A stretch of 54,991 bases of DNA. It comes from Actinomycetota bacterium. Its GTDB lineage: Bacteria > Actinomycetota > Geothermincolia > Geothermincolales > RBG-13-55-18. The notes under the pieces were generated by a model that was not told the origin of the DNA, ran no database searches, and saw nothing but the letters and a program-made list of their open reading frames with translations. The DNA lies in contig JABLXL010000022.1 of NCBI GenBank assembly GCA_013178005.1, positions 1 to 54,991 of the forward strand, in the 5' to 3' direction. This document shows, piece after piece, positions 1 through 54,991 of this stretch. The position numbers and the translations under genes are program-made. The stretch's first letter is position 1, and each line of letters starts with the position of its first letter.

Positions 1-1
1 C

Positions 2-2605
2 GAGGGAGGCGGGGTGGTGTGCGAGCGCGCCATGTACTGGAACGACCGCCAGGGAGGGCACGACTCGGTGGGGGCCACTTCCCCCTCCAACACCTGGTAC
101 CTGGCGGAGGGGTGCACCGCTGGAGGCGGGGCCGCGGGTGGGGACGTGGAGTTGCGGGTGAAGGAGAGGGCGGGCGTGTCGCGCGAGAACGAGGTCGTCA
201 CTTCGGGGGTTCCGCTGCCGCTCGACATGGGCGTTTTCTCCGCCGGCGACCTTGCCCTGTTCGATGGCGAAGGCTTGCCCGTTCCCTGCCAGATAAAGGT
301 AACCGCGCGCTGGGGCGGCTCACCGGATGACGCCTCCAAGCCCGCGAAGTGGGTCCTCCTGGACTTCCCGGCCGAGGTGGAAGCGAACGGGGAAGCCGTG
401 TATTACCTGCGTCGCTCCGCGAACCGCGCGGCATCATCCTCGGAGGTGCGGGTCTCCGATGAAGGCTCCTCGATCACCGTGGACACCGGGGCGGCCGTCT
501 TCCGGCTTGGACGCGGTTCCTTCGACCTCTTCCGCGAGGTGGAGATCGCCGGCTATGGCGCCGCGCTGGAGACCTCCACGGATAACGGCTTCCACCTGGT
601 CTCCGGAGGCAGGGAATACCTCTCCAGCCTGGCGGCGCTGACCTCGTTGTCGGTGGACGATGCGGGCCCCATGCGCGCGTGCGTCACCGCGCGCGGCGCT
701 CTCACCGCTCCCGGGGGAGGGGAGTTGCTCCATTACACGGCGCGCATGCATTTCTACGCCGGATCGCCGCGGGTGCGCGTGCAATTCACCCTGGAGAATC
801 ACCGGCCCACCAGCCCCGATGGCATGGGACAGCCGCAGTGCTGGGATATAGGCTGCCCCGGCAGCCTGGGCTTCTCGGGCCTTTACCTGTCTCTGGCGCC
901 CATGGTGGGAGGGTCCCCCACCGCGACCCTCGACGCCGGAGAAGGGGAGAGGGGACCGTTCTCATCACGGGGAGGCTCGCTCTCCCTTTATCAGGATTCC
1001 TCGGGCACGGAGTCGTGGGACGCCCACCGCGGCCATTACCCGCGCCCGCAGTCCCATGTTTCCTTCCGGGGATGGAGGGCGATGAACGGGCGGTCGGAGG
1101 TCGGCCGCGGTTACCAGGCTCAACCCTGGCTGGATCTCTCCGGCAACGGAGTGGGTTTGGCGATGGGCCTGAAGGATTACTGGCAGAATCATCCAAAAGG
1201 GATTTATGCCGACGGCGGCACCGCGCGCCTTGGCCTTTTCCCCGAGGAGTACGGCGGCGATTACGTCTTCCGCCCCGGTGAGCACAAGACACACGAGATA
1301 TTCCTGTTCTTCCACCCCGGAGGAGCCGCGGAAGCCGGGGTTGCGCAGGTCATGAAGGCCATGAACTCGCCCCTTTTCGCCCTCGCCTCTCCGGGGTGGT
1401 ACGCGGGCAGCGGAGCGCTTGGAAGGCTGGCCCCCTTCTCGACCGACCCCCGTTTCTCCGCTTACGAAGACCAGAACCGCGCGGCTTTCGACCCCGAGGT
1501 GGGCTCCACGGGGTACAGCCTCCTTCAGAGCATTGAGGACAACGACTTCTACGGCTGGTGCGACTACGGAGACGTGCCCCTGGACTACGAGGCACCCTCC
1601 GGGCAGATGAACCTGAAATACAATTTCGACCAAGGGATGCTCCTGCAGTTCCTGCGCACCGGCGACTACCGCTGGTGGGACCTCGCCTCGCCGGCCTGCC
1701 GCCATGTGGCCGACGAGGACATCCTGCATTACGAGGGAGAGATAGACCACTGGGCGGACGGCGGGTATTTCGGGCACTCTTACCACGGGGAGACCGGCGA
1801 CAGCAATCCCCACCGCAACTACGGCGCCCCCCATCCGGACCTCTGTTTCGCGGTGCCCGGGGGGCTGCTGTACTACTACCTCACCGGGTACGAGGAATCC
1901 CGTGAAGCCGCCGTCGAGGTAATAGAGAACATGCGCTACCGCTACGAGAACAGCTACGGAAGGGGAAACGGGGAAGGCTGGGCGGACGGTTACAACGATT
2001 ACGGCAGCGACTCGTTCCGTCCCTTTGCCAACGGCTTGCGCGTGATGACCGAGGCATACGAGGCCACCGGCGACTCGCGTTACCTGGCCACGGCGGAGTG
2101 GATCATCCAAAACTCGCACCGCGCCGCCGATCCGTTCCTGGCAGCGCCTAGCCCGGGCGCTTCCGGCGGGACGTCGATATTCTCGCTGGACATGTTCACC
2201 TATTCCCTGGGTCGATATCTCGACGCCCTGGCCGCCGCCGGCCTGTCGGATCACCTTGACGCCGCCGGATACCTGGTCAGCCTGGTGCGCCACGAGGTGG
2301 ACCAGTGCTGGCGCGCTGGTCAAGAGGGATACCAGGGATTTCCATATGGGTGGGCTTACGATGGAACCGCGGACGAGAGTTTCGGGACGGTTAACCTCTG
2401 CAACTGGCACCTGTTGTCGGCGGATTGTCTCGCCTACGCTTATCTTTACGGGGGCGGAGGAGACCTCCTGGAGCTGGCATCCCAGGCTTTCCGCACCGGA
2501 TCGGAGCGTCCCAACGGCGAAGGGACAGAGCCCGCTTACTGGTCCACCAAGGAATCGGCAAACGCCTCCGTCTTCGGCCTGATTTATATGTCGGTCGTCC
2601 CATGA
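2..2605 (+). CDS. Secreted carbohydrate-active-like protein, 5' truncated by window edge
   Basis: The frame is open to the left edge: codons from base 2 read EGGG before VVCERAMYWN. The GTG at 14 is therefore only the first in-window start codon and the true start lies outside. Numbered from that GTG, residues 5-37 (ERAMYWN, HDSVG, TWYLAEG) look like the end of a repeat module I associate with large secreted proteins of deep-branching Actinobacteria. Residues about 45-130 resemble the N-terminal beta-sandwich of the PcRGLX/YetA-like exo-rhamnogalacturonan lyase family. Residues about 480-860 are rich in Trp, Tyr and His (HWADGGYFGHSYHGETGD, NPHRNYGAPHPD) and look like an alpha/alpha barrel. 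A polysaccharide-active role outside the cell is inference; substrate and mechanism are not shown. The frame ends in TGA. Confidence 0.62.
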   Translation, partial: EGGGVVCERAMYWNDRQGGHDSVGATSPSNTWYLAEGCTAGGGAAGGDVELRVKERAGVSRENEVVTSGVPLPLDMGVFSAGDLALFDGEGLPVPCQIKVTARWGGSPDDASKPAKWVLLDFPAEVEANGEAVYYLRRSANRAASSSEVRVSDEGSSITVDTGAAVFRLGRGSFDLFREVEIAGYGAALETSTDNGFHLVSGGREYLSSLAALTSLSVDDAGPMRACVTARGALTAPGGGELLHYTARMHFYAGSPRVRVQFTLENHRPTSPDGMGQPQCWDIGCPGSLGFSGLYLSLAPMVGGSPTATLDAGEGERGPFSSRGGSLSLYQDSSGTESWDAHRGHYPRPQSHVSFRGWRAMNGRSEVGRGYQAQPWLDLSGNGVGLAMGLKDYWQNHPKGIYADGGTARLGLFPEEYGGDYVFRPGEHKTHEIFLFFHPGGAAEAGVAQVMKAMNSPLFALASPGWYAGSGALGRLAPFSTDPRFSAYEDQNRAAFDPEVGSTGYSLLQSIEDNDFYGWCDYGDVPLDYEAPSGQMNLKYNFDQGMLLQFLRTGDYRWWDLASPACRHVADEDILHYEGEIDHWADGGYFGHSYHGETGDSNPHRNYGAPHPDLCFAVPGGLLYYYLTGYEESREAAVEVIENMRYRYENSYGRGNGEGWADGYNDYGSDSFRPFANGLRVMTEAYEATGDSRYLATAEWIIQNSHRAADPFLAAPSPGASGGTSIFSLDMFTYSLGRYLDALAAAGLSDHLDAAGYLVSLVRHEVDQCWRAGQEGYQGFPYGWAYDGTADESFGTVNLCNWHLLSADCLAYAYLYGGGGDLLELASQAFRTGSERPNGEGTEPAYWSTKESANASVFGLIYMSVVP

Positions 2606-2745
2606 GCGTCCGGCCGGTTGACCCGCCAGAGCGGCCGGGATATAATTTTTCCGCGTTACGGGCCTCCCATGCGGAGAACGCGCGGCGAGCGGCAAGAAGC
2701 CGCTGCACGAAGGACATCGGTCCAGCCCGGTAGAGAGTTTGGTTT

Positions 2746-2808
2746 GTGGCTCCGGAAGGGAGCCACGATCGAGGAAACACAGGCCACGAAGGCCCGGTCT
2801 TCGTGGCC
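2746..2808 (+). other. Two consecutive hairpins downstream of the secreted-protein gene
   Basis: GTGGCTCC (2746-2753) pairs with GGAGCCAC (2759-2766) across a 5-base loop. GGCCACGAAG (2782-2791) pairs perfectly with CTTCGTGGCC (2799-2808) across 7 bases and is followed by a T-rich GTTGCTTTTGT. The second is a plausible terminator for the preceding gene; the first has no clear role. The rest of 2606-3210 contains no gene I can support. Confidence 0.5.
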
Positions 2809-2967
2809 GTTGCTTTTGTCCGCGAAACCGGGCGCGGGCGGTATCTTACGGCTGAAAAAACTCCGGTTTGGGGGAAGAGAATTCAGGCCGTAGAGAAATG
2901 CTCCGACCCATCAGGAATCACGGTCGGACAATGCCTTTCGGCCCAGGGTGCGTGTGCAGCATTGGAA

Positions 2968-3023
2968 GGGCGCCACGAAGGCGATAGGTACCCGGCAGGG
3001 GACCACGCTCGTGGCGCCCTTTT
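2968..3023 (+). terminator. Long-loop GC hairpin with T run in the leader of the peptide ABC operon
   Basis: GGGCGCCACGA (2968-2978) pairs perfectly with TCGTGGCGCCC (3009-3019), with TTTT directly after at 3020-3023. The 30-base loop could fold further. Because it lies about 190 bases before the substrate-binding gene, it could be a terminator of the upstream unit or an attenuator/riboswitch expression platform. I tested the sequence by eye against cobalamin and c-di-GMP riboswitch cores and recognised neither. Confidence 0.45.
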
Positions 3024-3210
3024 CTAACGGGTAGCTAAAGCGGCGCGCAGGAGAGGAAAGGCGCGGATAAGGATATGGCAAGTCGCGCGCGAAAGGGACG
3101 ACAACGCAATAACGCAAGAACGCAAGAAATGGCAGCAGCGCATCGCCGGGCTTTCCCGGCGGATGAGGAGCGGTGGGAGAAGCATGATCCATGGAAGGAG
3201 GAGCGTTGGA

Positions 3211-4845
3211 ATGGCAGGAGAAACCGGTCTAAAGGGAATCGGCAAGCGGGGTTGGGCGATGCCCCTGGCGACATTGATCGTCATCCTCTTGACGGTGTCG
3301 CTCTTCGTGGGTTGTGGGGGCAAGGGTTCGTCCTCCGGCGCGGTGAAGCGGGAGGAGCTGGTGCTTGCGGTGGGCGGGGAGAGCGAGGAAGGTTACGACC
3401 CCACCACCGGGTGGGGGCGTTACGGATCGCCGCTCTTCCAGAGCACCCTGCTCACCCGCGATGACGACCTGGAGATCGTGAACGACCTCGCGACCATGTA
3501 CGAGATCAGCGAGGACGGCCTCACCTACACGGTGAAGATCCGGGATGACGTGAAGTTCTCCGACGGGCAGCCCCTCACCGCCGAAGACGTCGTTTATACC
3601 TTCGAGACCGCTGCGAAGAGCGGATCGGTGGTGGACCTGACCGTCCTCGAAAAGGTTAGGGCCGAGGACGACCATACCGTGGTGTTCACCCTCAAGGAGC
3701 CCATGTCCACCTTCATCAACCTTCTCGTCACCATGGGCATTGTCCCCAAGCACGCCCACGGCGAAGATTACGCCTACAATCCCATAGGGTCCGGGCCTTA
3801 CAAGCTGGTGCAGTGGGACCGCGGCCAGCAGATGATCGTGGAGGCCAACCCCCTCTACTACGGCGAGCAACCCTATTTCAAGCGCATCACCTTCCTTTTC
3901 CTGGAAGAGGACGCGGCGTTTGCCGCCGCGCAGGCGGGGGAGGTGGACGTGGCGGCGGTTCCCCACACCCTTGCGGCCGAGGGCATCGCGGGCATGCGGC
4001 TCCTGGACGTCGACAGCGTTGACAACCGCGGGATATGCTTCCCCTACGTTCCCGCAGGCTCCACCGATGATGAAGGCAACCCGGTGGGAAACGACGTGAC
4101 CAGCGACCTTGCCATCCGCAAGGCCATAAACGTGGCCGTGGATCGAAAGGCCCTGGTTCACGGCGTCCTCAAAGGGTACGGATCCCCCGCCTACACCATT
4201 TGCGACAACCTGCCGTGGTGGAACCCGGAGACGGTGTTCAAGGACGCCGACCTTGAGGAAGCAAAGAAGATACTCGAGGAAGGCGGCTGGAAGGACTCCG
4301 ACGGGGACGGCATCGTGGAAAAAGGCTCGCTCAAGGCCAGCTTCACCCTCGTCTACCCCTCCTCGGACCAGACGCGGCAGTCCCTTGCCATGGCGACGGC
4401 TGACATGGTTAAGAAGGCGGGCATAGAGATGAAGGTGGAGGGAAAGAGCTGGGACGAGATCGAGCGCCTCATGCACTCCAACGCCGTGCTCTTCGGATGG
4501 GGAAGCCACACTCCCATGGAGATGTGCAACGTCTACCACGGCAAGTACCGCGGCAACGAGTGGTACAACGCCAACTACTACCAAAACCCCAAGGTGGACG
4601 CCTACATGGACCAGGCGCTGGCCGCGGGCTCGGAGGAAGAGGCCCTGGAGTACTGGAAGAAGGCGCAGTGGGACGGGGAAACCGGCCTTTCTGCCCGGGG
4701 CGACGCGCCGTGGGCCTGGCTGGTGAACCTCGACCACTGTTATTTCGTCAACGAGGACCTGGATACGGGGAAGAACCGCATCGAGCCGCACGGCCACGGC
4801 TGGCCGATCACCGCGAACATCGTGGAGTGGCGCTGGAAGGAATAG
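3211..4845 (+). CDS. ABC transporter substrate-binding lipoprotein (SBP_bac_5, oligopeptide/nickel type)
   Basis: 544 aa. The ATG at 3211 is chosen because AAGGAGGAG (3195-3203) sits 7 bases upstream; in-frame ATGs at 3163 and 3184 lack this. The N-terminus has a basic start, a hydrophobic stretch and the lipobox LFVGC, so the protein should be lipid-anchored outside the membrane. The body carries SBP_bac_5 signatures such as YEISEDGLTYTVKIRDDVKF, GQPLTAEDVVYTFE and YNPIGSGPYKL. It is the first gene of a five-gene importer (SBP, two permeases, two ATPases). The family binds oligopeptides, nickel chelates or other small ligands, and the sequence does not decide which. The relaxed spacing and hairpin before the next gene suggest the binding protein is made in excess. 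Confidence 0.9.
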   Translation: MAGETGLKGIGKRGWAMPLATLIVILLTVSLFVGCGGKGSSSGAVKREELVLAVGGESEEGYDPTTGWGRYGSPLFQSTLLTRDDDLEIVNDLATMYEISEDGLTYTVKIRDDVKFSDGQPLTAEDVVYTFETAAKSGSVVDLTVLEKVRAEDDHTVVFTLKEPMSTFINLLVTMGIVPKHAHGEDYAYNPIGSGPYKLVQWDRGQQMIVEANPLYYGEQPYFKRITFLFLEEDAAFAAAQAGEVDVAAVPHTLAAEGIAGMRLLDVDSVDNRGICFPYVPAGSTDDEGNPVGNDVTSDLAIRKAINVAVDRKALVHGVLKGYGSPAYTICDNLPWWNPETVFKDADLEEAKKILEEGGWKDSDGDGIVEKGSLKASFTLVYPSSDQTRQSLAMATADMVKKAGIEMKVEGKSWDEIERLMHSNAVLFGWGSHTPMEMCNVYHGKYRGNEWYNANYYQNPKVDAYMDQALAAGSEEEALEYWKKAQWDGETGLSARGDAPWAWLVNLDHCYFVNEDLDTGKNRIEPHGHGWPITANIVEWRWKE

Positions 4846-4879
4846 GGTAGAGGGCTTTTTACGGGCAGGCCGGCAGCGT

Positions 4880-4904
4880 GCCCGCCCGCCTCGAGCGGGC
4901 GGGC
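4880..4904 (+). other. GC hairpin between binding protein and permease
   Basis: GCCCGCCCGC (4880-4889) pairs perfectly with GCGGGCGGGC (4895-4904) across CTCGA, and no T run follows. Hairpins at this position in transport operons commonly protect the binding-protein part of the mRNA; that role here is inference. Confidence 0.6.
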
Positions 4905-4936
4905 CATGCCGCCCGGCGACGCGGAAGGGAGCGATC

Positions 4937-5956
4937 TTGAAAAACGCGTTACGGATATTCGCGGGCCGCGCGCTGCGTTTGGCCACCCTCCTCGTGGCGC
5001 TGGTCCTCTTCTCCTTTCTTTTGGTGAGCCGCTCTCCCATAGACCCGGTGCGGGCGTACGTGGGCGCGGACATGAACCTGGTGAGCCCGGAGCAGCGGCA
5101 GCAGATCGAGGAATACTGGGGCCTTAACGATCCCGCCACCACGCGCCTTTTGCGCTGGTGCTCCGCCATCCTGCGCGGGGACTTCGGCACCTCCATGATC
5201 TACCGCCGGCCGGTGCTGGAGGTCATCGGCGAGCGTTTCCTGGCCTCGTTGCTGCTCATGATGACGGCGTGGGCTCTTTCGGGGGTGATCGGTATGGCCT
5301 TGGGCCTGCTGGCGGGGGCGAGGAGCGGAGGGGCGCTGGACCGCGGCGTGCGCTGGTATTGCTTCACCATCGCCTCCACGCCGGCGTTCTGGCTGGCCAT
5401 CCTCATGCTCATGCTTTTCTCCGTATGGTTGGGTTGGGCGCCCATCGGGTTGGCGGTCCCGGCTGGAGTGGAGGCCTCCCGGGTATCCATCTTCGACCGC
5501 CTTCATCACCTGATCTTGCCCGCCTTTACCTTGAGCATGCTGGGGGTGGCGAACATCGCGCTGTTCACGCGGCAGAAGGTGGTGGAGGCGATGAACAGCG
5601 AGTACGTGCTTTTCGCGCGCGCCAAGGGGGAGTCGGAGAGGTACATCATCCTGCGTCACGTGCCGCGCAACGCGGCGCTTCCCGCGATCACCCTGCTCTT
5701 CGCCTCCTTCTCGGAGCTTTTCGGGGGCTCGGTGCTGGTGGAGACGGTCTTCACCTACCCGGGACTGGGACAGGCGACGGTGCAGTCGGCCCTGCGCGGG
5801 GACGTGCCCCTCCTGCTGGGGACGGTGATCTTCGGGGCGCTCTTCGTCTTCGCCGGCAACCTGATGGCGGATGCCGTCTACCTGTTCATCGATCCCAGGA
5901 TACGCGAGGCGAAGCGTGGAAAGGCGAGGGAGGTCCCCCATGGGAGCCTGGCATAG
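4937..5956 (+). CDS. ABC transporter permease, DppB/OppB type
   Basis: 339 aa, TTG start at 4937 with GGAAGGGAG (4923-4931) upstream; no better start exists. It is the first of two permeases. A membrane segment near residues 10-30 is followed by an extracytoplasmic stretch with the DppB-type pattern (RSPIDPVRAYVG, YWGLNDP, GDFGTSMIYRRPV). The BPD_transp_1 region about residues 90-330 contains the ATPase-contact loop ARAKGESERYIILRHVPRNA and FGGSVLVETVFTYPGLG, which is typical of the family. The 3' end overlaps the next gene by 17 bases, so the two are probably translationally coupled. Confidence 0.9.
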   Translation: MKNALRIFAGRALRLATLLVALVLFSFLLVSRSPIDPVRAYVGADMNLVSPEQRQQIEEYWGLNDPATTRLLRWCSAILRGDFGTSMIYRRPVLEVIGERFLASLLLMMTAWALSGVIGMALGLLAGARSGGALDRGVRWYCFTIASTPAFWLAILMLMLFSVWLGWAPIGLAVPAGVEASRVSIFDRLHHLILPAFTLSMLGVANIALFTRQKVVEAMNSEYVLFARAKGESERYIILRHVPRNAALPAITLLFASFSELFGGSVLVETVFTYPGLGQATVQSALRGDVPLLLGTVIFGALFVFAGNLMADAVYLFIDPRIREAKRGKAREVPHGSLA

Positions 5957-6968
5957 AGCGCGCCCGGAACGCCTGGGAGAGGAAGTGGAAGGGAATGGCT
6001 TTTCCCCGGACCGGACTCCAGTGCCCCCTGGAAGGCGGCGCGCGGGACGATGCTTCGCGGGGGAGGGAGGCCCGTTTGCCCTCGCGCGGGACAGGCTGCG
6101 AGGGGAGGACGGCCAGGTCGCGATACCCAGGCCTGCCCTGCGCTTGCCGGCGCTCAACAGGCGGCAGCGCATGTTGCTGGGCACCTTCTGCCTCGCTGCT
6201 ATCATCGTCCTGGTGATCATTTCCAGCTTCGCCATAAGCGACGCGCGCCTGGCCACCAACCTGGACGCGCGGGATATCCCGCCTTCCCTCAGCCACCCCT
6301 TCGGGACGGATTGGCTGGGAAGGGACATGCTGGTGCGCACGGTGAAGGGCTTGACGCTCAGCCTCGGGGTGGGGGTTTTCGCCTCGGGATTCAGCGTTCT
6401 CTTCGCCCTGGCGCTGGGCCTTCTCGCGGCCTCCGGGGTGAGGGCTGCGGACGCCGTGGTGTCCTGGCTGGTGGATTTCTTCCTCGGCCTGCCCCACCTG
6501 GTGTTCCTCATCCTCATCGCCTTCGTCCTGGGCGGCGGTGTGTCAGCTGTGGTGATAGGGGTGGCCTTGACCCACTGGCCGAGCCTCGCGCGCGTGGTGC
6601 GCGCGGAGGTGCTGCAGTTGCGATCCGCTGAGTACATCCAGGCCTCACCGCATTTCGGGCGTTCGCGCTGGTGGATGGCGAGGAAGCATTTCCTCCCCCA
6701 CCTGGTGCCGCAGCTCATCGTGGGCTTCGTGCTGCTTATCCCCCACGCCATACTCCACGAGGCTTCCATAACCTTCCTGGGATTCGGGCTGTCTCCCCAT
6801 CGCCCCGCCATAGGGATAATCCTTTCCGAGGCCATGCGCTACCTGACGGCGGGAAAATGGTGGCTGGCCCTCATGCCAGGGATTGCCCTGGTGGCGTTGG
6901 TGGGCATCATCTTCGCCCTTGGGGATAACCTGCGCGCGCTGCTGGATCCCCATACCGCGCACGAGTAA
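5940..6968 (+). CDS. ABC transporter permease, DppC/OppC type
   Basis: 342 aa. The ATG at 5940 is chosen because GAGGGAGG (5926-5933) precedes it; the frame continues further upstream without a ribosome site. An unusually long Arg-rich N-terminal extension (about 75 residues) precedes the first membrane helix (MLLGTFCLAAIIVLVIISSF). The rest is family-like: HPFGTDWLGRDMLVRTVKG, DFFLGLPHLVFLILIAFVLG, and an EAA-like loop around YIQASPHFGRSRWWMARKH. It forms the membrane channel with the preceding permease. It overlaps that gene and is separated from the ATPase pair by about 245 bases holding a degenerate tandem repeat. Confidence 0.88.
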   Translation: MGAWHRARPERLGEEVEGNGFSPDRTPVPPGRRRAGRCFAGEGGPFALARDRLRGEDGQVAIPRPALRLPALNRRQRMLLGTFCLAAIIVLVIISSFAISDARLATNLDARDIPPSLSHPFGTDWLGRDMLVRTVKGLTLSLGVGVFASGFSVLFALALGLLAASGVRAADAVVSWLVDFFLGLPHLVFLILIAFVLGGGVSAVVIGVALTHWPSLARVVRAEVLQLRSAEYIQASPHFGRSRWWMARKHFLPHLVPQLIVGFVLLIPHAILHEASITFLGFGLSPHRPAIGIILSEAMRYLTAGKWWLALMPGIALVALVGIIFALGDNLRALLDPHTAHE

Positions 6969-7030
6969 GCGGACGGAGACGGAGTCGGCGATGAGGAAAA
7001 AGATGACAGGGTTTCAGAGCGGAGCGGTCA

Positions 7031-7195
7031 ATGGCATGTGTAGGCGCCGGATCTCATGGGACGCGGTGGTGGTTAGCATGGAATTCTCTCCGCTCGGACA
7101 ATCCAGAAGCGTGTTATGGCGGGATACCGGGCTAAGTGGTCGATGGCACGTACAGTAACGGGATTTTTCGGGACGCGGTGGTGATTCGCATGGAC
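7031..7195 (+). repeat. Degenerate 112-base tandem duplication before the first transporter ATPase
   Basis: ATGGCATGT followed 27 bases on by GGGACGCGGTGGTG and GCATGGA (7031-7083) recurs as ATGGCACGT, GGGACGCGGTGGTG and GCATGGA (7143-7195). The offset is 112 bases for both landmarks. The second copy runs up to the 5' end of the ATPase gene. Confidence 0.65.
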
Positions 7196-7213
7196 GGTGA
7201 AAAGGAAAGCTTG

Positions 7214-8245
7214 ATGGAGCGGGTGGTTATGGTAGAAGAGGACGTGATGCTTCCGGGTATGAACGCGGCGAGCGAGGAGGCCGCACGGTCCGAGGAGGAT
7301 TTGTTCCCGGATGTGAGGGAGACGCTCCTCGAGGTCAAAGACCTCGCCATCTCCTTCGTGCAGTACTCCAAGGGCCTGCGCCAGAGGACGGTCTCACCCA
7401 TCGTTGACCTCAACCTTATCGTGGACGTTGGAGAGGTGGTGGCGGTGGTGGGAGAGAGCGGCTCCGGGAAGAGCCTGTTGGCCCATTCCATCCTGGGGAT
7501 CCTTCCCAGCAACGCCCGTGTCACCGGCGAGATAAACTACGATGGGCGGGCGCTCACACCGGAGAGGGTCAAGGAGCTGAGGGGGAGGGAGATAACCTTC
7601 GTACCCCAGTCGGTGCAGTTCCTGAACCCCCTGATGCGCGTTGGAGCCCAGATCCCCGCAAAGGGAAAGGATAAGAGGGAAAGGAAGAAGAAGGTGCGGA
7701 GCGTGTTCGAGCGCTACCGGCTTCCCGCTGGAACAGAGAAAAAGTTTCCCTACCAGTTGTCGGGCGGCATGGCGAGACGCGTGCTGGTGGCCTCGGCGAC
7801 CGTGGGGGGAGCGCGCCTGATCGTCGCCGATGAGCCCACCCCGGGACTGGACGAGGCTGCGATAAGGGAGGCCTTGGGGCACCTGCGCGAGCTGGCCGAC
7901 GAGGGCAGGGCGGTCATGCTTATAAGCCACGACCTCGAGCAGGCGCTGGGTATATCGGACCGCGTGGCTGTTTTCTACGCCGGGACAACGTTGGAGGAGG
8001 CGCGCGCGGATGATTTCAATGGAGACGGGTGCGATCTACGGCACCCTTACACCAGGGCACTTTGGAAGGCCTTGCCCTCCAACGGCTTCCTCGCTATACC
8101 GGGCAACCAGCCCACGCCGGACAACCTTCCTCCGGGTTGCCTTTTTTCCCCGCGGTGCCAAATGGCCACGGAGGAGTGTTTCTCCGTGAAGCCCCACAAG
8201 CGCGACCTGCGCGGCGGATGGGTGAGGTGTCATCATGCCGCTTGA
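7214..8245 (+). CDS. ABC transporter ATP-binding protein, DppD/OppD type
   Basis: 343 aa from the ATG at 7214 (AAAGGAAAG upstream); starts at 7136, 7190 and 7232 are also possible because the preceding sequence is a duplication. Motifs in order: Walker A GESGSGKS, Q-loop VPQS, signature LSGGM, Walker B LIVADEPT, and switch SHD. The C-terminal oligo_HPY domain has CLFSPRCQMATEECF. The domain order and length fit peptide/nickel importers. It drives the two permeases upstream from the cytoplasmic face. It overlaps the next ATPase gene by 11 bases. Confidence 0.88.
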   Translation: MERVVMVEEDVMLPGMNAASEEAARSEEDLFPDVRETLLEVKDLAISFVQYSKGLRQRTVSPIVDLNLIVDVGEVVAVVGESGSGKSLLAHSILGILPSNARVTGEINYDGRALTPERVKELRGREITFVPQSVQFLNPLMRVGAQIPAKGKDKRERKKKVRSVFERYRLPAGTEKKFPYQLSGGMARRVLVASATVGGARLIVADEPTPGLDEAAIREALGHLRELADEGRAVMLISHDLEQALGISDRVAVFYAGTTLEEARADDFNGDGCDLRHPYTRALWKALPSNGFLAIPGNQPTPDNLPPGCLFSPRCQMATEECFSVKPHKRDLRGGWVRCHHAA

Positions 8246-8849
8246 GGCGAGGGAGGTATCGTTCCGCTATGGGCGCGGAGAATGGGTCCTCAGGCGCGCC
8301 TCGCTTTCGGTTTGCGCCGGCGAGGTGGTGGGGCTGAGGGGTGAGAGCGGATCGGGCAAGACCACCTTCGCGCGCGTCATCGCCGGCTATCTCCGTCCCC
8401 AGGAAGGGGAGGTGTACCTTGACGGGGCGCCATTGCCGCGCCACTGCTACAACCCCGTACAGCTCATGCATCAACATCCCGAAAAGGCGGTGAACCCGCG
8501 CTGGCGCATGCGCGACACCCTAGCGGAGGCATGGGACGTGGACGACGCGACCCTCGATGCCCTGGGGGTGGACGCCTCGTGGCTTGGCCGCTGGCCCAAC
8601 GAGCTCTCGGGCGGGGAACTGCAGAGGATATGCCTGGCGCGCGCCCTGAGTCCACGCACGCGTTACCTCATCGCCGACGAGATAACCACCATGCTCGACG
8701 CCGTGACCCAGGCCCAGATATGGAAAGCGATCCTGGTCAGGGTGAGGGAAAGCGGGCTGGGCGTGCTGGCGGTAAGCCACGATCGCTCTCTTCTCGAGCG
8801 CGTTGCCGACCGTGTCGTGGACGTGGAGGAGATCGCCGCGGCGCGGTGA
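8235..8849 (+). CDS. ABC transporter ATP-binding protein, DppF/OppF type, short form
   Basis: 204 aa, ATG at 8235 inside the 3' end of the preceding gene. Walker A GESGSGKTT, LSGGELQR signature, Walker B LIADE and the SHD switch are present. Two things are unusual. The D-loop side reads ADEITTMLDAVTQ rather than DEPTSALD, and the usual C-terminal oligo_HPY domain of about 70-100 residues is absent, so the protein is a bare nucleotide-binding domain. It is the last gene of the importer operon. Confidence 0.87.
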   Translation: MPLEAREVSFRYGRGEWVLRRASLSVCAGEVVGLRGESGSGKTTFARVIAGYLRPQEGEVYLDGAPLPRHCYNPVQLMHQHPEKAVNPRWRMRDTLAEAWDVDDATLDALGVDASWLGRWPNELSGGELQRICLARALSPRTRYLIADEITTMLDAVTQAQIWKAILVRVRESGLGVLAVSHDRSLLERVADRVVDVEEIAAAR

Positions 8850-9168
8850 ATCCACGGGGGCAATGGCATGTCATGCCGGATGGCGGGAGGATACCGAAGC
8901 GGGGTCAGAAGCAGGGCATTGGCATGGGAGCGAGCACGTCAGTAGCCCAAGCCCACCTTCCTGGAGCGCCCGATGACCCTGGGAGCACAGGTATCCTTTG
9001 CCTGCACTCAATGCGAGAACCGACCCCATGCCATACTATCGTCACCGGAAAAAACTACCTTACACTTTTCAACGGGGCGGCTCTGGCTTGGGCGGGGATG
9101 GTCTTCGTGCTATCTCCAGTGGCGAAAAAGACCACCTCCCACCCGGGGCACGAGGAAGGGGCCGCCCC
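8850..9168. other. Intergenic gap between convergent genes
   Basis: 319 bases between the end of the importer operon and the end of the LysR gene. I see no conserved coding frame, RNA gene or strong terminator here. Confidence 0.5.
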
Positions 9169-10161
9169 TTACGCGCCTTGTGATTTCTGGTGAGCTCCGG
9201 CCTCCACGCTTCGGCCGTATTTCTTGAGAAAATCCCGCTTGTCTTTGATGAACTCCGTGAAGGTTCGAGCCGGCGAGGTTAGCACGTGGTCCTTGCGCCA
9301 GACCATCTTGAAATCCCGTTTGGCGCGCAGGCCGGACACGTTGATCGTGGACACCCGGCCTTCGGAAAGCGGTGCGGCGGTGGCCCAGGCAGAGACCAGT
9401 GATATGCCCAGCCCGGACTCCACTGCCGATATCACCGAGCTCGTGCTGCCGAGCTCCATCTCTACCCTCAGGCTCCTGATATCGAGTCCCGCATCCGCGA
9501 GGGCCTTGAGCATGATATCCCTGGTGCCGGAGCCCTCCTCCCTGAGCACGAAACGCTCTTCTTTAAGCTTGGCGGGGCGTACCGAGCGCTTGCCCGCAAG
9601 TGGGTGCCGGGGATGGCAGATGACGCGCAGCTCGTCGGGGCAGAAGGGGACCAGCTCCAGGTCGCCACGTTTCGGTTCGCTGCCTATGAAGCCGAGCTCG
9701 TAGACGCCTGCAAGCATCGCCGCGACCACCTTTGAGCTGTCCATGATCTCCACCACCGGCTCGATGCCTGGGTGCTCTTTTCTCAGGTCGCCCAGCAGAA
9801 GGGGCAACACGTATTCCCCGGGGATGTTGCTGCTCGCGATGTGCAGTTTGCCGATCGAACCACCCTTCGCCCGCGCCAGGTCCGCCATCATCCGGTCCTC
9901 CGCTTCCACGACCTTTCGCGCGTGGTCCAGGAACACGCGACCCATATCGGAGGGGATATAACGATTTCCTCGGCGCTGGAAGAGACGAACGTCGAGGTCG
10001 GCCTCGATTTTCTTCACCGTCAGGCTGATAGCGGGTTGGGTTACGCCAAGCTTTGAGGCCGCCTCGCTGAAGCTCCCTGTCTCCGCCAGTGCTATCAATT
10101 GCCTCAAGCTGTCGGTGTTCAAGCTCCCCGCCTCCCGGTATCGATCGGTCTTCGCGGTCAC
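9169..10161 (-). CDS. LysR-family transcriptional regulator
   Basis: 330 aa, GTG start at 10161. Residues about 15-75 form the LysR winged helix-turn-helix (ALAETGSFSEAASKLGVTQP, then AISLTVKKIEADLDVRLFQR). Residues about 100-300 form the two-lobed effector-binding domain of the LysR_substrate/CysB-like type (LHIASSNIPGEYVLPLLLGD, EEGSGTRDIMLKALADAG, VESGLGISLVSAWA). The C-terminus is extended by a basic tail. The gene is divergent from a broken gene at 10392, and a perfect 8+8-base inverted repeat at 10234-10262 lies between them, which suggests autoregulation and control of the divergent unit. The effector is unknown. Confidence 0.9.
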   Translation of the reverse strand: MTAKTDRYREAGSLNTDSLRQLIALAETGSFSEAASKLGVTQPAISLTVKKIEADLDVRLFQRRGNRYIPSDMGRVFLDHARKVVEAEDRMMADLARAKGGSIGKLHIASSNIPGEYVLPLLLGDLRKEHPGIEPVVEIMDSSKVVAAMLAGVYELGFIGSEPKRGDLELVPFCPDELRVICHPRHPLAGKRSVRPAKLKEERFVLREEGSGTRDIMLKALADAGLDIRSLRVEMELGSTSSVISAVESGLGISLVSAWATAAPLSEGRVSTINVSGLRAKRDFKMVWRKDHVLTSPARTFTEFIKDKRDFLKKYGRSVEAGAHQKSQGA

Positions 10162-10233
10162 GCCGCCGTCGGAATCCCGGCTCCACCATGGCCCGTCATA
10201 CCACGCGGCCTATGAGGCTGGCACGTTTATTTA

Positions 10234-10262
10234 TACTATTATTATAAGCAATTCTAATAGTA
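10234..10262. promoter_or_regulatory. Palindromic operator candidate for the LysR regulator
   Basis: TACTATTA (10234-10241) and TAATAGTA (10255-10262) are perfect inverted copies separated by 13 bases. They sit in an AT-rich patch that stands out from the GC-rich surroundings, 73 bases upstream of the LysR start. Position and symmetry fit a LysR-type recognition site; binding is inferred. Confidence 0.6.
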
Positions 10263-10391
10263 AAGATGGAAAGGTCGAGGGCAGAGTGCGTCCGGTGTTT
10301 GACGTCAACTAGATTTCCCTTCCGGCGACAACTAGAATTCCCGCTCGCGGGACGGTAAAACTATCTAAGACTCTCAAGGAAGGAGGCTTAG

Positions 10392-10823
10392 ATGGTTACC
10401 GATCAACAGGTAAGGAGGCTATTGTCGCTGATCACCCAGGTCGAATGCTCATCCGCCGGGGTCGCGCTTACCGATCCGGCTTACAACGCCATGGCGGAGA
10501 TGCAGGCGTAAGCCTTCCTGGCGACGGGGGAAGACTTGAACCTCGAACTGGTCATGCGAAGGGCCGGCGTCTACATGGGAGCGGTCGAGAGGATGCTGGG
10601 GGTCGGCAGGGGCACCGTCTTCGACATGGAGGGTGGAATGAAGGGGTTGCATGAGATGGCGCTGGGGAAAAGCGGCGGCGGGGGGAAAACGGGAAACAGA
10701 GGAAAACGGCGGAGCGCAAGAGCCACCGCGCCGGTCTTGCCGAAAGGCCGGGATCCCCGCGGCGCTTCCCGGGCCGACGACACGCGCTCTATGCGCGAGG
10801 AGGCGAGAAGGCATGACGGATAA
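10392..10823 (+). pseudogene. Small gene interrupted by in-frame TAA, running into a duplication
   Basis: A very strong ribosome site (AAGGAAGGAGG) precedes the ATG at 10392. The frame reads MVTDQQVRRLLSLIT and stops at TAA after 39 codons. It then continues open in the same frame (AFLATGEDLNLELVMRRAGV) into the duplicated block at 10761, ending in TGA at 10823. The opening MVTDQQVRRL resembles the start of IS21-type IstA transposases, but the following residues do not support that, so I leave function open. It may be a broken gene, or a genuine 39-residue peptide followed by remnant. Confidence 0.4.
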
Positions 10824-10984
10824 TAACCGCATCGTGGCCGAAGGCATCGCCTATTCCTACGGCGATCGCCCGGCGGTGGATCGAACCCACCTAGCCGCCA
10901 TGCCTATGGGACCGGATGGCCGGAGTGTCCATGGCGCTTCCCGGGCCGACGACACGCGCTCTATGCGCGAGGAGGCGAGAAGGC

Positions 10985-11848
<864 letters not shown>

Positions 11849-11904
11849 TGAGATGGGGGATCGCGCGATGGCCGGCTCGCTTGGTGGTGAGAGAGCGCTC
11901 TGTT

Positions 11905-12196
11905 TGGGCATGGTCCGGGCTGAAACGCGGTCGGAGAGATGGCCGAACCCCGCGAACGCTCTTCACGGAAGGGGCTCGGGCGCGCGTTCCCGCGGCCCGG
12001 TGGCGCCTGTGGCGGTGACCCGTCCCGGGATCGAGGTGTTGGCATGATGATGGGCATGGTCCGGGCTGAAACGCGGTCGGAGAGATGGCCGAACCCCGCG
12101 AACGCTCTTCACGGAAGGGGCTCGGGCGCGCGTTCCCGCGGCCCGGTGGCGCCGGTGGCGGGGACCTGTCCCGGGGTCGAGGTATTGGCATGATGA
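11905..12196 (+). repeat. 146-base head-to-tail tandem duplication at the permease start
   Basis: Unit 1 (11905-12050) and unit 2 (12051-12196) abut exactly and differ at only a few positions near their 3' ends. Both end in GGCATGATGA, the start region of the permease, so unit 1 holds a decoy copy of the leader and start codons. The rest of 11849-12189 holds nothing else I can name. Confidence 0.9.
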
Positions 12197-13284
12197 GGAG
12201 AGTACTGTCGATCGTGAGGAAAGACCTGGCGCAGATCTTGCGCAACCGTTTCCTGGCGGTCATCTCCCTCCTGGTCATCGTGGTGTTCGGCGTCTTGTTC
12301 CACCTTCTGCCTTCCCGCGTTGACGAGACCTTCAAGATGGGGTTCTACCTCGAAGTGGACGAGGAGGCGGGAAGGGCTCTCGGCCTCGATGGCGGAAGGG
12401 AAGAAATCGCGTCCAGGCTGGAAGGGGCCGGTGGAGAGAAAGCCTCGGAAGGCCTGGAGCTGTCCTGGGCCGAGTCGGAGGATGAGCTCGTGCGGATGGT
12501 CGAGGAAGGCCGGGTGAGCGCGGGCATTTCGCTGCGGGTGACAGGGAAGGAGCCGAAGGTGGCGCTATATGTCGCTTCCGACGCGCCCGCGGAGATCTCG
12601 GACGCGGGAGAGGCCATCGCGGAGGAGATAGGCTATGCGCTGGTCGGGTACCGTTTGCCCGCCGACTTCAAGGTGACCGTGCTGGGGCCGGACTTCGCGG
12701 GGCGGCAGATCCCCATGCGGGACAGGCTGCGGGTCGTCCTTCTGACCTTTGTCTTTTTACTCGAGATATACAGCCTGGGGAACCTGGTAATGGAGGAGAC
12801 ACAGAAGAAAACCGCGCAAGCGGTGCTGGTAACCCCCGTTACCCTGGGAGAATTCATCTCCGCCAAGGCGACCACGGGGATCGTCTTCACCTTCGGCCAG
12901 GGACTGCTCCTGGCCCTGCTCCTCCAGGCTTTGCCGGGGGACATCTGGGCCCCCATGCTGGTTTTCCTGCTCATGGGCGCGGCCATGATGGTGGGGCTCT
13001 CCTTCATCATCGGCGCGGCGAGCAAGGACTTCATATCCATGGCCATGGTTTCCCTTATCCCCATGGTGGTGCTGGTGGTTCCGGGGTTCCTGGCGGTCTT
13101 CCCGGGATTCGAATCGTCTGTGGTGAAAGTGATACCCACCTACTGGCTGGTGAAGCCGTTTGACGGCATGTTAAATTATGGTATGGGGTTCTCGCCATAC
13201 CTGTCGTCGCTTGCCTGGTTGGCGCTGTTCACCGCGGGTTTTTTCGCCGTGGGATACATGGTCCTGAGAAGGAGGCTGGCATGA
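12190..13284 (+). CDS. ABC-2 type transporter permease
   Basis: 364 aa from ATG 12190 (a second ATG follows directly at 12193). The frame is open upstream only through the tandem repeat. One N-terminal membrane helix (FLAVISLLVIVVFGVLFHLL) is followed by a large extracytoplasmic domain of about 160 residues. Five or six helices then occupy residues about 180-364, including TQKKTAQAVLVTPVTLGEFI, the signature stretch of ABC-2 membrane proteins. It pairs with the ATPase upstream and the related permease downstream. Confidence 0.86.
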   Translation: MMRRVLSIVRKDLAQILRNRFLAVISLLVIVVFGVLFHLLPSRVDETFKMGFYLEVDEEAGRALGLDGGREEIASRLEGAGGEKASEGLELSWAESEDELVRMVEEGRVSAGISLRVTGKEPKVALYVASDAPAEISDAGEAIAEEIGYALVGYRLPADFKVTVLGPDFAGRQIPMRDRLRVVLLTFVFLLEIYSLGNLVMEETQKKTAQAVLVTPVTLGEFISAKATTGIVFTFGQGLLLALLLQALPGDIWAPMLVFLLMGAAMMVGLSFIIGAASKDFISMAMVSLIPMVVLVVPGFLAVFPGFESSVVKVIPTYWLVKPFDGMLNYGMGFSPYLSSLAWLALFTAGFFAVGYMVLRRRLA

Positions 13285-13374
13285 GCGGGACGGGGAACGG
13301 AGGCGCAGCAGCCGGGAGACGGCGGCGCCCGGAGTCCAGGCGGCCGGTTGTGTGGACAGCGGAAGGAGCGTGAG

Positions 13375-14448
13375 ATGAGCGCGCGCAGAATCGCCGCCAT
13401 TATGAGGAAGTGCCTCAACCCGCGGAACCCCTACATGGTGTTCGTGTTGCTGGGCCCGCTCATCTATGCCGCCGTCTTCCAGTTCGTCTTCAGCATCTGG
13501 GAGACCAAGCCCAAGGTCGCGGTATACGAGGAAGGGGATACGGCAACGACACGCGGGCTCGAGGCCACGAATGCCGTGGAGGTGATTTCCGCGGACTCGC
13601 CCGGAGGGGTAACGCGACTGGTGGAGGGCAAGCGCGCCGATGTTGGCCTGGTCCTCGACGAAGACGCCAAGAAACGGATCTTCGCGGGCCGGGAAGCTAC
13701 CGTGGAGCTATACGTCAACGGCGAGAGCCTGGCGAAAAACAGGGTCATAGCCGCAGCCTCCATATCCGGAGTCCTGCGCGCGGCCTCCCCGGACGTGCCC
13801 GAGATCGACTTCGAGGTGGTCAAGTTGGGCGAGGAAAAAGCCCTCTCCATCATGGAGATATTCCTCCCCTTCATCGTCATCTATGTCATCCTCCTGGGCG
13901 GCCTGATGCTGTCTGCCTCTTTCCTGGTGAATGAGAAAGAGAGAAAGACGATCGCGGCGCTCCTGGTTACCCCCGTTACCCTCGCGGAGGTGCTCCTTGC
14001 TTTTGGCGCCGTCGGCGCGGTCGTGTCCCTGGCCATGGGGATCGTGCTCGTGCTTCTCACCGTGGGCCTCGCCCAGCCGGCGCTCATACTGGTGGTGTTC
14101 GTGATGGGCTCCCTGCTCGCGGCGGAGTGGGGCCTGCTCCTGGGCCTCCTTTCCCGCGACCAGACCACTCTGGTGGCGTACATCAAGGCCTTCGGCATCT
14201 TCCTCATCGCGCCCGCGCTGTTCATCGTCAATCCCGGCTGGCCGCAGTGGGTCGCGAAACTCTTCCCCACCTACTATATCGCCAATCCCATCTTCCGCGT
14301 GGCCATCTACGGTGAGGGGTGGCGGGAGTTGGGATGGCAAATTATAGTATTGGCCGGGATGGCGCTCCTCTTCCTGGCGCCCCTGGCGGCATTCGCCGCG
14401 CGCTGGGAGAGGGCGGCCAGGGTCGGCCCGCTCTCCCTGATCTCTTGA
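13375..14448 (+). CDS. ABC-2 type transporter permease, second subunit
   Basis: 357 aa from ATG 13375, with GGAAGGAG upstream. Same plan as the preceding protein: an N-terminal helix, an extracytoplasmic domain (about 40-165), then C-terminal helices with NEKERKTIAALLVTPVTLAE. The shared LLVTPVTL motif suggests the two permeases are ancient duplicates that form a heterodimer. The 90-base gap from the previous gene holds no feature I recognise. Confidence 0.87.
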   Translation: MSARRIAAIMRKCLNPRNPYMVFVLLGPLIYAAVFQFVFSIWETKPKVAVYEEGDTATTRGLEATNAVEVISADSPGGVTRLVEGKRADVGLVLDEDAKKRIFAGREATVELYVNGESLAKNRVIAAASISGVLRAASPDVPEIDFEVVKLGEEKALSIMEIFLPFIVIYVILLGGLMLSASFLVNEKERKTIAALLVTPVTLAEVLLAFGAVGAVVSLAMGIVLVLLTVGLAQPALILVVFVMGSLLAAEWGLLLGLLSRDQTTLVAYIKAFGIFLIAPALFIVNPGWPQWVAKLFPTYYIANPIFRVAIYGEGWRELGWQIIVLAGMALLFLAPLAAFAARWERAARVGPLSLIS

Positions 14449-14647
14449 TCAACAATTGACCTCGATCGCGAAAGCAACCATGCCCTTTCCACCCGGCATA
14501 GGTGTGCAGTACGGTTCCCCGGGAACGCGGGTTTGGCATGGCGGAGCAGCCCGTTTATTGACCGCCCAAGTACGGGATGTTAACCTAACGGTGTTTGACA
14601 AAAGACTCGGAACTGATGCAGCCATTTCATAGGAACGGGAGGTGGTC

Positions 14648-15307
14648 ATGCCGAGGCCGGCCAGGAAATCACACGAGGTGCGCGAGGTCAAGAACCGCAT
14701 ACTCCAGGCCGCGGTAGAGCTCATCGCCGAGGAGGGATTCCAGAACCTCTCCATGCGCAAGATCGCCCGCAGGATGAACATCTCCGCGCCCACCATATAT
14801 TATTACTACGCCAACAAGGACGAACTTAACATCGCTATCCGTAAAAGGGCCGGGGAGATCCTATACCGCAGGATATCCGCCGCCTACCGCTCCGGCAGGG
14901 ACGTCAAGGAAAAAGGCTGGCGCATGGTCAAGGCCTACCTCGATTTCGGCCTGGGAATGCCGGATTATTACGCCATCATGTTCGATTCCACCGCCCCCAA
15001 GCACTCCGACTACGTGGGCACGGAGCTGGAGGAGGCGGCGCGGGAAGAGCTGGTCTCTTCCATGCGCAACGCGGAGCTTATGTGGAAGATCCTGGAGGAG
15101 CTCGAGCAGGCCGGGTTTTCAATGCCTGGGGACATCCAGCGCATGGGCATGGTGTTGTGGAGCGAGCTGCACGGGCTGGTGTCCTTGCATAACAACAATC
15201 TCTTCCGGGAAATCGGGCATCCATCAAAAAGGGAGGTTTTCGAGACCGCGAAACTGTACTACGAAGCCTTCCTGGCGTTATTCGGGCCGGAAAGCGACGG
15301 GCTATAG
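14648..15307 (+). CDS. TetR-family transcriptional regulator
   Basis: 219 aa from ATG 14648 (GGAACGGGAGG upstream). Residues about 15-60 form the TetR_N helix-turn-helix (ILQAAVELIAEEGFQNLSMR, KIARRMNISAPTIYYYYANK). The C-terminal ligand domain (about 80-215) looks like the WHG-type (YYAIMFDSTAPKHSDYVG). It follows the exporter and precedes the corrinoid genes, so the likely target is the upstream exporter. Upstream, TTGACC (14559-14564) and TTGACA (14595-14600) are candidate -35 hexamers with only weak -10 partners. Confidence 0.88.
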   Translation: MPRPARKSHEVREVKNRILQAAVELIAEEGFQNLSMRKIARRMNISAPTIYYYYANKDELNIAIRKRAGEILYRRISAAYRSGRDVKEKGWRMVKAYLDFGLGMPDYYAIMFDSTAPKHSDYVGTELEEAAREELVSSMRNAELMWKILEELEQAGFSMPGDIQRMGMVLWSELHGLVSLHNNNLFREIGHPSKREVFETAKLYYEAFLALFGPESDGL

Positions 15308-15542
15308 GCCGGTCTGCTCGAGCTGATGTTGGGTTGTAGGATGAGGCTCATCAAGGGATCAACCCTTGGCGGTTGCCCCATAAGCGCGGGCACGAGAAGG
15401 CCGGAGATTTTCTCTAAGCGGGGTAGATGCTGTCGGCCAAGGTATGGGTGGAATCTCGAATCTCGAGTGCAGACCATGGCGTCCATGATCTTGGAGGATG
15501 GTCAGCTCGTTTAAGGAGGCGAGGGGAATGTGGATCAGTAGG

Positions 15543-15563
15543 CACTGGCATAGATTACCAGTG
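15543..15563. promoter_or_regulatory. Inverted repeat just upstream of the corrinoid-protein gene
   Basis: CACTGG (15543-15548) and CCAGTG (15558-15563) are perfect inverted copies separated by 9 bases, 22 bases before the start codon. It could be an operator or a short leader hairpin. No cobalamin riboswitch core was recognised in 15308-15584. Confidence 0.4.
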
Positions 15564-15584
15564 ATGACGTAAAGGGGGGCGACG

Positions 15585-16217
15585 ATGGGAGAATACCTGG
15601 AGAGGGTGAAGCGCGTGTTGGCAGAGCTGGAGGCGGACGACATGGGTGCCCTTGTCCGCGAGGCGCTGGACGCCGGAGAGGAGGCGGCGGACCTGCTCGG
15701 AGCCATGGGCGAAGCCATGGTCGAGGTGGGCAGGCGCTTCGAGGAGGGCGAGTATTTCCTGGCGGACCTGGTGCTTGCGGGCGAGGAGATGAAGGAAGGG
15801 ATCGCGGCCCTGGAGCCCTTTCTCGCGGCTGGAGACAGGGGGGCTAAGGGCACGGTGGTTCTGTGCACCGTCAAGGGGGACATCCACGATATCGGCAAGA
15901 ACCTGGTGGGGACGATGCTAGCGAGCGCCGGCTTCAACGTGGTGGACCTGGGGGTTGACGTGGCTCCCGAAAAAGTGGTTGATGCGGTGAAGGCGAACTC
16001 CGCCCAGGCCGTTGGGCTGTCGGTGCTTCTGACCACCATGGTGGGATCGGTAGGAGAGGTGGTCGAGAGCTTAAAAGGCGCCGGCCTTCGCGACTCCTTA
16101 AAGATCGCCGTCGGAGGCGCCTGCGTCACCGACGAAGTCGTGGAACGCTATGGGGCGGATGCCATGGGGCGCGACGCCGTGGAGGCGGTGCGCATCTTCT
16201 CCGGCTGGATGGCTTGA
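15585..16217 (+). CDS. Methyltransferase cognate corrinoid protein (MtbC/MttC type)
   Basis: 210 aa, ATG at 15585 after AAAGGGGGGCG. Residues about 1-85 are the helical cap domain (B12-binding_2), and about 88-205 the Rossmann B12-binding domain. The cobalamin signature DIHDIGKNLV supplies the cobalt-ligand His in DxHxxG; SVLLTT and VGGACV complete the S-x-L and GG motifs. Such proteins carry methyl groups on cob(I)alamin between a substrate-specific methyltransferase and an acceptor enzyme. The next gene encodes a URO-D-type methyltransferase 22 bases downstream, so the pair acts together. The substrate-specific partner is not in the window. Confidence 0.92.
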   Translation: MGEYLERVKRVLAELEADDMGALVREALDAGEEAADLLGAMGEAMVEVGRRFEEGEYFLADLVLAGEEMKEGIAALEPFLAAGDRGAKGTVVLCTVKGDIHDIGKNLVGTMLASAGFNVVDLGVDVAPEKVVDAVKANSAQAVGLSVLLTTMVGSVGEVVESLKGAGLRDSLKIAVGGACVTDEVVERYGADAMGRDAVEAVRIFSGWMA

Positions 16218-16239
16218 TCGGGGGAGGGAGTGACGCTAA

Positions 16240-17436
16240 ATGTCCGATAAGCACAAGCGGGTACTGGACGCCCTGGAGCTGCGGGAGCCCGACCGCGTCC
16301 CGGTCATGGACCTCATGAACGAGTTTTCCACCAGCAACGCCATCCTGGGAAAGAAATCCAATCCCCTGGGCAGATTGCTCCAGGATGAGAGGACGTCAAG
16401 GATTATGGACCGGCTGCTGGCCTTGCCCGGGTCCGCCCGGCTCACCGACCGCGAGCTGGAGCGGTTCACCCACCTTGGGGCGGCGGCGGCGGTGAGGATG
16501 GACTACGACGCTGCCTGGTTGAGCTGCTTCCCGGTGCTGCGCTTCCGCGATTCCCGTGTCATGAACGACATCTTCGGGCGGCTGTGCGACGTTTCCGTGG
16601 ACGCGGCGGGCAATCTCGCCAACCCCATCTACCGCGAGGGGCTCATCAAGACCCCGGCCGACTGGGACGCCTGGCCGAAGCGCGATATCTTCCGCCTGCC
16701 CGAAAAGGTCAACCGGGTCTTCCACGAGGTGCAGGCGGAATTCGGCGACCGCCTGTTCATCTTCGCCTTCGCCAATTACGGGCTGTTCGAGAACACCTGG
16801 CAGCCCATGGGTTTCGAGCGTTTCGCGGTGGCGGCGCGCAAGGAAAAAGGCTTCCTGCGACGCGTAATCCGCTTTTACGCGGACCTTCATTGCATGCTCA
16901 TGGAGGCGGTCGCCGACGCCGGGGTACCTGGATTCGTGCATACCGACGACCTGGCTTACAAGTCGGGGCCCATGCTCAGCCCGCGGCTTATCGAGGAGCT
17001 ATTCGGGGACCACTACCGGCGTATCACCGAGACCGCCCATGGCCTGGGCCTGAAGATCATCATGCATTCATGCGGGAATACAACCTCCCTACTGGAGAAT
17101 TTCGTTTCTTGGGGCTTCGATGCACTGCATCCCCTGGAGCCCACGGCGGGGGTCGACCTCGCTTCGGTAAAACGTGAGGTGGGCGACCGCGTATGCCTTA
17201 TCGGGAACCTGGACATCACTCACATCCTCGTGGATGCCACTCGCGAAGAGGTATTCGATGCCGTGCGACAGGCGATAAGGGCGGCGGGCGAGGGCGGAGG
17301 GTTCATCCTCGCACCCGACCACAGCCACCCAGACATATCCGTGGAGCGCTTGCGCTGGATGGTGGAGGCGGCTCACGAATACGGGACCTATCCCCTACGC
17401 TTGCAGCCTGAAGTGGCTGGCGAAAGTCGCGGGTAA
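16240..17436 (+). CDS. Uroporphyrinogen decarboxylase-family corrinoid methyltransferase
   Basis: 398 aa, ATG at 16240 with GGGGAGGGAG upstream. The whole length fits the URO-D/MtaA-CmuA-like TIM barrel: HKRVLDALELREPDRVPVMD at the N-terminus, HTDDLAYKSGPMLSPRL in the middle, and a zinc-type HSCG motif near residue 280, followed by GFDALHPLEPTAGVDL. Family members move a methyl group between a corrinoid protein and thiol or folate acceptors. Direct adjacency to the corrinoid protein supports this over heme synthesis. Which acceptor or donor is used cannot be told. Confidence 0.88.
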   Translation: MSDKHKRVLDALELREPDRVPVMDLMNEFSTSNAILGKKSNPLGRLLQDERTSRIMDRLLALPGSARLTDRELERFTHLGAAAAVRMDYDAAWLSCFPVLRFRDSRVMNDIFGRLCDVSVDAAGNLANPIYREGLIKTPADWDAWPKRDIFRLPEKVNRVFHEVQAEFGDRLFIFAFANYGLFENTWQPMGFERFAVAARKEKGFLRRVIRFYADLHCMLMEAVADAGVPGFVHTDDLAYKSGPMLSPRLIEELFGDHYRRITETAHGLGLKIIMHSCGNTTSLLENFVSWGFDALHPLEPTAGVDLASVKREVGDRVCLIGNLDITHILVDATREEVFDAVRQAIRAAGEGGGFILAPDHSHPDISVERLRWMVEAAHEYGTYPLRLQPEVAGESRG

Positions 17437-17454
17437 CATATACATGGCTCGCGG

Positions 17455-17475
17455 ATACGGGGCGCACCCCCGTAT
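17455..17475 (+). terminator. Hairpin after the methyltransferase gene
   Basis: ATACGGGG (17455-17462) pairs with CCCCGTAT (17468-17475) across CGCAC and is followed by TTAAC. It is 19 bases after the stop codon. The T run is too short for a strong intrinsic terminator, so it is a candidate only. Confidence 0.5.
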
Positions 17476-17608
17476 TTAACGGTCCGGTGCTCATGGCGCC
17501 GCGCCGTTCCGCGAAGGCACGAGAGGGTTGAGAGAGGTCTGCGCCAATTCTTGCGCGCGGGGATAGGTACCGCGATTATCGGCCCTTTCTTTCAAGGTAT
17601 AATGGCCA

Positions 17609-17887
17609 ATGACGGATAGTGCTTGCGAGAGATGGACGGGTGCCGCCATGGTCGCTTCGGACGCCATATCCACCGGAGAGTTGATCCTGTACCTCCTTCC
17701 GGTGATAGCCATACAGCTGGCCCTGATGGTCTACGCCCTCGTGGATCTCGCGAGGCGCGGCGAAGTCCGCGGAGGGAGCAAGGCCTTGTGAGCGGCCGCC
17801 ATCCTGCTGGTCAACTTCATAGGGCCCATCTTCTACCTTGCCTGGGGCAGGCATCCCGCGGACGAAAGGGAAGGGAACCGGAGATGA
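17609..17887 (+). pseudogene. PLDc_N-family small membrane protein with in-frame TGA
   Basis: From ATG 17609 (or 17648) the frame encodes STGELILYLLPVIAIQLALM then VYALVDLARRGEVRGGSKAL and stops at TGA (17789-17791). Read through, it continues AAAILLVNFIGPIFYLAWGR and ends at TGA 17885-17887, overlapping the next ATG. Together this is a full PLDc_N (phospholipase D-nuclease N-terminal) protein with two helices. In relatives the residue at the TGA position is usually Trp, so TGG to TGA is the simplest change. Small PLDc_N proteins often precede ABC-2 exporters, as here. TGA ends many other genes in the window, so recoding is unlikely; mutation or assembly error is preferred. Confidence 0.75.
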
Positions 17888-18852
17888 GCCCCGATAGCGT
17901 GCTGGAGGCGGTCGATCTCACTAAGAGGTTCGGTAACCTGACCGCCGTGGACCACGTGAGTTTCACTGTCAAGGCCGGCAGGTTGGTGGGGTTCGTAGGC
18001 CCCAACGGCGCGGGGAAGACCACCACCCTGAAGATGATCCTCGGCCTCCTCTCACCAGACGAGGGCGTGGTGTTCCGGTTCGGCCGGGAGGCGGACAGCC
18101 GTGATTTGGAGACCCTTGCCAGGATAGGATACGTCCCGGATGTGCCTTCGTTCCCGGAGTGGATGCGCCCATTGGAGTTCCTGGAGTACATCGGGGGCTT
18201 CTTCTCCCGGGACGCTGAGACGGTGAAGAAGCGGGCGAGGGAGATGATGGAGGAGTTCGGCCTGGAAAGGCTGGCGGGAAGGAAGGTCGAGGGCTTCAGC
18301 CGCGGGGAGAAGCAGAGGCTGGGGATGGCGCAGGCGATGATGGGGGAACCAGAGCTCCTGGTGCTCGACGAGCCCACATCAGGGCTCGACCCCCTGGGGC
18401 GCTACGAGGTGATCACCTACATGGAGCGCATGAAGGGGAAGGCGGCGCTGATCGTCTCCACCCACCTCCTGGAGGACGTGGAAAGGATATGCGACGACGT
18501 GCTCATGATAGATAGGGGAAGGAAGATCCTGGATGCACCCCTCTCGGAGATAAAGTCGTTCCGGGAAGGGGATACGCTCACGGTGGAAGTGGCGGAGGGC
18601 GTGGACAGGCTGGCGGCGGCGCTGGCGGGCATGCCGTGGGTGAAGGCGATATCCCCCAGGGGGAACGCCCTGGAGATCATGGTATCGGACAAGAAGGCTG
18701 CCGGCAGGGAGATACCGGCTGCCGTCGCGCGTTTCGGGTTGGAGCTATTGAGGTTCGAGGGTCGCCCTCCCAGCCTCGAGGAGGTATTCATCTCGCTGAC
18801 CAGGGGCGACCAGGGAGAGGAGAGGAACGGAATGCGGGGCGGAGCGGGATGA
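17884..18852 (+). CDS. ABC-2 exporter ATP-binding protein, second system
   Basis: 322 aa, ATG at 17884 overlapping the TGA of the PLDc_N frame. Walker A GPNGAGKTTTLKMILG, Q-loop region YVPDVPSFPEW, signature FSRGEKQR, Walker B LLVLDEPTSGLDP and the switch STHLLEDVE are present, with a C-terminal regulatory segment of about 90 residues (220-322). Type and length match bacitracin/YtrB-like exporters. The partner permease starts 78 bases downstream. Confidence 0.9.
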   Translation: MSPDSVLEAVDLTKRFGNLTAVDHVSFTVKAGRLVGFVGPNGAGKTTTLKMILGLLSPDEGVVFRFGREADSRDLETLARIGYVPDVPSFPEWMRPLEFLEYIGGFFSRDAETVKKRAREMMEEFGLERLAGRKVEGFSRGEKQRLGMAQAMMGEPELLVLDEPTSGLDPLGRYEVITYMERMKGKAALIVSTHLLEDVERICDDVLMIDRGRKILDAPLSEIKSFREGDTLTVEVAEGVDRLAAALAGMPWVKAISPRGNALEIMVSDKKAAGREIPAAVARFGLELLRFEGRPPSLEEVFISLTRGDQGEERNGMRGGAG

Positions 18853-18929
18853 TCTCCCCCCGCCGCGAATGCATGAAGCTATAGGCAGCGGGCGACGAGC
18901 AGGCGCCTCCTTTTCCGAAAGGATCCGAC

Positions 18930-19676
18930 TTGAGGAACCAGTTCAGGAAAGACCTGCTGGAGATGGTGCGCACCTACCGCGGCTACGTGCTGGTGGGGGC
19001 CTTCGTGATATTCGGGGTCCTGAGCCCGGTGACGATGAAGGTGCTTCCCAAGATCCTGCCGGAGTCCGAGGAATTCCAGATCGTGTTCAAGGATACCACC
19101 GCTCTTAGCGCCGCGACCCAGTATTTCGACAACGTGGCCCAGGTAGTCTCGCTGATCGTGGTTATCCTCTCCGCGGGTGCGGTCGCGGGCAAGAGGAGTA
19201 CCGGCTTTTTCCAGATCCTGTTGACCAAGCCGGTGAGGCGCGGTGAGATCGTGGCCAGCGCCTTCGCCGCCCACGCGCTGCTTATCCTGGTGGGCCTGGT
19301 CGCGGGGCACGCCGTGTTCGCTTTATACACCGAGTGGCTCTTCGGCGGCTTGAGCTTCTGGGGGTTGCTGGCTTCCCTCGCGGCCTGCGCCGCCGCCTTG
19401 TGGCTGCTCCTCGCCCTCACCGTTTTCCTGGGAGTGGTCACCAGGCGCGCCGGACTGGCGGGGGTGCTTTCCTTCCTGGGCTTTTTCGCGCTCTCGCTGT
19501 TGTTGGGGCTCCTGCCCCTACCCTGGGAGGTGGCCCCCGCGGCGCTTTTCAGCGCCTCTTCCGGGGTGGTGGCGGGAAGGGACGGCATCGTCGTCCTGGT
19601 GCCGGGTATGATAACGGCGACCGTGGTGGCGTCCGCCCTGCTTGCCGCTTCCATGAGGCTGTTCGAGCGGAACTAG
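18930..19676 (+). CDS. ABC-2 type permease, second system
   Basis: 248 aa, TTG start at 18930 with GAAAGGAT upstream; no better start is available. Six hydrophobic segments are visible (for example GYVLVGAFVIFGVLSPVTM, VVSLIVVILSAGAVAGK, LLILVGLVAGHAVFALYT). KRSTGFFQILLTKPVRRGEI is the ABC-2 family motif stretch. There is no large external domain, so it is a compact NosY/YtrC-like permease pairing with the ATPase before it. Confidence 0.85.
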   Translation: MRNQFRKDLLEMVRTYRGYVLVGAFVIFGVLSPVTMKVLPKILPESEEFQIVFKDTTALSAATQYFDNVAQVVSLIVVILSAGAVAGKRSTGFFQILLTKPVRRGEIVASAFAAHALLILVGLVAGHAVFALYTEWLFGGLSFWGLLASLAACAAALWLLLALTVFLGVVTRRAGLAGVLSFLGFFALSLLLGLLPLPWEVAPAALFSASSGVVAGRDGIVVLVPGMITATVVASALLAASMRLFERN

Positions 19677-19760
19677 CGGCTTCCTGGGCGTGGAGGGAGA
19701 ATGGCGGCAGGCGATTAATCGAGTGCGGGTAAACATGATAGGACCGTTAAGGAGGGGACC

Positions 19761-22424
19761 ATGGGAAGGTCGTTGATGATGGCCTTCGATCTCGGCGGAG
19801 GCTCCGGCCGCTGCATGCTTTTCGACCCCGAGAAGGGCGTGGTGTGCGTTACCAGGCGTGCCTGGACGCACCCCGTGGCGCCTGGCACCGCGAACCTTGG
19901 TTTCGACCTCCAATTAGGTAAAATATGGGAGGCCATGGGCGAAGCGGCGCGCCAGGCCATGGGGGAGGCGGGAGCATCGCCCGGTGACGTGGTGGGGCTG
20001 GCCGCGTGCAGCATGCGCAACACCACCGTGCTCCTGGACGGGGCGGGCGAGGTCATCTTCGCCACTCCCAACCAGGATGCCCGCGCCCTGGGCAACTCCC
20101 TCGTGCTGGCCGGCGAGCGGGGTATGGAGATCTATGAGACGGGCGGACACTGGCCCAGCCCCCTCTTCACCGGCACCCGCTTGCTTTGGTTGCGGGACAA
20201 CCAACCCGGACTCCTGGAGCGGGCGGACAAGGTTGCGAGCCTCTCTGATTGGATGGGGATGCGCTTATGCGGCGAGCTTTTCGCGGAGAGGTCGCAGGCC
20301 GGGGAGACCCTGCTCTTCGACCACCGGTCCCGGGAATGGTCTCACGGCCTCATCTCTTCCCTTGTCCTGGACCAGGACCTGTTTCCCCCCTTGGTGGACG
20401 CCGGGGAGCGCATCGGGTCCCTGACCCCCGAGGCAGCCGATCACCTCGGCTTGGCGCCGGGAACGCCGGTGGCGGCGGGAGGGGCGGATACCCAGTGCGG
20501 TTTGCTGGGGATGGGATGCGTGGAGGTGTCGGAAGTGGGGGTGAACGCCGGCACCAGCATGCCCGTGCAGCAGGTCACCGGCTCCTACGTCACCGATAGC
20601 GAGGGAAGGTTGTGGAGCGGCCAGCACGTGGTGCCCGGTCTCTACGTGGTGGAGAGCAACGGACTCATCACCGGCACGGTGCTGGAGTGGTTCGCGCGCT
20701 TCCTCTACCCGGAAAGCCCCGACCCGGTGGCGGCCCTCTTCGCCGAGGCGGCGGCTTCGGAGCCGGGAGCGGGAGGGGTATATTCGACCCTCGGGGCGCG
20801 CTTGTTCGACGCCCGCGTTACCGGCGTTCTGCTGGGAAATATAACCATGTCGCACATGGTGACCCCCGATGCCTCGTCCCTTCGGTCCCACCTCGGGCGC
20901 GCCCTCCTCGAGGGCTTGGCATGCTCGGCGCGCGCCAACCTCGAGCAGGTTCTGAAGGCGACCGGGCTCGAGCCCTCCAGGGTCACCGTGGGAGGGGGCA
21001 TGTCCAGAAGCGTGCTCTGGACGGGTATCCTGGCGGACGTGGTGGGCAGGTCGGTATGGGTCCCCCACGATCGCGAGGTGGCGTCACTGGGGGCGGCGGT
21101 GTGCGCGGGCGCGGGGGCGGGAGTGTTCCGCGACTTGCGTGAAGGTGCGCGCGCACTGGCAAATCTCGGTGAGGAGCGGGAGCCGGGTGAGGAAAGCGAG
21201 CGGTATCAGGGCCTGTACGCGGGCTGGCGGGAGGCCCTTGAGCTGCGGGCGGAATGCGACGGACACATGGCGAACCTCATGGCGGTGGCCATGCTGGGCC
21301 GCTCGGCGGGCGCGGGCGAAGCCCCGGCGGATTTCCGGCCGCGTATCCTGGTGACCGCGTCCATGGACGAGGCGGCCCTGGAGGAGCTGCGCGCCATGGG
21401 CGAGGTCACCTTCCGCCCCTGGAGGGAGACCCGCATGGTGTATGACGGTGGGGAACGCCTGGTGGAGGCCTTGAGGGGGTTCGACGTTTTTGTGACGGAA
21501 ATGGATATCGTCGATTTCGAGGCGTTGCGCGGACTGCCTGATCTGAAGATGATCATATGCTGCCGCGTCAACGCCGTGAACGTGGATCTCGAAGCGGCCA
21601 CTGCTTATGGCGTGCCGGTGGCCAATACCCCGGGCAGGAACGCGGATGCCGTGGCCGACCTGGTGGTGGCGTACATGATCATGCTGGCGCGCAAGCTGCC
21701 CCAGGCTTCGTCTTTCCTCAAACAAGAGGAGGTGGCGGAGGGAGACATGGCGCGCATGGGGGAGGCCTACCTCGCTTTCCAGGGAAAGGAATTGTGGCGC
21801 AAGACGGTGGGGTTGGTGGGCCTGGGCAGCGTGGGCTCGAAGGTCGCGCGCAGGCTCCTGTCCTTCGGGGCGCGCGTGCTCTACCATGACCCGGCTGTGG
21901 ATGCCGGGAAAGGGGCGGCGTTGGGCGCGGAAAAAGTCTCCTTCGAGGAGCTCCTGGAGCGCAGCGATTTCGTCAGCCTGCACGCCCCGGCGGTGAAGGC
22001 CACCGAGGGGATGATGGACGCCAGGGCTTTCTCGTGCATGAAGGACGGCGCCTTTTTCATCAACACGGCGCGTGCTTCCCTGGTGGATCACGAAGCGCTG
22101 GCCGAGGCGCTTGAGTCGGGGAAGCTGGCGGGCGCCGCCCTGGACGTCTTTCCCATCGAGCCGCCGGGATCCGACGACCGCCTGGTAAGGCGTGAAGACG
22201 TCATCGCCACGCCGCACATAGGAGGGGATACGGTGGAGATCGGCGCCCACCAGGGCCAGATAGCGGCCCAGCAGCTCCGGGATCTCCTGAGCGGGAGGGC
22301 TCCCGAGCACCTCCTGAATCCCGAGGCGCTCGAGGGTTTCGAGTGGACCGGCCCCCGGCGCGAGCCTTCACGCGAAGAGCTGGAGCGCCTGGCCGCAAAC
22401 CCCAAGCCCTCCATGACCTCGTGA
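19761..22424 (+). CDS. Fusion of FGGY carbohydrate kinase and D-2-hydroxyacid dehydrogenase
   Basis: 887 aa, ATG at 19761 after GGAGGGGACC. Residues about 5-500 are an FGGY kinase: the phosphate loop AFDLGGGSGRCMLFD, and GGADTQCGLLGMG with candidate catalytic base D243. The closest resemblance by eye is to autoinducer-2/xylulokinase-type members. Residues about 525-870 are a complete NAD-dependent 2-hydroxyacid dehydrogenase: VGLVGLGSVGSKVARRL, NTARASLVDHEALAEAL (Arg), DVFPIEPP (Glu) and ATPHIGG (His). There is no stop or frameshift between the halves. The fusion implies that a sugar or hydroxy-acid is phosphorylated and oxidised or reduced by one protein; the substrate is unknown. The gene stands alone. 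Confidence 0.88.
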   Translation: MGRSLMMAFDLGGGSGRCMLFDPEKGVVCVTRRAWTHPVAPGTANLGFDLQLGKIWEAMGEAARQAMGEAGASPGDVVGLAACSMRNTTVLLDGAGEVIFATPNQDARALGNSLVLAGERGMEIYETGGHWPSPLFTGTRLLWLRDNQPGLLERADKVASLSDWMGMRLCGELFAERSQAGETLLFDHRSREWSHGLISSLVLDQDLFPPLVDAGERIGSLTPEAADHLGLAPGTPVAAGGADTQCGLLGMGCVEVSEVGVNAGTSMPVQQVTGSYVTDSEGRLWSGQHVVPGLYVVESNGLITGTVLEWFARFLYPESPDPVAALFAEAAASEPGAGGVYSTLGARLFDARVTGVLLGNITMSHMVTPDASSLRSHLGRALLEGLACSARANLEQVLKATGLEPSRVTVGGGMSRSVLWTGILADVVGRSVWVPHDREVASLGAAVCAGAGAGVFRDLREGARALANLGEEREPGEESERYQGLYAGWREALELRAECDGHMANLMAVAMLGRSAGAGEAPADFRPRILVTASMDEAALEELRAMGEVTFRPWRETRMVYDGGERLVEALRGFDVFVTEMDIVDFEALRGLPDLKMIICCRVNAVNVDLEAATAYGVPVANTPGRNADAVADLVVAYMIMLARKLPQASSFLKQEEVAEGDMARMGEAYLAFQGKELWRKTVGLVGLGSVGSKVARRLLSFGARVLYHDPAVDAGKGAALGAEKVSFEELLERSDFVSLHAPAVKATEGMMDARAFSCMKDGAFFINTARASLVDHEALAEALESGKLAGAALDVFPIEPPGSDDRLVRREDVIATPHIGGDTVEIGAHQGQIAAQQLRDLLSGRAPEHLLNPEALEGFEWTGPRREPSREELERLAANPKPSMTS

Positions 22425-22450
22425 CCAGGCATGGGGCAAGGGCCGTCCCT

Positions 22451-22969
22451 CTACGATTGGAGCTTGGAGAGCTTGGGGGCGATCACCGTTCGGCAGTACG
22501 GTTGATCGGGGTTGCGTTCGTAGTAGCGGTGGTGGTATTCCTCGGCGGGGAAGAACTTCTCCAGCCTCTTGACCTCGGTCACGATGGGCCGGTCGTAGTT
22601 CCCGGCGATGCGGGATATGTATGCCTCGACACGTTTCCTCTGTTCGTCGTCGGTATAGAGAATGATTGACCTGTACTGCGTGCCCACGTCCGCTCCCTGC
22701 CGGTTCAGGGAAGTGGGGTCGTGGGAGGCGAAAAAGACCTCCAGCACTTCCTCGAGGCTCAGCTTCCGGGGATCGAACTCCACCTCCACCACCTCCGCGT
22801 GGCCTGTGGTCCCGTCGCATACCTCGCGATAGGTGGGGTTGGAAACGAAGCCGCCCGCGTAGCCGGGCGTCACCGCGACCACCCCCTTGACCCTGCGGAA
22901 GAAGGCCTCCGTGCACCAGAAGCAACCTCCCCCGAGGACGATGCTCTCATAGCCACTGTCTCTATCCAT
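22451..22969 (-). CDS. msrA: Peptide-methionine (S)-S-oxide reductase
   Basis: 172 aa from the ATG at 22969, chosen because GGAGGGG lies 8 bases upstream; an in-frame ATG 14 codons earlier (23011) has no such site. The active-site motif GGCFWCTEAFF is near residue 12, and the family stretches PGYAGGFVSNPTYREVC, GHAEVVEVEFDP and EEYHHRYYERNPDQPYC follow. It reduces methionine-S-sulfoxide in proteins or free Met using thioredoxin. It lies downstream of msrB on the same strand, about 140 bases away, so the two are probably co-expressed. Confidence 0.95.
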   Translation of the reverse strand: MDRDSGYESIVLGGGCFWCTEAFFRRVKGVVAVTPGYAGGFVSNPTYREVCDGTTGHAEVVEVEFDPRKLSLEEVLEVFFASHDPTSLNRQGADVGTQYRSIILYTDDEQRKRVEAYISRIAGNYDRPIVTEVKRLEKFFPAEEYHHRYYERNPDQPYCRTVIAPKLSKLQS

Positions 22970-23074
22970 GTCATACCCCTCCAGATCATGAGTCGTTTCG
23001 GCATGTTCCATTCCGGGCGTTCCATTCCGGAAGTCGGCGGATCAGGTCTCTTATTCCATGTCTCGCGCGCCGAA

Positions 23075-23275
23075 TCCGTACTCCCGCCGTCCGCGTCCGG
23101 CTGCCTTTTCATTCTCCTTCTTTGCGGGGCACGAAACGCATGGAGATGGAGTTCACGCAGTGGCGGGTGTTCTTGGGGGTGAAGCCCTCTCCCGAGAACA
23201 CGTGCCCTAAGTGGCCCCCGCACCTGGCGCAGATTATCTCCGTCCTCCTGCCGTCCGCGTCGGGCTGCCTTTTCA
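23075..23275. repeat. 37-base direct repeat bracketing the 3' part of msrB
   Basis: Bases 23075-23111 (TCCGTACTCCCGCCGTCCGC...) recur at 23239-23275 with three mismatches, offset 164. The left copy covers the msrB stop codon and the start of the gap to msrA; the right copy is inside msrB. This is a remnant of a partial tandem duplication. Confidence 0.75.
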
Positions 23276-23480
23276 CCGCCCCGGGGATCTCGTCGTCGAA
23301 ACTGGGCCAGCCGCAACCGGAATGGAACTTGTCCTCCGAGCGGTAGAGAGGAGCCCCGCACCTCCTGCACACGTAGGTGCCCGGCTCGAAAAGGTCGGTA
23401 TATTCTCCCGTGAAGGGCGGCTCGGTCCCCTTGTGGACGATTACCCACTCCTCGTCCGGCGTCAGCTTATTCTCTTCCAT
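23109..23480 (-). CDS. msrB: Peptide-methionine (R)-S-oxide reductase
   Basis: 123 aa, ATG at 23480. The zinc ligands are in CRRCG and CARCGGH, the SelR core is [11 protein letters not shown] and [12 protein letters not shown], and the catalytic Cys is in RHCVNSISM. This is the Cys form, not the selenocysteine form. The start is preceded by GTATAAATT, which looks like a -10 hexamer only about 10 bases from the ATG, with no ribosome site, so the mRNA may be leaderless. It acts with the downstream MsrA to repair both sulfoxide isomers. Confidence 0.95.
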
Positions 23481-23565
23481 AGGAACAATTTATACCTTTA
23501 AGGGACCTGCCGCCATGTCGATCATCAAGGGATCAAAGCGGACGCCCATGTCCGCGGACTAATCT

Positions 23566-23780
23566 GGAAAAAGATGGCCGCATCTTTGGGAACCGCTGTG
23601 GCCGGGAATAGGGCAAGACCTGACCCCAGCGCCGTTTTTCGCTGATGACGGCTAGCCTCTTCCCCACGCGATTTACAATAGATTTCCGATCCCATTCGGA
23701 AAAATATGGCCAAACCCTTGGGAACCACTGTGTCCGATGGGTGGGAACGGTGCGAGAACTGACCAGGGCGCCGCGAGGTG
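23566..23780. repeat. Degenerate 132-base tandem duplication upstream of the GlpA-like operon
   Basis: GGAAAAAGATGGCC...TTGGGAACC(G)CTGTG at 23566 recurs as GGAAAAATATGGCC...TTGGGAACCACTGTG at 23698, and both are followed about 40 bases later by CTGACC and GCGCCG. The gap 23481-23822 otherwise holds only a weak TATAGA before the operon start. Confidence 0.6.
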
Positions 23781-23822
23781 TTATGATTCATTAAGCGTAT
23801 AGAAAATGACGGAGAGGAAGTT

Positions 23823-25400
23823 ATGGCGCGCAACGGCGTTTCGCCATTATCGCTGGGGCCGGAGAAGTTGCCCTCCCGCGCCGGGCTGGTGGTGGTGGGT
23901 GGTGGGGTCATCGGCTGCTCCATCGCCCGCGAGGCCACCCGCTACACCCCTGACGTGGTAGTGCTCGAGAAGGAGAGCGATGTCGCCTGTGGCACCTCCA
24001 AAGCCAACAACGCCGAGGTGCACTCAGGAATAGGCGAGGACGCGGGCACCCTGAAACAGAAGCTCAACGTGCGCGGAAACCAGATGTACGACGAGTTCGT
24101 GCGCGGCCTGGGGGTGGAGCTCAAGCGCCAGGGGCTGCTCATCGTGGTCACCCAGCGTACCATCCCCCGCGACGGGGGAATGCCCGAGGAAGAGCGCATG
24201 GAGTTGCTCACCCGCAAGATCCCCGCAGGCATCGTGGCTTACGGCGAGAACGCCGGCATCAGGGGTTTGCGCATACTCTCCCGCGACGAGGTCTTCCGCA
24301 TGGAGCCCAACGTGACCAGGGAGGCGGTGGCGGGGGTCTTCGACCCCACCTACGGGCTCATCAGCCCCTACAAGCTCACCATCGCCCTGGCGGAGCACGC
24401 GGTGATCAACGGGGCGAGGGTCTTCCTAGACACCGAGGTCACGGGCTTCCGCGTGGAGGATGGCGCGGTGAGGGCGGTGGTAACGAACCGCGGGGAGATC
24501 GAGAGCTCCCTGGTGGTCAACGCCTCCGGGGTCTTCGCCGACGAGGTGGCGGACATGGCGGGGGCGGGGGGCTTCAAGATCCATCCGCGCAAGGGGGCCA
24601 CCCTTCTCTTCGACCGCCAGGTCACGGCGGAGTACGTGCGCTCCAGCGTGGCCGAGTTCCGGCTGCCGGGGCAGAGGACCACCCAAAGCAAGGGCGGGGG
24701 CGCCATGCCCACCGCCGAGGGCAACCTGCAGCTAGGCCCCACCGCCATCGAGGTGGAGGACAAGTACGACACCTCCATCTCCGCCGAGGAGATCGAGGAG
24801 ATCTTCGAGCGCTTCCACTACCTGCTGCCTGATTTTCCCAGGGATGCCCTCATCTCCGCCTTCAGCGGGGTGCGCGCCCCCACCCTGGAGGAGGATTTCG
24901 TCATCGGCGCCTCGGAGGCGGTGAGGGGTTTCGTCAACGTGGCGGGGATACAGTCGCCGGGCCTGGCCTCCGCGCCGGCCATCGCGGAGATGGTCCTGGG
25001 TATCCTGCACGACCTCGGGCTGCCGCGCGAGCCGCGCCCCGACTTCGACCCCGTGCGCCCCGCGCCACCCAAGTTCTCCGAGCTCTCCAACCGGGAGCGC
25101 AACCGCCTCGTCCGCGAGGACCCCCGCTGGGGCAACGTCATCTGCCGCTGCGAGACGGTGACGGAGATGGAGGTGGTGAACGCCATCCACTCCATCATCC
25201 CCGCCACCAACATGGACGCGGTGAAACGACGCACCCGCACCGGCATGGGGCGCTGCCAGGGCGGGTTCTGCCACAACCGCGTGGCCGCCATCCTCGCGCG
25301 CGAGCTGGGCATCCACGTGACCGAGGTGACCAAGGACGGGGAGGGCTCGCCCGTTTTCCTGGGCGTGGCCAAGGAGTTCCTGGGGGGCGGGACGAGATGA
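23823..25400 (+). CDS. GlpA-like FAD-dependent dehydrogenase with C-terminal [2Fe-2S] BFD domain
   Basis: 525 aa, ATG at 23823. Residues about 20-400 are a DAO-fold flavoprotein (VVVGGGVIGCSIAREATRY, ASGVFADEVADMAG, GVRAPTLEEDFVIG). Residues about 435-500 hold the BFD-type cluster: CRCETVTEMEV with two Cys and GRCQGGFCHNR with two more. This architecture is that of anaerobic glycerol-3-phosphate dehydrogenase subunit A and related hydroxyacid oxidases. It heads a three-gene operon with a second flavoprotein and a DUF1667 protein, a set usual in anaerobes. Glycerol-3-phosphate is a reasonable but unproven substrate. Confidence 0.88.
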   Translation: MARNGVSPLSLGPEKLPSRAGLVVVGGGVIGCSIAREATRYTPDVVVLEKESDVACGTSKANNAEVHSGIGEDAGTLKQKLNVRGNQMYDEFVRGLGVELKRQGLLIVVTQRTIPRDGGMPEEERMELLTRKIPAGIVAYGENAGIRGLRILSRDEVFRMEPNVTREAVAGVFDPTYGLISPYKLTIALAEHAVINGARVFLDTEVTGFRVEDGAVRAVVTNRGEIESSLVVNASGVFADEVADMAGAGGFKIHPRKGATLLFDRQVTAEYVRSSVAEFRLPGQRTTQSKGGGAMPTAEGNLQLGPTAIEVEDKYDTSISAEEIEEIFERFHYLLPDFPRDALISAFSGVRAPTLEEDFVIGASEAVRGFVNVAGIQSPGLASAPAIAEMVLGILHDLGLPREPRPDFDPVRPAPPKFSELSNRERNRLVREDPRWGNVICRCETVTEMEVVNAIHSIIPATNMDAVKRRTRTGMGRCQGGFCHNRVAAILARELGIHVTEVTKDGEGSPVFLGVAKEFLGGGTR

Positions 25401-25625
25401 GAAAGGCTTTCCGTTCATCGAATATGATCGCCGCTCGCCCCGACAAAGTCACGGGATCATCGCCCGTTCCGGCTACTACCAATGATTACCTGGGAGGCGT
25501 GACGGGATGAGAAAGGCTTTCCGTTCATCGAATATGATCGCCGTTCGCCCCGACAAAGTCGCGTGCTCACTCCCGCCCGCTCCGGCTACTACCAATGATT
25601 TCCTGGGGGGCGTGACGCCGTGAGC
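25377..25625 (+). repeat. Tandem duplication of about 110 bases between the two flavoprotein genes
   Basis: TCCTGGGGGGCGGGACGAGA (25378) with the following 100 bases recurs at about 25488, and the end of the unit appears a third time at 25600 as TTTCCTGGGGGGCGTGACG. The offsets are 110 and 113 bases. Each junction carries the same stop/start-like context, and the third leads into the real GTG start at 25620. The inserted copies separate two genes that would otherwise nearly touch. Confidence 0.88.
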
Positions 25626-26894
25626 GCGGTGCGCAGGCCCCAGTGCGTGGTCATCGGCGCCGGCCCCGCCGGGCTGGGTGCGGCGCTGGCGGCGCGCGAG
25701 GCGGGGCTTGGGGACGTCATGCTCCTGGAGAGGGACTTCGAGCTCGGGGGGATTCTCCCGCAGTGCATCCACGACGGTTTCGGCTCCATCGTCTTCGACC
25801 AGGTGCTCACCGGCCCCCAGTACGCCCAGCGCTTCATCGACCGCGTGGAGGCTGCGGGCATCGAGGTCAAGCTGAACACCATGGTGCTGGAGATGCGGGG
25901 GGACCGGCGCATCACCGCCGTCAATCCCCGGGACGGGGTCTTCGAGCTGGAACCCGCTTCCATCGTTCTGGCCATGGGCTGCCGCGAGCGCACGCGCCAC
26001 CAGGTGATGATCCCCGGTTACCGCCCCGCGGGGGTCATCTGCGCCGGCGCGGCGCAGCGGGACATCAACATCGAGGGGCTCATGCCGGGGCGTCGGGTGG
26101 TCATCCTGGGCTCGGGGGACATCGGCCTGATCATGGCCCGCCGCTTCACCCTGGAGGGGGCGGAAGTGGAGGGGGTATACGAGATCATGGACCACCCGGG
26201 CGGGCTCACCCGCAACGTGGTGCAGTGCCTGCACGACTACGACATCCCCCTGCACCTATCCCACACCGTCACCTTCATACATGGAAGAAAAAGGGTGGAG
26301 GCGGTGACGGTGACGCGGGTGGACGAGAACCTCAAGCCCATTAAGGGCACGGAGCGCCGCGTGCCCTGCGACGCCCTGGTGCTCTCCGTCGGACTCATCC
26401 CCGAGAACGAGCTCTCCAAGCAGGCGGGGGTGGAGCTCGACCCGCTCACCGCGGGGCCGGTGGTGGACGAGCGCATGCACACCTCGGTGGACGGCATCTT
26501 CGCCTGCGGCAACGTGGTGTGCGTCTTCGACCTCGTGGACTGGGTGACCCAGACGGCGGAGAGGGCGGGGCGGAGCGCGGCGGAGTACGTGCTCGAGGGA
26601 GGCAGGAGGAAGCGCAGGCCCCCGGTGCGGGTCACCGCGGGGCGGAACGTGAAGTTCGTGGTCCCGCAGCTTCTGCGGGAGTTCGACCGCGAGATCGAGC
26701 TCTTCTTCCGGGTGGAGCACCCCGAGCGGGCGGCCAGGACGCGGGTGCTTGTGGACGGTGAGGAGCTTTACTCCCGCAAGGCGAAGATGGTGCGGCCCCC
26801 GGAGATGGTTAAAGCGGGGGCGGATCCCGGCGGAGCGAGGAGGGAACTGGAAAACATCACCGTGGAAGTGGTCACGGAGGAGGAAGAAGCGTAG
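25620..26894 (+). CDS. FAD/NAD-dependent oxidoreductase, GlpA-operon partner
   Basis: 424 aa, GTG at 25620. The N-terminal FAD fold is CVVIGAGPAGLGAALAAREA, the second nucleotide-binding motif is RVVILGSGDIGLIMARRF (about 155-175), and the third family motif is HTSVDGIFACGNVVCVFDLV near 285. The combination matches the pyridine nucleotide-disulfide-like flavoproteins found next to GlpA-like and DUF1667 genes in Clostridia and Thermotogae. It probably links the dehydrogenase to NAD(H) or another carrier. The start lies at the end of a tandem duplication. Confidence 0.87.
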   Translation: MSAVRRPQCVVIGAGPAGLGAALAAREAGLGDVMLLERDFELGGILPQCIHDGFGSIVFDQVLTGPQYAQRFIDRVEAAGIEVKLNTMVLEMRGDRRITAVNPRDGVFELEPASIVLAMGCRERTRHQVMIPGYRPAGVICAGAAQRDINIEGLMPGRRVVILGSGDIGLIMARRFTLEGAEVEGVYEIMDHPGGLTRNVVQCLHDYDIPLHLSHTVTFIHGRKRVEAVTVTRVDENLKPIKGTERRVPCDALVLSVGLIPENELSKQAGVELDPLTAGPVVDERMHTSVDGIFACGNVVCVFDLVDWVTQTAERAGRSAAEYVLEGGRRKRRPPVRVTAGRNVKFVVPQLLREFDREIELFFRVEHPERAARTRVLVDGEELYSRKAKMVRPPEMVKAGADPGGARRELENITVEVVTEEEEA

Positions 26895-26953
26895 CTGCTC
26901 CCGCGCCGGCCGCGGGGAGCCGGAGGCGGGACGGGAGGCGGTAAGAGCGAGCG

Positions 26954-27331
26954 ATGAAGAAGACGCATAATTACACCTGCATCAACTGCCCCTTGAGCTG
27001 CTCCCTGGAGCTCACGGAGGAGGACGGCGAGGTCCTGGAGGTCAGGGGCGCCGACTGCAAGGTGGGCCAGAAGTACGCCGTGGAGGAGTTCCGCAACCCC
27101 CGTCGCACCGTGAGCACCACGGTCAGGGTCCAGGGCGGCGTGCTCCCCCTCCTTCCGGTGGTCAGCGCAGCACCCATCCCCAAGGCCCTGGTGAGGGAAG
27201 CGGTGCGCACCTTGGCAGCGGTGACGGTGGAGGCCCCGGTAGCGGATGGCCAGGTCATCTACCCCGATATCCTGGGCACCGGCGTGGACATCATCGCATC
27301 CCGCAGGCTGGAAGCCGGAGTTTCCGGCTAA
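26954..27331 (+). CDS. DUF1667 family protein, four-Cys N-terminus
   Basis: 125 aa, ATG at 26954. The Cys pattern CINCPLSCSLEL (C-x2-C-x3-C) plus GADCKVG gives four Cys near the N-terminus, likely a metal or Fe-S site. The rest (PRRTVSTTVRVQGG, PLLPVVSAAPIPKALV) is typical DUF1667. It is the third gene of the GlpA-like operon and may serve as the electron-transfer subunit, in the position GlpC holds in enteric bacteria. That role is inference from context. Confidence 0.88.
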   Translation: MKKTHNYTCINCPLSCSLELTEEDGEVLEVRGADCKVGQKYAVEEFRNPRRTVSTTVRVQGGVLPLLPVVSAAPIPKALVREAVRTLAAVTVEAPVADGQVIYPDILGTGVDIIASRRLEAGVSG

Positions 27332-27402
27332 GTCTGAGAAGCCCAAGATATTGTCCCCGCCTTCCATTGCCTTGCACCTGTGGTGCGGGGTCTTCCGCTA
27401 AT

Positions 27403-27450
27403 CGATGCCCGGCATCGGGTTCAACCTGGTATATAGCCGGAGGTGGGAGG
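27403..27450 (+). promoter_or_regulatory. Palindrome and -10-like site before the MgtA-like gene
   Basis: CGATGCC-C-GGCATCG (27403-27417) is a perfect 7+7 palindrome, followed by GGTATATAG (27428-27436) and the strong ribosome site GGAGGTGGGAGG (27439-27450). An ATG lies inside the palindrome, but the ribosome site favours the TTG at 27453. An operator overlapping the promoter would fit metal-responsive control; this is inference. Confidence 0.4.
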
Positions 27451-27452
27451 GC

Positions 27453-30032
27453 TTGTCTTCGCGAACTGGAAGCAAGCGAGAGGTCGACGCCACCCGAGGT
27501 GATCTCGCGGCGTTCTGGAGCCAGCGGGTGGAGAAGGTGCTTGAAATCCTCGGCACGAGGCGTGACGGACTGTCCGCCGTGGAGGCGCAAGAACGCCTGA
27601 AGATCCACGGGCCAAACACCCTCAAGGCCGGAAAGAGGACCACCGCGTTGGGCCTCCTCCTCGGTCAGTTCAAGAGCCCCATCATCGTTATCCTCATCTT
27701 CGCGGCCGTGCTCGCGGCGTTCACGGGAGACCTGACCGACGCCATCATCATCCTCGCCATCATCCTCTTCAGCGCCGTCCTCGGTTTCTGGCAGGAACGG
27801 GGCGCGGTGAACGCGGTGCGCAAACTGCTGGCCATGGTCAGGACCAGCGTGGAGGTGAGGCGAGGCGGGGAGCGGGTCGAGGTGGAGCTGGAGGACATCG
27901 TTCCCGGGGACATAGTGGTGCTCAACGCGGGAGACATCATCCCGGCGGACGGGCTTATCGTGAGCTCCGATTATCTCTACGTGGACGAGTCGGCCCTCAC
28001 CGGCGAGAGTTATCCGGTGGAGAAAAGGGAGGGGGTGGTCCCGGAAGACGCGCCGCTCGCCGCGCGCACCAACGCCCTGTTCATGGGGACCCACGTGGTC
28101 AGCGGGGAGGCCGAGGCGGTGATGGTGAACACCGGAAGGGATACGGAGTTCGGGAAGATCTCAAAGCAACTTGAGGCGAAGCCGGAGGAGACGGAGTTCG
28201 AGCGCGGCGTGAGGCGTTTCGGCTATCTCCTCATCGAGGTTACCCTCATCCTGGTCATCGCCATCTTCGCCATCAACGTCGCGCTGCACCGCCCCGTCCT
28301 CGATTCCTTCCTCTTCTCGCTGGCCCTGGCGGTGGGGCTGACCCCCCAGCTCCTCCCGGCCATCATCAGCGTCAACCTCTCCAAGGGCTCGAGGAACATG
28401 GCCGCCAAGAAGGTCATCGTGAAGAGGCTCTCTTCCATCGAGAACTTCGGGAGCATGAACATCCTGTGTTCCGACAAGACCGGCACCCTCACCGCGGGGA
28501 GGGTCGAGCTTCACTCAGCCACCGACATCGAGGGAGGGGAGAGCGACAAGGTCCTGTTCCACGCCTATCTCAACGCCGCCAACGAGAGCGGGTTTTCCAA
28601 CCCTCTGGACGAGGTCATCCGCGGCCAGGGGGCTTTCGACACGTCCGGTTACGAGAAGCTGGGGGAGGTGCCGTACGATTTCATCCGCAAACGGTTGAGC
28701 GTGGCCGTCTCCTCCAGCGAAGGCAACGTCATGATCACCAAGGGCGCGCTGGACAAGGTGCTGGAGGTCTGCGCGAGAGCGGAATCGCCCGGCGGCGGGA
28801 GCGTTCCCATCGCCGAGGTCCGCGACCGCATACGGGAGAAGTACCTCGCCTACAGCGAGGAAGGCCTGCGCGTCCTCGGGGTGGCCTACAGGCGCCTGGA
28901 TGGATCCTCGCGCATCGGCAAGGAAGATGAAAGGGAGATGACCTTCCTGGGCTTCCTCTCCTTTTCCGACCCCCCGAAGCCGGAAATCGCCGAGACCGTA
29001 AAGAGCCTCGAGCGGCTCGGCGTATCCCTCAAGGTCATCACCGGGGACAACGCCCTGGTGGCAGCGAGCGTTAGCCGTCGGGTGGGGAAAGCGGACCCGC
29101 ACATCATAACCGGCGCGGAGCTGAACAGTATGAGCGACGCGGCACTGCAGCGGAGAGCGGCAACCGCCGACGTCTTCGCGGAGGTCGAGCCCAACCAGAA
29201 GGAACGCGTGATCATGGCGCTCAAGAAATCCGGAAACGTGGTAGGTTTCATGGGTGACGGCATCAACGACGCGCCGGCCCTGCACGCCTCCGACGTCGGC
29301 ATATCCGTGGACAGCGCGGTGGACGTGGCCAAGGAGGCCGCGGACATCGTGTTGCTGGAGAAGGACCTGGCGGTCCTCGCGGACGGGATACGGGAGGGGA
29401 GGACGACCTTCGCCAATACCCTCAAGTACGTCTTCATGGCCACCAGCGCCAACTTCGGCAACATGTTCAGCATGGCGGGAGCTTCCCTCTTCCTGTCCTA
29501 CCTTCCCCTGCTCCCCGGGCAGGTGCTGCTCACCAACCTGATGACCGATTTCCCGGAGATGAACATCGCCACCGACCGCGTGGACAGCGAGCTGACGGAA
29601 AAGCCCCGCCGCTGGGACATCCGCTTCATCCGACGATTCATGCTGGTCTTCGGGGCGCTGAGCTCGGTATTCGACTACATGACCTTCGGGGTGCTGCTGC
29701 TGATCCTGCACGCGTCCACAGACCAGTTCCGCACCGGCTGGTTCGTGGAGTCCGTGATCTCGGCGTCCATCATCGTCCTGGTGGTGCGCACCAGAAGGCC
29801 GTTCTATCGCAGCATGCCGGGGAAGGCGCTGCTAGTGGCCACCATCCTGGTGGCGCTCGCCACCACGGCCATTCCCTTCACGCCATTGGCCGGGGTGCTC
29901 GGTTTCGAGCGGCTGCCCGCGGTCTTCTACCTCTATATCGCGGGTATCGTGCTCCTCTACGTGGCCTCCGCCGAGGTGGTGAAAAGGGCCTTCTACGCCT
30001 GGGCCGACGGGCCGGCTCGAGGAGGGGGATAA
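27453..30032 (+). CDS. P-type ATPase, MgtA-like (P3B) magnesium transporter
   Basis: 859 aa from TTG 27453, preferred for GGAGGTGGGAGG just upstream; ATG 27405 in the same frame has no such site. P-type motifs in order: DESALTGES actuator, phosphorylation site D341 in SDKTGTLT, and MGDGINDAPAL near residue 600. ALAVGLTPQLLPAIISVNLS with KKVIVKRLSSIENFGSMNIL is the membrane helix 4 to P-domain signature of MgtA/MgtB magnesium importers. About ten membrane helices are visible, with C-terminal ones at about 690-850. The expected role is magnesium uptake at the plasma membrane; a related ion cannot be excluded. Confidence 0.88.
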   Translation: MSSRTGSKREVDATRGDLAAFWSQRVEKVLEILGTRRDGLSAVEAQERLKIHGPNTLKAGKRTTALGLLLGQFKSPIIVILIFAAVLAAFTGDLTDAIIILAIILFSAVLGFWQERGAVNAVRKLLAMVRTSVEVRRGGERVEVELEDIVPGDIVVLNAGDIIPADGLIVSSDYLYVDESALTGESYPVEKREGVVPEDAPLAARTNALFMGTHVVSGEAEAVMVNTGRDTEFGKISKQLEAKPEETEFERGVRRFGYLLIEVTLILVIAIFAINVALHRPVLDSFLFSLALAVGLTPQLLPAIISVNLSKGSRNMAAKKVIVKRLSSIENFGSMNILCSDKTGTLTAGRVELHSATDIEGGESDKVLFHAYLNAANESGFSNPLDEVIRGQGAFDTSGYEKLGEVPYDFIRKRLSVAVSSSEGNVMITKGALDKVLEVCARAESPGGGSVPIAEVRDRIREKYLAYSEEGLRVLGVAYRRLDGSSRIGKEDEREMTFLGFLSFSDPPKPEIAETVKSLERLGVSLKVITGDNALVAASVSRRVGKADPHIITGAELNSMSDAALQRRAATADVFAEVEPNQKERVIMALKKSGNVVGFMGDGINDAPALHASDVGISVDSAVDVAKEAADIVLLEKDLAVLADGIREGRTTFANTLKYVFMATSANFGNMFSMAGASLFLSYLPLLPGQVLLTNLMTDFPEMNIATDRVDSELTEKPRRWDIRFIRRFMLVFGALSSVFDYMTFGVLLLILHASTDQFRTGWFVESVISASIIVLVVRTRRPFYRSMPGKALLVATILVALATTAIPFTPLAGVLGFERLPAVFYLYIAGIVLLYVASAEVVKRAFYAWADGPARGGG

Positions 30033-30204
30033 TTGGTCCACTATCGGTGCCCGGCGTTAGGTGGATAGATAATAGAGGGGTAACAAGATGACGGTGGGGA
30101 TATGCCCTTCCTGATGTGGATCGCTTTTTCTGCCCCCTAGGAGTTGTATGGTTGGATAATATGATGATGGTGCAGATGACGTGGGAGACTTGAGGGACAG
30201 AGAA

Positions 30205-30750
30205 GTGAACACGGGAAAGATCTGGTCCCGGGAGATCTCGCTGGGAAAGCTGAGAGAAAGCCACCGGGCGGCGTACCTGTTCATCGCTGGCATCACCTGG
30301 ATATTAATGGGAATTTTTATGTTGCTCTTCCTTCTCCTGGTGCTGTCCGCCCTGAACCCGTGGGTGCATGCCAGGGTGATCATTTCCGGTTCGATGGAGC
30401 CCACCATAAAAACGGGAAGCATGGTCATAGTGGTTCGACGGGGTGAATACCGCCAGGGAGACATCATCGCTTTCCAGGACCCCATGATTGGAAGGAACGT
30501 ACACCGCATTGTCGGCGAGGCAAGCAGCGGGGGCGTAACCTATTACACCACCAAAGGGGACGCTTCCATGATGCCGGACCGTTTTCCGGTGCCCGGGGAC
30601 AGGATCGAGGGGAAGGTGGTGGCGATCTTCCCTTATCTCGGCTATGCGGCTTACTCTGGCTTCTTTGCGGCGCTGGTACCGCTGACCTTGGCCGCCATCC
30701 ACATCCTCAGGAAGAGACGCTCGAGATCACGCGCGGGCGAAGGCGGATGA
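30205..30750 (+). CDS. Signal peptidase I, S26B (SipW/archaeal-ER type)
   Basis: About 181 aa from GTG 30205 (GAGGG eight bases upstream); GTG 30181 in frame is an alternative. One N-terminal helix (YLFIAGITWILMGIFMLLFL) precedes the catalytic region: Ser in VIISGSMEPTI, GDIIAFQD, His in NVHRIVGE, and TTKGDASMMPD. Use of Ser with His rather than Ser with Lys marks the S26B group. A second helix lies at the C-terminus, followed by a basic tail. It cleaves signal peptides on the outer face of the membrane. No dedicated substrate gene is adjacent. Confidence 0.88.
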   Translation: MNTGKIWSREISLGKLRESHRAAYLFIAGITWILMGIFMLLFLLLVLSALNPWVHARVIISGSMEPTIKTGSMVIVVRRGEYRQGDIIAFQDPMIGRNVHRIVGEASSGGVTYYTTKGDASMMPDRFPVPGDRIEGKVVAIFPYLGYAAYSGFFAALVPLTLAAIHILRKRRSRSRAGEGG

Positions 30751-31045
30751 GCCGCTCTCTCGGTGCCTTGGTGCCGGGGATGGGTTCTCCCCTCCCCCCG
30801 CTTTCGGTTGAAAACTCTCTACGCGCATGTGAAAGCCGGAGTTAATGCTTATGGCATACTCGATCGTCTCCATCGCTTTCAGAAAAGGCCTCCTAATAGC
30901 CCAATCAGCAGGCATCTGTGTTTTATGCCGTGGGCGTATTTTACCCACCTTCTTTGCAGATTACCGGGGCCGGGAACAACATGTCCGGCAAATGGGTCAT
31001 AGAATGCGTTGGACATCGACGCTTGACGGAGGGATTTGGAAAACG

Positions 31046-32110
31046 ATGGTTCAAGGGTTGCTGCGCGATAACAGGCTCGATTTCCTGACCGGCAGGGAGT
31101 TCGCGCTGCCGGCGCTCTTCGTGCTGGGCGGGTTTGTCCTGGGCTTCGCGCTAGAGAGGCTTATCATAATGGCCCTGGGCAGGTTGTGGTCCAGGCGCGG
31201 ATGGGACGGCTGGCAGACGGTGCGCAAGTCCCTGCTGGGGATGGTGACCCTCTTGTTCGTGGCCGGGGGCCTGTACTCCGCCATGCGGGTCACCAGCCTT
31301 GCCCCCACTGTGCTATCCGTGTACCAGAAGGCTTTCGTGGTCCTGGTGATTTTCACCCTGTCGCTGGTGACGGCGAGGATCGCGGCCGGACTGGTCGACC
31401 TGTCCATAAGAAAGGCGGAAGGAGCTCTCCCCTCCACCACCATCTGGGGCAACGTGGTGAGGATGCTGGTCGTGCTCACCGGATTCCTGGTCGCCTTAAA
31501 GGTACTGGACGTGCCCATCACCCCCATCCTCACCGCCCTGGGAGTGGGGGGATTTGCCATGGCCCTGGCCTTCCAGGACACCCTCTCCAATCTCTTCGCG
31601 GGTTTGCACATCCTGGCTTCGAAGCAACTCGGCCCGGGGGACTACGTGCGGCTGGACAGCGGAGACGAGGGTTACGTGGTGGACGTGACCTGGCGCAACA
31701 CCACCATCAGGACCCTACCCAACAACGTGGTGGTGATCCCCAACTCCCGCCTGGCCTCGGCGATCATAACCAATTTTCACCGGCCGGCACCGGAGGTCTC
31801 CGTGCTGGTCGACGTGGGCGTGTCATACGATAGCGACCTTCGCCGGGTGGAGGAGGTCACCCTCGAGGTGGCCCGCCAGGTGCTGAGCGAGGAGCAGGGC
31901 GGGGTCTCGGATTTCGAGCCCATGGTCTTCTTCCGCGGGTTCTCGGACTTCCGCATCGAGTTCACCGTGGTGCTGCGCGCTCGCCAGTACGTGGACCGCT
32001 TCCGCTTGAAGCACGAGTTCATCAAGCGCCTGCACGAGCGCTACCGGGAGGTGGGGATAGAGATCCCCAGCGCCACCCGGGCGCTCCGATTCGAGCCGGA
32101 GCGGGTATGA
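31046..32110 (+). CDS. MscS-family mechanosensitive ion channel
   Basis: 354 aa from ATG 31046. The frame is open about 200 bases further upstream, but that part is not channel-like. Four hydrophobic segments cover residues about 15-170, ending in the pore helix TPILTALGVGGFAMALAFQD. The beta domain follows: GDYVRLDSGDEGYVVDVTWR, TTIRTLPNNVVVIPNSRLAS. The C-terminal cage domain reaches residue 354. It releases solutes on osmotic down-shock. The 295 bases before it carry no other gene I can support. Confidence 0.9.
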   Translation: MVQGLLRDNRLDFLTGREFALPALFVLGGFVLGFALERLIIMALGRLWSRRGWDGWQTVRKSLLGMVTLLFVAGGLYSAMRVTSLAPTVLSVYQKAFVVLVIFTLSLVTARIAAGLVDLSIRKAEGALPSTTIWGNVVRMLVVLTGFLVALKVLDVPITPILTALGVGGFAMALAFQDTLSNLFAGLHILASKQLGPGDYVRLDSGDEGYVVDVTWRNTTIRTLPNNVVVIPNSRLASAIITNFHRPAPEVSVLVDVGVSYDSDLRRVEEVTLEVARQVLSEEQGGVSDFEPMVFFRGFSDFRIEFTVVLRARQYVDRFRLKHEFIKRLHERYREVGIEIPSATRALRFEPERV

Positions 32111-32137
32111 TCAGCGGGCGCATAGAAAAACACACTT

Positions 32138-34663
32138 TCACCTGCTAAGGATGAGTTCGCGGTGGTCCATGAGCCTGTACACCCGAACCTTCAGGAAGTC
32201 CGTGATCACGAAAGCGATAAGCGCATAAGCCCAGACAAAACCCGCCAGCCTCCACCCGATGGGAGTCAGCAACCATCCATACACCACCACCAGGGTGGCA
32301 AGGATCTTAGTCATCAGGGCTGACCAGAAGAGGGCGGCGCTTGGCCTTATGGACCAGAAGGGGCCGCGGGTGCGGGTGACGAAAACGGTCAGGTGGCCGG
32401 CGATGGCCAGCTTCAGAAAGATGAATGACTGCAACTCGCCGGCCTCGAGGCCCAGGTAATGCTTCCCGATGAAATAAATAAAGAAAGAGAAGAACACGCC
32501 AATTACCCCCAGGAAGGTTGACATGGTGAGCACCGATCGCATGTCCCATCGTTCCGGTTCTTGGGAATAGATCACGTTGTCGTAGGCGATGGCCATGATG
32601 GGGATGTCGTTGAGGAGGGCAAGGAGCACGATCATCACCGCGGTTACGGGGTAGAAGTTGAAGACCAGGATGGAGGCCACGATGAACAGCAACACCCGGA
32701 TGGTCTCGGTGATGCGGTATATGGCGTAGCTGTTCATGCGCTGAAATATCTTGCGGCTCTCCTTGATGGCGTCGATGATCACCGAGAGGCCCGGCAGGGT
32801 GAGCACGATATCCGCCGCCGACTTGGCGGCGTCGGTGGCCCCGGCCACCGCTATGCCAGCGTCTGCTTTCTTGAGGGCGGGAGCGTCGTTGACCCCGTCT
32901 CCGGTCATGCCCACGATGTGGCCCTTTTCCTGCAATAATTCCACGATATGGTACTTGTGTTCCGGGAAGACCTCGGCGAAACCGTCTGCTTCCTCCACCA
33001 CGGTCTTCGCCTCCCGGTCGGGCTTGTCGATAAAAGCATCGACGGACTGGATGTCGGTACCCAGGTGCACCTGCCGCGCTATCTCCCTGGCCACCGCCGC
33101 GTGGTCGCCGGTGACCATTTTCACCTTCACTCCCATGGACCTGGCGGTGTCGATGGTCTGAGGCGAGTCCTGCCTGGGCGGATTATACAGGGCGATAACC
33201 CCGACATACCTCCACCCGTCAGCGCCGCTTGACCTGGCCACGCCCAGCGAGCGGTAGCCCCTGGAGGCATGGGACTCCACGATCTCGTCCACCCGTGATG
33301 AAAGGCCGTCCTCCTCCCCGACCAGCTGCATGGTCACCTGTGGGGCGCCCTTGGCGACCCTTATCTCCTCTTGGTTCGGGCCCTGCAGGGTGGATTCGGT
33401 GCGTTTGATGGAGGGATCGAAGGGCTTGAACTCGCTTACTCTGTATGACCGCACCGATTCCGCCAGCCCCTCCTGCCTGGCCCTGGCGATGATGGTGTCG
33501 TCGATAGGGTCCCTATCCTCCTCCCGTGAGGCGAGGGCGCCACAGAGAAGGACGTCCCTCTCGCTGTAACCCTCGAAGGGCACGATCTCCGCCACCGAGA
33601 GCTCGCTGGTGGTGATGGTTCCCGTCTTGTCCGAACACAGGACATCCATTCCCGCCATTTCCTCGATGGCCACCAGGCGGCTGACTATCGCTTCCTTCTT
33701 CGCCAGGGCGGTGGCGCCCACCGCCATGGTTACCGAGAGCACCGCCGGGAGAGCCGCGGGTATCGCCGCCACTGTGAGCACCAGGGCGAACTGGACGGTT
33801 TCCTTCATGCTCTCGTGACGGAACAATGCCACGATGATGATCAACAGTACCAGCAGTATGGCCAGGGCGATGAGGTAGTCCCCGATCTTGATGACCGCCT
33901 TCTGGAAATGGCTGCGCGTCTCCGCCTCTTCCACCAGCCTGGCCGTTCTGCCGAAATAGGTATCCATGCCTGTCGCCGTGACCAGGCCATCCATCTCACC
34001 TTGGCGGACGACCGAGCCTGAGTAACCGATATCGGAGACACGTTTTTCCACCGGCAGGGATTCCCCGGTCAGGGCGGCCTCGTCGACGGAGAGATAATCG
34101 CCCTCCAGGAGCCTGATGTCGGCGGGGATTATGTCCCCCAGGCGCACCCTGACGATGTCACCCGGAACCAGCTCACGACCCGGAAGGGTTGTCCAATCAC
34201 CATCACGTTTCACCCGTGCCTCGGGGGCGAGCCTCTGCTTGAGCGTCTCGATGGCCGTGCCCGCCTTGTGCTCCTGCCAGAAGCCGACCCCGGCGTTAAG
34301 CAGCAGCAGCGCGGAGATAATGGAGAAATCCTCCCAGCGCTGGATGGCGGCGGAGAGGATGGCCGCGGCCTCGATCATCCAGGGGATGGGACCCCAGAAA
34401 TAGCCGAAGAACTTCAGCAACGGGTTCTGCTTCTTCTCGGCGATCTCGTTGGGGCCGTACTTCTCGAGCCTGCGCGAGGCTTCGCCGGAAGTCAGGCCGT
34501 CCAGGGTCGTGTCCAGGGAGTGCAGGAGCTCTTCGACGGTTTCGCCCCGCGATGATCCCGGTGATGGAATATGTGGCCTTGTCTCCCCTTCCTTCAATTT
34601 TCCCCCGATGCGGTTTTCGGGCGAGCGCCATCCGTCCATGGAGGCATGCTTCTGGCGTGCCAT
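32138..34663 (-). CDS. P-type ATPase, plasma-membrane H+-ATPase-like (P3A)
   Basis: 841 aa from ATG 34663; TTG 34672 is also possible. Cation ATPase N-domain (EELLHSLDTTLDGLTSGEAS), actuator DEAALTGESLPVEK, phosphorylation site D345 in SDKTGTITTSE, and MTGDGVNDAPALKKADAG. Membrane helices include IPWMIEAAAILSAAI and FALVLTVAAIPAALPAVLSV, which are hallmarks of the fungal/archaeal-type P3A proton pumps. It probably exports protons and energises the membrane at ATP cost. It converges with the channel gene, 27 bases away. Confidence 0.9.
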   Translation of the reverse strand: MARQKHASMDGWRSPENRIGGKLKEGETRPHIPSPGSSRGETVEELLHSLDTTLDGLTSGEASRRLEKYGPNEIAEKKQNPLLKFFGYFWGPIPWMIEAAAILSAAIQRWEDFSIISALLLLNAGVGFWQEHKAGTAIETLKQRLAPEARVKRDGDWTTLPGRELVPGDIVRVRLGDIIPADIRLLEGDYLSVDEAALTGESLPVEKRVSDIGYSGSVVRQGEMDGLVTATGMDTYFGRTARLVEEAETRSHFQKAVIKIGDYLIALAILLVLLIIIVALFRHESMKETVQFALVLTVAAIPAALPAVLSVTMAVGATALAKKEAIVSRLVAIEEMAGMDVLCSDKTGTITTSELSVAEIVPFEGYSERDVLLCGALASREEDRDPIDDTIIARARQEGLAESVRSYRVSEFKPFDPSIKRTESTLQGPNQEEIRVAKGAPQVTMQLVGEEDGLSSRVDEIVESHASRGYRSLGVARSSGADGWRYVGVIALYNPPRQDSPQTIDTARSMGVKVKMVTGDHAAVAREIARQVHLGTDIQSVDAFIDKPDREAKTVVEEADGFAEVFPEHKYHIVELLQEKGHIVGMTGDGVNDAPALKKADAGIAVAGATDAAKSAADIVLTLPGLSVIIDAIKESRKIFQRMNSYAIYRITETIRVLLFIVASILVFNFYPVTAVMIVLLALLNDIPIMAIAYDNVIYSQEPERWDMRSVLTMSTFLGVIGVFFSFFIYFIGKHYLGLEAGELQSFIFLKLAIAGHLTVFVTRTRGPFWSIRPSAALFWSALMTKILATLVVVYGWLLTPIGWRLAGFVWAYALIAFVITDFLKVRVYRLMDHRELILSR

Positions 34664-34867
34664 CAAGACCAATATTCCCCATTAGGGATTGTTTCAAAAG
34701 CCGCATCTCGAGTTGGAGGACCGCGTCGCGCCAAGCGCCCGCGAGGTTTCTTCGTCTCAGAGGGCATGGCTTCGATTGTCTTGCCTTCCGGTCCACTTTC
34801 CCGCTGTCGATCGCCGAAGAACGGGAGTCGGTTTGAAGACAAGCCGCGGCGTTCAATCGCCGGTATC

Positions 34868-36145
34868 TTATCCCGCCAGCCCCTTTTCTATCTCCGAGAA
34901 CATGGCGTCCAGCGACTCCAGCACATGGCGCGCCTGTTCCTCCTCGATGATCAGCGGCGGCAGGATCTGGCTCACCGAGGTGTCGTTGTTGGCGTAGATG
35001 GTGAGGACGCCGTGGCGGAAACCGGCCAGGGTCATGAGGGGCCCGCAGAAGTCGTTGGCCATCTTCAACCCCATCATAAGGCCCCGCTGTCGCGCCTCCA
35101 CCAGGACCTCGGGGTGCCGCTCCTTGAGCTCCCGGAAACCCTCCTCGAACACCGCCGCCATCTCCCGCACGTGCGCGAGGAACCCCTCCTCCTCCAGGAT
35201 GTCCAGCACCTCCAGGGCGACATGGCACCCCACCTCCGCCCCCCCGAAGGTGGAGACGTGGATGAAGGGGTTCTCCGCGAAGAAGGAGTCGAGGCGGTCG
35301 GAGTACACGGTGGCGGTGATGGGGTAGATGCCCCCCGAGAGCCCCTTGGCGGTTACCAGGATGTCGGGGACCACGCCGTAGGTGTCGATGCCCCACACCG
35401 CGCCGCAGCGTCCCAGCCCCGTCTGCACCTCGTCGATGATCATCAGCGCCCCGCGGCGGTCGCAGAGCTCGCGCACCCCCGCGAAGTAGTCCTCCGGGGG
35501 GATGGCGATGCCCAGGGTGGCGGGGATGGTCTCGAAGATCACCGCAGCCGTCTCCTCTTCCGCCCCTCCCCCCATGGCCTCCTCCAGCGCCTCCAGGTCC
35601 CCGAAGGGCACCTGGGAGAAACCCGGCGGCAGGGGCGCGAAGGGGGCGCTGTACTTGGCGTCGCCTGTGGCCAGCGCGAAGCCGGTGTGGCCGTGGTACC
35701 CGCCCACGGCGGAGATGATCCCCGCGCGGCCGGTGTGTCCCCGCGCGAGCTTGATGGCTGTGTCCACGGCCTCGCCTCCCCCCACCCCGAAGACCACGCG
35801 GTTGAGGTCACCGGGGCACAGCGCCGCCAGGCGCTCCGCCAGCAGGGCGCGGTGCTCGCTCACCAGGTGGTGGTTCCCGATGTCAAGTTCTTCCAGGGCG
35901 CGCTTGAGCGCGGCCACCACGCGCGGATGGCGGTGCCCGAGGTTGAAGACCCCGCCGTTGCAGTGGCAGTTGATGAGGCGGTTCCCCTCCAGGTCCCACA
36001 CGTATATCCCCTCGCGGCGGCCGAAGACGAAGTCGATGCCCACATCGCGGAAGAACTTCGCCTTGCCGCTGGAGACGTGGCGCGCGAAGCGCTCGAATAC
36101 CGCGTCCTTCGCGTCCCGGCCTATCAAGGTCATCGCCAACACCAT
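34868..36145 (-). CDS. Class III (PLP-dependent) aminotransferase
   Basis: About 425 aa from ATG 36145; nearby ATGs at 36184 and 36133 are alternatives. Aminotransferase class III motifs: GNRLINCHCNGGVFNLGHRH, the Gly-rich VFGVGGGEAVDTAIKLARG, DEVQTGLGRCG, and the PLP lysine K267 in VTAKGLSGG. FIHVSTFGGAEVGCHVALEV is the usual downstream motif. The family includes acetylornithine, ornithine and polyamine transaminases. The next gene downstream in the same direction is unrelated, but a kinase-like gene lies just upstream, so a joint role on an amino-group compound is possible though unproven. Confidence 0.9.
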   Translation of the reverse strand: MVLAMTLIGRDAKDAVFERFARHVSSGKAKFFRDVGIDFVFGRREGIYVWDLEGNRLINCHCNGGVFNLGHRHPRVVAALKRALEELDIGNHHLVSEHRALLAERLAALCPGDLNRVVFGVGGGEAVDTAIKLARGHTGRAGIISAVGGYHGHTGFALATGDAKYSAPFAPLPPGFSQVPFGDLEALEEAMGGGAEEETAAVIFETIPATLGIAIPPEDYFAGVRELCDRRGALMIIDEVQTGLGRCGAVWGIDTYGVVPDILVTAKGLSGGIYPITATVYSDRLDSFFAENPFIHVSTFGGAEVGCHVALEVLDILEEEGFLAHVREMAAVFEEGFRELKERHPEVLVEARQRGLMMGLKMANDFCGPLMTLAGFRHGVLTIYANNDTSVSQILPPLIIEEEQARHVLESLDAMFSEIEKGLAG

Positions 36146-36255
36146 CCTTTCCCTGGAGCCGGACCCGGCTTTCGGCCCGGGCACCGCGCTTTTCGTCGGA
36201 GACTCAAGGTGCCCCTCATTATCTTGCCGGCCATGTTACAGGTGAACCGGATCCC

Positions 36256-37233
36256 CTACTTCCTCTTGATCTTACCCGGCAGGATATAGGGGTATTCCCG
36301 CCGCAGCAGGCGCGTGCGCAGGAAGCGGTCGAACTTGCGCAGCGCGAGGTAGAGCGCCCAGATGATCCTGTCCTCGCGATAGTAAGAGGCCACGTCCTTC
36401 TCGCTGATGGGCTCAACCCCGTGCTCCGGCGCCTCCTCCGCGAAGAATTCGTTGGCCGTTCCTACCAGGGCGGGGATGAGCTCCGCCCTCTGCTCCTTGT
36501 AGAAGTTGGCGATGAGGTCGATGGTCACCAGGCGGAAGTCGTAGTAGCGCGTCATCACGTCCTCGAGGAAGAGGAGGCGGATCATCCATACCAGGAAGGA
36601 CGGCGCGCTGCGCAAAAACAGCTCCGGGTCGAGCTGTTCCACCCCGTCCACCCTGAACAGCGGGGTGCTGGTGTCCATGTACAGGAAGCGCACGCTATCA
36701 TCCACGCAGCCGGCCCCGGGTTCGAACCCCACGATGGACCAGTTGGAGATCTGCCCGTCGATGGCCACCTCCAGATCCCCGCGCCCGCGGTTGAAATCCC
36801 ACACCTTCTTCTCCTCGCGCAGGATCATCCTCACCAGGGCTAACACCTCGGAGTCGGGCAGGTGGTGGATGGCCGCGTTGCCGATGGAGTGGGCGGGCAG
36901 TTGCTCCTGGATGATGTAGAAGACGGGGCGCCCGCTGTCTGAGACGAACTCCGCGTGTCCATAGGCCGGCAGGGACAACCCCACCTCTTCGGAGAGGATG
37001 CGGTTGTACTCGCGGTAGCTGGCCAGGTAGGGCTCGATCTCCTCCCGGTCCTTGAAGATGGGCAGCCGCTTGAAAGCGTATCCCTCCAGGCCCTCGGCCC
37101 GGATCTCGAAGACGGTGCTGATCTCGCCGTATCCCAACACCCGGGCGGGGATGCGGCTGCGCTCCGGGTGCCTGGGGTCCAACCCGCGCTCGAATTCCCG
37201 CAGCAGCTCCGTGTCGACCCGCAACTCCTCCAT
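36256..37233 (-). CDS. Uncharacterised protein with kinase-like motifs (DUF6206-like)
   Basis: 325 aa, ATG at 37233. I do not recognise a named function; it may belong to DUF6206. Residues 34-44 (GYGEISTVFEI) read like a nucleotide-binding glycine loop, and YAFKRLPIF (about 52-60) supplies a candidate ATP lysine. DGQISNWSIVG (about 158-168) resembles the catalytic D-x4-N loop, and YMDTSTPLF (about 185-193) the metal-binding Asp. This order matches aminoglycoside-phosphotransferase-like kinases. There is no signal peptide. It lies about 110 bases upstream of the aminotransferase gene on the same strand, so an operon is likely. The kinase assignment is inference. Confidence 0.6.
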   Translation of the reverse strand: MEELRVDTELLREFERGLDPRHPERSRIPARVLGYGEISTVFEIRAEGLEGYAFKRLPIFKDREEIEPYLASYREYNRILSEEVGLSLPAYGHAEFVSDSGRPVFYIIQEQLPAHSIGNAAIHHLPDSEVLALVRMILREEKKVWDFNRGRGDLEVAIDGQISNWSIVGFEPGAGCVDDSVRFLYMDTSTPLFRVDGVEQLDPELFLRSAPSFLVWMIRLLFLEDVMTRYYDFRLVTIDLIANFYKEQRAELIPALVGTANEFFAEEAPEHGVEPISEKDVASYYREDRIIWALYLALRKFDRFLRTRLLRREYPYILPGKIKRK

Positions 37234-37609
37234 CCTCGCTCCCCACCTCTCGTTCCGCGACCTCGCCGCCTACCGCCGATAGCCCGATTCTACTATAACA
37301 TTGAGGATGCAGCGCCTCTCTTCCTTTGGGTCAAGCACGGCTTGGGGATCGATCTCCTGTTGGGCGGAAAAACGACAAAAGGCCCGGGATGGAAGGGATA
37401 GCATAAGAAAGTTTGACTACACGAGCAAAACGACAGGTCCTCTCAATGCATTGATGCCAGGAACCAATGGGCTTCTGGATAAAAGCGGTGATCTCCACGA
37501 GAAAGGCGCCGGGCCTTTTCCGCTCCCGCCTCTCGGTGAGTCACCGATTTCGCGGTCGCCAAACAAGGCCTGACGCCATGGGCATTTGCCTGTTCCCACA
37601 GGCGTGGGG
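37234..37609. other. Intergenic region upstream of the kinase-like gene
   Basis: 376 bases. ACTATA at 37292-37297 reads TATAGT on the minus strand and could be the -10 of the kinase-like/aminotransferase unit, although no good -35 is seen. Nothing else is recognised. Confidence 0.35.
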
Positions 37610-37894
37610 TCAACCACCCAGGTCTTTCCTGATCCGCTCGAATTCCTCCGCGGTTATCTCGCCCGCGGCATACCTGCGCTGGGCGATCTCCAGCGGCGTC
37701 TCGCGGTGCCAGGGAGCCGCATGGTAGGTTCCCGTTCCGGAAGACTGGAAGCCCTTGATCAGCGCATAGACCAAGGCGACTATGAGCACCACTCCCGCGA
37801 GCATCATCAATCCCATCCAGATCCAACCTCCCGTTCCCCAATGAGATACGCCGTCGGAGCAATCAGCCAGCAATCCTATCAGCGCGTCCATCAT
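37610..37894 (-). CDS. Small membrane protein with SHOCT domain
   Basis: 94 aa, ATG at 37894. One membrane helix (WIWMGLMMLAGVVLIVALVY) is followed by a C-terminal SHOCT motif (PLEIAQRRYAAGEITAEEFE) at residues 66-94. SHOCT is a short C-terminal domain found on many envelope proteins, thought to aid oligomerisation. The function is unknown. Confidence 0.85.
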   Translation of the reverse strand: MMDALIGLLADCSDGVSHWGTGGWIWMGLMMLAGVVLIVALVYALIKGFQSSGTGTYHAAPWHRETPLEIAQRRYAAGEITAEEFERIRKDLGG

Positions 37895-37974
37895 CTCTCA
37901 CCCCTTCCCGGCTCGGACTCACGCGTCACGGGAAGTTCCTTCCCATCGTACGCATGATGCGCTCTCATGTTTCA

Positions 37975-38005
37975 TCATGAACCTTTTTTTCCTGTTCGTT
38001 CATGA
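37975..38005. promoter_or_regulatory. Inverted repeat upstream of the SHOCT gene
   Basis: TCATGAAC (37975-37982) and GTTCATGA (37998-38005) are perfect inverted copies across 15 bases that include a T run. It lies 80 bases before the SHOCT gene on the minus strand. It could be an operator, or a hairpin ending antisense transcription. Confidence 0.45.
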
Positions 38006-38183
38006 GATGCGTCAACCGCCGGACCGTGCCCCAGCTTGGGGTCAGCGCAGAATTTTCAATGAGTTGCTTCTTGGTGCCGGGTCTTCATGCCGCATGGAGG
38101 CAATACCATGCATAGGATGAGGCAGACGCGAGGCATCCAGGCAACGGTATGTCGTGGGGGATGCGCAATTCTCAGAGCAGGGG

Positions 38184-38224
38184 TTGACAGAAGATTATAT
38201 GCGTTATACAGTTATTAGTAATAA
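38184..38224 (+). promoter_or_regulatory. Promoter with overlapping operator for the PadR gene
   Basis: A consensus TTGACA (38184-38189) is followed by TATACA (38205-38210, 15-base spacer) or TACAGT at 17. Directly after it lies TTATTAGTAATAA (38212-38224), a perfect 13-base palindrome centred on G38218. The AT-rich block stands out from its surroundings. Position between -10 and the gene start fits autorepression by PadR. Confidence 0.6.
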
Positions 38225-38255
38225 GACATATAGCTGTTCTTAGCAGGTAAAGAAA

Positions 38256-38681
38256 ATGGCCAAGCCGACACCGCGAAAGAAAGGTGAAACAGGGTCCGCA
38301 TCGGCACCCTACCTCCTCGACCACGAGAGGTTCGTGCGCGAGGGTCCGCAGAGGAGGTTCATCGAGCCGCGCCTGCTCTACCTCATCAAGCGCGGCCCGA
38401 GTTACGGTTATCAACTCACCGAAGACATCGGCACTCTCCCGTTCCCGGGTCCCGCGCCGGATTCCGCCGCCGTTTACCGCACGCTAAGGGAGCTAGAGAG
38501 AAGCGGCCTGGTCGTCTCGCGCTGGGAGCACGGGGAAGCAGGTCCCTCGAGGCGGATATACAGCATCACTTCCATGGGAGAGGAAAGGCTCAAGGCGTGG
38601 GTGGAGGCCTTCAGGGAGAGGGCAAAGCTGCTCGAGGCTTTCGTCGCCATGTGCGAGCGGGTCGGAAAGAGTGGGGGATGA
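38256..38681 (+). CDS. PadR-family transcriptional regulator
   Basis: 141 aa, ATG at 38256. Residues about 30-110 are the PadR winged helix: RLLYLIKRGPSYGYQLTEDI, AVYRTLRELERSGLVVSRWE, and RRIYSITSMGEERLKAWVEA. A C-terminal helix follows for dimerisation. A strong promoter/palindrome lies just upstream, and two permease genes follow 172 bases later, so it probably controls itself and the permease pair. Confidence 0.92.
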   Translation: MAKPTPRKKGETGSASAPYLLDHERFVREGPQRRFIEPRLLYLIKRGPSYGYQLTEDIGTLPFPGPAPDSAAVYRTLRELERSGLVVSRWEHGEAGPSRRIYSITSMGEERLKAWVEAFRERAKLLEAFVAMCERVGKSGG

Positions 38682-38853
38682 GGATGTCCGTGGCAGCGGT
38701 TTGCCGGGTGAGCACAGGCACGGCGGTCTCCCTTGATCCGCGGTCCGGGTTTTACCGGTCGACCCGCGATATAAGTCGAGGGTGGCGCCCCCGCTTGCAC
38801 TTTCCCAATCCCGCTCCGGGGCACGGTCTGTCGCGGGAAAAGGAGAAAAGGCC

Positions 38854-39339
38854 ATGTCGTTGACCGCCATAGTGATCGATTCCCTGGTCGGTTTGTGCCT
38901 CATCCTGTCCCTTGTCGCGAGCAGGGAGAAGACGAAAACAGCCCTGGTTATCGCCTGGAACGCGCTGAAGAGGCTTGCCCCCAGCGTTCTGGCGGTCATC
39001 GCGATAATCGGGCTCGTCGTGGGGTTCATCCCGCCGAAATGGATCGCTTCGAGCATAGGGGGAGAGAGCGGGTTGGTGGGCGTCCTCGTGGCTGCGCTTC
39101 TGGGGTCGGTGCTCTTCATACCGGCCATCATCGCCTTTCCGCTCGCCAGGTCGCTGCTGGACCTGGGCGCCGGCGTCATGGCCATGGCCGCCTTCATCAC
39201 CACCCTGACCATGATCGGGTTCGTTTTCCTGCCCGTGGAGATAAAGGAGCTGGGCAAGCGTTTCGCGTTCCTGCGCAACGGTTTGAGCTTCGTGGCCGCC
39301 GTGATCATCGCGGTGATCATGGGCCTGGTATTGGGGTGA
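38854..39339 (+). CDS. Permease half-protein, UPF0718/ArsP-like (first half)
   Basis: 161 aa from ATG 38854, preceded by AAAAGGAG. Five hydrophobic segments include LIVVGFIPPKWIAS-type and VGVLVAALLGSVLFIPAIIA. The SVLFIPAIIAFPLARSLLDL stretch is typical of the UPF0718/DUF318 permease family, in which a full-length protein has two such halves. The stop codon overlaps the start of the second half-protein. Relatives expel organoarsenicals or thiolated compounds; the substrate here is not known. Confidence 0.8.
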   Translation: MSLTAIVIDSLVGLCLILSLVASREKTKTALVIAWNALKRLAPSVLAVIAIIGLVVGFIPPKWIASSIGGESGLVGVLVAALLGSVLFIPAIIAFPLARSLLDLGAGVMAMAAFITTLTMIGFVFLPVEIKELGKRFAFLRNGLSFVAAVIIAVIMGLVLG

Positions 39340-39959
39340 TGATGTTGAGGACTGACGACAAGGCAAGAGAAAGGAAAGAGAAATCCGGTTCTGCCAGGGT
39401 GGCGTCCCTGCGGAAGCGGATTAGATGGGACCTGGTTATAATGGTGGCTTCGGCGTCCGCCCTCTTCGCCATGTCCATGATCTTCCAGGAAAAAGGGGAA
39501 AAGGCGATGGACATCTCCTGGGAATTCTTCAAGGAGATGGCCTTCATACTGCCTGCCGTGCTGGTCCTCATGGGGCTTTTCGGCGTGTGGGTGGACCGGC
39601 GCCTGGTGGTGAAATACCTGGGCGAGGGTTCGGGCATCGGGGGGTTGTTGCTCGCGATATTGCTCGGCACCCTACCCACCGGTCCCCTTTACGTGGCGTT
39701 TCCCCTTGCGGGCATGCTGCTCAAGAAGGGCGCCAGGGTCGCGAACGTGATGCTTTTCCTCTCTGCCTGGGCCTGCATAAAGATACCCCAGGAGCTTATG
39801 GAGCTGCGTTTCCTGGGGTGGAGGTTCACCTCCCTGAGGCTCGGGCTCACGGTGACCATCCTCATTCCCATGGCCCTGTTGGCCGAGGCCATCCACCGTC
39901 ACCAGGGGCCGAAAGCGGCTCTTTTCCAGACCGGGCAGGATTCGGAGCAAGCTTCCTGA
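39339..39959 (+). CDS. Permease half-protein, UPF0718/ArsP-like (second half)
   Basis: 206 aa; the ATG at 39339 overlaps the TGA of the first half (ATG 39342 is an alternative). A basic N-terminus precedes membrane helices (AFILPAVLVLMGLFGVWV, GGLLLAILLGTLPTGPLYVA). The GTLPTGPLYVAFPLAGMLLK segment mirrors SVLFIPAIIAFPLARSLL in the other half, as expected for inverted halves of one transporter. SAWACIKIPQELMEL holds a Cys and Glu typical of the second half. The tight overlap suggests assembly into one heterodimeric permease. Confidence 0.8.
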   Translation: MMLRTDDKARERKEKSGSARVASLRKRIRWDLVIMVASASALFAMSMIFQEKGEKAMDISWEFFKEMAFILPAVLVLMGLFGVWVDRRLVVKYLGEGSGIGGLLLAILLGTLPTGPLYVAFPLAGMLLKKGARVANVMLFLSAWACIKIPQELMELRFLGWRFTSLRLGLTVTILIPMALLAEAIHRHQGPKAALFQTGQDSEQAS

Positions 39960-40398
39960 TCAGTGGCCGGGGCAACATCGATTACGGCGACCACGGAGGG
40001 CTGTTGTGGCGGCGGTCATTTCCTTGGCTTTGGCAATAGTAGAGGCAACGCCGGTTCAGCCGTCCGCTTCGCGGGCCGGGCAGGCAATAAGCCTGTCCAC
40101 GAAAAAACGCGTCGATGTAAACCCCGACGGGGCGGGATTCGGGGCAGGCGCCAGATGCCGCGACTGACAGGAAATCGGAACAGGTAGAGAAAGCTTCGAA
40201 CGGCGATGTGCCCGGTGAAGGAATAACAGGCTTAGAGTATGTGTTAATAACCGGCTCCGCTAGCAAGTTTGAGAAGGCGATGCGCCTGGTGAGATAAGAA
40301 GAGACGCCGAGATCGTGCCAACAGCTAGATCCTCCAACATGCGTGAAATGGCGATACGTTCGATGAGGGAAGAAAGGGCTCGGGCCTCGCCGGTCGCG
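39960..40398. other. Intergenic region with three degenerate copies of a short motif
   Basis: GGCGATG(T/C)GCC(C/T)GGTGA-like sequence appears at about 40203 and 40276, and more weakly at about 40348, spaced by roughly 72-74 bases and each ending in a GA(A)GGAA-type or similar tract. No gene is evident. Confidence 0.35.
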
Positions 40399-41349
40399 TT
40401 ACGATAAGCCCTCGAGGGCGAGCAAGGCCGCGCCCAGGGTGCCGCCGTCGTTCCCAAGGGTGCTGCGCAGGATGCGCACGTGGTCGCGGCTGATGGCGAT
40501 GGCGGTGCCTTCGAAGGCCTCGCGCATGGCACCTTCCATGTGGTGGAAGCACCCCAGCAACCCCCCGCTCAGGGTCACGGCGTCGGGGTTGAAGATGTTC
40601 ACCAGGGAGGCGATGCCCGTGCCCAGGTGATGACCCGCGGTGGAGAGGATATCCCTGGCGAGGGCATCCCCGGCATCAGCGTGCCTCCCCAGGGTTTCGG
40701 CGCTGAAGGCCATGGGGTCGGAGAGGAATTCCTCCACCGCGGGAGAGATGCGACCAGCCGCCGCCGCCTCTTCCACGCGCCTGTATATGGCGACCCCGCT
40801 GGCAAGCGCTTCCAGGCAACCCCTGGCCCCGCAGTTGCACATGGGCCCGTCCTCGAGCACGATCATGTGCCCCAGCTCGGCGGCCGCCCCCAGGGCGCCG
40901 CGGTATATGCGGCCGTCGATGATGATGCCGCCTCCGATACCCGTCCCCAGGGTGAGGTGCACCAGGTATCGCGAACCTTTCCCCGCGCCCAGGCGGGCCT
41001 CGGCCAGGGCGGCCACGTTGGCGTCGTTGTCCACGAAGACAGGCAGCCCGGTTTTATCGGCCAGGATGTCCCGCACATGGGCGTCCCGCAGGGGGTGGTT
41101 GGGGGCCTCTGTCACCACCCCGCGCTCGAAGTCGACGAACCCGGCGATCCCCAAGCCTACCGCCTCGATTCCGATTCCCCTGCGCGCCGCCTTCTCCATG
41201 AGTTCGGAGCAGGCCTGCGCCAGGCCGCGGAGCACGCCCTCCTGGGAGCTCGCGTCGGTTTCCTCTCGGTACCTCTCCTCGATGCGCTCTCCCTCGAGGA
41301 TAATCCCGGCCGTCTTGGTCCCGCCCAGATCGATGCCGATTACCGCCAA
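40399..41349 (-). CDS. ROK-family sugar kinase (glucokinase-like)
   Basis: 316 aa, TTG start at 41349, chosen because AAGGAG lies about 8 bases upstream. N-terminal phosphate loop GIDLGGTKTAGIIL, catalytic region FVDNDANVAAL, LTLGTGIGGGIIIDG, and the ROK zinc site GHMIVLEDGPMCNCGARGCL with His and three Cys. All functional motifs are intact, so this is an active sugar kinase rather than a repressor (there is no DNA-binding N-terminus). Glucose, mannose or N-acetyl sugars are possible substrates. It appears monocistronic. Confidence 0.92.
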   Translation of the reverse strand: MAVIGIDLGGTKTAGIILEGERIEERYREETDASSQEGVLRGLAQACSELMEKAARRGIGIEAVGLGIAGFVDFERGVVTEAPNHPLRDAHVRDILADKTGLPVFVDNDANVAALAEARLGAGKGSRYLVHLTLGTGIGGGIIIDGRIYRGALGAAAELGHMIVLEDGPMCNCGARGCLEALASGVAIYRRVEEAAAAGRISPAVEEFLSDPMAFSAETLGRHADAGDALARDILSTAGHHLGTGIASLVNIFNPDAVTLSGGLLGCFHHMEGAMREAFEGTAIAISRDHVRILRSTLGNDGGTLGAALLALEGLS

Positions 41350-41433
41350 ACCGCTCTCTCCTTCCGCTGTGCCCTCGAGCTCATGCTGCTCTTTCGGACA
41401 TCTTTACATATGGCCTGCCGGTCTAATCAGGAT

Positions 41434-41673
41434 AATACAGGATGTCGCGCCGTTTGGTACCCGAAAATTCAAACGCGTCCTATGCTTTTTCAGAACCGTA
41501 CATGAAGCCACATTACATCATGTAGAAAATCGGCGCTTCATCCGATTCGTTCAAGTACAAGATATCAAGCCGTTTGGCACCCGAAGAAATTCAAACACTT
41601 CCTATACTTCATCAGGGTCGCACATGCCGTCACAGCACATCATGCAGATGACCGGCGCTTCATCCGAGTCATT
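41434..41673. repeat. 120-base degenerate tandem repeat upstream of the C_GCAxxG_C_C gene
   Basis: AATACAGGATGTCGCGCCGT (41434) and its next 100 bases recur from 41554 with about 20-25% divergence; landmarks CCGTTTGG, ATTCAAAC and CGGCGCTTCATCCGA align at 120-base offset. AT content is higher than in flanking genes. It is not a CRISPR: only two units, with no spacer pattern. The rest of 41350-41854 has no gene. Confidence 0.8.
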
Positions 41674-41854
41674 CATTTTACCGAGGCCAGCGGGAAATCG
41701 ATCACCCTCGATGTCGCCGACGCGAGAAGAGTGACGGAGGCGCGGTCACGGAGTCGTGGCGGATTGGAAGACCGCCCGGAGCGGCTGGGGTGAAAGCATG
41801 ATGGCCTGCGTATAAAATGGCATCAGCTTGCGGGAAGTAAAAGGAGGAAAGGAC

Positions 41855-42379
41855 ATGGCCGAAAAGGGGAAAGAGGAGTTGACGGAAGAGGCGAGGCGCC
41901 TGGCGAGCGACTACGAGAAGAGGTGCACGGGTTGCGCGCAGTCGGTGGTGGCCGGGCTGATTGACGCCCTGGGCCTGGAGGACGCCGGCGAGGGCGTGTT
42001 CAGGGCGGCGAGCGGGCTGGCGGACGGGATCGGGCTCACGGGCGACGGTTCCTGCGGCGCGCTCACCGGCGGCTGCATGGTCATCGGGCTCCTCTTCGGG
42101 CGCGAGCGCAAGGACCACCAGGACATGATGAAGCCCATGCGGTCCTACCTCATGTGCAAGGAACTGCACGGGGACTTCATCGAGCGCTACGGGAGTTGCC
42201 GCTGCTTCGACATCCAGGAGAAGCTCATGGGCCGCACCTTCAACATGTACGATCCCGAGCAGCTCAAGGAGGCCTTTTCCTCGGGCATGATGGAGCACTG
42301 CTCGGGGGTGGTGGGAAACGCGGCCGCCAAGGCGGCGGAGCTCATCCTCGCACAGCAGGAGAGTGAATCGCAGGCCTAA
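41855..42379 (+). CDS. C_GCAxxG_C_C family protein (redox/metal)
   Basis: 174 aa, ATG at 41855 preceded by AAAGGAGGAAAGGAC. Family Cys pattern in order: CTGCAQSVV near residue 25, GDGSCGALTGGCMVIGLLFG near 65-85, RSYLMCKEL, SCRCFDIQEKLMGR and EHCSGVVGNAA. This family is common in anaerobes with Fe-S or corrinoid enzymes and may bind a metal centre; the activity is unknown. No signal peptide is seen, so it is cytoplasmic. It stands alone, between a tandem repeat and a tRNA-Ser region. Confidence 0.88.
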   Translation: MAEKGKEELTEEARRLASDYEKRCTGCAQSVVAGLIDALGLEDAGEGVFRAASGLADGIGLTGDGSCGALTGGCMVIGLLFGRERKDHQDMMKPMRSYLMCKELHGDFIERYGSCRCFDIQEKLMGRTFNMYDPEQLKEAFSSGMMEHCSGVVGNAAAKAAELILAQQESESQA

Positions 42380-42447
42380 GGGTCAGGGTGGGCCAGCGGC
42401 CTAAGACATGGACTAAGGGTCAAGGCTGGCCATCGGCCTGAGCAAGG
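42376..42447 (+). repeat. Short 36-base tandem repeat after the C_GCAxxG_C_C gene
   Basis: CTAAGGGTCAGGGTGGGCCA... (42377) recurs as CTAAGGGTCAAGGCTGGCCA... (42413), offset 36 bases. The first copy overlaps the gene's stop codon. Confidence 0.65.
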
Positions 42448-42550
42448 CGTTACCCGAAGGGCTGTTTCCTATAGGTCGGGCCTGGGCCCGGACTTAAGAG
42501 CGAGCGCTTTTACAGGGCTTCATCCCCTGTGAAAAATCGTCAAACGAACT

Positions 42551-42699
42551 TTGCCGCAGGGCATTGCCTCGCAGGGAATACCGGTGGAGGAAGGGGCGGG
42601 ATTCGAACCCTCGAGGCAGCTTTCGCCGCCCTACCTTGATTCCCCGGTCGGGCGAGTTCCCGCAACCGCCGGGTATATGTTCAACCCTGTGGATGTGTT
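42551..42699 (-). repeat. tRNA-Ser-associated repeat element, copy A
   Basis: Reading on the minus strand from the CCA end of tRNA-Ser(GGA): header CACATCCACAGGGTTGA, core CGACCGGGGAATCAAGG, then a 47-base near-copy of the tRNA-Ser 3' half (42631-42585) including GGTTCGAATCC. Last comes CCGGTATTCCCTGC (42582 onward). The same order of blocks recurs downstream of tRNA-Ser(CGA) at 51449 and again at 52920 and 53055. Confidence 0.8.
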
Positions 42700-42793
42700 T
42701 GGCGGAAGGGGAGGGATTCGAACCCTCGAGGCAGCTTTCGCCGCCCACACGATTTCCAGTCGTGCTCCTTAGGCCAGACTCGGACACCCTTCC
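42700..42793 (-). tRNA. tRNA-Ser(GGA)
   Basis: 94 bases including encoded CCA. Acceptor arms GGAAGGG/CCCTTCC-type pairing, anticodon stem CACGA/TCGTG with loop CTGGAAA giving anticodon GGA, a long variable arm (GGGCGGCGAAAGCTGCCTC), and T-loop GGTTCGAATCC. The long variable arm confirms a serine class II tRNA. It is followed downstream by a repeat carrying a second copy of its own 3' half. Confidence 0.95.
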
Positions 42794-43046
42794 ATGCGCA
42801 TGAATATTATAAATGGACACATGGGGCCTTTCCAGCTTAATGCTCGGTCGAGGGCGGGTTAGGGTGAGGCTGGACACGACACGTTCCACGATCAGGACTT
42901 TTTCCGACGGACGCGGTGTATCGATCCCGAAAAAGGGCTTATCTCCAGAAACAAAGCCCAGCATGAGACTTAACACTTTCTTAATAGATCGCTGCTACAT
43001 TCTTAGATATGAATGGCTTGGCAATCGGGCAATAGGAGGGAGCGAG

Positions 43047-43580
43047 ATGAGAAGAATCGCGCTGACACTGGCGCCGATCATCCTTTGCTTATGTCTCTGC
43101 GGGCAGGTCGCGCTGGCCCAGGGGCAGCAGGAGCAGCAGGGAGAGGGGCGCGCAGGGAAATGGCTGGAGCAGCGCGGAGAAATGCTTCAGCAGAGGATAG
43201 AACTCCTCATCGCCCGCTTCGAGAACAACAAGGAGAGGCACGTCGAGGCCTATAACCGGGCCAAGGAAAAAGTCAAGCAACTCCTGGAGTCGCTCCAGGC
43301 CAAGGGGTACGACGTGTCCAAGCTGGCCCAGGACCTCCAGACCTGGGACGCGATGATCGTGAAGTTCGCCCAGGACTACGCAGCCTTCATCTCGAAGCTC
43401 AAAGAACTGTCGGAGCTCGCGGTGGGGGATTCGGAGGGGCGGTTCCGGGCAGGTCTGCAGGAGGCCAGGCAGCTGCTGCGGCAGGTGCAGCAGGACGCAC
43501 TGGATATCAGGCTCTATTACCAGCAGACTATCCGCTCCGACATCCAGGGCCTGAGGGACCAGGTCCCCGAAAGCGCCTAG
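43047..43580 (+). CDS. Secreted coiled-coil protein of unknown function
   Basis: 177 aa, ATG at 43047 with AGGAGGGAG upstream. A signal peptide is visible (MRRIALTLAPIILCLCLCGQ, then VALAQG with likely cleavage after ALA). The rest is highly charged and Gln-rich with long heptad-like helices (EMLQQRIELLIARFENNKER, EARQLLRQVQQDALDIRLYY). It probably forms an extended coiled coil outside the membrane. A small lipoprotein gene follows 25 bases downstream, so the two may form an envelope unit. Confidence 0.75.
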   Translation: MRRIALTLAPIILCLCLCGQVALAQGQQEQQGEGRAGKWLEQRGEMLQQRIELLIARFENNKERHVEAYNRAKEKVKQLLESLQAKGYDVSKLAQDLQTWDAMIVKFAQDYAAFISKLKELSELAVGDSEGRFRAGLQEARQLLRQVQQDALDIRLYYQQTIRSDIQGLRDQVPESA

Positions 43581-43605
43581 GGCGGTCGGAGGGGAGGCAT
43601 GGACG

Positions 43606-43869
43606 ATGAGGAAAATCCACTCAAGGTGCGGTCGCGCATTAGCCGTTGCTTCGGTGTCATTGTTGCTTTCCTTGTGCATGTTAGCCGTTTCGTGCGGCGG
43701 CAGAGGCACGGAAGGCAAGGGAGGGAAGGGCACAAACGGGGCCGAGGTGAACGTGAGCGACCAGGGCGATGTGGACGCCTTGCTCGAAGACCTCGACGCT
43801 ATCGTGAACTCGGTCGATCCGGCCGATTTCAGCCAGAACCAGCTGAGCGATTCGGAGCTGGGGTTGTAG
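43606..43869 (+). CDS. Small lipoprotein
   Basis: 87 aa, ATG at 43606, with GGAGGGGAGG upstream. The signal peptide ends in the lipobox LAVSC, followed by a Gly/Lys-rich linker (GGRGTEGKGGKGTNG) and an acidic tail (DVDALLEDLDAIVNSVDPAD). No known domain is seen. It likely works with the coiled-coil protein upstream. Confidence 0.75.
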   Translation: MRKIHSRCGRALAVASVSLLLSLCMLAVSCGGRGTEGKGGKGTNGAEVNVSDQGDVDALLEDLDAIVNSVDPADFSQNQLSDSELGL

Positions 43870-44065
43870 GCCCCTTGTTTCTTGACTCGTTGTTGGGCAG
43901 CCGACAACGAGGAGTGCTCGAGATTGCTATCATCGGCGTAAACGCCACAGGTAGGTGCTGGTGGTCGCGGGATGGCAAGCACGCCCTAGGTTCAATGAGG
44001 CGGATCCGGGGTTTCCCCGGGTATGATCCCAACCATCTTGAACTGTGCTAAAATATCTTCTGCAC

Positions 44066-44142
44066 GCGCCCGTAGCTCAATTGGATAGAGCGACAGACTA
44101 CGGATCTGTAGGTTGGGGGTTCGACTCCCTCCGGGCGTGCCA
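44066..44142 (+). tRNA. tRNA-Arg(ACG)
   Basis: 77 bases including encoded CCA. Acceptor GCGCCCG pairs with CGGGCGT (G-U at position 1), D-loop AGCTCAATTGGATAGAGC, anticodon stem ACAGA/TCTGT with loop CTACGGA giving ACG, and T-arm GGGGGTTCGACTCCCTC. TAAAAT at 44049 may be its -10. Confidence 0.96.
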
Positions 44143-44154
44143 CAACAGAAATGG

Positions 44155-44180
44155 GGCCGGGCGGAAAACCCGGCCTTTCT
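44155..44180 (+). terminator. Intrinsic terminator after tRNA-Arg
   Basis: GGCCGGG (44155-44161) pairs with CCCGGCC (44169-44175) across CGGAAAA, followed by TTTCT, 13 bases after the tRNA end. Confidence 0.8.
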
Positions 44181-44221
44181 AAGTTGGCTTTGACCCGCCA
44201 CCGGCCACAGATGGCAACGGC

Positions 44222-44250
44222 CTCCCTGGCGCGAGGATAGCGCCAGGGAG
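44222..44250. other. Perfect 11-base-pair inverted repeat
   Basis: CTCCCTGGCGC (44222-44232) and GCGCCAGGGAG (44240-44250) flank a 7-base loop. No T run follows. The remainder of 44143-44488 has no gene I can support. Confidence 0.5.
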
Positions 44251-44488
44251 TGGACGCCCTGCCTTTCCCCTTCCTGCCGCGGGCGCATCGAGAAGGGCTT
44301 CCCGCCCGGAGTTTCGTCCAAGCAAGGTGATACTTCCAACCGTGGGCGAAGCGCAGAACACGTTCGCCTGTCCGCCCGTGATCCCCTCCGTGTCCGGCGC
44401 GGAAGGGTTTGTGTGCGTCTTCTCGAAGGAAAAAGGGAAGAAGGCATCCTGAGTGTTCACGGAGGAGAAACGAAAAGAGGGGGTTCCC

Positions 44489-44647
44489 ATGGAGGAGAGG
44501 GGATGGTTTAGAAACAGGTCCAGGGTCGCCTGTTTGGCGATGGCAGCCTGCGCCCTCGCGGTGGGGATATCGTTCCTCTGGGAGGGGCCGAGGACCGTTT
44601 TCGCCCACGCCATCATCATCTGCCTGGACTGCATCGGGCTGATCTAG
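44489..44647 (+). CDS. CD1871A-like CXXC small membrane protein
   Basis: 52 aa from ATG 44489, with GAGGGGG upstream; an earlier in-frame start at 44453 is less likely. One membrane helix (ACLAMAACALAVGISFLW) is followed by VFAHAIIICLDCIGLI, which matches the C-terminal CLxCIG signature of the tiny CD1871A family. The CXXC would face the outside or carry a redox-active thiol pair. It sits 15 bases before a membrane polyferredoxin, the usual partner, so the two probably relay electrons together. Confidence 0.8.
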   Translation: MEERGWFRNRSRVACLAMAACALAVGISFLWEGPRTVFAHAIIICLDCIGLI

Positions 44648-44662
44648 GGCGGGGATCTCGCG

Positions 44663-45574
44663 ATGCGGACCCGCAGGATAACGCAGGTTCTGGGCGTTCT
44701 GGCCATCAACCCTTACTTCGTGTATCTCTCCTCACGCCTCACCTACCAGGGAGGGTTGAAGGGAGTCTGCGTGCCGGCGCTTAATTGTTACGCCTGCCCG
44801 CTCGCCGTTTTCTCCTGTCCCATAGGCAGTCTCCAGCATTCCTTCACCCTCATGTCTCCCAGGATCAAGGGATCGCTCTCCCAGGCGTTCGCCTCGCTCT
44901 TCTACGTCCTCGGCTCGGTAGGGCTGGTGGGCGCGGTGGTGGGCAGGATGCCCTGCGGTTGGATCTGCCCCTTCGGTTTCCTCCAGGAGCTGCTCTACAA
45001 GATACCCACTCCCAAGCTGCGGTTGCCCTCGTGGGCGCGCTGGGGACGGTACGCCTTTCTCGCGGGACTGGTGGCGCTCGTGCCCTTCCTGACCGCGACG
45101 AGCTGGTTCTCCCGCCTCTGCCCCGCGGGCGCCCTGGAGGGAGGCATCCCCCTTAAATTGGTCCCGCCCACGACGCCGCTTCCGCCCTCGGGCTGGTTCT
45201 TCTGGATGAAGATGGTAATCCTCGCCGTTTTCCTGATCTGGTTCGTGTTCTCCCGGCGCCCTTTCTGCCGCACCGTCTGCCCTCTCGGCGCCATACTCGG
45301 GATATGCAACCGTTTCAGCCTCTACCGCATGGCTGTGGACGATTCATCCTGCACCTCCTGCGGCCTTTGCCGGGAGGTCTGCCCCGTGGATATCGACGTG
45401 CGGGATGATCCCAATTCCCCCGACTGCGTGCGTTGCCTGCAGTGCAAGAAGGCTTGCCCCAACGGAGCCGTGACCTCGGGGTTCAAGTCCCAGGGAGAGG
45501 CGTATCGCGCGGTGAAAAGGATGCCGGCCGTCAGTTCCGCAAAATTCCGGCGCAAATCATGCTCGCTTCGCTGA
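44663..45574 (+). CDS. Membrane 4Fe-4S ferredoxin-type protein (NapH/YccM-like)
   Basis: 303 aa, ATG at 44663. About five membrane helices carry Cys motifs: NCYACPLAVFSCPIG, GRMPCGWICPFGFLQELLYK and RPFCRTVCPLGA (the NapH-type CxxxCP pattern). The C-terminal region has two 4Fe-4S motifs: CTSCGLCREVCPVDI and CVRCLQCKKACPNGA. It moves electrons across or along the membrane. It forms a likely operon with the CXXC peptide upstream and converges with a thioredoxin-like gene 96 bases away. The electron acceptor is unknown; the thioredoxin-like lipoprotein is an attractive candidate. Confidence 0.9.
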   Translation: MRTRRITQVLGVLAINPYFVYLSSRLTYQGGLKGVCVPALNCYACPLAVFSCPIGSLQHSFTLMSPRIKGSLSQAFASLFYVLGSVGLVGAVVGRMPCGWICPFGFLQELLYKIPTPKLRLPSWARWGRYAFLAGLVALVPFLTATSWFSRLCPAGALEGGIPLKLVPPTTPLPPSGWFFWMKMVILAVFLIWFVFSRRPFCRTVCPLGAILGICNRFSLYRMAVDDSSCTSCGLCREVCPVDIDVRDDPNSPDCVRCLQCKKACPNGAVTSGFKSQGEAYRAVKRMPAVSSAKFRRKSCSLR

Positions 45575-45670
45575 AGTTTCTTACGGGGAAAAGGAAGCCG
45601 GCCATCTGTTCCAGCGGGGATATCCGGTGGCAAGGTCTAAAGAAAACCTCCCCGAAAACGTAAATCTTCC

Positions 45671-46063
45671 TCAAGACCCGGCTGCTTTCTCCATGGCCGA
45701 GCGCAACTCAGCCTTTTTGGGGGTTCCCACGAAGGTCTTGACTATGGAACCCGAGGCATCGAGAACCACGATGGTGGGGACGGCTTGAATGCCGTACTCG
45801 CGCGCCGTGGCGGTATCCCTGCTGGCGTCGATTTCTACGTACGGGATAACGTCTCCCATTTCCTTCACCAGGCCCTGCACCAGGGCTTTGGCCTCGGGGC
45901 AGGCGGGTCAAGTGGGGGTGGTGAAGAGGAGAACCTGGGCCTCACCTTTCCTCACGCCGCCGCCATTGGACTTACCCCCGCCGCTTTCGCCGCAACCCGC
46001 TGCCACCACTGCCATGATAAGGACAACCATGGCCAAGGCGGCGATCGATGATCGTCTGATCAT
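45671..46063 (-). CDS. Thioredoxin-like lipoprotein, probable selenoprotein (UxxC)
   Basis: 130 residues if TGA (45908-45910, codon 52) is read as selenocysteine. ATG at 46063 with GAGAGG upstream; signal peptide with lipobox VVAAGC (C24), Gly/Ser-rich linker, then VLLFTTPT-U-PACPEAKALV. The thioredoxin fold continues past the TGA in the same frame: VIPYVEIDASRDTATAREYG, IQAVPTIVVLDASG with the cis-Pro (VPT). The TGA stands exactly where the first Cys of CxxC belongs, and the second (C55) is kept. A hairpin with apical G-start loop lies 22-36 bases downstream (45886-45872), at a distance expected for a bacterial SECIS. The alternative is a nonsense mutation. It may belong to the SaoT-like group of thioredoxin-like selenoproteins. 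Confidence 0.8.
45872..45886 (-). promoter_or_regulatory. Candidate bacterial SECIS hairpin
   Basis: On the minus strand GCCCTG (45886-45881) pairs perfectly with CAGGGC (45877-45872) around the loop GTG. The loop begins 28 bases after the UGA and its first base is G, matching the general rule for bacterial SECIS elements (short stem-loop just after UGA with a G early in the apical loop). It is inside the coding frame. Confidence 0.6.
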
Positions 46064-46183
46064 TGCACTGACCTCTCAACGCAAAAGTACCGGCGACCTA
46101 TAGCGACAATCATAGCATCGAGCCAGGCGAGGTCCCTGATGCGCATCAGCTCCCTGCCGCTTTATGAAAGAAGCATGCCGCCG

Positions 46184-46231
46184 CTTCCTCTACCCCCTAC
46201 GTTATAACTTCCTCTACCCCCTACGTTATAA
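46184..46231. repeat. Perfect 24-base tandem repeat
   Basis: CTTCCTCTACCCCCTACGTT + ATAA occurs twice head to tail at 46184-46207 and 46208-46231. It lies just downstream of the terminator of the 82-residue gene. Confidence 0.9.
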
Positions 46232-46259
46232 AAAAGCCGGCGGCACGGAGCCGCCGGCT
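46230..46259 (-). terminator. Intrinsic terminator of the 82-aa gene
   Basis: On the minus strand AGCCGGCGGC (46259-46250) pairs with GCCGCCGGCT (46244-46235) around TCCGT, followed by TTTTT (46235-46231). It is 15 bases past the stop codon and is the strongest terminator in the window. Confidence 0.9.
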
Positions 46260-46273
46260 GCAAGTCGAGCGCT

Positions 46274-46522
46274 CTATGCCTTGAGGGCACGGATCTTCTC
46301 CGCCAGTGCGCTCCCCACGTCCTTGCCGGAGAAAAAGGAGACCGACTTGTCTATCTTTTCCGCCAGTTCTGGGAGCTTGTCCGGGGTGAGCGCGTCAGGG
46401 GTTGTTCCAATTAGTTCGCAGTTTTTCTTAACCGTGGCCTTGGCGATGAAGTCGCCTACCGCGTCGGCCAGAATCTTCTCAATCTCCTGCGCCAACTTGT
46501 TCGCCAAAGTCCCTCCTCCCAT
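46274..46522 (-). CDS. Small protein of unknown function, 82 aa
   Basis: ATG at 46522 after GGAGGGA. No family recognised. It is helical and charged: LAQEIEKILADAVGDFIAK, a central KKNCELIGTTPDALTPDK with a single Cys, and a C-terminal LAEKIDKSVSFFSGKDVGSA. There is no signal peptide or membrane helix. It lies 145 bases downstream of a HAMP-domain protein on the same strand and ends in a strong terminator, so it could be the soluble partner of that sensor. Confidence 0.7.
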   Translation of the reverse strand: MGGGTLANKLAQEIEKILADAVGDFIAKATVKKNCELIGTTPDALTPDKLPELAEKIDKSVSFFSGKDVGSALAEKIRALKA

Positions 46523-46667
46523 GGCCTCAGACCCGATCTCGGCGCTGTTAGCCCCCCAGGGAGCCTTCCGGCTAATCTCCCTGGACCCGTGTTACATGAT
46601 TCCCATGAATATATCGTTCGCCGGTGGCGGAAACTTAATCCCTCAGATCGTAAATAAGCTCCTGGGA

Positions 46668-47525
46668 TTATTCCCTCATTTCCTGGTCCAAGCGCTGAAG
46701 GACCTTCTGGCCGCTGCGCAACAGCCCCTGCAGGGCGGCGAAGGCGCTGTCCTCTTCCACCTGGACCTCGCCATCGTACGTGCCCGCCATTATCTCCTCC
46801 GCCGCGCGGTTAATGTCCTCGATGGGCTTGACCACGTATTTACGGGTGAAGTGGCGCAGGCCAATGGTGGTGAAAAGCAGGGAGATGATAATCGCGATCG
46901 CGGAGGCGATGGAAAGCCTCACGATGAGGTCGTCCCTCTGCTGTTTAAAATAATCCTCTACGAAGGCCATTTGCGCCGTGCGGTCCACGATCATGTTCAC
47001 GCCGAAGTCCTCCAGCCCGACCACGCTCAACTTGATGGGGTAGAGGACGGAAACGAAAAAGCCTTCCTTGTCCCCGAGCTTGGTCAAGGTCTTATAGCTG
47101 CCCGACGCGGGGAGATCCGGAATGTTCCCCGCACTGACGTCGAACCCCCGCGCGGAACGCGACGCGGCAAGCTCTCCGTTCCTTATCACCCCTATGTACT
47201 CAATGGGGTAGAAGCTGATGGCGAAGTCCCCGATGAAGTCGTAGAACACGTCCCAGTTGCCGGCAAGTATCTGGTCCATTAAATCCCGGTTGAAAAGGCC
47301 TATCATGCGCGTATCCCCGGTCATGCCGTTGATGTTGTCGCCTATCTCGGTAAGGGTGAACACCGACTGCTCCACCACCAGTTCCTTGTTGCGGTCGATG
47401 TTCTTATTGGTAGTGAGTATTACGTCGACCATGAAATAGGCGATGACGGCAAGGACGAGCAGCAACGTGCCCACCGATATGGCCACCACCAGGCGCCTCA
47501 TCTCTCTCCCGGCCTTCTGTTTCAT
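46668..47525 (-). CDS. Membrane sensor with extracellular domain and HAMP, no output domain
   Basis: 285 aa from ATG 47525, where GGAGGGCAGG precedes the start; an upstream in-frame ATG (47573) lacks it. One helix (about 12-33, LVVAISVGTLLLVLAVIAYF), an extracytoplasmic domain of about 165 residues of the dCache/single-Cache type (VFYDFIGDFAISFYPIEYIG, GFFVSVLYPIKLS), a second helix (about 203-222), then a HAMP-like segment (YVVKPIEDINRAAEEIMAGT). It stops about 40 residues after HAMP with no kinase, cyclase or methyl-accepting domain. Signal output must come from another protein, possibly the small protein downstream. Confidence 0.82.
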   Translation of the reverse strand: MKQKAGREMRRLVVAISVGTLLLVLAVIAYFMVDVILTTNKNIDRNKELVVEQSVFTLTEIGDNINGMTGDTRMIGLFNRDLMDQILAGNWDVFYDFIGDFAISFYPIEYIGVIRNGELAASRSARGFDVSAGNIPDLPASGSYKTLTKLGDKEGFFVSVLYPIKLSVVGLEDFGVNMIVDRTAQMAFVEDYFKQQRDDLIVRLSIASAIAIIISLLFTTIGLRHFTRKYVVKPIEDINRAAEEIMAGTYDGEVQVEEDSAFAALQGLLRSGQKVLQRLDQEMRE

Positions 47526-47867
47526 CGCCTGCCCTCCGTAGCGCTCAATTGTGAAAAACGACCTTTCCAGCAAACGATTGCTTTATTAAGTATCGGTTGG
47601 ATCCAGTTGTTACTTGACGGTGAAGCAGCGGATGGCACGTGCGACCTTCGCTGGCGGGCGCGGAATCGCAAGAAGAAAAGACGCAGGATGGGAGAAGGGG
47701 GTGGTCGCTGCTTGCGGAGAGGCACATGACGATGCGGTGCCGCGACGGATTGGAGGCAATACCACGTCTTCCCTTCCCCGCGGTGCTTTTGGCGGGAAGG
47801 AACGCGGGGTATACAATGGCTTTGAACGGGCGAGGATGGAGCCGCTTCCGAAAAAAGGAGAAGGCTG
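47526..47867. other. Intergenic region between sensor and ferredoxin
   Basis: 342 bases between divergent genes. No conserved coding frame or recognisable RNA was found. An AT-rich patch around 47570-47600 could hold the sensor's promoter. Confidence 0.35.
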
Positions 47868-48074
47868 GTGCTTTTTGTCGCGGATAGGTGTGTGGGTTGC
47901 AGGACATGCCAGATGGTATGCTCGCTTACGCACGATGGCGCCTGCGGCCCTTCCCTTGCCCGTGTGTCCGTGGAGGCCGAGGGTTTGCGCCTGAGGGCGG
48001 AGTTCAACCCGGAATGCGACGAATGCGCGGCCTGCGCTGGTCACTGTCCTTACGGGGCCATCGAGGAGAGCTGA
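47868..48074 (+). CDS. 4Fe-4S ferredoxin associated with AOR
   Basis: 68 aa, GTG at 47868 after GGAGAAGG. Two cluster motifs: CVGCRTCQMVCSLTH and CDECAACAGHCPYGA. It is short and has no signal, so it is a soluble cytoplasmic electron carrier. It lies 150 bases before the aldehyde ferredoxin oxidoreductase on the same strand and is most likely its electron acceptor. Confidence 0.9.
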   Translation: MLFVADRCVGCRTCQMVCSLTHDGACGPSLARVSVEAEGLRLRAEFNPECDECAACAGHCPYGAIEES

Positions 48075-48224
48075 TGGGAATGCATATCTGCCCAAGATCG
48101 TCGCTTGTGCCATCAGTATCCACCGGGAGGCAAGCTCTCCCGCGGGTTTTCGATATAACTCCCTTTCACAGGACCGGCACGCATATGGCCCATGGACTTT
48201 TCTCCTGGCAGAGGGGCGATTAGT

Positions 48225-50060
48225 ATGCAGGGAGGATATACCGGCAAGCTCATGGAGGTGGACCTCACAAAGGGCACTGCCTCCGTCGTCGGCTGCCCGG
48301 AGGGATACGCCGCGGACTACCTCGGAGGCTTCGGCGTCAACAACCGCCTTTTCCTGGATTATTCCCGGCCCGGCACGGATCCCCTCTCGCCGGAAAACCC
48401 GGTCATCCTCGGGGCGGGACCCCTGGTGGGCGCCCCGGTGCCGGGAGCTTCCAGGGTAATGGCCAACGCACGTTTGCCCTTAACGGGCGCGGTGGCCTCG
48501 GCGAGCGGAAGCATGGGCCTGGGCGCGCACATAAAATGGTCCGGCTTGGACCATATCGTTTTGCTAGGGAAGGCCCCACGCCCCACCCTGCTATACATTG
48601 ATGATGGAAGGGTTGAGCTACTGCCCGCTTCCTCCCTCTGGGGCAAGGGCATCCTAGAGACCACCCGTTCCTTGTGGGAGGCTTATCCAGGCGCCTCGGT
48701 GCTGGCCATCGGTCCCGCGGGAGAGAACCTGGTTCACCTCTCCCTGGCCATGATCGACGCCTGCGCCACCCTGGGGAGGGGGGGACTCGCGGCGGTTCTG
48801 GGCTCCAAGAACGTCAAGGCGCTGGTGGTCAGGGGATCGGGAGGGGTGAAGGTCGCGGACCCTCGGCGTCTGCGGGAGCTGATACGCGGCCTCCACGACC
48901 GGTTGTCGCGCTGGGAGATGCGCCAGGGGGCCTTGGAGCTGGGCATGATCGGGGCGTGGCCCATGTACGCGAGCCAGCTCCTCCCTTACGGCGCGGGCGA
49001 GGAGGAGCTGCGGGAGATGACCGAGCGTTTCGGCCCCGGCGCGTACCTGAAGCTGAAGAAGCGCCGGATAGCCTGCCCGTCCTGCTTTCTGGGGGACAAG
49101 GACGAGCTCATCCTCCCGACCACGGGCGAGAGCGTCTATTCCACCTCCTTCCTCAACGCCGCCATCATCGGCTGCGCCCTGGGGATGAACGACGCCGAGG
49201 AGGCGGCATCGACGCTGGCCCTCCTGGACGACCTGGGCCTGGACTTCATGACCCTGAGCTGGCAGGCGGCCTACCTGCTGGAGCTACGGGAGCATGGCGT
49301 TCTCGCGCCGGAAGATGCCGAGGACATCCCCTTGAACAGGGGCGCGGGCATCCTGCGCGAGCTGGCAGTCCGGGTGTCGGAGCGGAAGGGAGAGATCGGC
49401 GAAGCGCTGGCGCGTGGATGGAGGGGCGCCTTCGAGCTTTTCGGGGAGGACACCAGGCGCTTCACCATGCTGGTGCGCGACCAGGATTGCCTGTACGATC
49501 CCCGCGTGAGCGGCCTTGGGACCATGGAGTTCGAGCAGATCGTATCGCCACGCGGCCCCACCTCGGCCAGCGCCGGCTCAGCAACTTATGTTCCTGGGCT
49601 TCCCATGGAGAACCTGCGCCGCCTCACCCAGAGGATGGGCGCGGACGAGGAAGCACTGGAACGCATCTTCTCCTCCCCCTGGGGCATGAACGTGGGCAGG
49701 TTGACCCGCTATTCCGAGGACTGGTTCAGCCTCTTTTCCAGCCTGGGCATCTGCAACCGTTTCCAGATCAACCGCTTCTACCACGCGGGGCTGATCAGGG
49801 ATATACTGGCCGCGGTCACGGGGATGGAGCTCGAGACCGGGGAGATGATGCGCAAGGCCGCGGCGGGCTTCGAGCTCTACCGCGAGCTCGGAGAACGCGA
49901 AGGGCTGGGGCGGGAGAGGGACGTCCCTCCCGAAGCCTGGTTCGAAGAAGGCCCGCTGTGGGGAAGGGGCGGCAAGTTGAAGGACTACCTCGGAAACGAG
50001 TTAAACCGCGGGGACGTTTTCACCCTTTTGGACGATTACTACGACGAGAGGCAAAGGTAA
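48225..50060 (+). CDS. Aldehyde:ferredoxin oxidoreductase family (tungsten/molybdopterin)
   Basis: 611 aa from ATG 48225 (GAGGGG upstream); an in-frame ATG at 48192 is less likely. The N-domain reads GYTGKLMEVDLTKGTASVVG, YLGGFGVNNRLFLDY and RVMANARLPLTGAVASASGS, typical of the pterin-binding AOR_N. AOR_C follows. The [4Fe-4S] ligands are unusual: ACPSCFLGDKDEL keeps C-x2-C but has Asp where the third Cys is expected (C-x2-C-x3-D). The fourth Cys is retained in SLGICNRFQ. Asp ligation of a cluster is known in some ferredoxins; here it is inferred. It oxidises aldehydes or reduces acids with ferredoxin as partner; the substrate is unknown. Confidence 0.88.
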   Translation: MQGGYTGKLMEVDLTKGTASVVGCPEGYAADYLGGFGVNNRLFLDYSRPGTDPLSPENPVILGAGPLVGAPVPGASRVMANARLPLTGAVASASGSMGLGAHIKWSGLDHIVLLGKAPRPTLLYIDDGRVELLPASSLWGKGILETTRSLWEAYPGASVLAIGPAGENLVHLSLAMIDACATLGRGGLAAVLGSKNVKALVVRGSGGVKVADPRRLRELIRGLHDRLSRWEMRQGALELGMIGAWPMYASQLLPYGAGEEELREMTERFGPGAYLKLKKRRIACPSCFLGDKDELILPTTGESVYSTSFLNAAIIGCALGMNDAEEAASTLALLDDLGLDFMTLSWQAAYLLELREHGVLAPEDAEDIPLNRGAGILRELAVRVSERKGEIGEALARGWRGAFELFGEDTRRFTMLVRDQDCLYDPRVSGLGTMEFEQIVSPRGPTSASAGSATYVPGLPMENLRRLTQRMGADEEALERIFSSPWGMNVGRLTRYSEDWFSLFSSLGICNRFQINRFYHAGLIRDILAAVTGMELETGEMMRKAAAGFELYRELGEREGLGRERDVPPEAWFEEGPLWGRGGKLKDYLGNELNRGDVFTLLDDYYDERQR

Positions 50061-50146
50061 AATACCCCCGGCAAGCGATGTCCCCAGAGGAGGGCGATAA
50101 CCATCCAGGCATGGATGGCGGATGACCGGAAACGCGCGGAGGTCAC

Positions 50147-50620
50147 ATGATTTCGGTGGACAGGGAGTACATGCTACTGGCACTGGAGGAAGCGCGCATG
50201 GCGGCCGCCGAAGGCGAGGTGCCGGTGGGCGCGGTGCTGGTGAGGGAGGGAAAGGTCATCGCCAGCACCCACAACCGCAGGGAAGCCACGGGCAATCCCC
50301 TGGACCACGCGGAGGTTCTGGCCTTGATGGAGGGCGCGCGGCGCCTGGGTGGCTGGCGCCTGGAAGGAACTACCATATATGTGACTTTGGAGCCCTGTCC
50401 CATGTGCGCGGGAGCCCTGGTCCAGGCGCGGGTGGCGCGGCTGGTTTTCGGGGCGCGCGATCTCAAGCTGGGCGCGGCGGGTAGCCGTTACAACCTGGTC
50501 CACGACGAGACCACCCATCATCGCATGGAGGTCACCGACGGCATCCTGGAGGAGGAGTGCCTGGAGGTGCTACGTGGCTTCTTCGAGGCCAGGCGCAACG
50601 GTAACAGGCCTCGTTACTGA
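50147..50620 (+). CDS. tadA: tRNA-specific adenosine deaminase
   Basis: 157 aa, ATG at 50147 with GGAGGTCAC upstream. The zinc-dependent deaminase motifs are HAEVLAL and PCPMCAGALVQAR, plus YLV-type substrate loops (VFGARDLKLGAAGS, RYNLVHDETTHHRMEVTDGI). TadA converts A34 to inosine in tRNA-Arg(ACG), and that tRNA gene lies 6 kb upstream in the same window. The alternative of a guanine/cytosine deaminase is less likely given the length and C-terminus. Confidence 0.93.
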   Translation: MISVDREYMLLALEEARMAAAEGEVPVGAVLVREGKVIASTHNRREATGNPLDHAEVLALMEGARRLGGWRLEGTTIYVTLEPCPMCAGALVQARVARLVFGARDLKLGAAGSRYNLVHDETTHHRMEVTDGILEEECLEVLRGFFEARRNGNRPRY

Positions 50621-50854
50621 GGATTTTCTCTCCGAAACGCATCATCCGGTTCAAGGTCATCCACTGTGGTTTCACCACCCGAAAGGCCGCCCTGGGCCGT
50701 TGTAAAAGTCACTGCGGGAAAGGTATTGAGTCGTTCCTCTAATATGCCGAGTAAATCATTATGGCTGATATGGCTGGGAATCCGCGTTGATCACCACCAT
50801 AGATTCCCCGCGGTAGATGCCCAGAACAAATTGCATCGAGAGAGGAGGATACAG

Positions 50855-51319
50855 ATGCGCAAGATCGTGCCACTTGTGTTTGCCCTGGTGCTGCTCGCGG
50901 GGATTGTCCTTTGGGCCGGTTGCAGTATTGGTGGAGGTACGGAGGCCGGCCAGACCAAGACGAAAACCCCCGCTTGGGCGGAGAAGTTCAAGAGCGCGCC
51001 GACCTTGGAGGAGCTGGGGGTGGAGCCGTACCCGGCCAGCGAGATAGACGAGAGCAAGACGATGGTGGTCTGGGAAGAGGGCAACAAAGCGGAGATGTTC
51101 GTCTATCACGCCAACCAGTGCCCGGTGGTCAACGTCGCCGCCTTCTTCCGGAATTCACTCAAGGACATGAAAAACTTCCAGGAGATGCCGGGCAGCGGCG
51201 GTGGCGCTACCTTTACATTCGAGACCGCTGACGGGGTGCCCATGATGATCATGATATCGCCCCAGAATGCGAGCCAGCCTGACGGACCCTCCGATATCGA
51301 AATCGTCGTAAATCCCTGA
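50855..51319 (+). CDS. Lipoprotein of unknown function
   Basis: 154 aa, ATG at 50855 with AGGAGGA upstream. The signal peptide ends in the lipobox LWAGC. The mature part is about 130 residues with a short linker, SAPTLEELGVEPYPASEIDE and a compact C-terminal region (GATFTFETADGVPMMIMISP) that could be beta-rich. No family is recognised. It stands alone just before tRNA-Ser(CGA). Confidence 0.78.
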   Translation: MRKIVPLVFALVLLAGIVLWAGCSIGGGTEAGQTKTKTPAWAEKFKSAPTLEELGVEPYPASEIDESKTMVVWEEGNKAEMFVYHANQCPVVNVAAFFRNSLKDMKNFQEMPGSGGGATFTFETADGVPMMIMISPQNASQPDGPSDIEIVVNP

Positions 51320-51342
51320 TGCAACCTCGCATCGCGCCCCGC

Positions 51343-51348
51343 TATAAT
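51343..51348 (+). promoter_or_regulatory. -10 hexamer of tRNA-Ser(CGA)
   Basis: TATAAT sits 8 bases before the tRNA 5' end; TGCAAC (51320-51325) at 17 bases upstream is a weak -35. Confidence 0.65.
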
Positions 51349-51356
51349 GGTGGGGC

Positions 51357-51448
51357 GGAGAGGTGCCAGAGCGGACGAATGGGGCGGTCTCGAAAACCGT
51401 TGAGCCCTTCGCGGGGCTCCGTGGGTTCGAATCCCACCCTCTCCGCCA
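51357..51448 (+). tRNA. tRNA-Ser(CGA)
   Basis: 92 bases with encoded CCA. Acceptor GGAGAGG pairs with CCTCTCC; the anticodon loop CTCGAAA gives CGA; a long variable arm (GAGCCCTTCGCGGGGCTC) and T-loop GGTTCGAATCC are present. Its 3' 59 bases, from the anticodon loop to CCA, recur at 52861-52919. Confidence 0.95.
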
Positions 51449-51557
51449 AACACATCCACAGGGGTTGAGCATATCCTGACGGGGACTCGCTCGACCGGGG
51501 AATCAAGGTAGGGCGGTCAAAGTTGCCTCTAGGGTTCGAAACCCACCCCTTTCACCA
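51449..51557 (+). repeat. tRNA-Ser-associated repeat element, copy B
   Basis: Directly after CCA: header ACACATCCACAGGGGTTGA, core CGACCGGGGAATCAAGG, then a degenerate tRNA-Ser 3' half (TAGGGCGG...GGGTTCGAAACCC...TTTCACCA). Block order and spacing match copy A, which follows the other tRNA-Ser gene on the opposite strand. 51558-51759 carries no gene and is AT-rich. Confidence 0.8.
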
Positions 51558-51759
51558 GACCATATTTGAACACAGATGTTGCGTTAAGAGATAAGCGCTT
51601 ATCACGGCCACAGATTTTTATGATTAGCAGGAAAAATGCATAACTGATGGGGGAGGGGTCCGCATGGACAAGATGTCATAGGGTTAGCTGAAATTAGGCA
51701 AGATATGCAGTAGACTGATAGTGAATGTCGAGGGCAGAAACTAAGAAGCGGGTGATTAA

Positions 51760-52392
51760 ATGACCAAGAATGTTGGTCAATCGACCAAAAATATTGGTCG
51801 TATGGGAGCGGCAGAGCTGTTCGCCTCCTCCGTCATGATCGACCTCTTGAAGATATTTTTCCTTCACACCAGCGAGGAATTCTACCAGCGGGAACTCTCT
51901 CGCCTCAGCGGCGATTCCCTGTACTTGGTGCAAAGGGAACTGTCCCGGCTGGAGAGATCCGGCCTTGTTCGCAAGGAGCGACGGGGAAATCGCGTGTACT
52001 ATAGCGCGCAAGAGGAAAACCCAGCTTTCCTGGATCTCAAGAAGTTTTTTATAAAGACGGTAGCTTTGGGAGACAAGCTTTCGCATGCCCTTGCGCCACT
52101 CCTCCCGGAGATCAACCTTGCCTTTATCTACGGCTCCGTTGCCACGGGGGAAGACAGGCCGGGCAGCGATGTCGATATCATGGTGATCGGAGAGGTAAGC
52201 CTCAAGGAGCTGAGCAAGATACTAGGCCCGTTAAGCCGCGAGCTGGGGAGAGAGTTCAACCCGAGCGCCTATGCCATCTCGGAGTTCAAGAAAAGGATCA
52301 AGGAGGGAAACGCCTTTATCTGGTCGGTGATCAACAGTCCGAAGATTTGGCTGGTCGGAGACGAGGATGGTCTTGCAGGATTGGCTGGATAG
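51760..52392 (+). CDS. MNT-type nucleotidyltransferase with N-terminal winged helix
   Basis: 210 aa from ATG 51760; ATG 51802 is a possible true start because the first 14 codons coincide with two palindromes. Residues about 20-95 form an ArsR-like winged helix (YQRELSRLSGDSLYLVQREL, SRLERSGLVRKERRGNRVYY). Residues about 120-200 are a minimal nucleotidyltransferase with IYGSVATGEDRPGSDVDIMV carrying the GS and D-x-D motifs. It overlaps the HEPN gene by 26 bases. In MNT/HEPN modules the MNT protein is the antitoxin that nucleotidylates the HEPN RNase. A DNA-binding fusion implies self-repression. Codon use is more AT-rich than neighbours. Confidence 0.88.
   Translation: MTKNVGQSTKNIGRMGAAELFASSVMIDLLKIFFLHTSEEFYQRELSRLSGDSLYLVQRELSRLERSGLVRKERRGNRVYYSAQEENPAFLDLKKFFIKTVALGDKLSHALAPLLPEINLAFIYGSVATGEDRPGSDVDIMVIGEVSLKELSKILGPLSRELGREFNPSAYAISEFKKRIKEGNAFIWSVINSPKIWLVGDEDGLAGLAG
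51761..51800. promoter_or_regulatory. Twin 19-base palindromes at the start of the MNT gene
   Basis: TGACCAAGAATGTTGGTCA (51761-51779) and CGACCAAAAATATTGGTCG (51782-51800) each have perfect 7-base arms (GACCAA/TTGGTC cores). Their centres are 21 bases apart, two helical turns, so two dimers would bind the same DNA face. They overlap the annotated first codons. A site for the winged-helix MNT protein is the obvious inference. Confidence 0.75.
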
Positions 52393-52813
52393 AAAAGACT
52401 TGAGACAGCATAATACATCACGGCGTGAGATCGCCAACCTTCTTGAGGTTGTGGACAGAGATCTACAAGATGCTTCGGTAACGGTCATATCTCCCGACAG
52501 GAGGTTCGCCACGGCCTACAATGCCGTTCTTCAGCTCGCGACGGTTGTCCTCTATGCATCCGGTTATCGGGCCGCTGGAAAAGGCCATCACTGGATCACC
52601 ATCAGCGTCTTGCCGGATATCATGGGCTCGGATGCACAGGAGCGTATGGATTATTTCAATAACTGTAGAACGAAACGTCATGGAGTGGACTATGATCGCG
52701 CAGATATCATCTCTTTGGATGATGTTGATGAACTCCTTCGTGAGGCAGAAATCTTCAGGGATGAAGTCTTGACATGGCTTAAGGCGAATCGGCCTGATCT
52801 CCTTGAAGATTGA
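52367..52813 (+). CDS. HEPN-domain protein, toxin-like partner of the MNT gene
   Basis: 148 aa, ATG at 52367 overlapping the MNT gene by 26 bases, typical of co-translated toxin-antitoxin pairs. It is all-helical: REIANLLEVVDRDLQDASVT, AYNAVLQLATVVLYASGYRA. NNCRTKRHGVDYDRAD carries the R/H/Y cluster that resembles the HEPN RNase motif (Arg, His, with a Tyr two to three residues on). The R-to-H spacing is 3-4, a little short of the usual 4-6, so activity is unproven. Context supports an MNT/HEPN module. Confidence 0.8.
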   Translation: MVLQDWLDRKDLRQHNTSRREIANLLEVVDRDLQDASVTVISPDRRFATAYNAVLQLATVVLYASGYRAAGKGHHWITISVLPDIMGSDAQERMDYFNNCRTKRHGVDYDRADIISLDDVDELLREAEIFRDEVLTWLKANRPDLLED

Positions 52814-52860
52814 CCAAGCCTTAAGCCGCCACTATCTGAGCTGATGAAGGTATATGAGCC

Positions 52861-52919
52861 TTGAAAACCGTTGAGCCCTTCGCGGGGCTACGTGGGTTCA
52901 AATCCCACCCTCTCCGCCA
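52861..52919 (+). repeat. 59-base copy of the tRNA-Ser(CGA) 3' half (att-like)
   Basis: Matches tRNA bases 51390-51448 with about three mismatches, starting in the anticodon loop (TTGAAAACCG) and ending in CCA. Offset 1471 bases. The 1.4-kb between holds the MNT/HEPN genes and repeat copy B. This is the classic form of a tyrosine-recombinase attachment duplication, although no integrase is present. Confidence 0.88.
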
Positions 52920-53193
52920 ACCACGTCCACAGGGATTGACAATACCAGCCACATCCATGGGGATTGACGATATATCGACGGGAACTTGCCTGACCAGGGT
53001 ATCGAGGTGGGGCGGCAAAAGTTACCTCAAGGGTTTGAAGATCTCCCCTTTGGTCTATCATATCCATAGTGGTTGAACGTATGCCCGGCGGGGACTCGTC
53101 CGACCGGGGAATCAAGGCAGGATAGCGAAAGCCGCCTCGAGGTTTGAAACCCCACCCTTCCGTTCCCGATATTCCCTGCTTGCAATAATCAGT
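52920..53193 (+). repeat. tRNA-Ser-associated repeat element, copies C1 and C2
   Basis: C1 (about 52920-53054): a doubled header (CCACGTCCACAGGGATTGA, CCACATCCATGGGGATTGA), a diverged core, and tail ACCTCAAGGGTTTGAAGATC. C2 (about 53055-53193): header CATATCCATAGTGGTTGAA, core CGACCGGGGAATCAAGG, tail CGCCTCGAGGTTTGAAACCC, then GATATTCCCTGCTTGCAAT, which also follows copy A. All copies share block order, so this is one element family. Confidence 0.75.
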
Positions 53194-53210
53194 GGCCAAG
53201 ATCGTTAGTG

Positions 53211-53680
53211 GATTTCTCGCGAGGGAGGAAACCCCGCAATAAACAGTCGCTTCTAAGTGCGAAAACCCAGGCCCATGATCCCCAGGCCCACGGCCCTAAG
53301 TCCGGGAACTTAAGATTGGTCGCCAGGACTTCTCTCTCCGGACAACTGCTCCCTCAGGCCGATGGCCAGCCCCGACTCCCAGGCCCATGATCCCCAGGCC
53401 CACGGCCCTAAGTCCGGGAACTTAAGATTGGTCGCCAGGACTTCTCTCTCCGGACAACTGCTCCCTCAGGCCGATGGCCAGCCCCGACTCCCAGGACACG
53501 ATTCCCAGGACATGGTATTTCCTGCGTGGTATTTGTCTTTGTCCAGGTTCGTTTGTTGATTTCTCGCGAAAGAGGAAGCCCCGCATCAAGCACTCGATTC
53601 TGTCCGGGGATCTGGGTTTGACCGCCCGACTTTCTCCCTCCGGATAACTGCTCCCTCAGGCCGATGGCCAGCCCTGGCCT
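53211..53680. repeat. Noncoding repeat field: 112-base tandem pair plus a third partial copy
   Basis: Bases 53266-53377 recur at 53378-53489 almost perfectly (CCCAGGCCCATGATCCCCAG ...). GGACAACTGCTCCCTCAGGC appears a third time at about 53640 (GGATAACTGC...). The lead-in GATTTCTCGCGA at 53211 recurs at 53558 (offset 347). The 112-base period is not a multiple of three and open frames are not conserved between copies, so it is not coding. The stretch 52814-53984 holds no gene. Confidence 0.82.
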
Positions 53681-53770
53681 CAAGACCCTGGTCCTTTATC
53701 AAGAGACCCTTCGCCGGAGCGGGCCTGCGAGGCCGTTGACAGCCATTTTCATAGGTGACCCCAAGGCCTG

Positions 53771-53811
53771 TTGATTTGGATGACCAAGGGTAATATAATG
53801 ACTAATGGTCA
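53771..53811 (+). promoter_or_regulatory. Promoter and operator candidate for the downstream TetR gene
   Basis: TTGATT (53771-53776), a 17-base spacer and TATAAT (53794-53799) form a near-consensus promoter. TGACCA (53781-53786) and TGGTCA (53806-53811) are inverted copies on either side of the -10. The TetR start is about 185 bases downstream, so autorepression is plausible. Confidence 0.6.
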
Positions 53812-53984
53812 CTACAATGGGGATGGTCGGCGGTAGGTGGTCGCAGCCCGGGAAATGGCCATAACAGGCAAGCCTGATGCTTATTCGCGGGCTGACTTTA
53901 AATAAAACCAACGCTTTGTGAGATGCAGAGCGCGTTCCCGACGTCCCGCTCGATACCGGGCAAGACCTTTCATGGGTGGGCTTC

Positions 53985-54614
53985 ATGGGCATTGCGGAGA
54001 GGAGAGAAAGGGAAAAGCGAGAGCGCGTGAGCGCCATCCTCATGGCCGCCAGGGACCTTTTCTTTGAGAAGGGTTACCGTGCCACCATGGACGAGATCGC
54101 GGAGCGCGCCGAGCTTTCCAAGGGAACGCTCTACCTCTATTTCAAGAGCAAGGACGAGCTCTACATATCCGTTATCCTGGAGGGCTTCCACCTGCTCGAA
54201 GAACGTCTGAAGAGGGAGCTCAAACGCGCGAAAGGAGCGGAAAACCGGGTGCGGGCGGTCTTTTATGCCTTCATCGACCACTGCCTCGAGAACAGGGCTT
54301 ACTTCCGCACCACCCAGTATTTCCTCACCGAGGACGCGCGCGCTAACACCTCTCCAGAGTTGGTGGAGACCATCAACCGCTCCACCGGCGAGCTGATGCG
54401 GTACGGCGTCAAGGTTATCGAGGAGGGCGTGGAGCGTGGGATATTCCGAAATGACGTCAAGCCTGACGTTCTGGCCCTCGCGGTATGGAGAATGGCCACG
54501 GGCATCCTGGATCTGGCCGTGTTGGAGGGAGATGCCGGTGGCGGCAAGAGGCCCTACCAGGAGGTTTTCGACACCGCCATCGAGGTGGTGCTGAGGGGGA
54601 TCAAAGCCGGATAG
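53985..54614 (+). CDS. TetR-family transcriptional regulator, second
   Basis: 209 aa from ATG 53985 (GGGTGGG upstream; GTG 53976 is an alternative). TetR_N about residues 10-55: ILMAARDLFFEKGYRATMDE and IAERAELSKGTLYLYFKSKD. The C-terminal domain of about 140 residues reads HCLENRAYFRTTQYFLTEDA and GVERGIFRNDVKPDVLALAV. The last 80 bases are part of a tandem duplication, so a copy of the C-terminal coding region follows the stop. Confidence 0.9.
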   Translation: MGIAERREREKRERVSAILMAARDLFFEKGYRATMDEIAERAELSKGTLYLYFKSKDELYISVILEGFHLLEERLKRELKRAKGAENRVRAVFYAFIDHCLENRAYFRTTQYFLTEDARANTSPELVETINRSTGELMRYGVKVIEEGVERGIFRNDVKPDVLALAVWRMATGILDLAVLEGDAGGGKRPYQEVFDTAIEVVLRGIKAG

Positions 54615-54810
54615 CGATGAAAAAAGGCACCTCCCGGCGCTCCCCGGGGAGAGGAAAGACCCGAGGAAGACACCGGTGGCGGGGAAAGGCCCTACCAGGA
54701 GGTTTTCGACACCGCCATCGAGGTGGTGCTGAGAGGGATCAAAGCCGGATAGCGATGAAAAAAGGCGCCTCCCGGTGCTTCCCCAGGAGGGGGAAAGACC
54801 GGAGACAACA
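54535..54810 (+). repeat. 138-base tandem duplication covering the TetR 3' end
   Basis: Unit 1 (54535-54672) and unit 2 (54673-54810) are nearly identical; landmarks CCTACCAGGAGGTTTTCGAC and GGATAGCGATGAAAAAAGGC recur at 138-base offset. Unit 2 thus holds a copy of the last 26 codons, the stop codon and the trailing leader. The pseudo-copy is outside any frame of its own. Confidence 0.9.
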
Positions 54811-54820
54811 GACGGAGGTG

Positions 54821-54991
54821 ATGGCATTGGCGCTCGATCCACAGGAGGTGTTCAAGGTCATGCAGTGCGCCTGGCGCAACGGGGTGCTGGACAAGTTCAT
54901 GGTCATCCAGGGGGAGGCCCTGGAGGGGGTGATGGCCGACACGGGTATGAACATGGGGGACCTGCTCAACCGCTTAGACGAGGCCAGGCCG
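54821..54991 (+). CDS. Unidentified protein, truncated by window edge
   Basis: 57 codons are visible from ATG 54821, with ACGGAGGTG upstream. The sequence begins MALALDPQEVFKVMQCAWRN and is helical with a repeated Met-Gly-Asp pattern (MADTGMNMGDLLNRLDEARP). I do not recognise a family, and too little is visible to assign function. It lies just after the TetR gene and its duplication, so it may be the regulated gene. Confidence 0.55.
   Translation, partial: MALALDPQEVFKVMQCAWRNGVLDKFMVIQGEALEGVMADTGMNMGDLLNRLDEARP

Follow-up and report, generated by a model that had tools for sequence, protein, structure and literature searches.

The locus and its reading frame

The window, by which we mean the whole 54,991-nucleotide stretch of DNA analyzed here, carries on its minus strand a small gene (45671..46063, closing TGA included) that encodes 130 amino acids if it is read through an internal stop. 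The frame opens with an ATG at 46063 and continues to 45671, with an in-frame TGA at codon 52 (45908..45910) and a closing TGA at codon 131; since the closing stop is also TGA, UGA is not globally reassigned in this organism. Along that single frame lie a hydrophobic N-terminus, a lipobox (VAAGC), a Gly-rich linker, the active-site stretch FTTPT-U-PAC (U marking the TGA codon), and a cis-Pro motif (AVPT). The sequence-only reading of this DNA had described one continuous frame with a lipobox upstream of the TGA and a cis-Pro region downstream, and its coordinates, frame, and motifs are as we find them. For the lipoprotein assignment, a hydrophobic helix (residues 7-22) is followed by AAGC, in which Cys24 (codon 45992..45994) is the predicted site of lipidation; the lipobox call is based on the motif and the alignment. 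It is present in nearly all homologues, and in 18 of them Cys24 is invariant and Gly23 nearly so. On the plus strand, at 44663..45574 and thus convergent with the lipoprotein gene, is a gene for a NapH/MauN-like membrane 4Fe-4S protein with Fer4_5 and Fer4 domains, which by its adjacency is a candidate redox partner. Further genes nearby encode an aldehyde ferredoxin oxidoreductase family protein (48192-50060) and a C_GCAxxG_C_C redox protein (41828-42379), and these point to an anaerobic lifestyle.

A thioredoxin fold with the UGA at the first active-site position

The read-through protein scores 41.4 bits against the Pfam Thioredoxin family (PF00085), well above the cut-off of 23.5, and in a phmmer search of the PDB the thioredoxin 1fo5 ranks first, with codon 52 aligned to the first active-site cysteine, exactly where the sequence-only reading had put the TGA. 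The AlphaFold2 model has a pLDDT of about 95 across residues 41-130 and the order strand-helix-strand-helix-strand-strand-helix, and its best Foldseek matches are thioredoxins. The U52-P-A-C55 motif sits just before a helix (55-68) and Pro96 just before a strand (97-101), as a UxxC thioredoxin would have them; the resolving Cys55 (codon 45899..45901) and cis-Pro96 (codon 45776..45778) are both invariant among homologues. Thus, the earlier proposal of an extracellular, lipid-anchored UxxC thioredoxin stands as a prediction, with Pfam, PDB, and AlphaFold2 speaking for the fold and the near-universal lipobox for the anchor.

No NCBIfam family takes in the window protein above its own cut-off; the MJ0307 family thioredoxin model (TIGR00411) gives 71.8 bits against 92.75, and SaoT (NF040730) 15.7 against 65. 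A selenocysteine thioredoxin of PF00085 with a UxxC site is listed in a review of the prokaryotic selenoproteome (PMC13188914), and the window protein has in common with it the thioredoxin fold, selenocysteine (Sec) at the first position of CxxC, and a PF00085 score above the cut-off; the window protein also has a signal peptide and a lipobox. The best sequence relatives are MJ0307-type archaeal thioredoxins (TIGR00411; PDB 1fo5 and 1nho), which have a similar T-P-x-C-P-x-C context but are Cys thioredoxins without a signal peptide; relative to them, the signal and lipobox of the window protein are additions. SaoT is likewise a small thioredoxin-like UxxC selenoprotein, but the annotated neighbors in the window are not Sao-type transport genes. 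The DsbA-like, DsbG-like, and TlpA-like UGC Sec proteins (PMC13188914) are also thioredoxin-fold selenoproteins, of families that are usually exported, but they belong to other thioredoxin-fold subfamilies, none of which the window protein matches above cut-off. UxxC thioredoxins as such are known (PMC13188914, PMC9312934); the word "lipoprotein" is absent from both of these papers, and the lipid-anchored, class-wide family appears to be uncurated.

Conservation of the TGA codon across the class

Among the 31 genomes of the class, a TGA is found at exactly codon 52 in 22, each a different species, and a Cys codon in 6, although one of the Cys rows (L036) is very divergent and of doubtful orthology and another (L084) also has a long branch. 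Within the order, the query finds a thioredoxin-like match in every genome, and in 15 of 18 the match contains exactly one TGA, at this same codon. No residue other than Cys or TGA occupies position 52 in the alignment, no homologue has a frame disabled elsewhere, and the tree calls for at least 4 changes between Sec and Cys. An alignment search of public contigs with nine group-1 rows identified relatives in Candidatus Solincola daggyaiensis, Candidatus Geothermincola primus, and Actinomycetota metagenome-assembled genomes, and we place the window's genome, that of an uncultured hot-spring bacterium, within or close to Candidatus Solincola in the Geothermincolales. A draw of 396 genomes from the phylum turned up the close family in no class but the window's own, and viral contigs and plasmids yielded distant thioredoxins only, of Cys type where the active site was read. 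Four other genomes of the class have additional thioredoxin-like frames that contain one in-frame TGA (G020:C50:8828-9196, G021:C83:5382-5735, G026:C34:4962-5261, and G029:C76:7321-7590), and these are possible further Sec thioredoxins.

Beyond the UGA, seven homologue pairs gave dN values of 0.09-0.19 and dS values of 0.43-0.98, and on these substitution rates the residues downstream of the UGA are evidently under purifying selection. For the three pairs drawn from the window's own genus, the 15 codons that directly follow the UGA have a lower dS than the remainder of the gene; the numbers are small, but an added constraint on the RNA would produce a difference in this direction. From this perspective, the notion of a pseudogene, in which an ordinary CxxC thioredoxin has suffered a nonsense mutation or a sequencing error, can be given almost no credence. 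It would account for a frame that is intact but for one stop, though not for the same codon being TGA in 22 species across genera and Cys elsewhere, with no further lesions, nor for a dN/dS well below 1 past the stop. The sequence-only reading had judged a chance nonsense mutation at this one residue unlikely, and the survey of the class bears it out.

A bSECIS-like hairpin that covaries

Hairpins were scored with the published criteria for the bacterial SECIS, coded by hand: a loop of 3-9 nt with a G at its first or second position, a stem of 4-16 bp, a spacing of 16-37 nt, and a free energy of -7.5 kcal/mol or lower (PMC13188914). The perfect 6-bp, GTG-loop hairpin that had been noted below the UGA lies at 45872..45886 on the minus strand (GCCCTG-GTG-CAGGGC), its stem set off from the UGA by 21 nt and its loop by 27 nt; loop, stem, spacing, and the -8.8 kcal/mol of the hairpin itself all fall within these limits. 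Against synonymous-codon randomization, this hairpin alone does not exceed chance (p about 0.2), and the minimum free energy fold of 51 nt of the window gene favors a different structure. Because single-gene significance under synonymous shuffling is weak for most copies, it is the set as a whole that carries the argument. Across the 22 Sec copies, the best hairpin conforming to the model, with one mismatch allowed, averages -8.6 kcal/mol versus -3.8 for synonymous-randomized sequences (combined p 3e-7, uncorrected for relatedness); in the six Cys copies, the values are -1.3 and -1.0 (p 0.73), and the hairpin is absent. In most Sec copies, a bSECIS-like hairpin with a loop containing G and U lies 23-27 nt below the UGA. 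There are weaker members of the set: two Sec copies have no good hairpin in the common registers (none at all in L031, one at a spacing of 19 in L083), and several more do not reach -7.5 kcal/mol or contain a mismatch.

Covariation was assessed in 15 Sec sequences that share one register. In this set 87.5% of cells pair, double-sided changes occur in 6 of the 8 pairs (17 cells), and none of 500 shuffles reaches the score; sliding the partner strand by 1-3 nt destroys the signal, with far lower scores. RNAalifold recovers the same helix independently, and in a second set of homologues the hairpin is displaced by about one codon, again with GTG in the loop. What is beyond chance, then, is the class-wide position of the TGA together with a hairpin that covaries, not the window hairpin by itself.

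These results also bear on the possibility that the UGA is simply a stop, yielding a secreted lipopeptide of 51 residues with the downstream part unexpressed, or that it is occasionally read through with Trp or some other residue. UGA is a normal stop in this genome, and the gene's own end is TGA, but selection on the downstream domain, the restriction of the position to Cys or TGA, and the existence of full-length Cys homologues that have no hairpin all argue against this alternative, and we consider it exceedingly improbable.

Selenocysteine machinery and tRNAs

The search that the sequence-only reading had proposed, made over the whole genome, finds selA, selB, selC (tRNA-Sec with a UCA anticodon), and selD, all within about 6 kb of one contig (C49). 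Across the class, every one of the 22 Sec genomes has selA, and none of the 4 genomes without selA (G002, G018, G027, and G030) has a TGA copy (Fisher p 0.004); the two of these with a readable homologue, G002 and G018, both have the Cys codon. tRNA-Sec was not found at the threshold used in one Sec genome, G029. The selD of the window's genome itself reads as a selenoprotein gene (SGUAAK; L017, around 1530): its in-frame TGA lies where selD usually has Sec, and a GGA-loop hairpin follows 17 nt past it. What looked like a second SelB, containing two TAG codons (L011), proved to be EF-Tu.

Opal-decoding tRNA-Cys of the selC* type, with a UCA anticodon, has been reported in Desulfobacterales (PMC7609411), which raises the question of whether UGA52 is read as cysteine rather than selenocysteine. 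The genome does have a second tRNA of the requisite shape, a tRNA-Sec-like tRNA-Cys, but its anticodon is GCA, not UCA. Two tRNA-Sec-family matches rise above the cut-off, and the one with UCA is the selC beside selA and selB. Considering also that the second SelB is only apparent and that the homologues readable in two selA-less genomes both carry a Cys codon, cysteine decoding seems highly unlikely, if a shade less so than the pseudogene and true-stop readings.

The tRNA-Sec-shaped tRNA-Cys is an observation in its own right. It lies in the window's genome at G000:C33:22273-22362 on the minus strand (L002), with a GCA anticodon and T as the discriminator, and L132, L133, and L134 are alike; a canonical tRNA-Cys is also present (L160, 1470-1543). 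In the window's family, eight genomes have a second match to the tRNA-Sec family, the GCA anticodon having been checked in four. This tRNA is similar to the selC* tRNA-Cys described in Firmicutes, Thermodesulfobacteria, Nitrospirae, and Proteobacteria (PMC7609411), the range of which thus appears to extend to the Actinomycetota.

A predicted extracytoplasmic selenothioredoxin and its Fe-S neighbor

The homologue alignment, which places Cys or Sec precisely at codon 52 with no disabled frames, thus agrees with the earlier reading, and UGA52 is very probably a selenocysteine codon, the gene encoding a selenoprotein predicted to be an extracytoplasmic UPAC thioredoxin. The support is sequence-based, consisting of the frame, the fold family, the TGA position, the Sec machinery, the conserved and covarying hairpin, and purifying selection. 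From it we infer actual insertion of Sec, lipidation, the direction of the reaction, and a supply of electrons from the NapH-like protein, as follows. SelB with Sec-tRNA(Sec) would recognize the hairpin just downstream and read UGA52 as selenocysteine; the N-terminal signal would direct export of the product and Cys24 would receive the lipid, leaving a thiol-disulfide oxidoreductase of thioredoxin fold at work on the outer surface of the cytoplasmic membrane, with U52-P-A-C55 as its selenenylsulfide/selenol active site. It would most likely serve as a reductant, with electrons coming from the neighboring NapH-like Fe-S membrane protein.

With such a protein, the Geothermincolia, a deep and mostly uncultured class of actinobacteria, would gain a conserved selenoprotein family that appears to be uncurated; it also points to the use of selenium outside the cell in these bacteria. 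The family offers a natural series of Sec/Cys replacements in which the SECIS hairpin is gained or lost. Annotation pipelines that halt at UGA will miss, truncate, or split the gene in two.

As for the Fe-S neighbor, the Sec lipoprotein gene and its counterparts are tail-to-tail with the NapH-like gene in all 10 Geothermincolales group-1 genomes (nine Sec and one Cys, L029), and the NapH-like gene is present in 29 of the 31 genomes of the class. For the lipoprotein gene of the window we found no operon partner, the flanking Fe-S gene being convergent and not co-transcribed. From gene adjacency alone, a redox partnership across the membrane is plausible, with the NapH-like protein possibly the electron donor of the Sec lipoprotein. 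A more specific model, in which the two form a transmembrane relay whose Fe-S clusters pass low-potential electrons and keep the extracytoplasmic selenothioredoxin reduced, is tentative and in our estimation rather doubtful; it would constitute a route other than CcdA/DsbD. In other families of the class, the NapH-like gene is found directly downstream, on the same strand, of a gene for a thioredoxin-fold lipoprotein from which both active-site cysteines have been lost; such Cys-less lipoproteins are encoded at L143 1198-1731, L144 1334-1804, L145 1127-1627, L146 1325-1855, and, on the reverse strand, L147 1509-1997. A second subgroup of the Sec lipoproteins, of WQPGU type, instead adjoins a moaA-like radical SAM gene (so named by sequence recognition) in several of the genomes examined.
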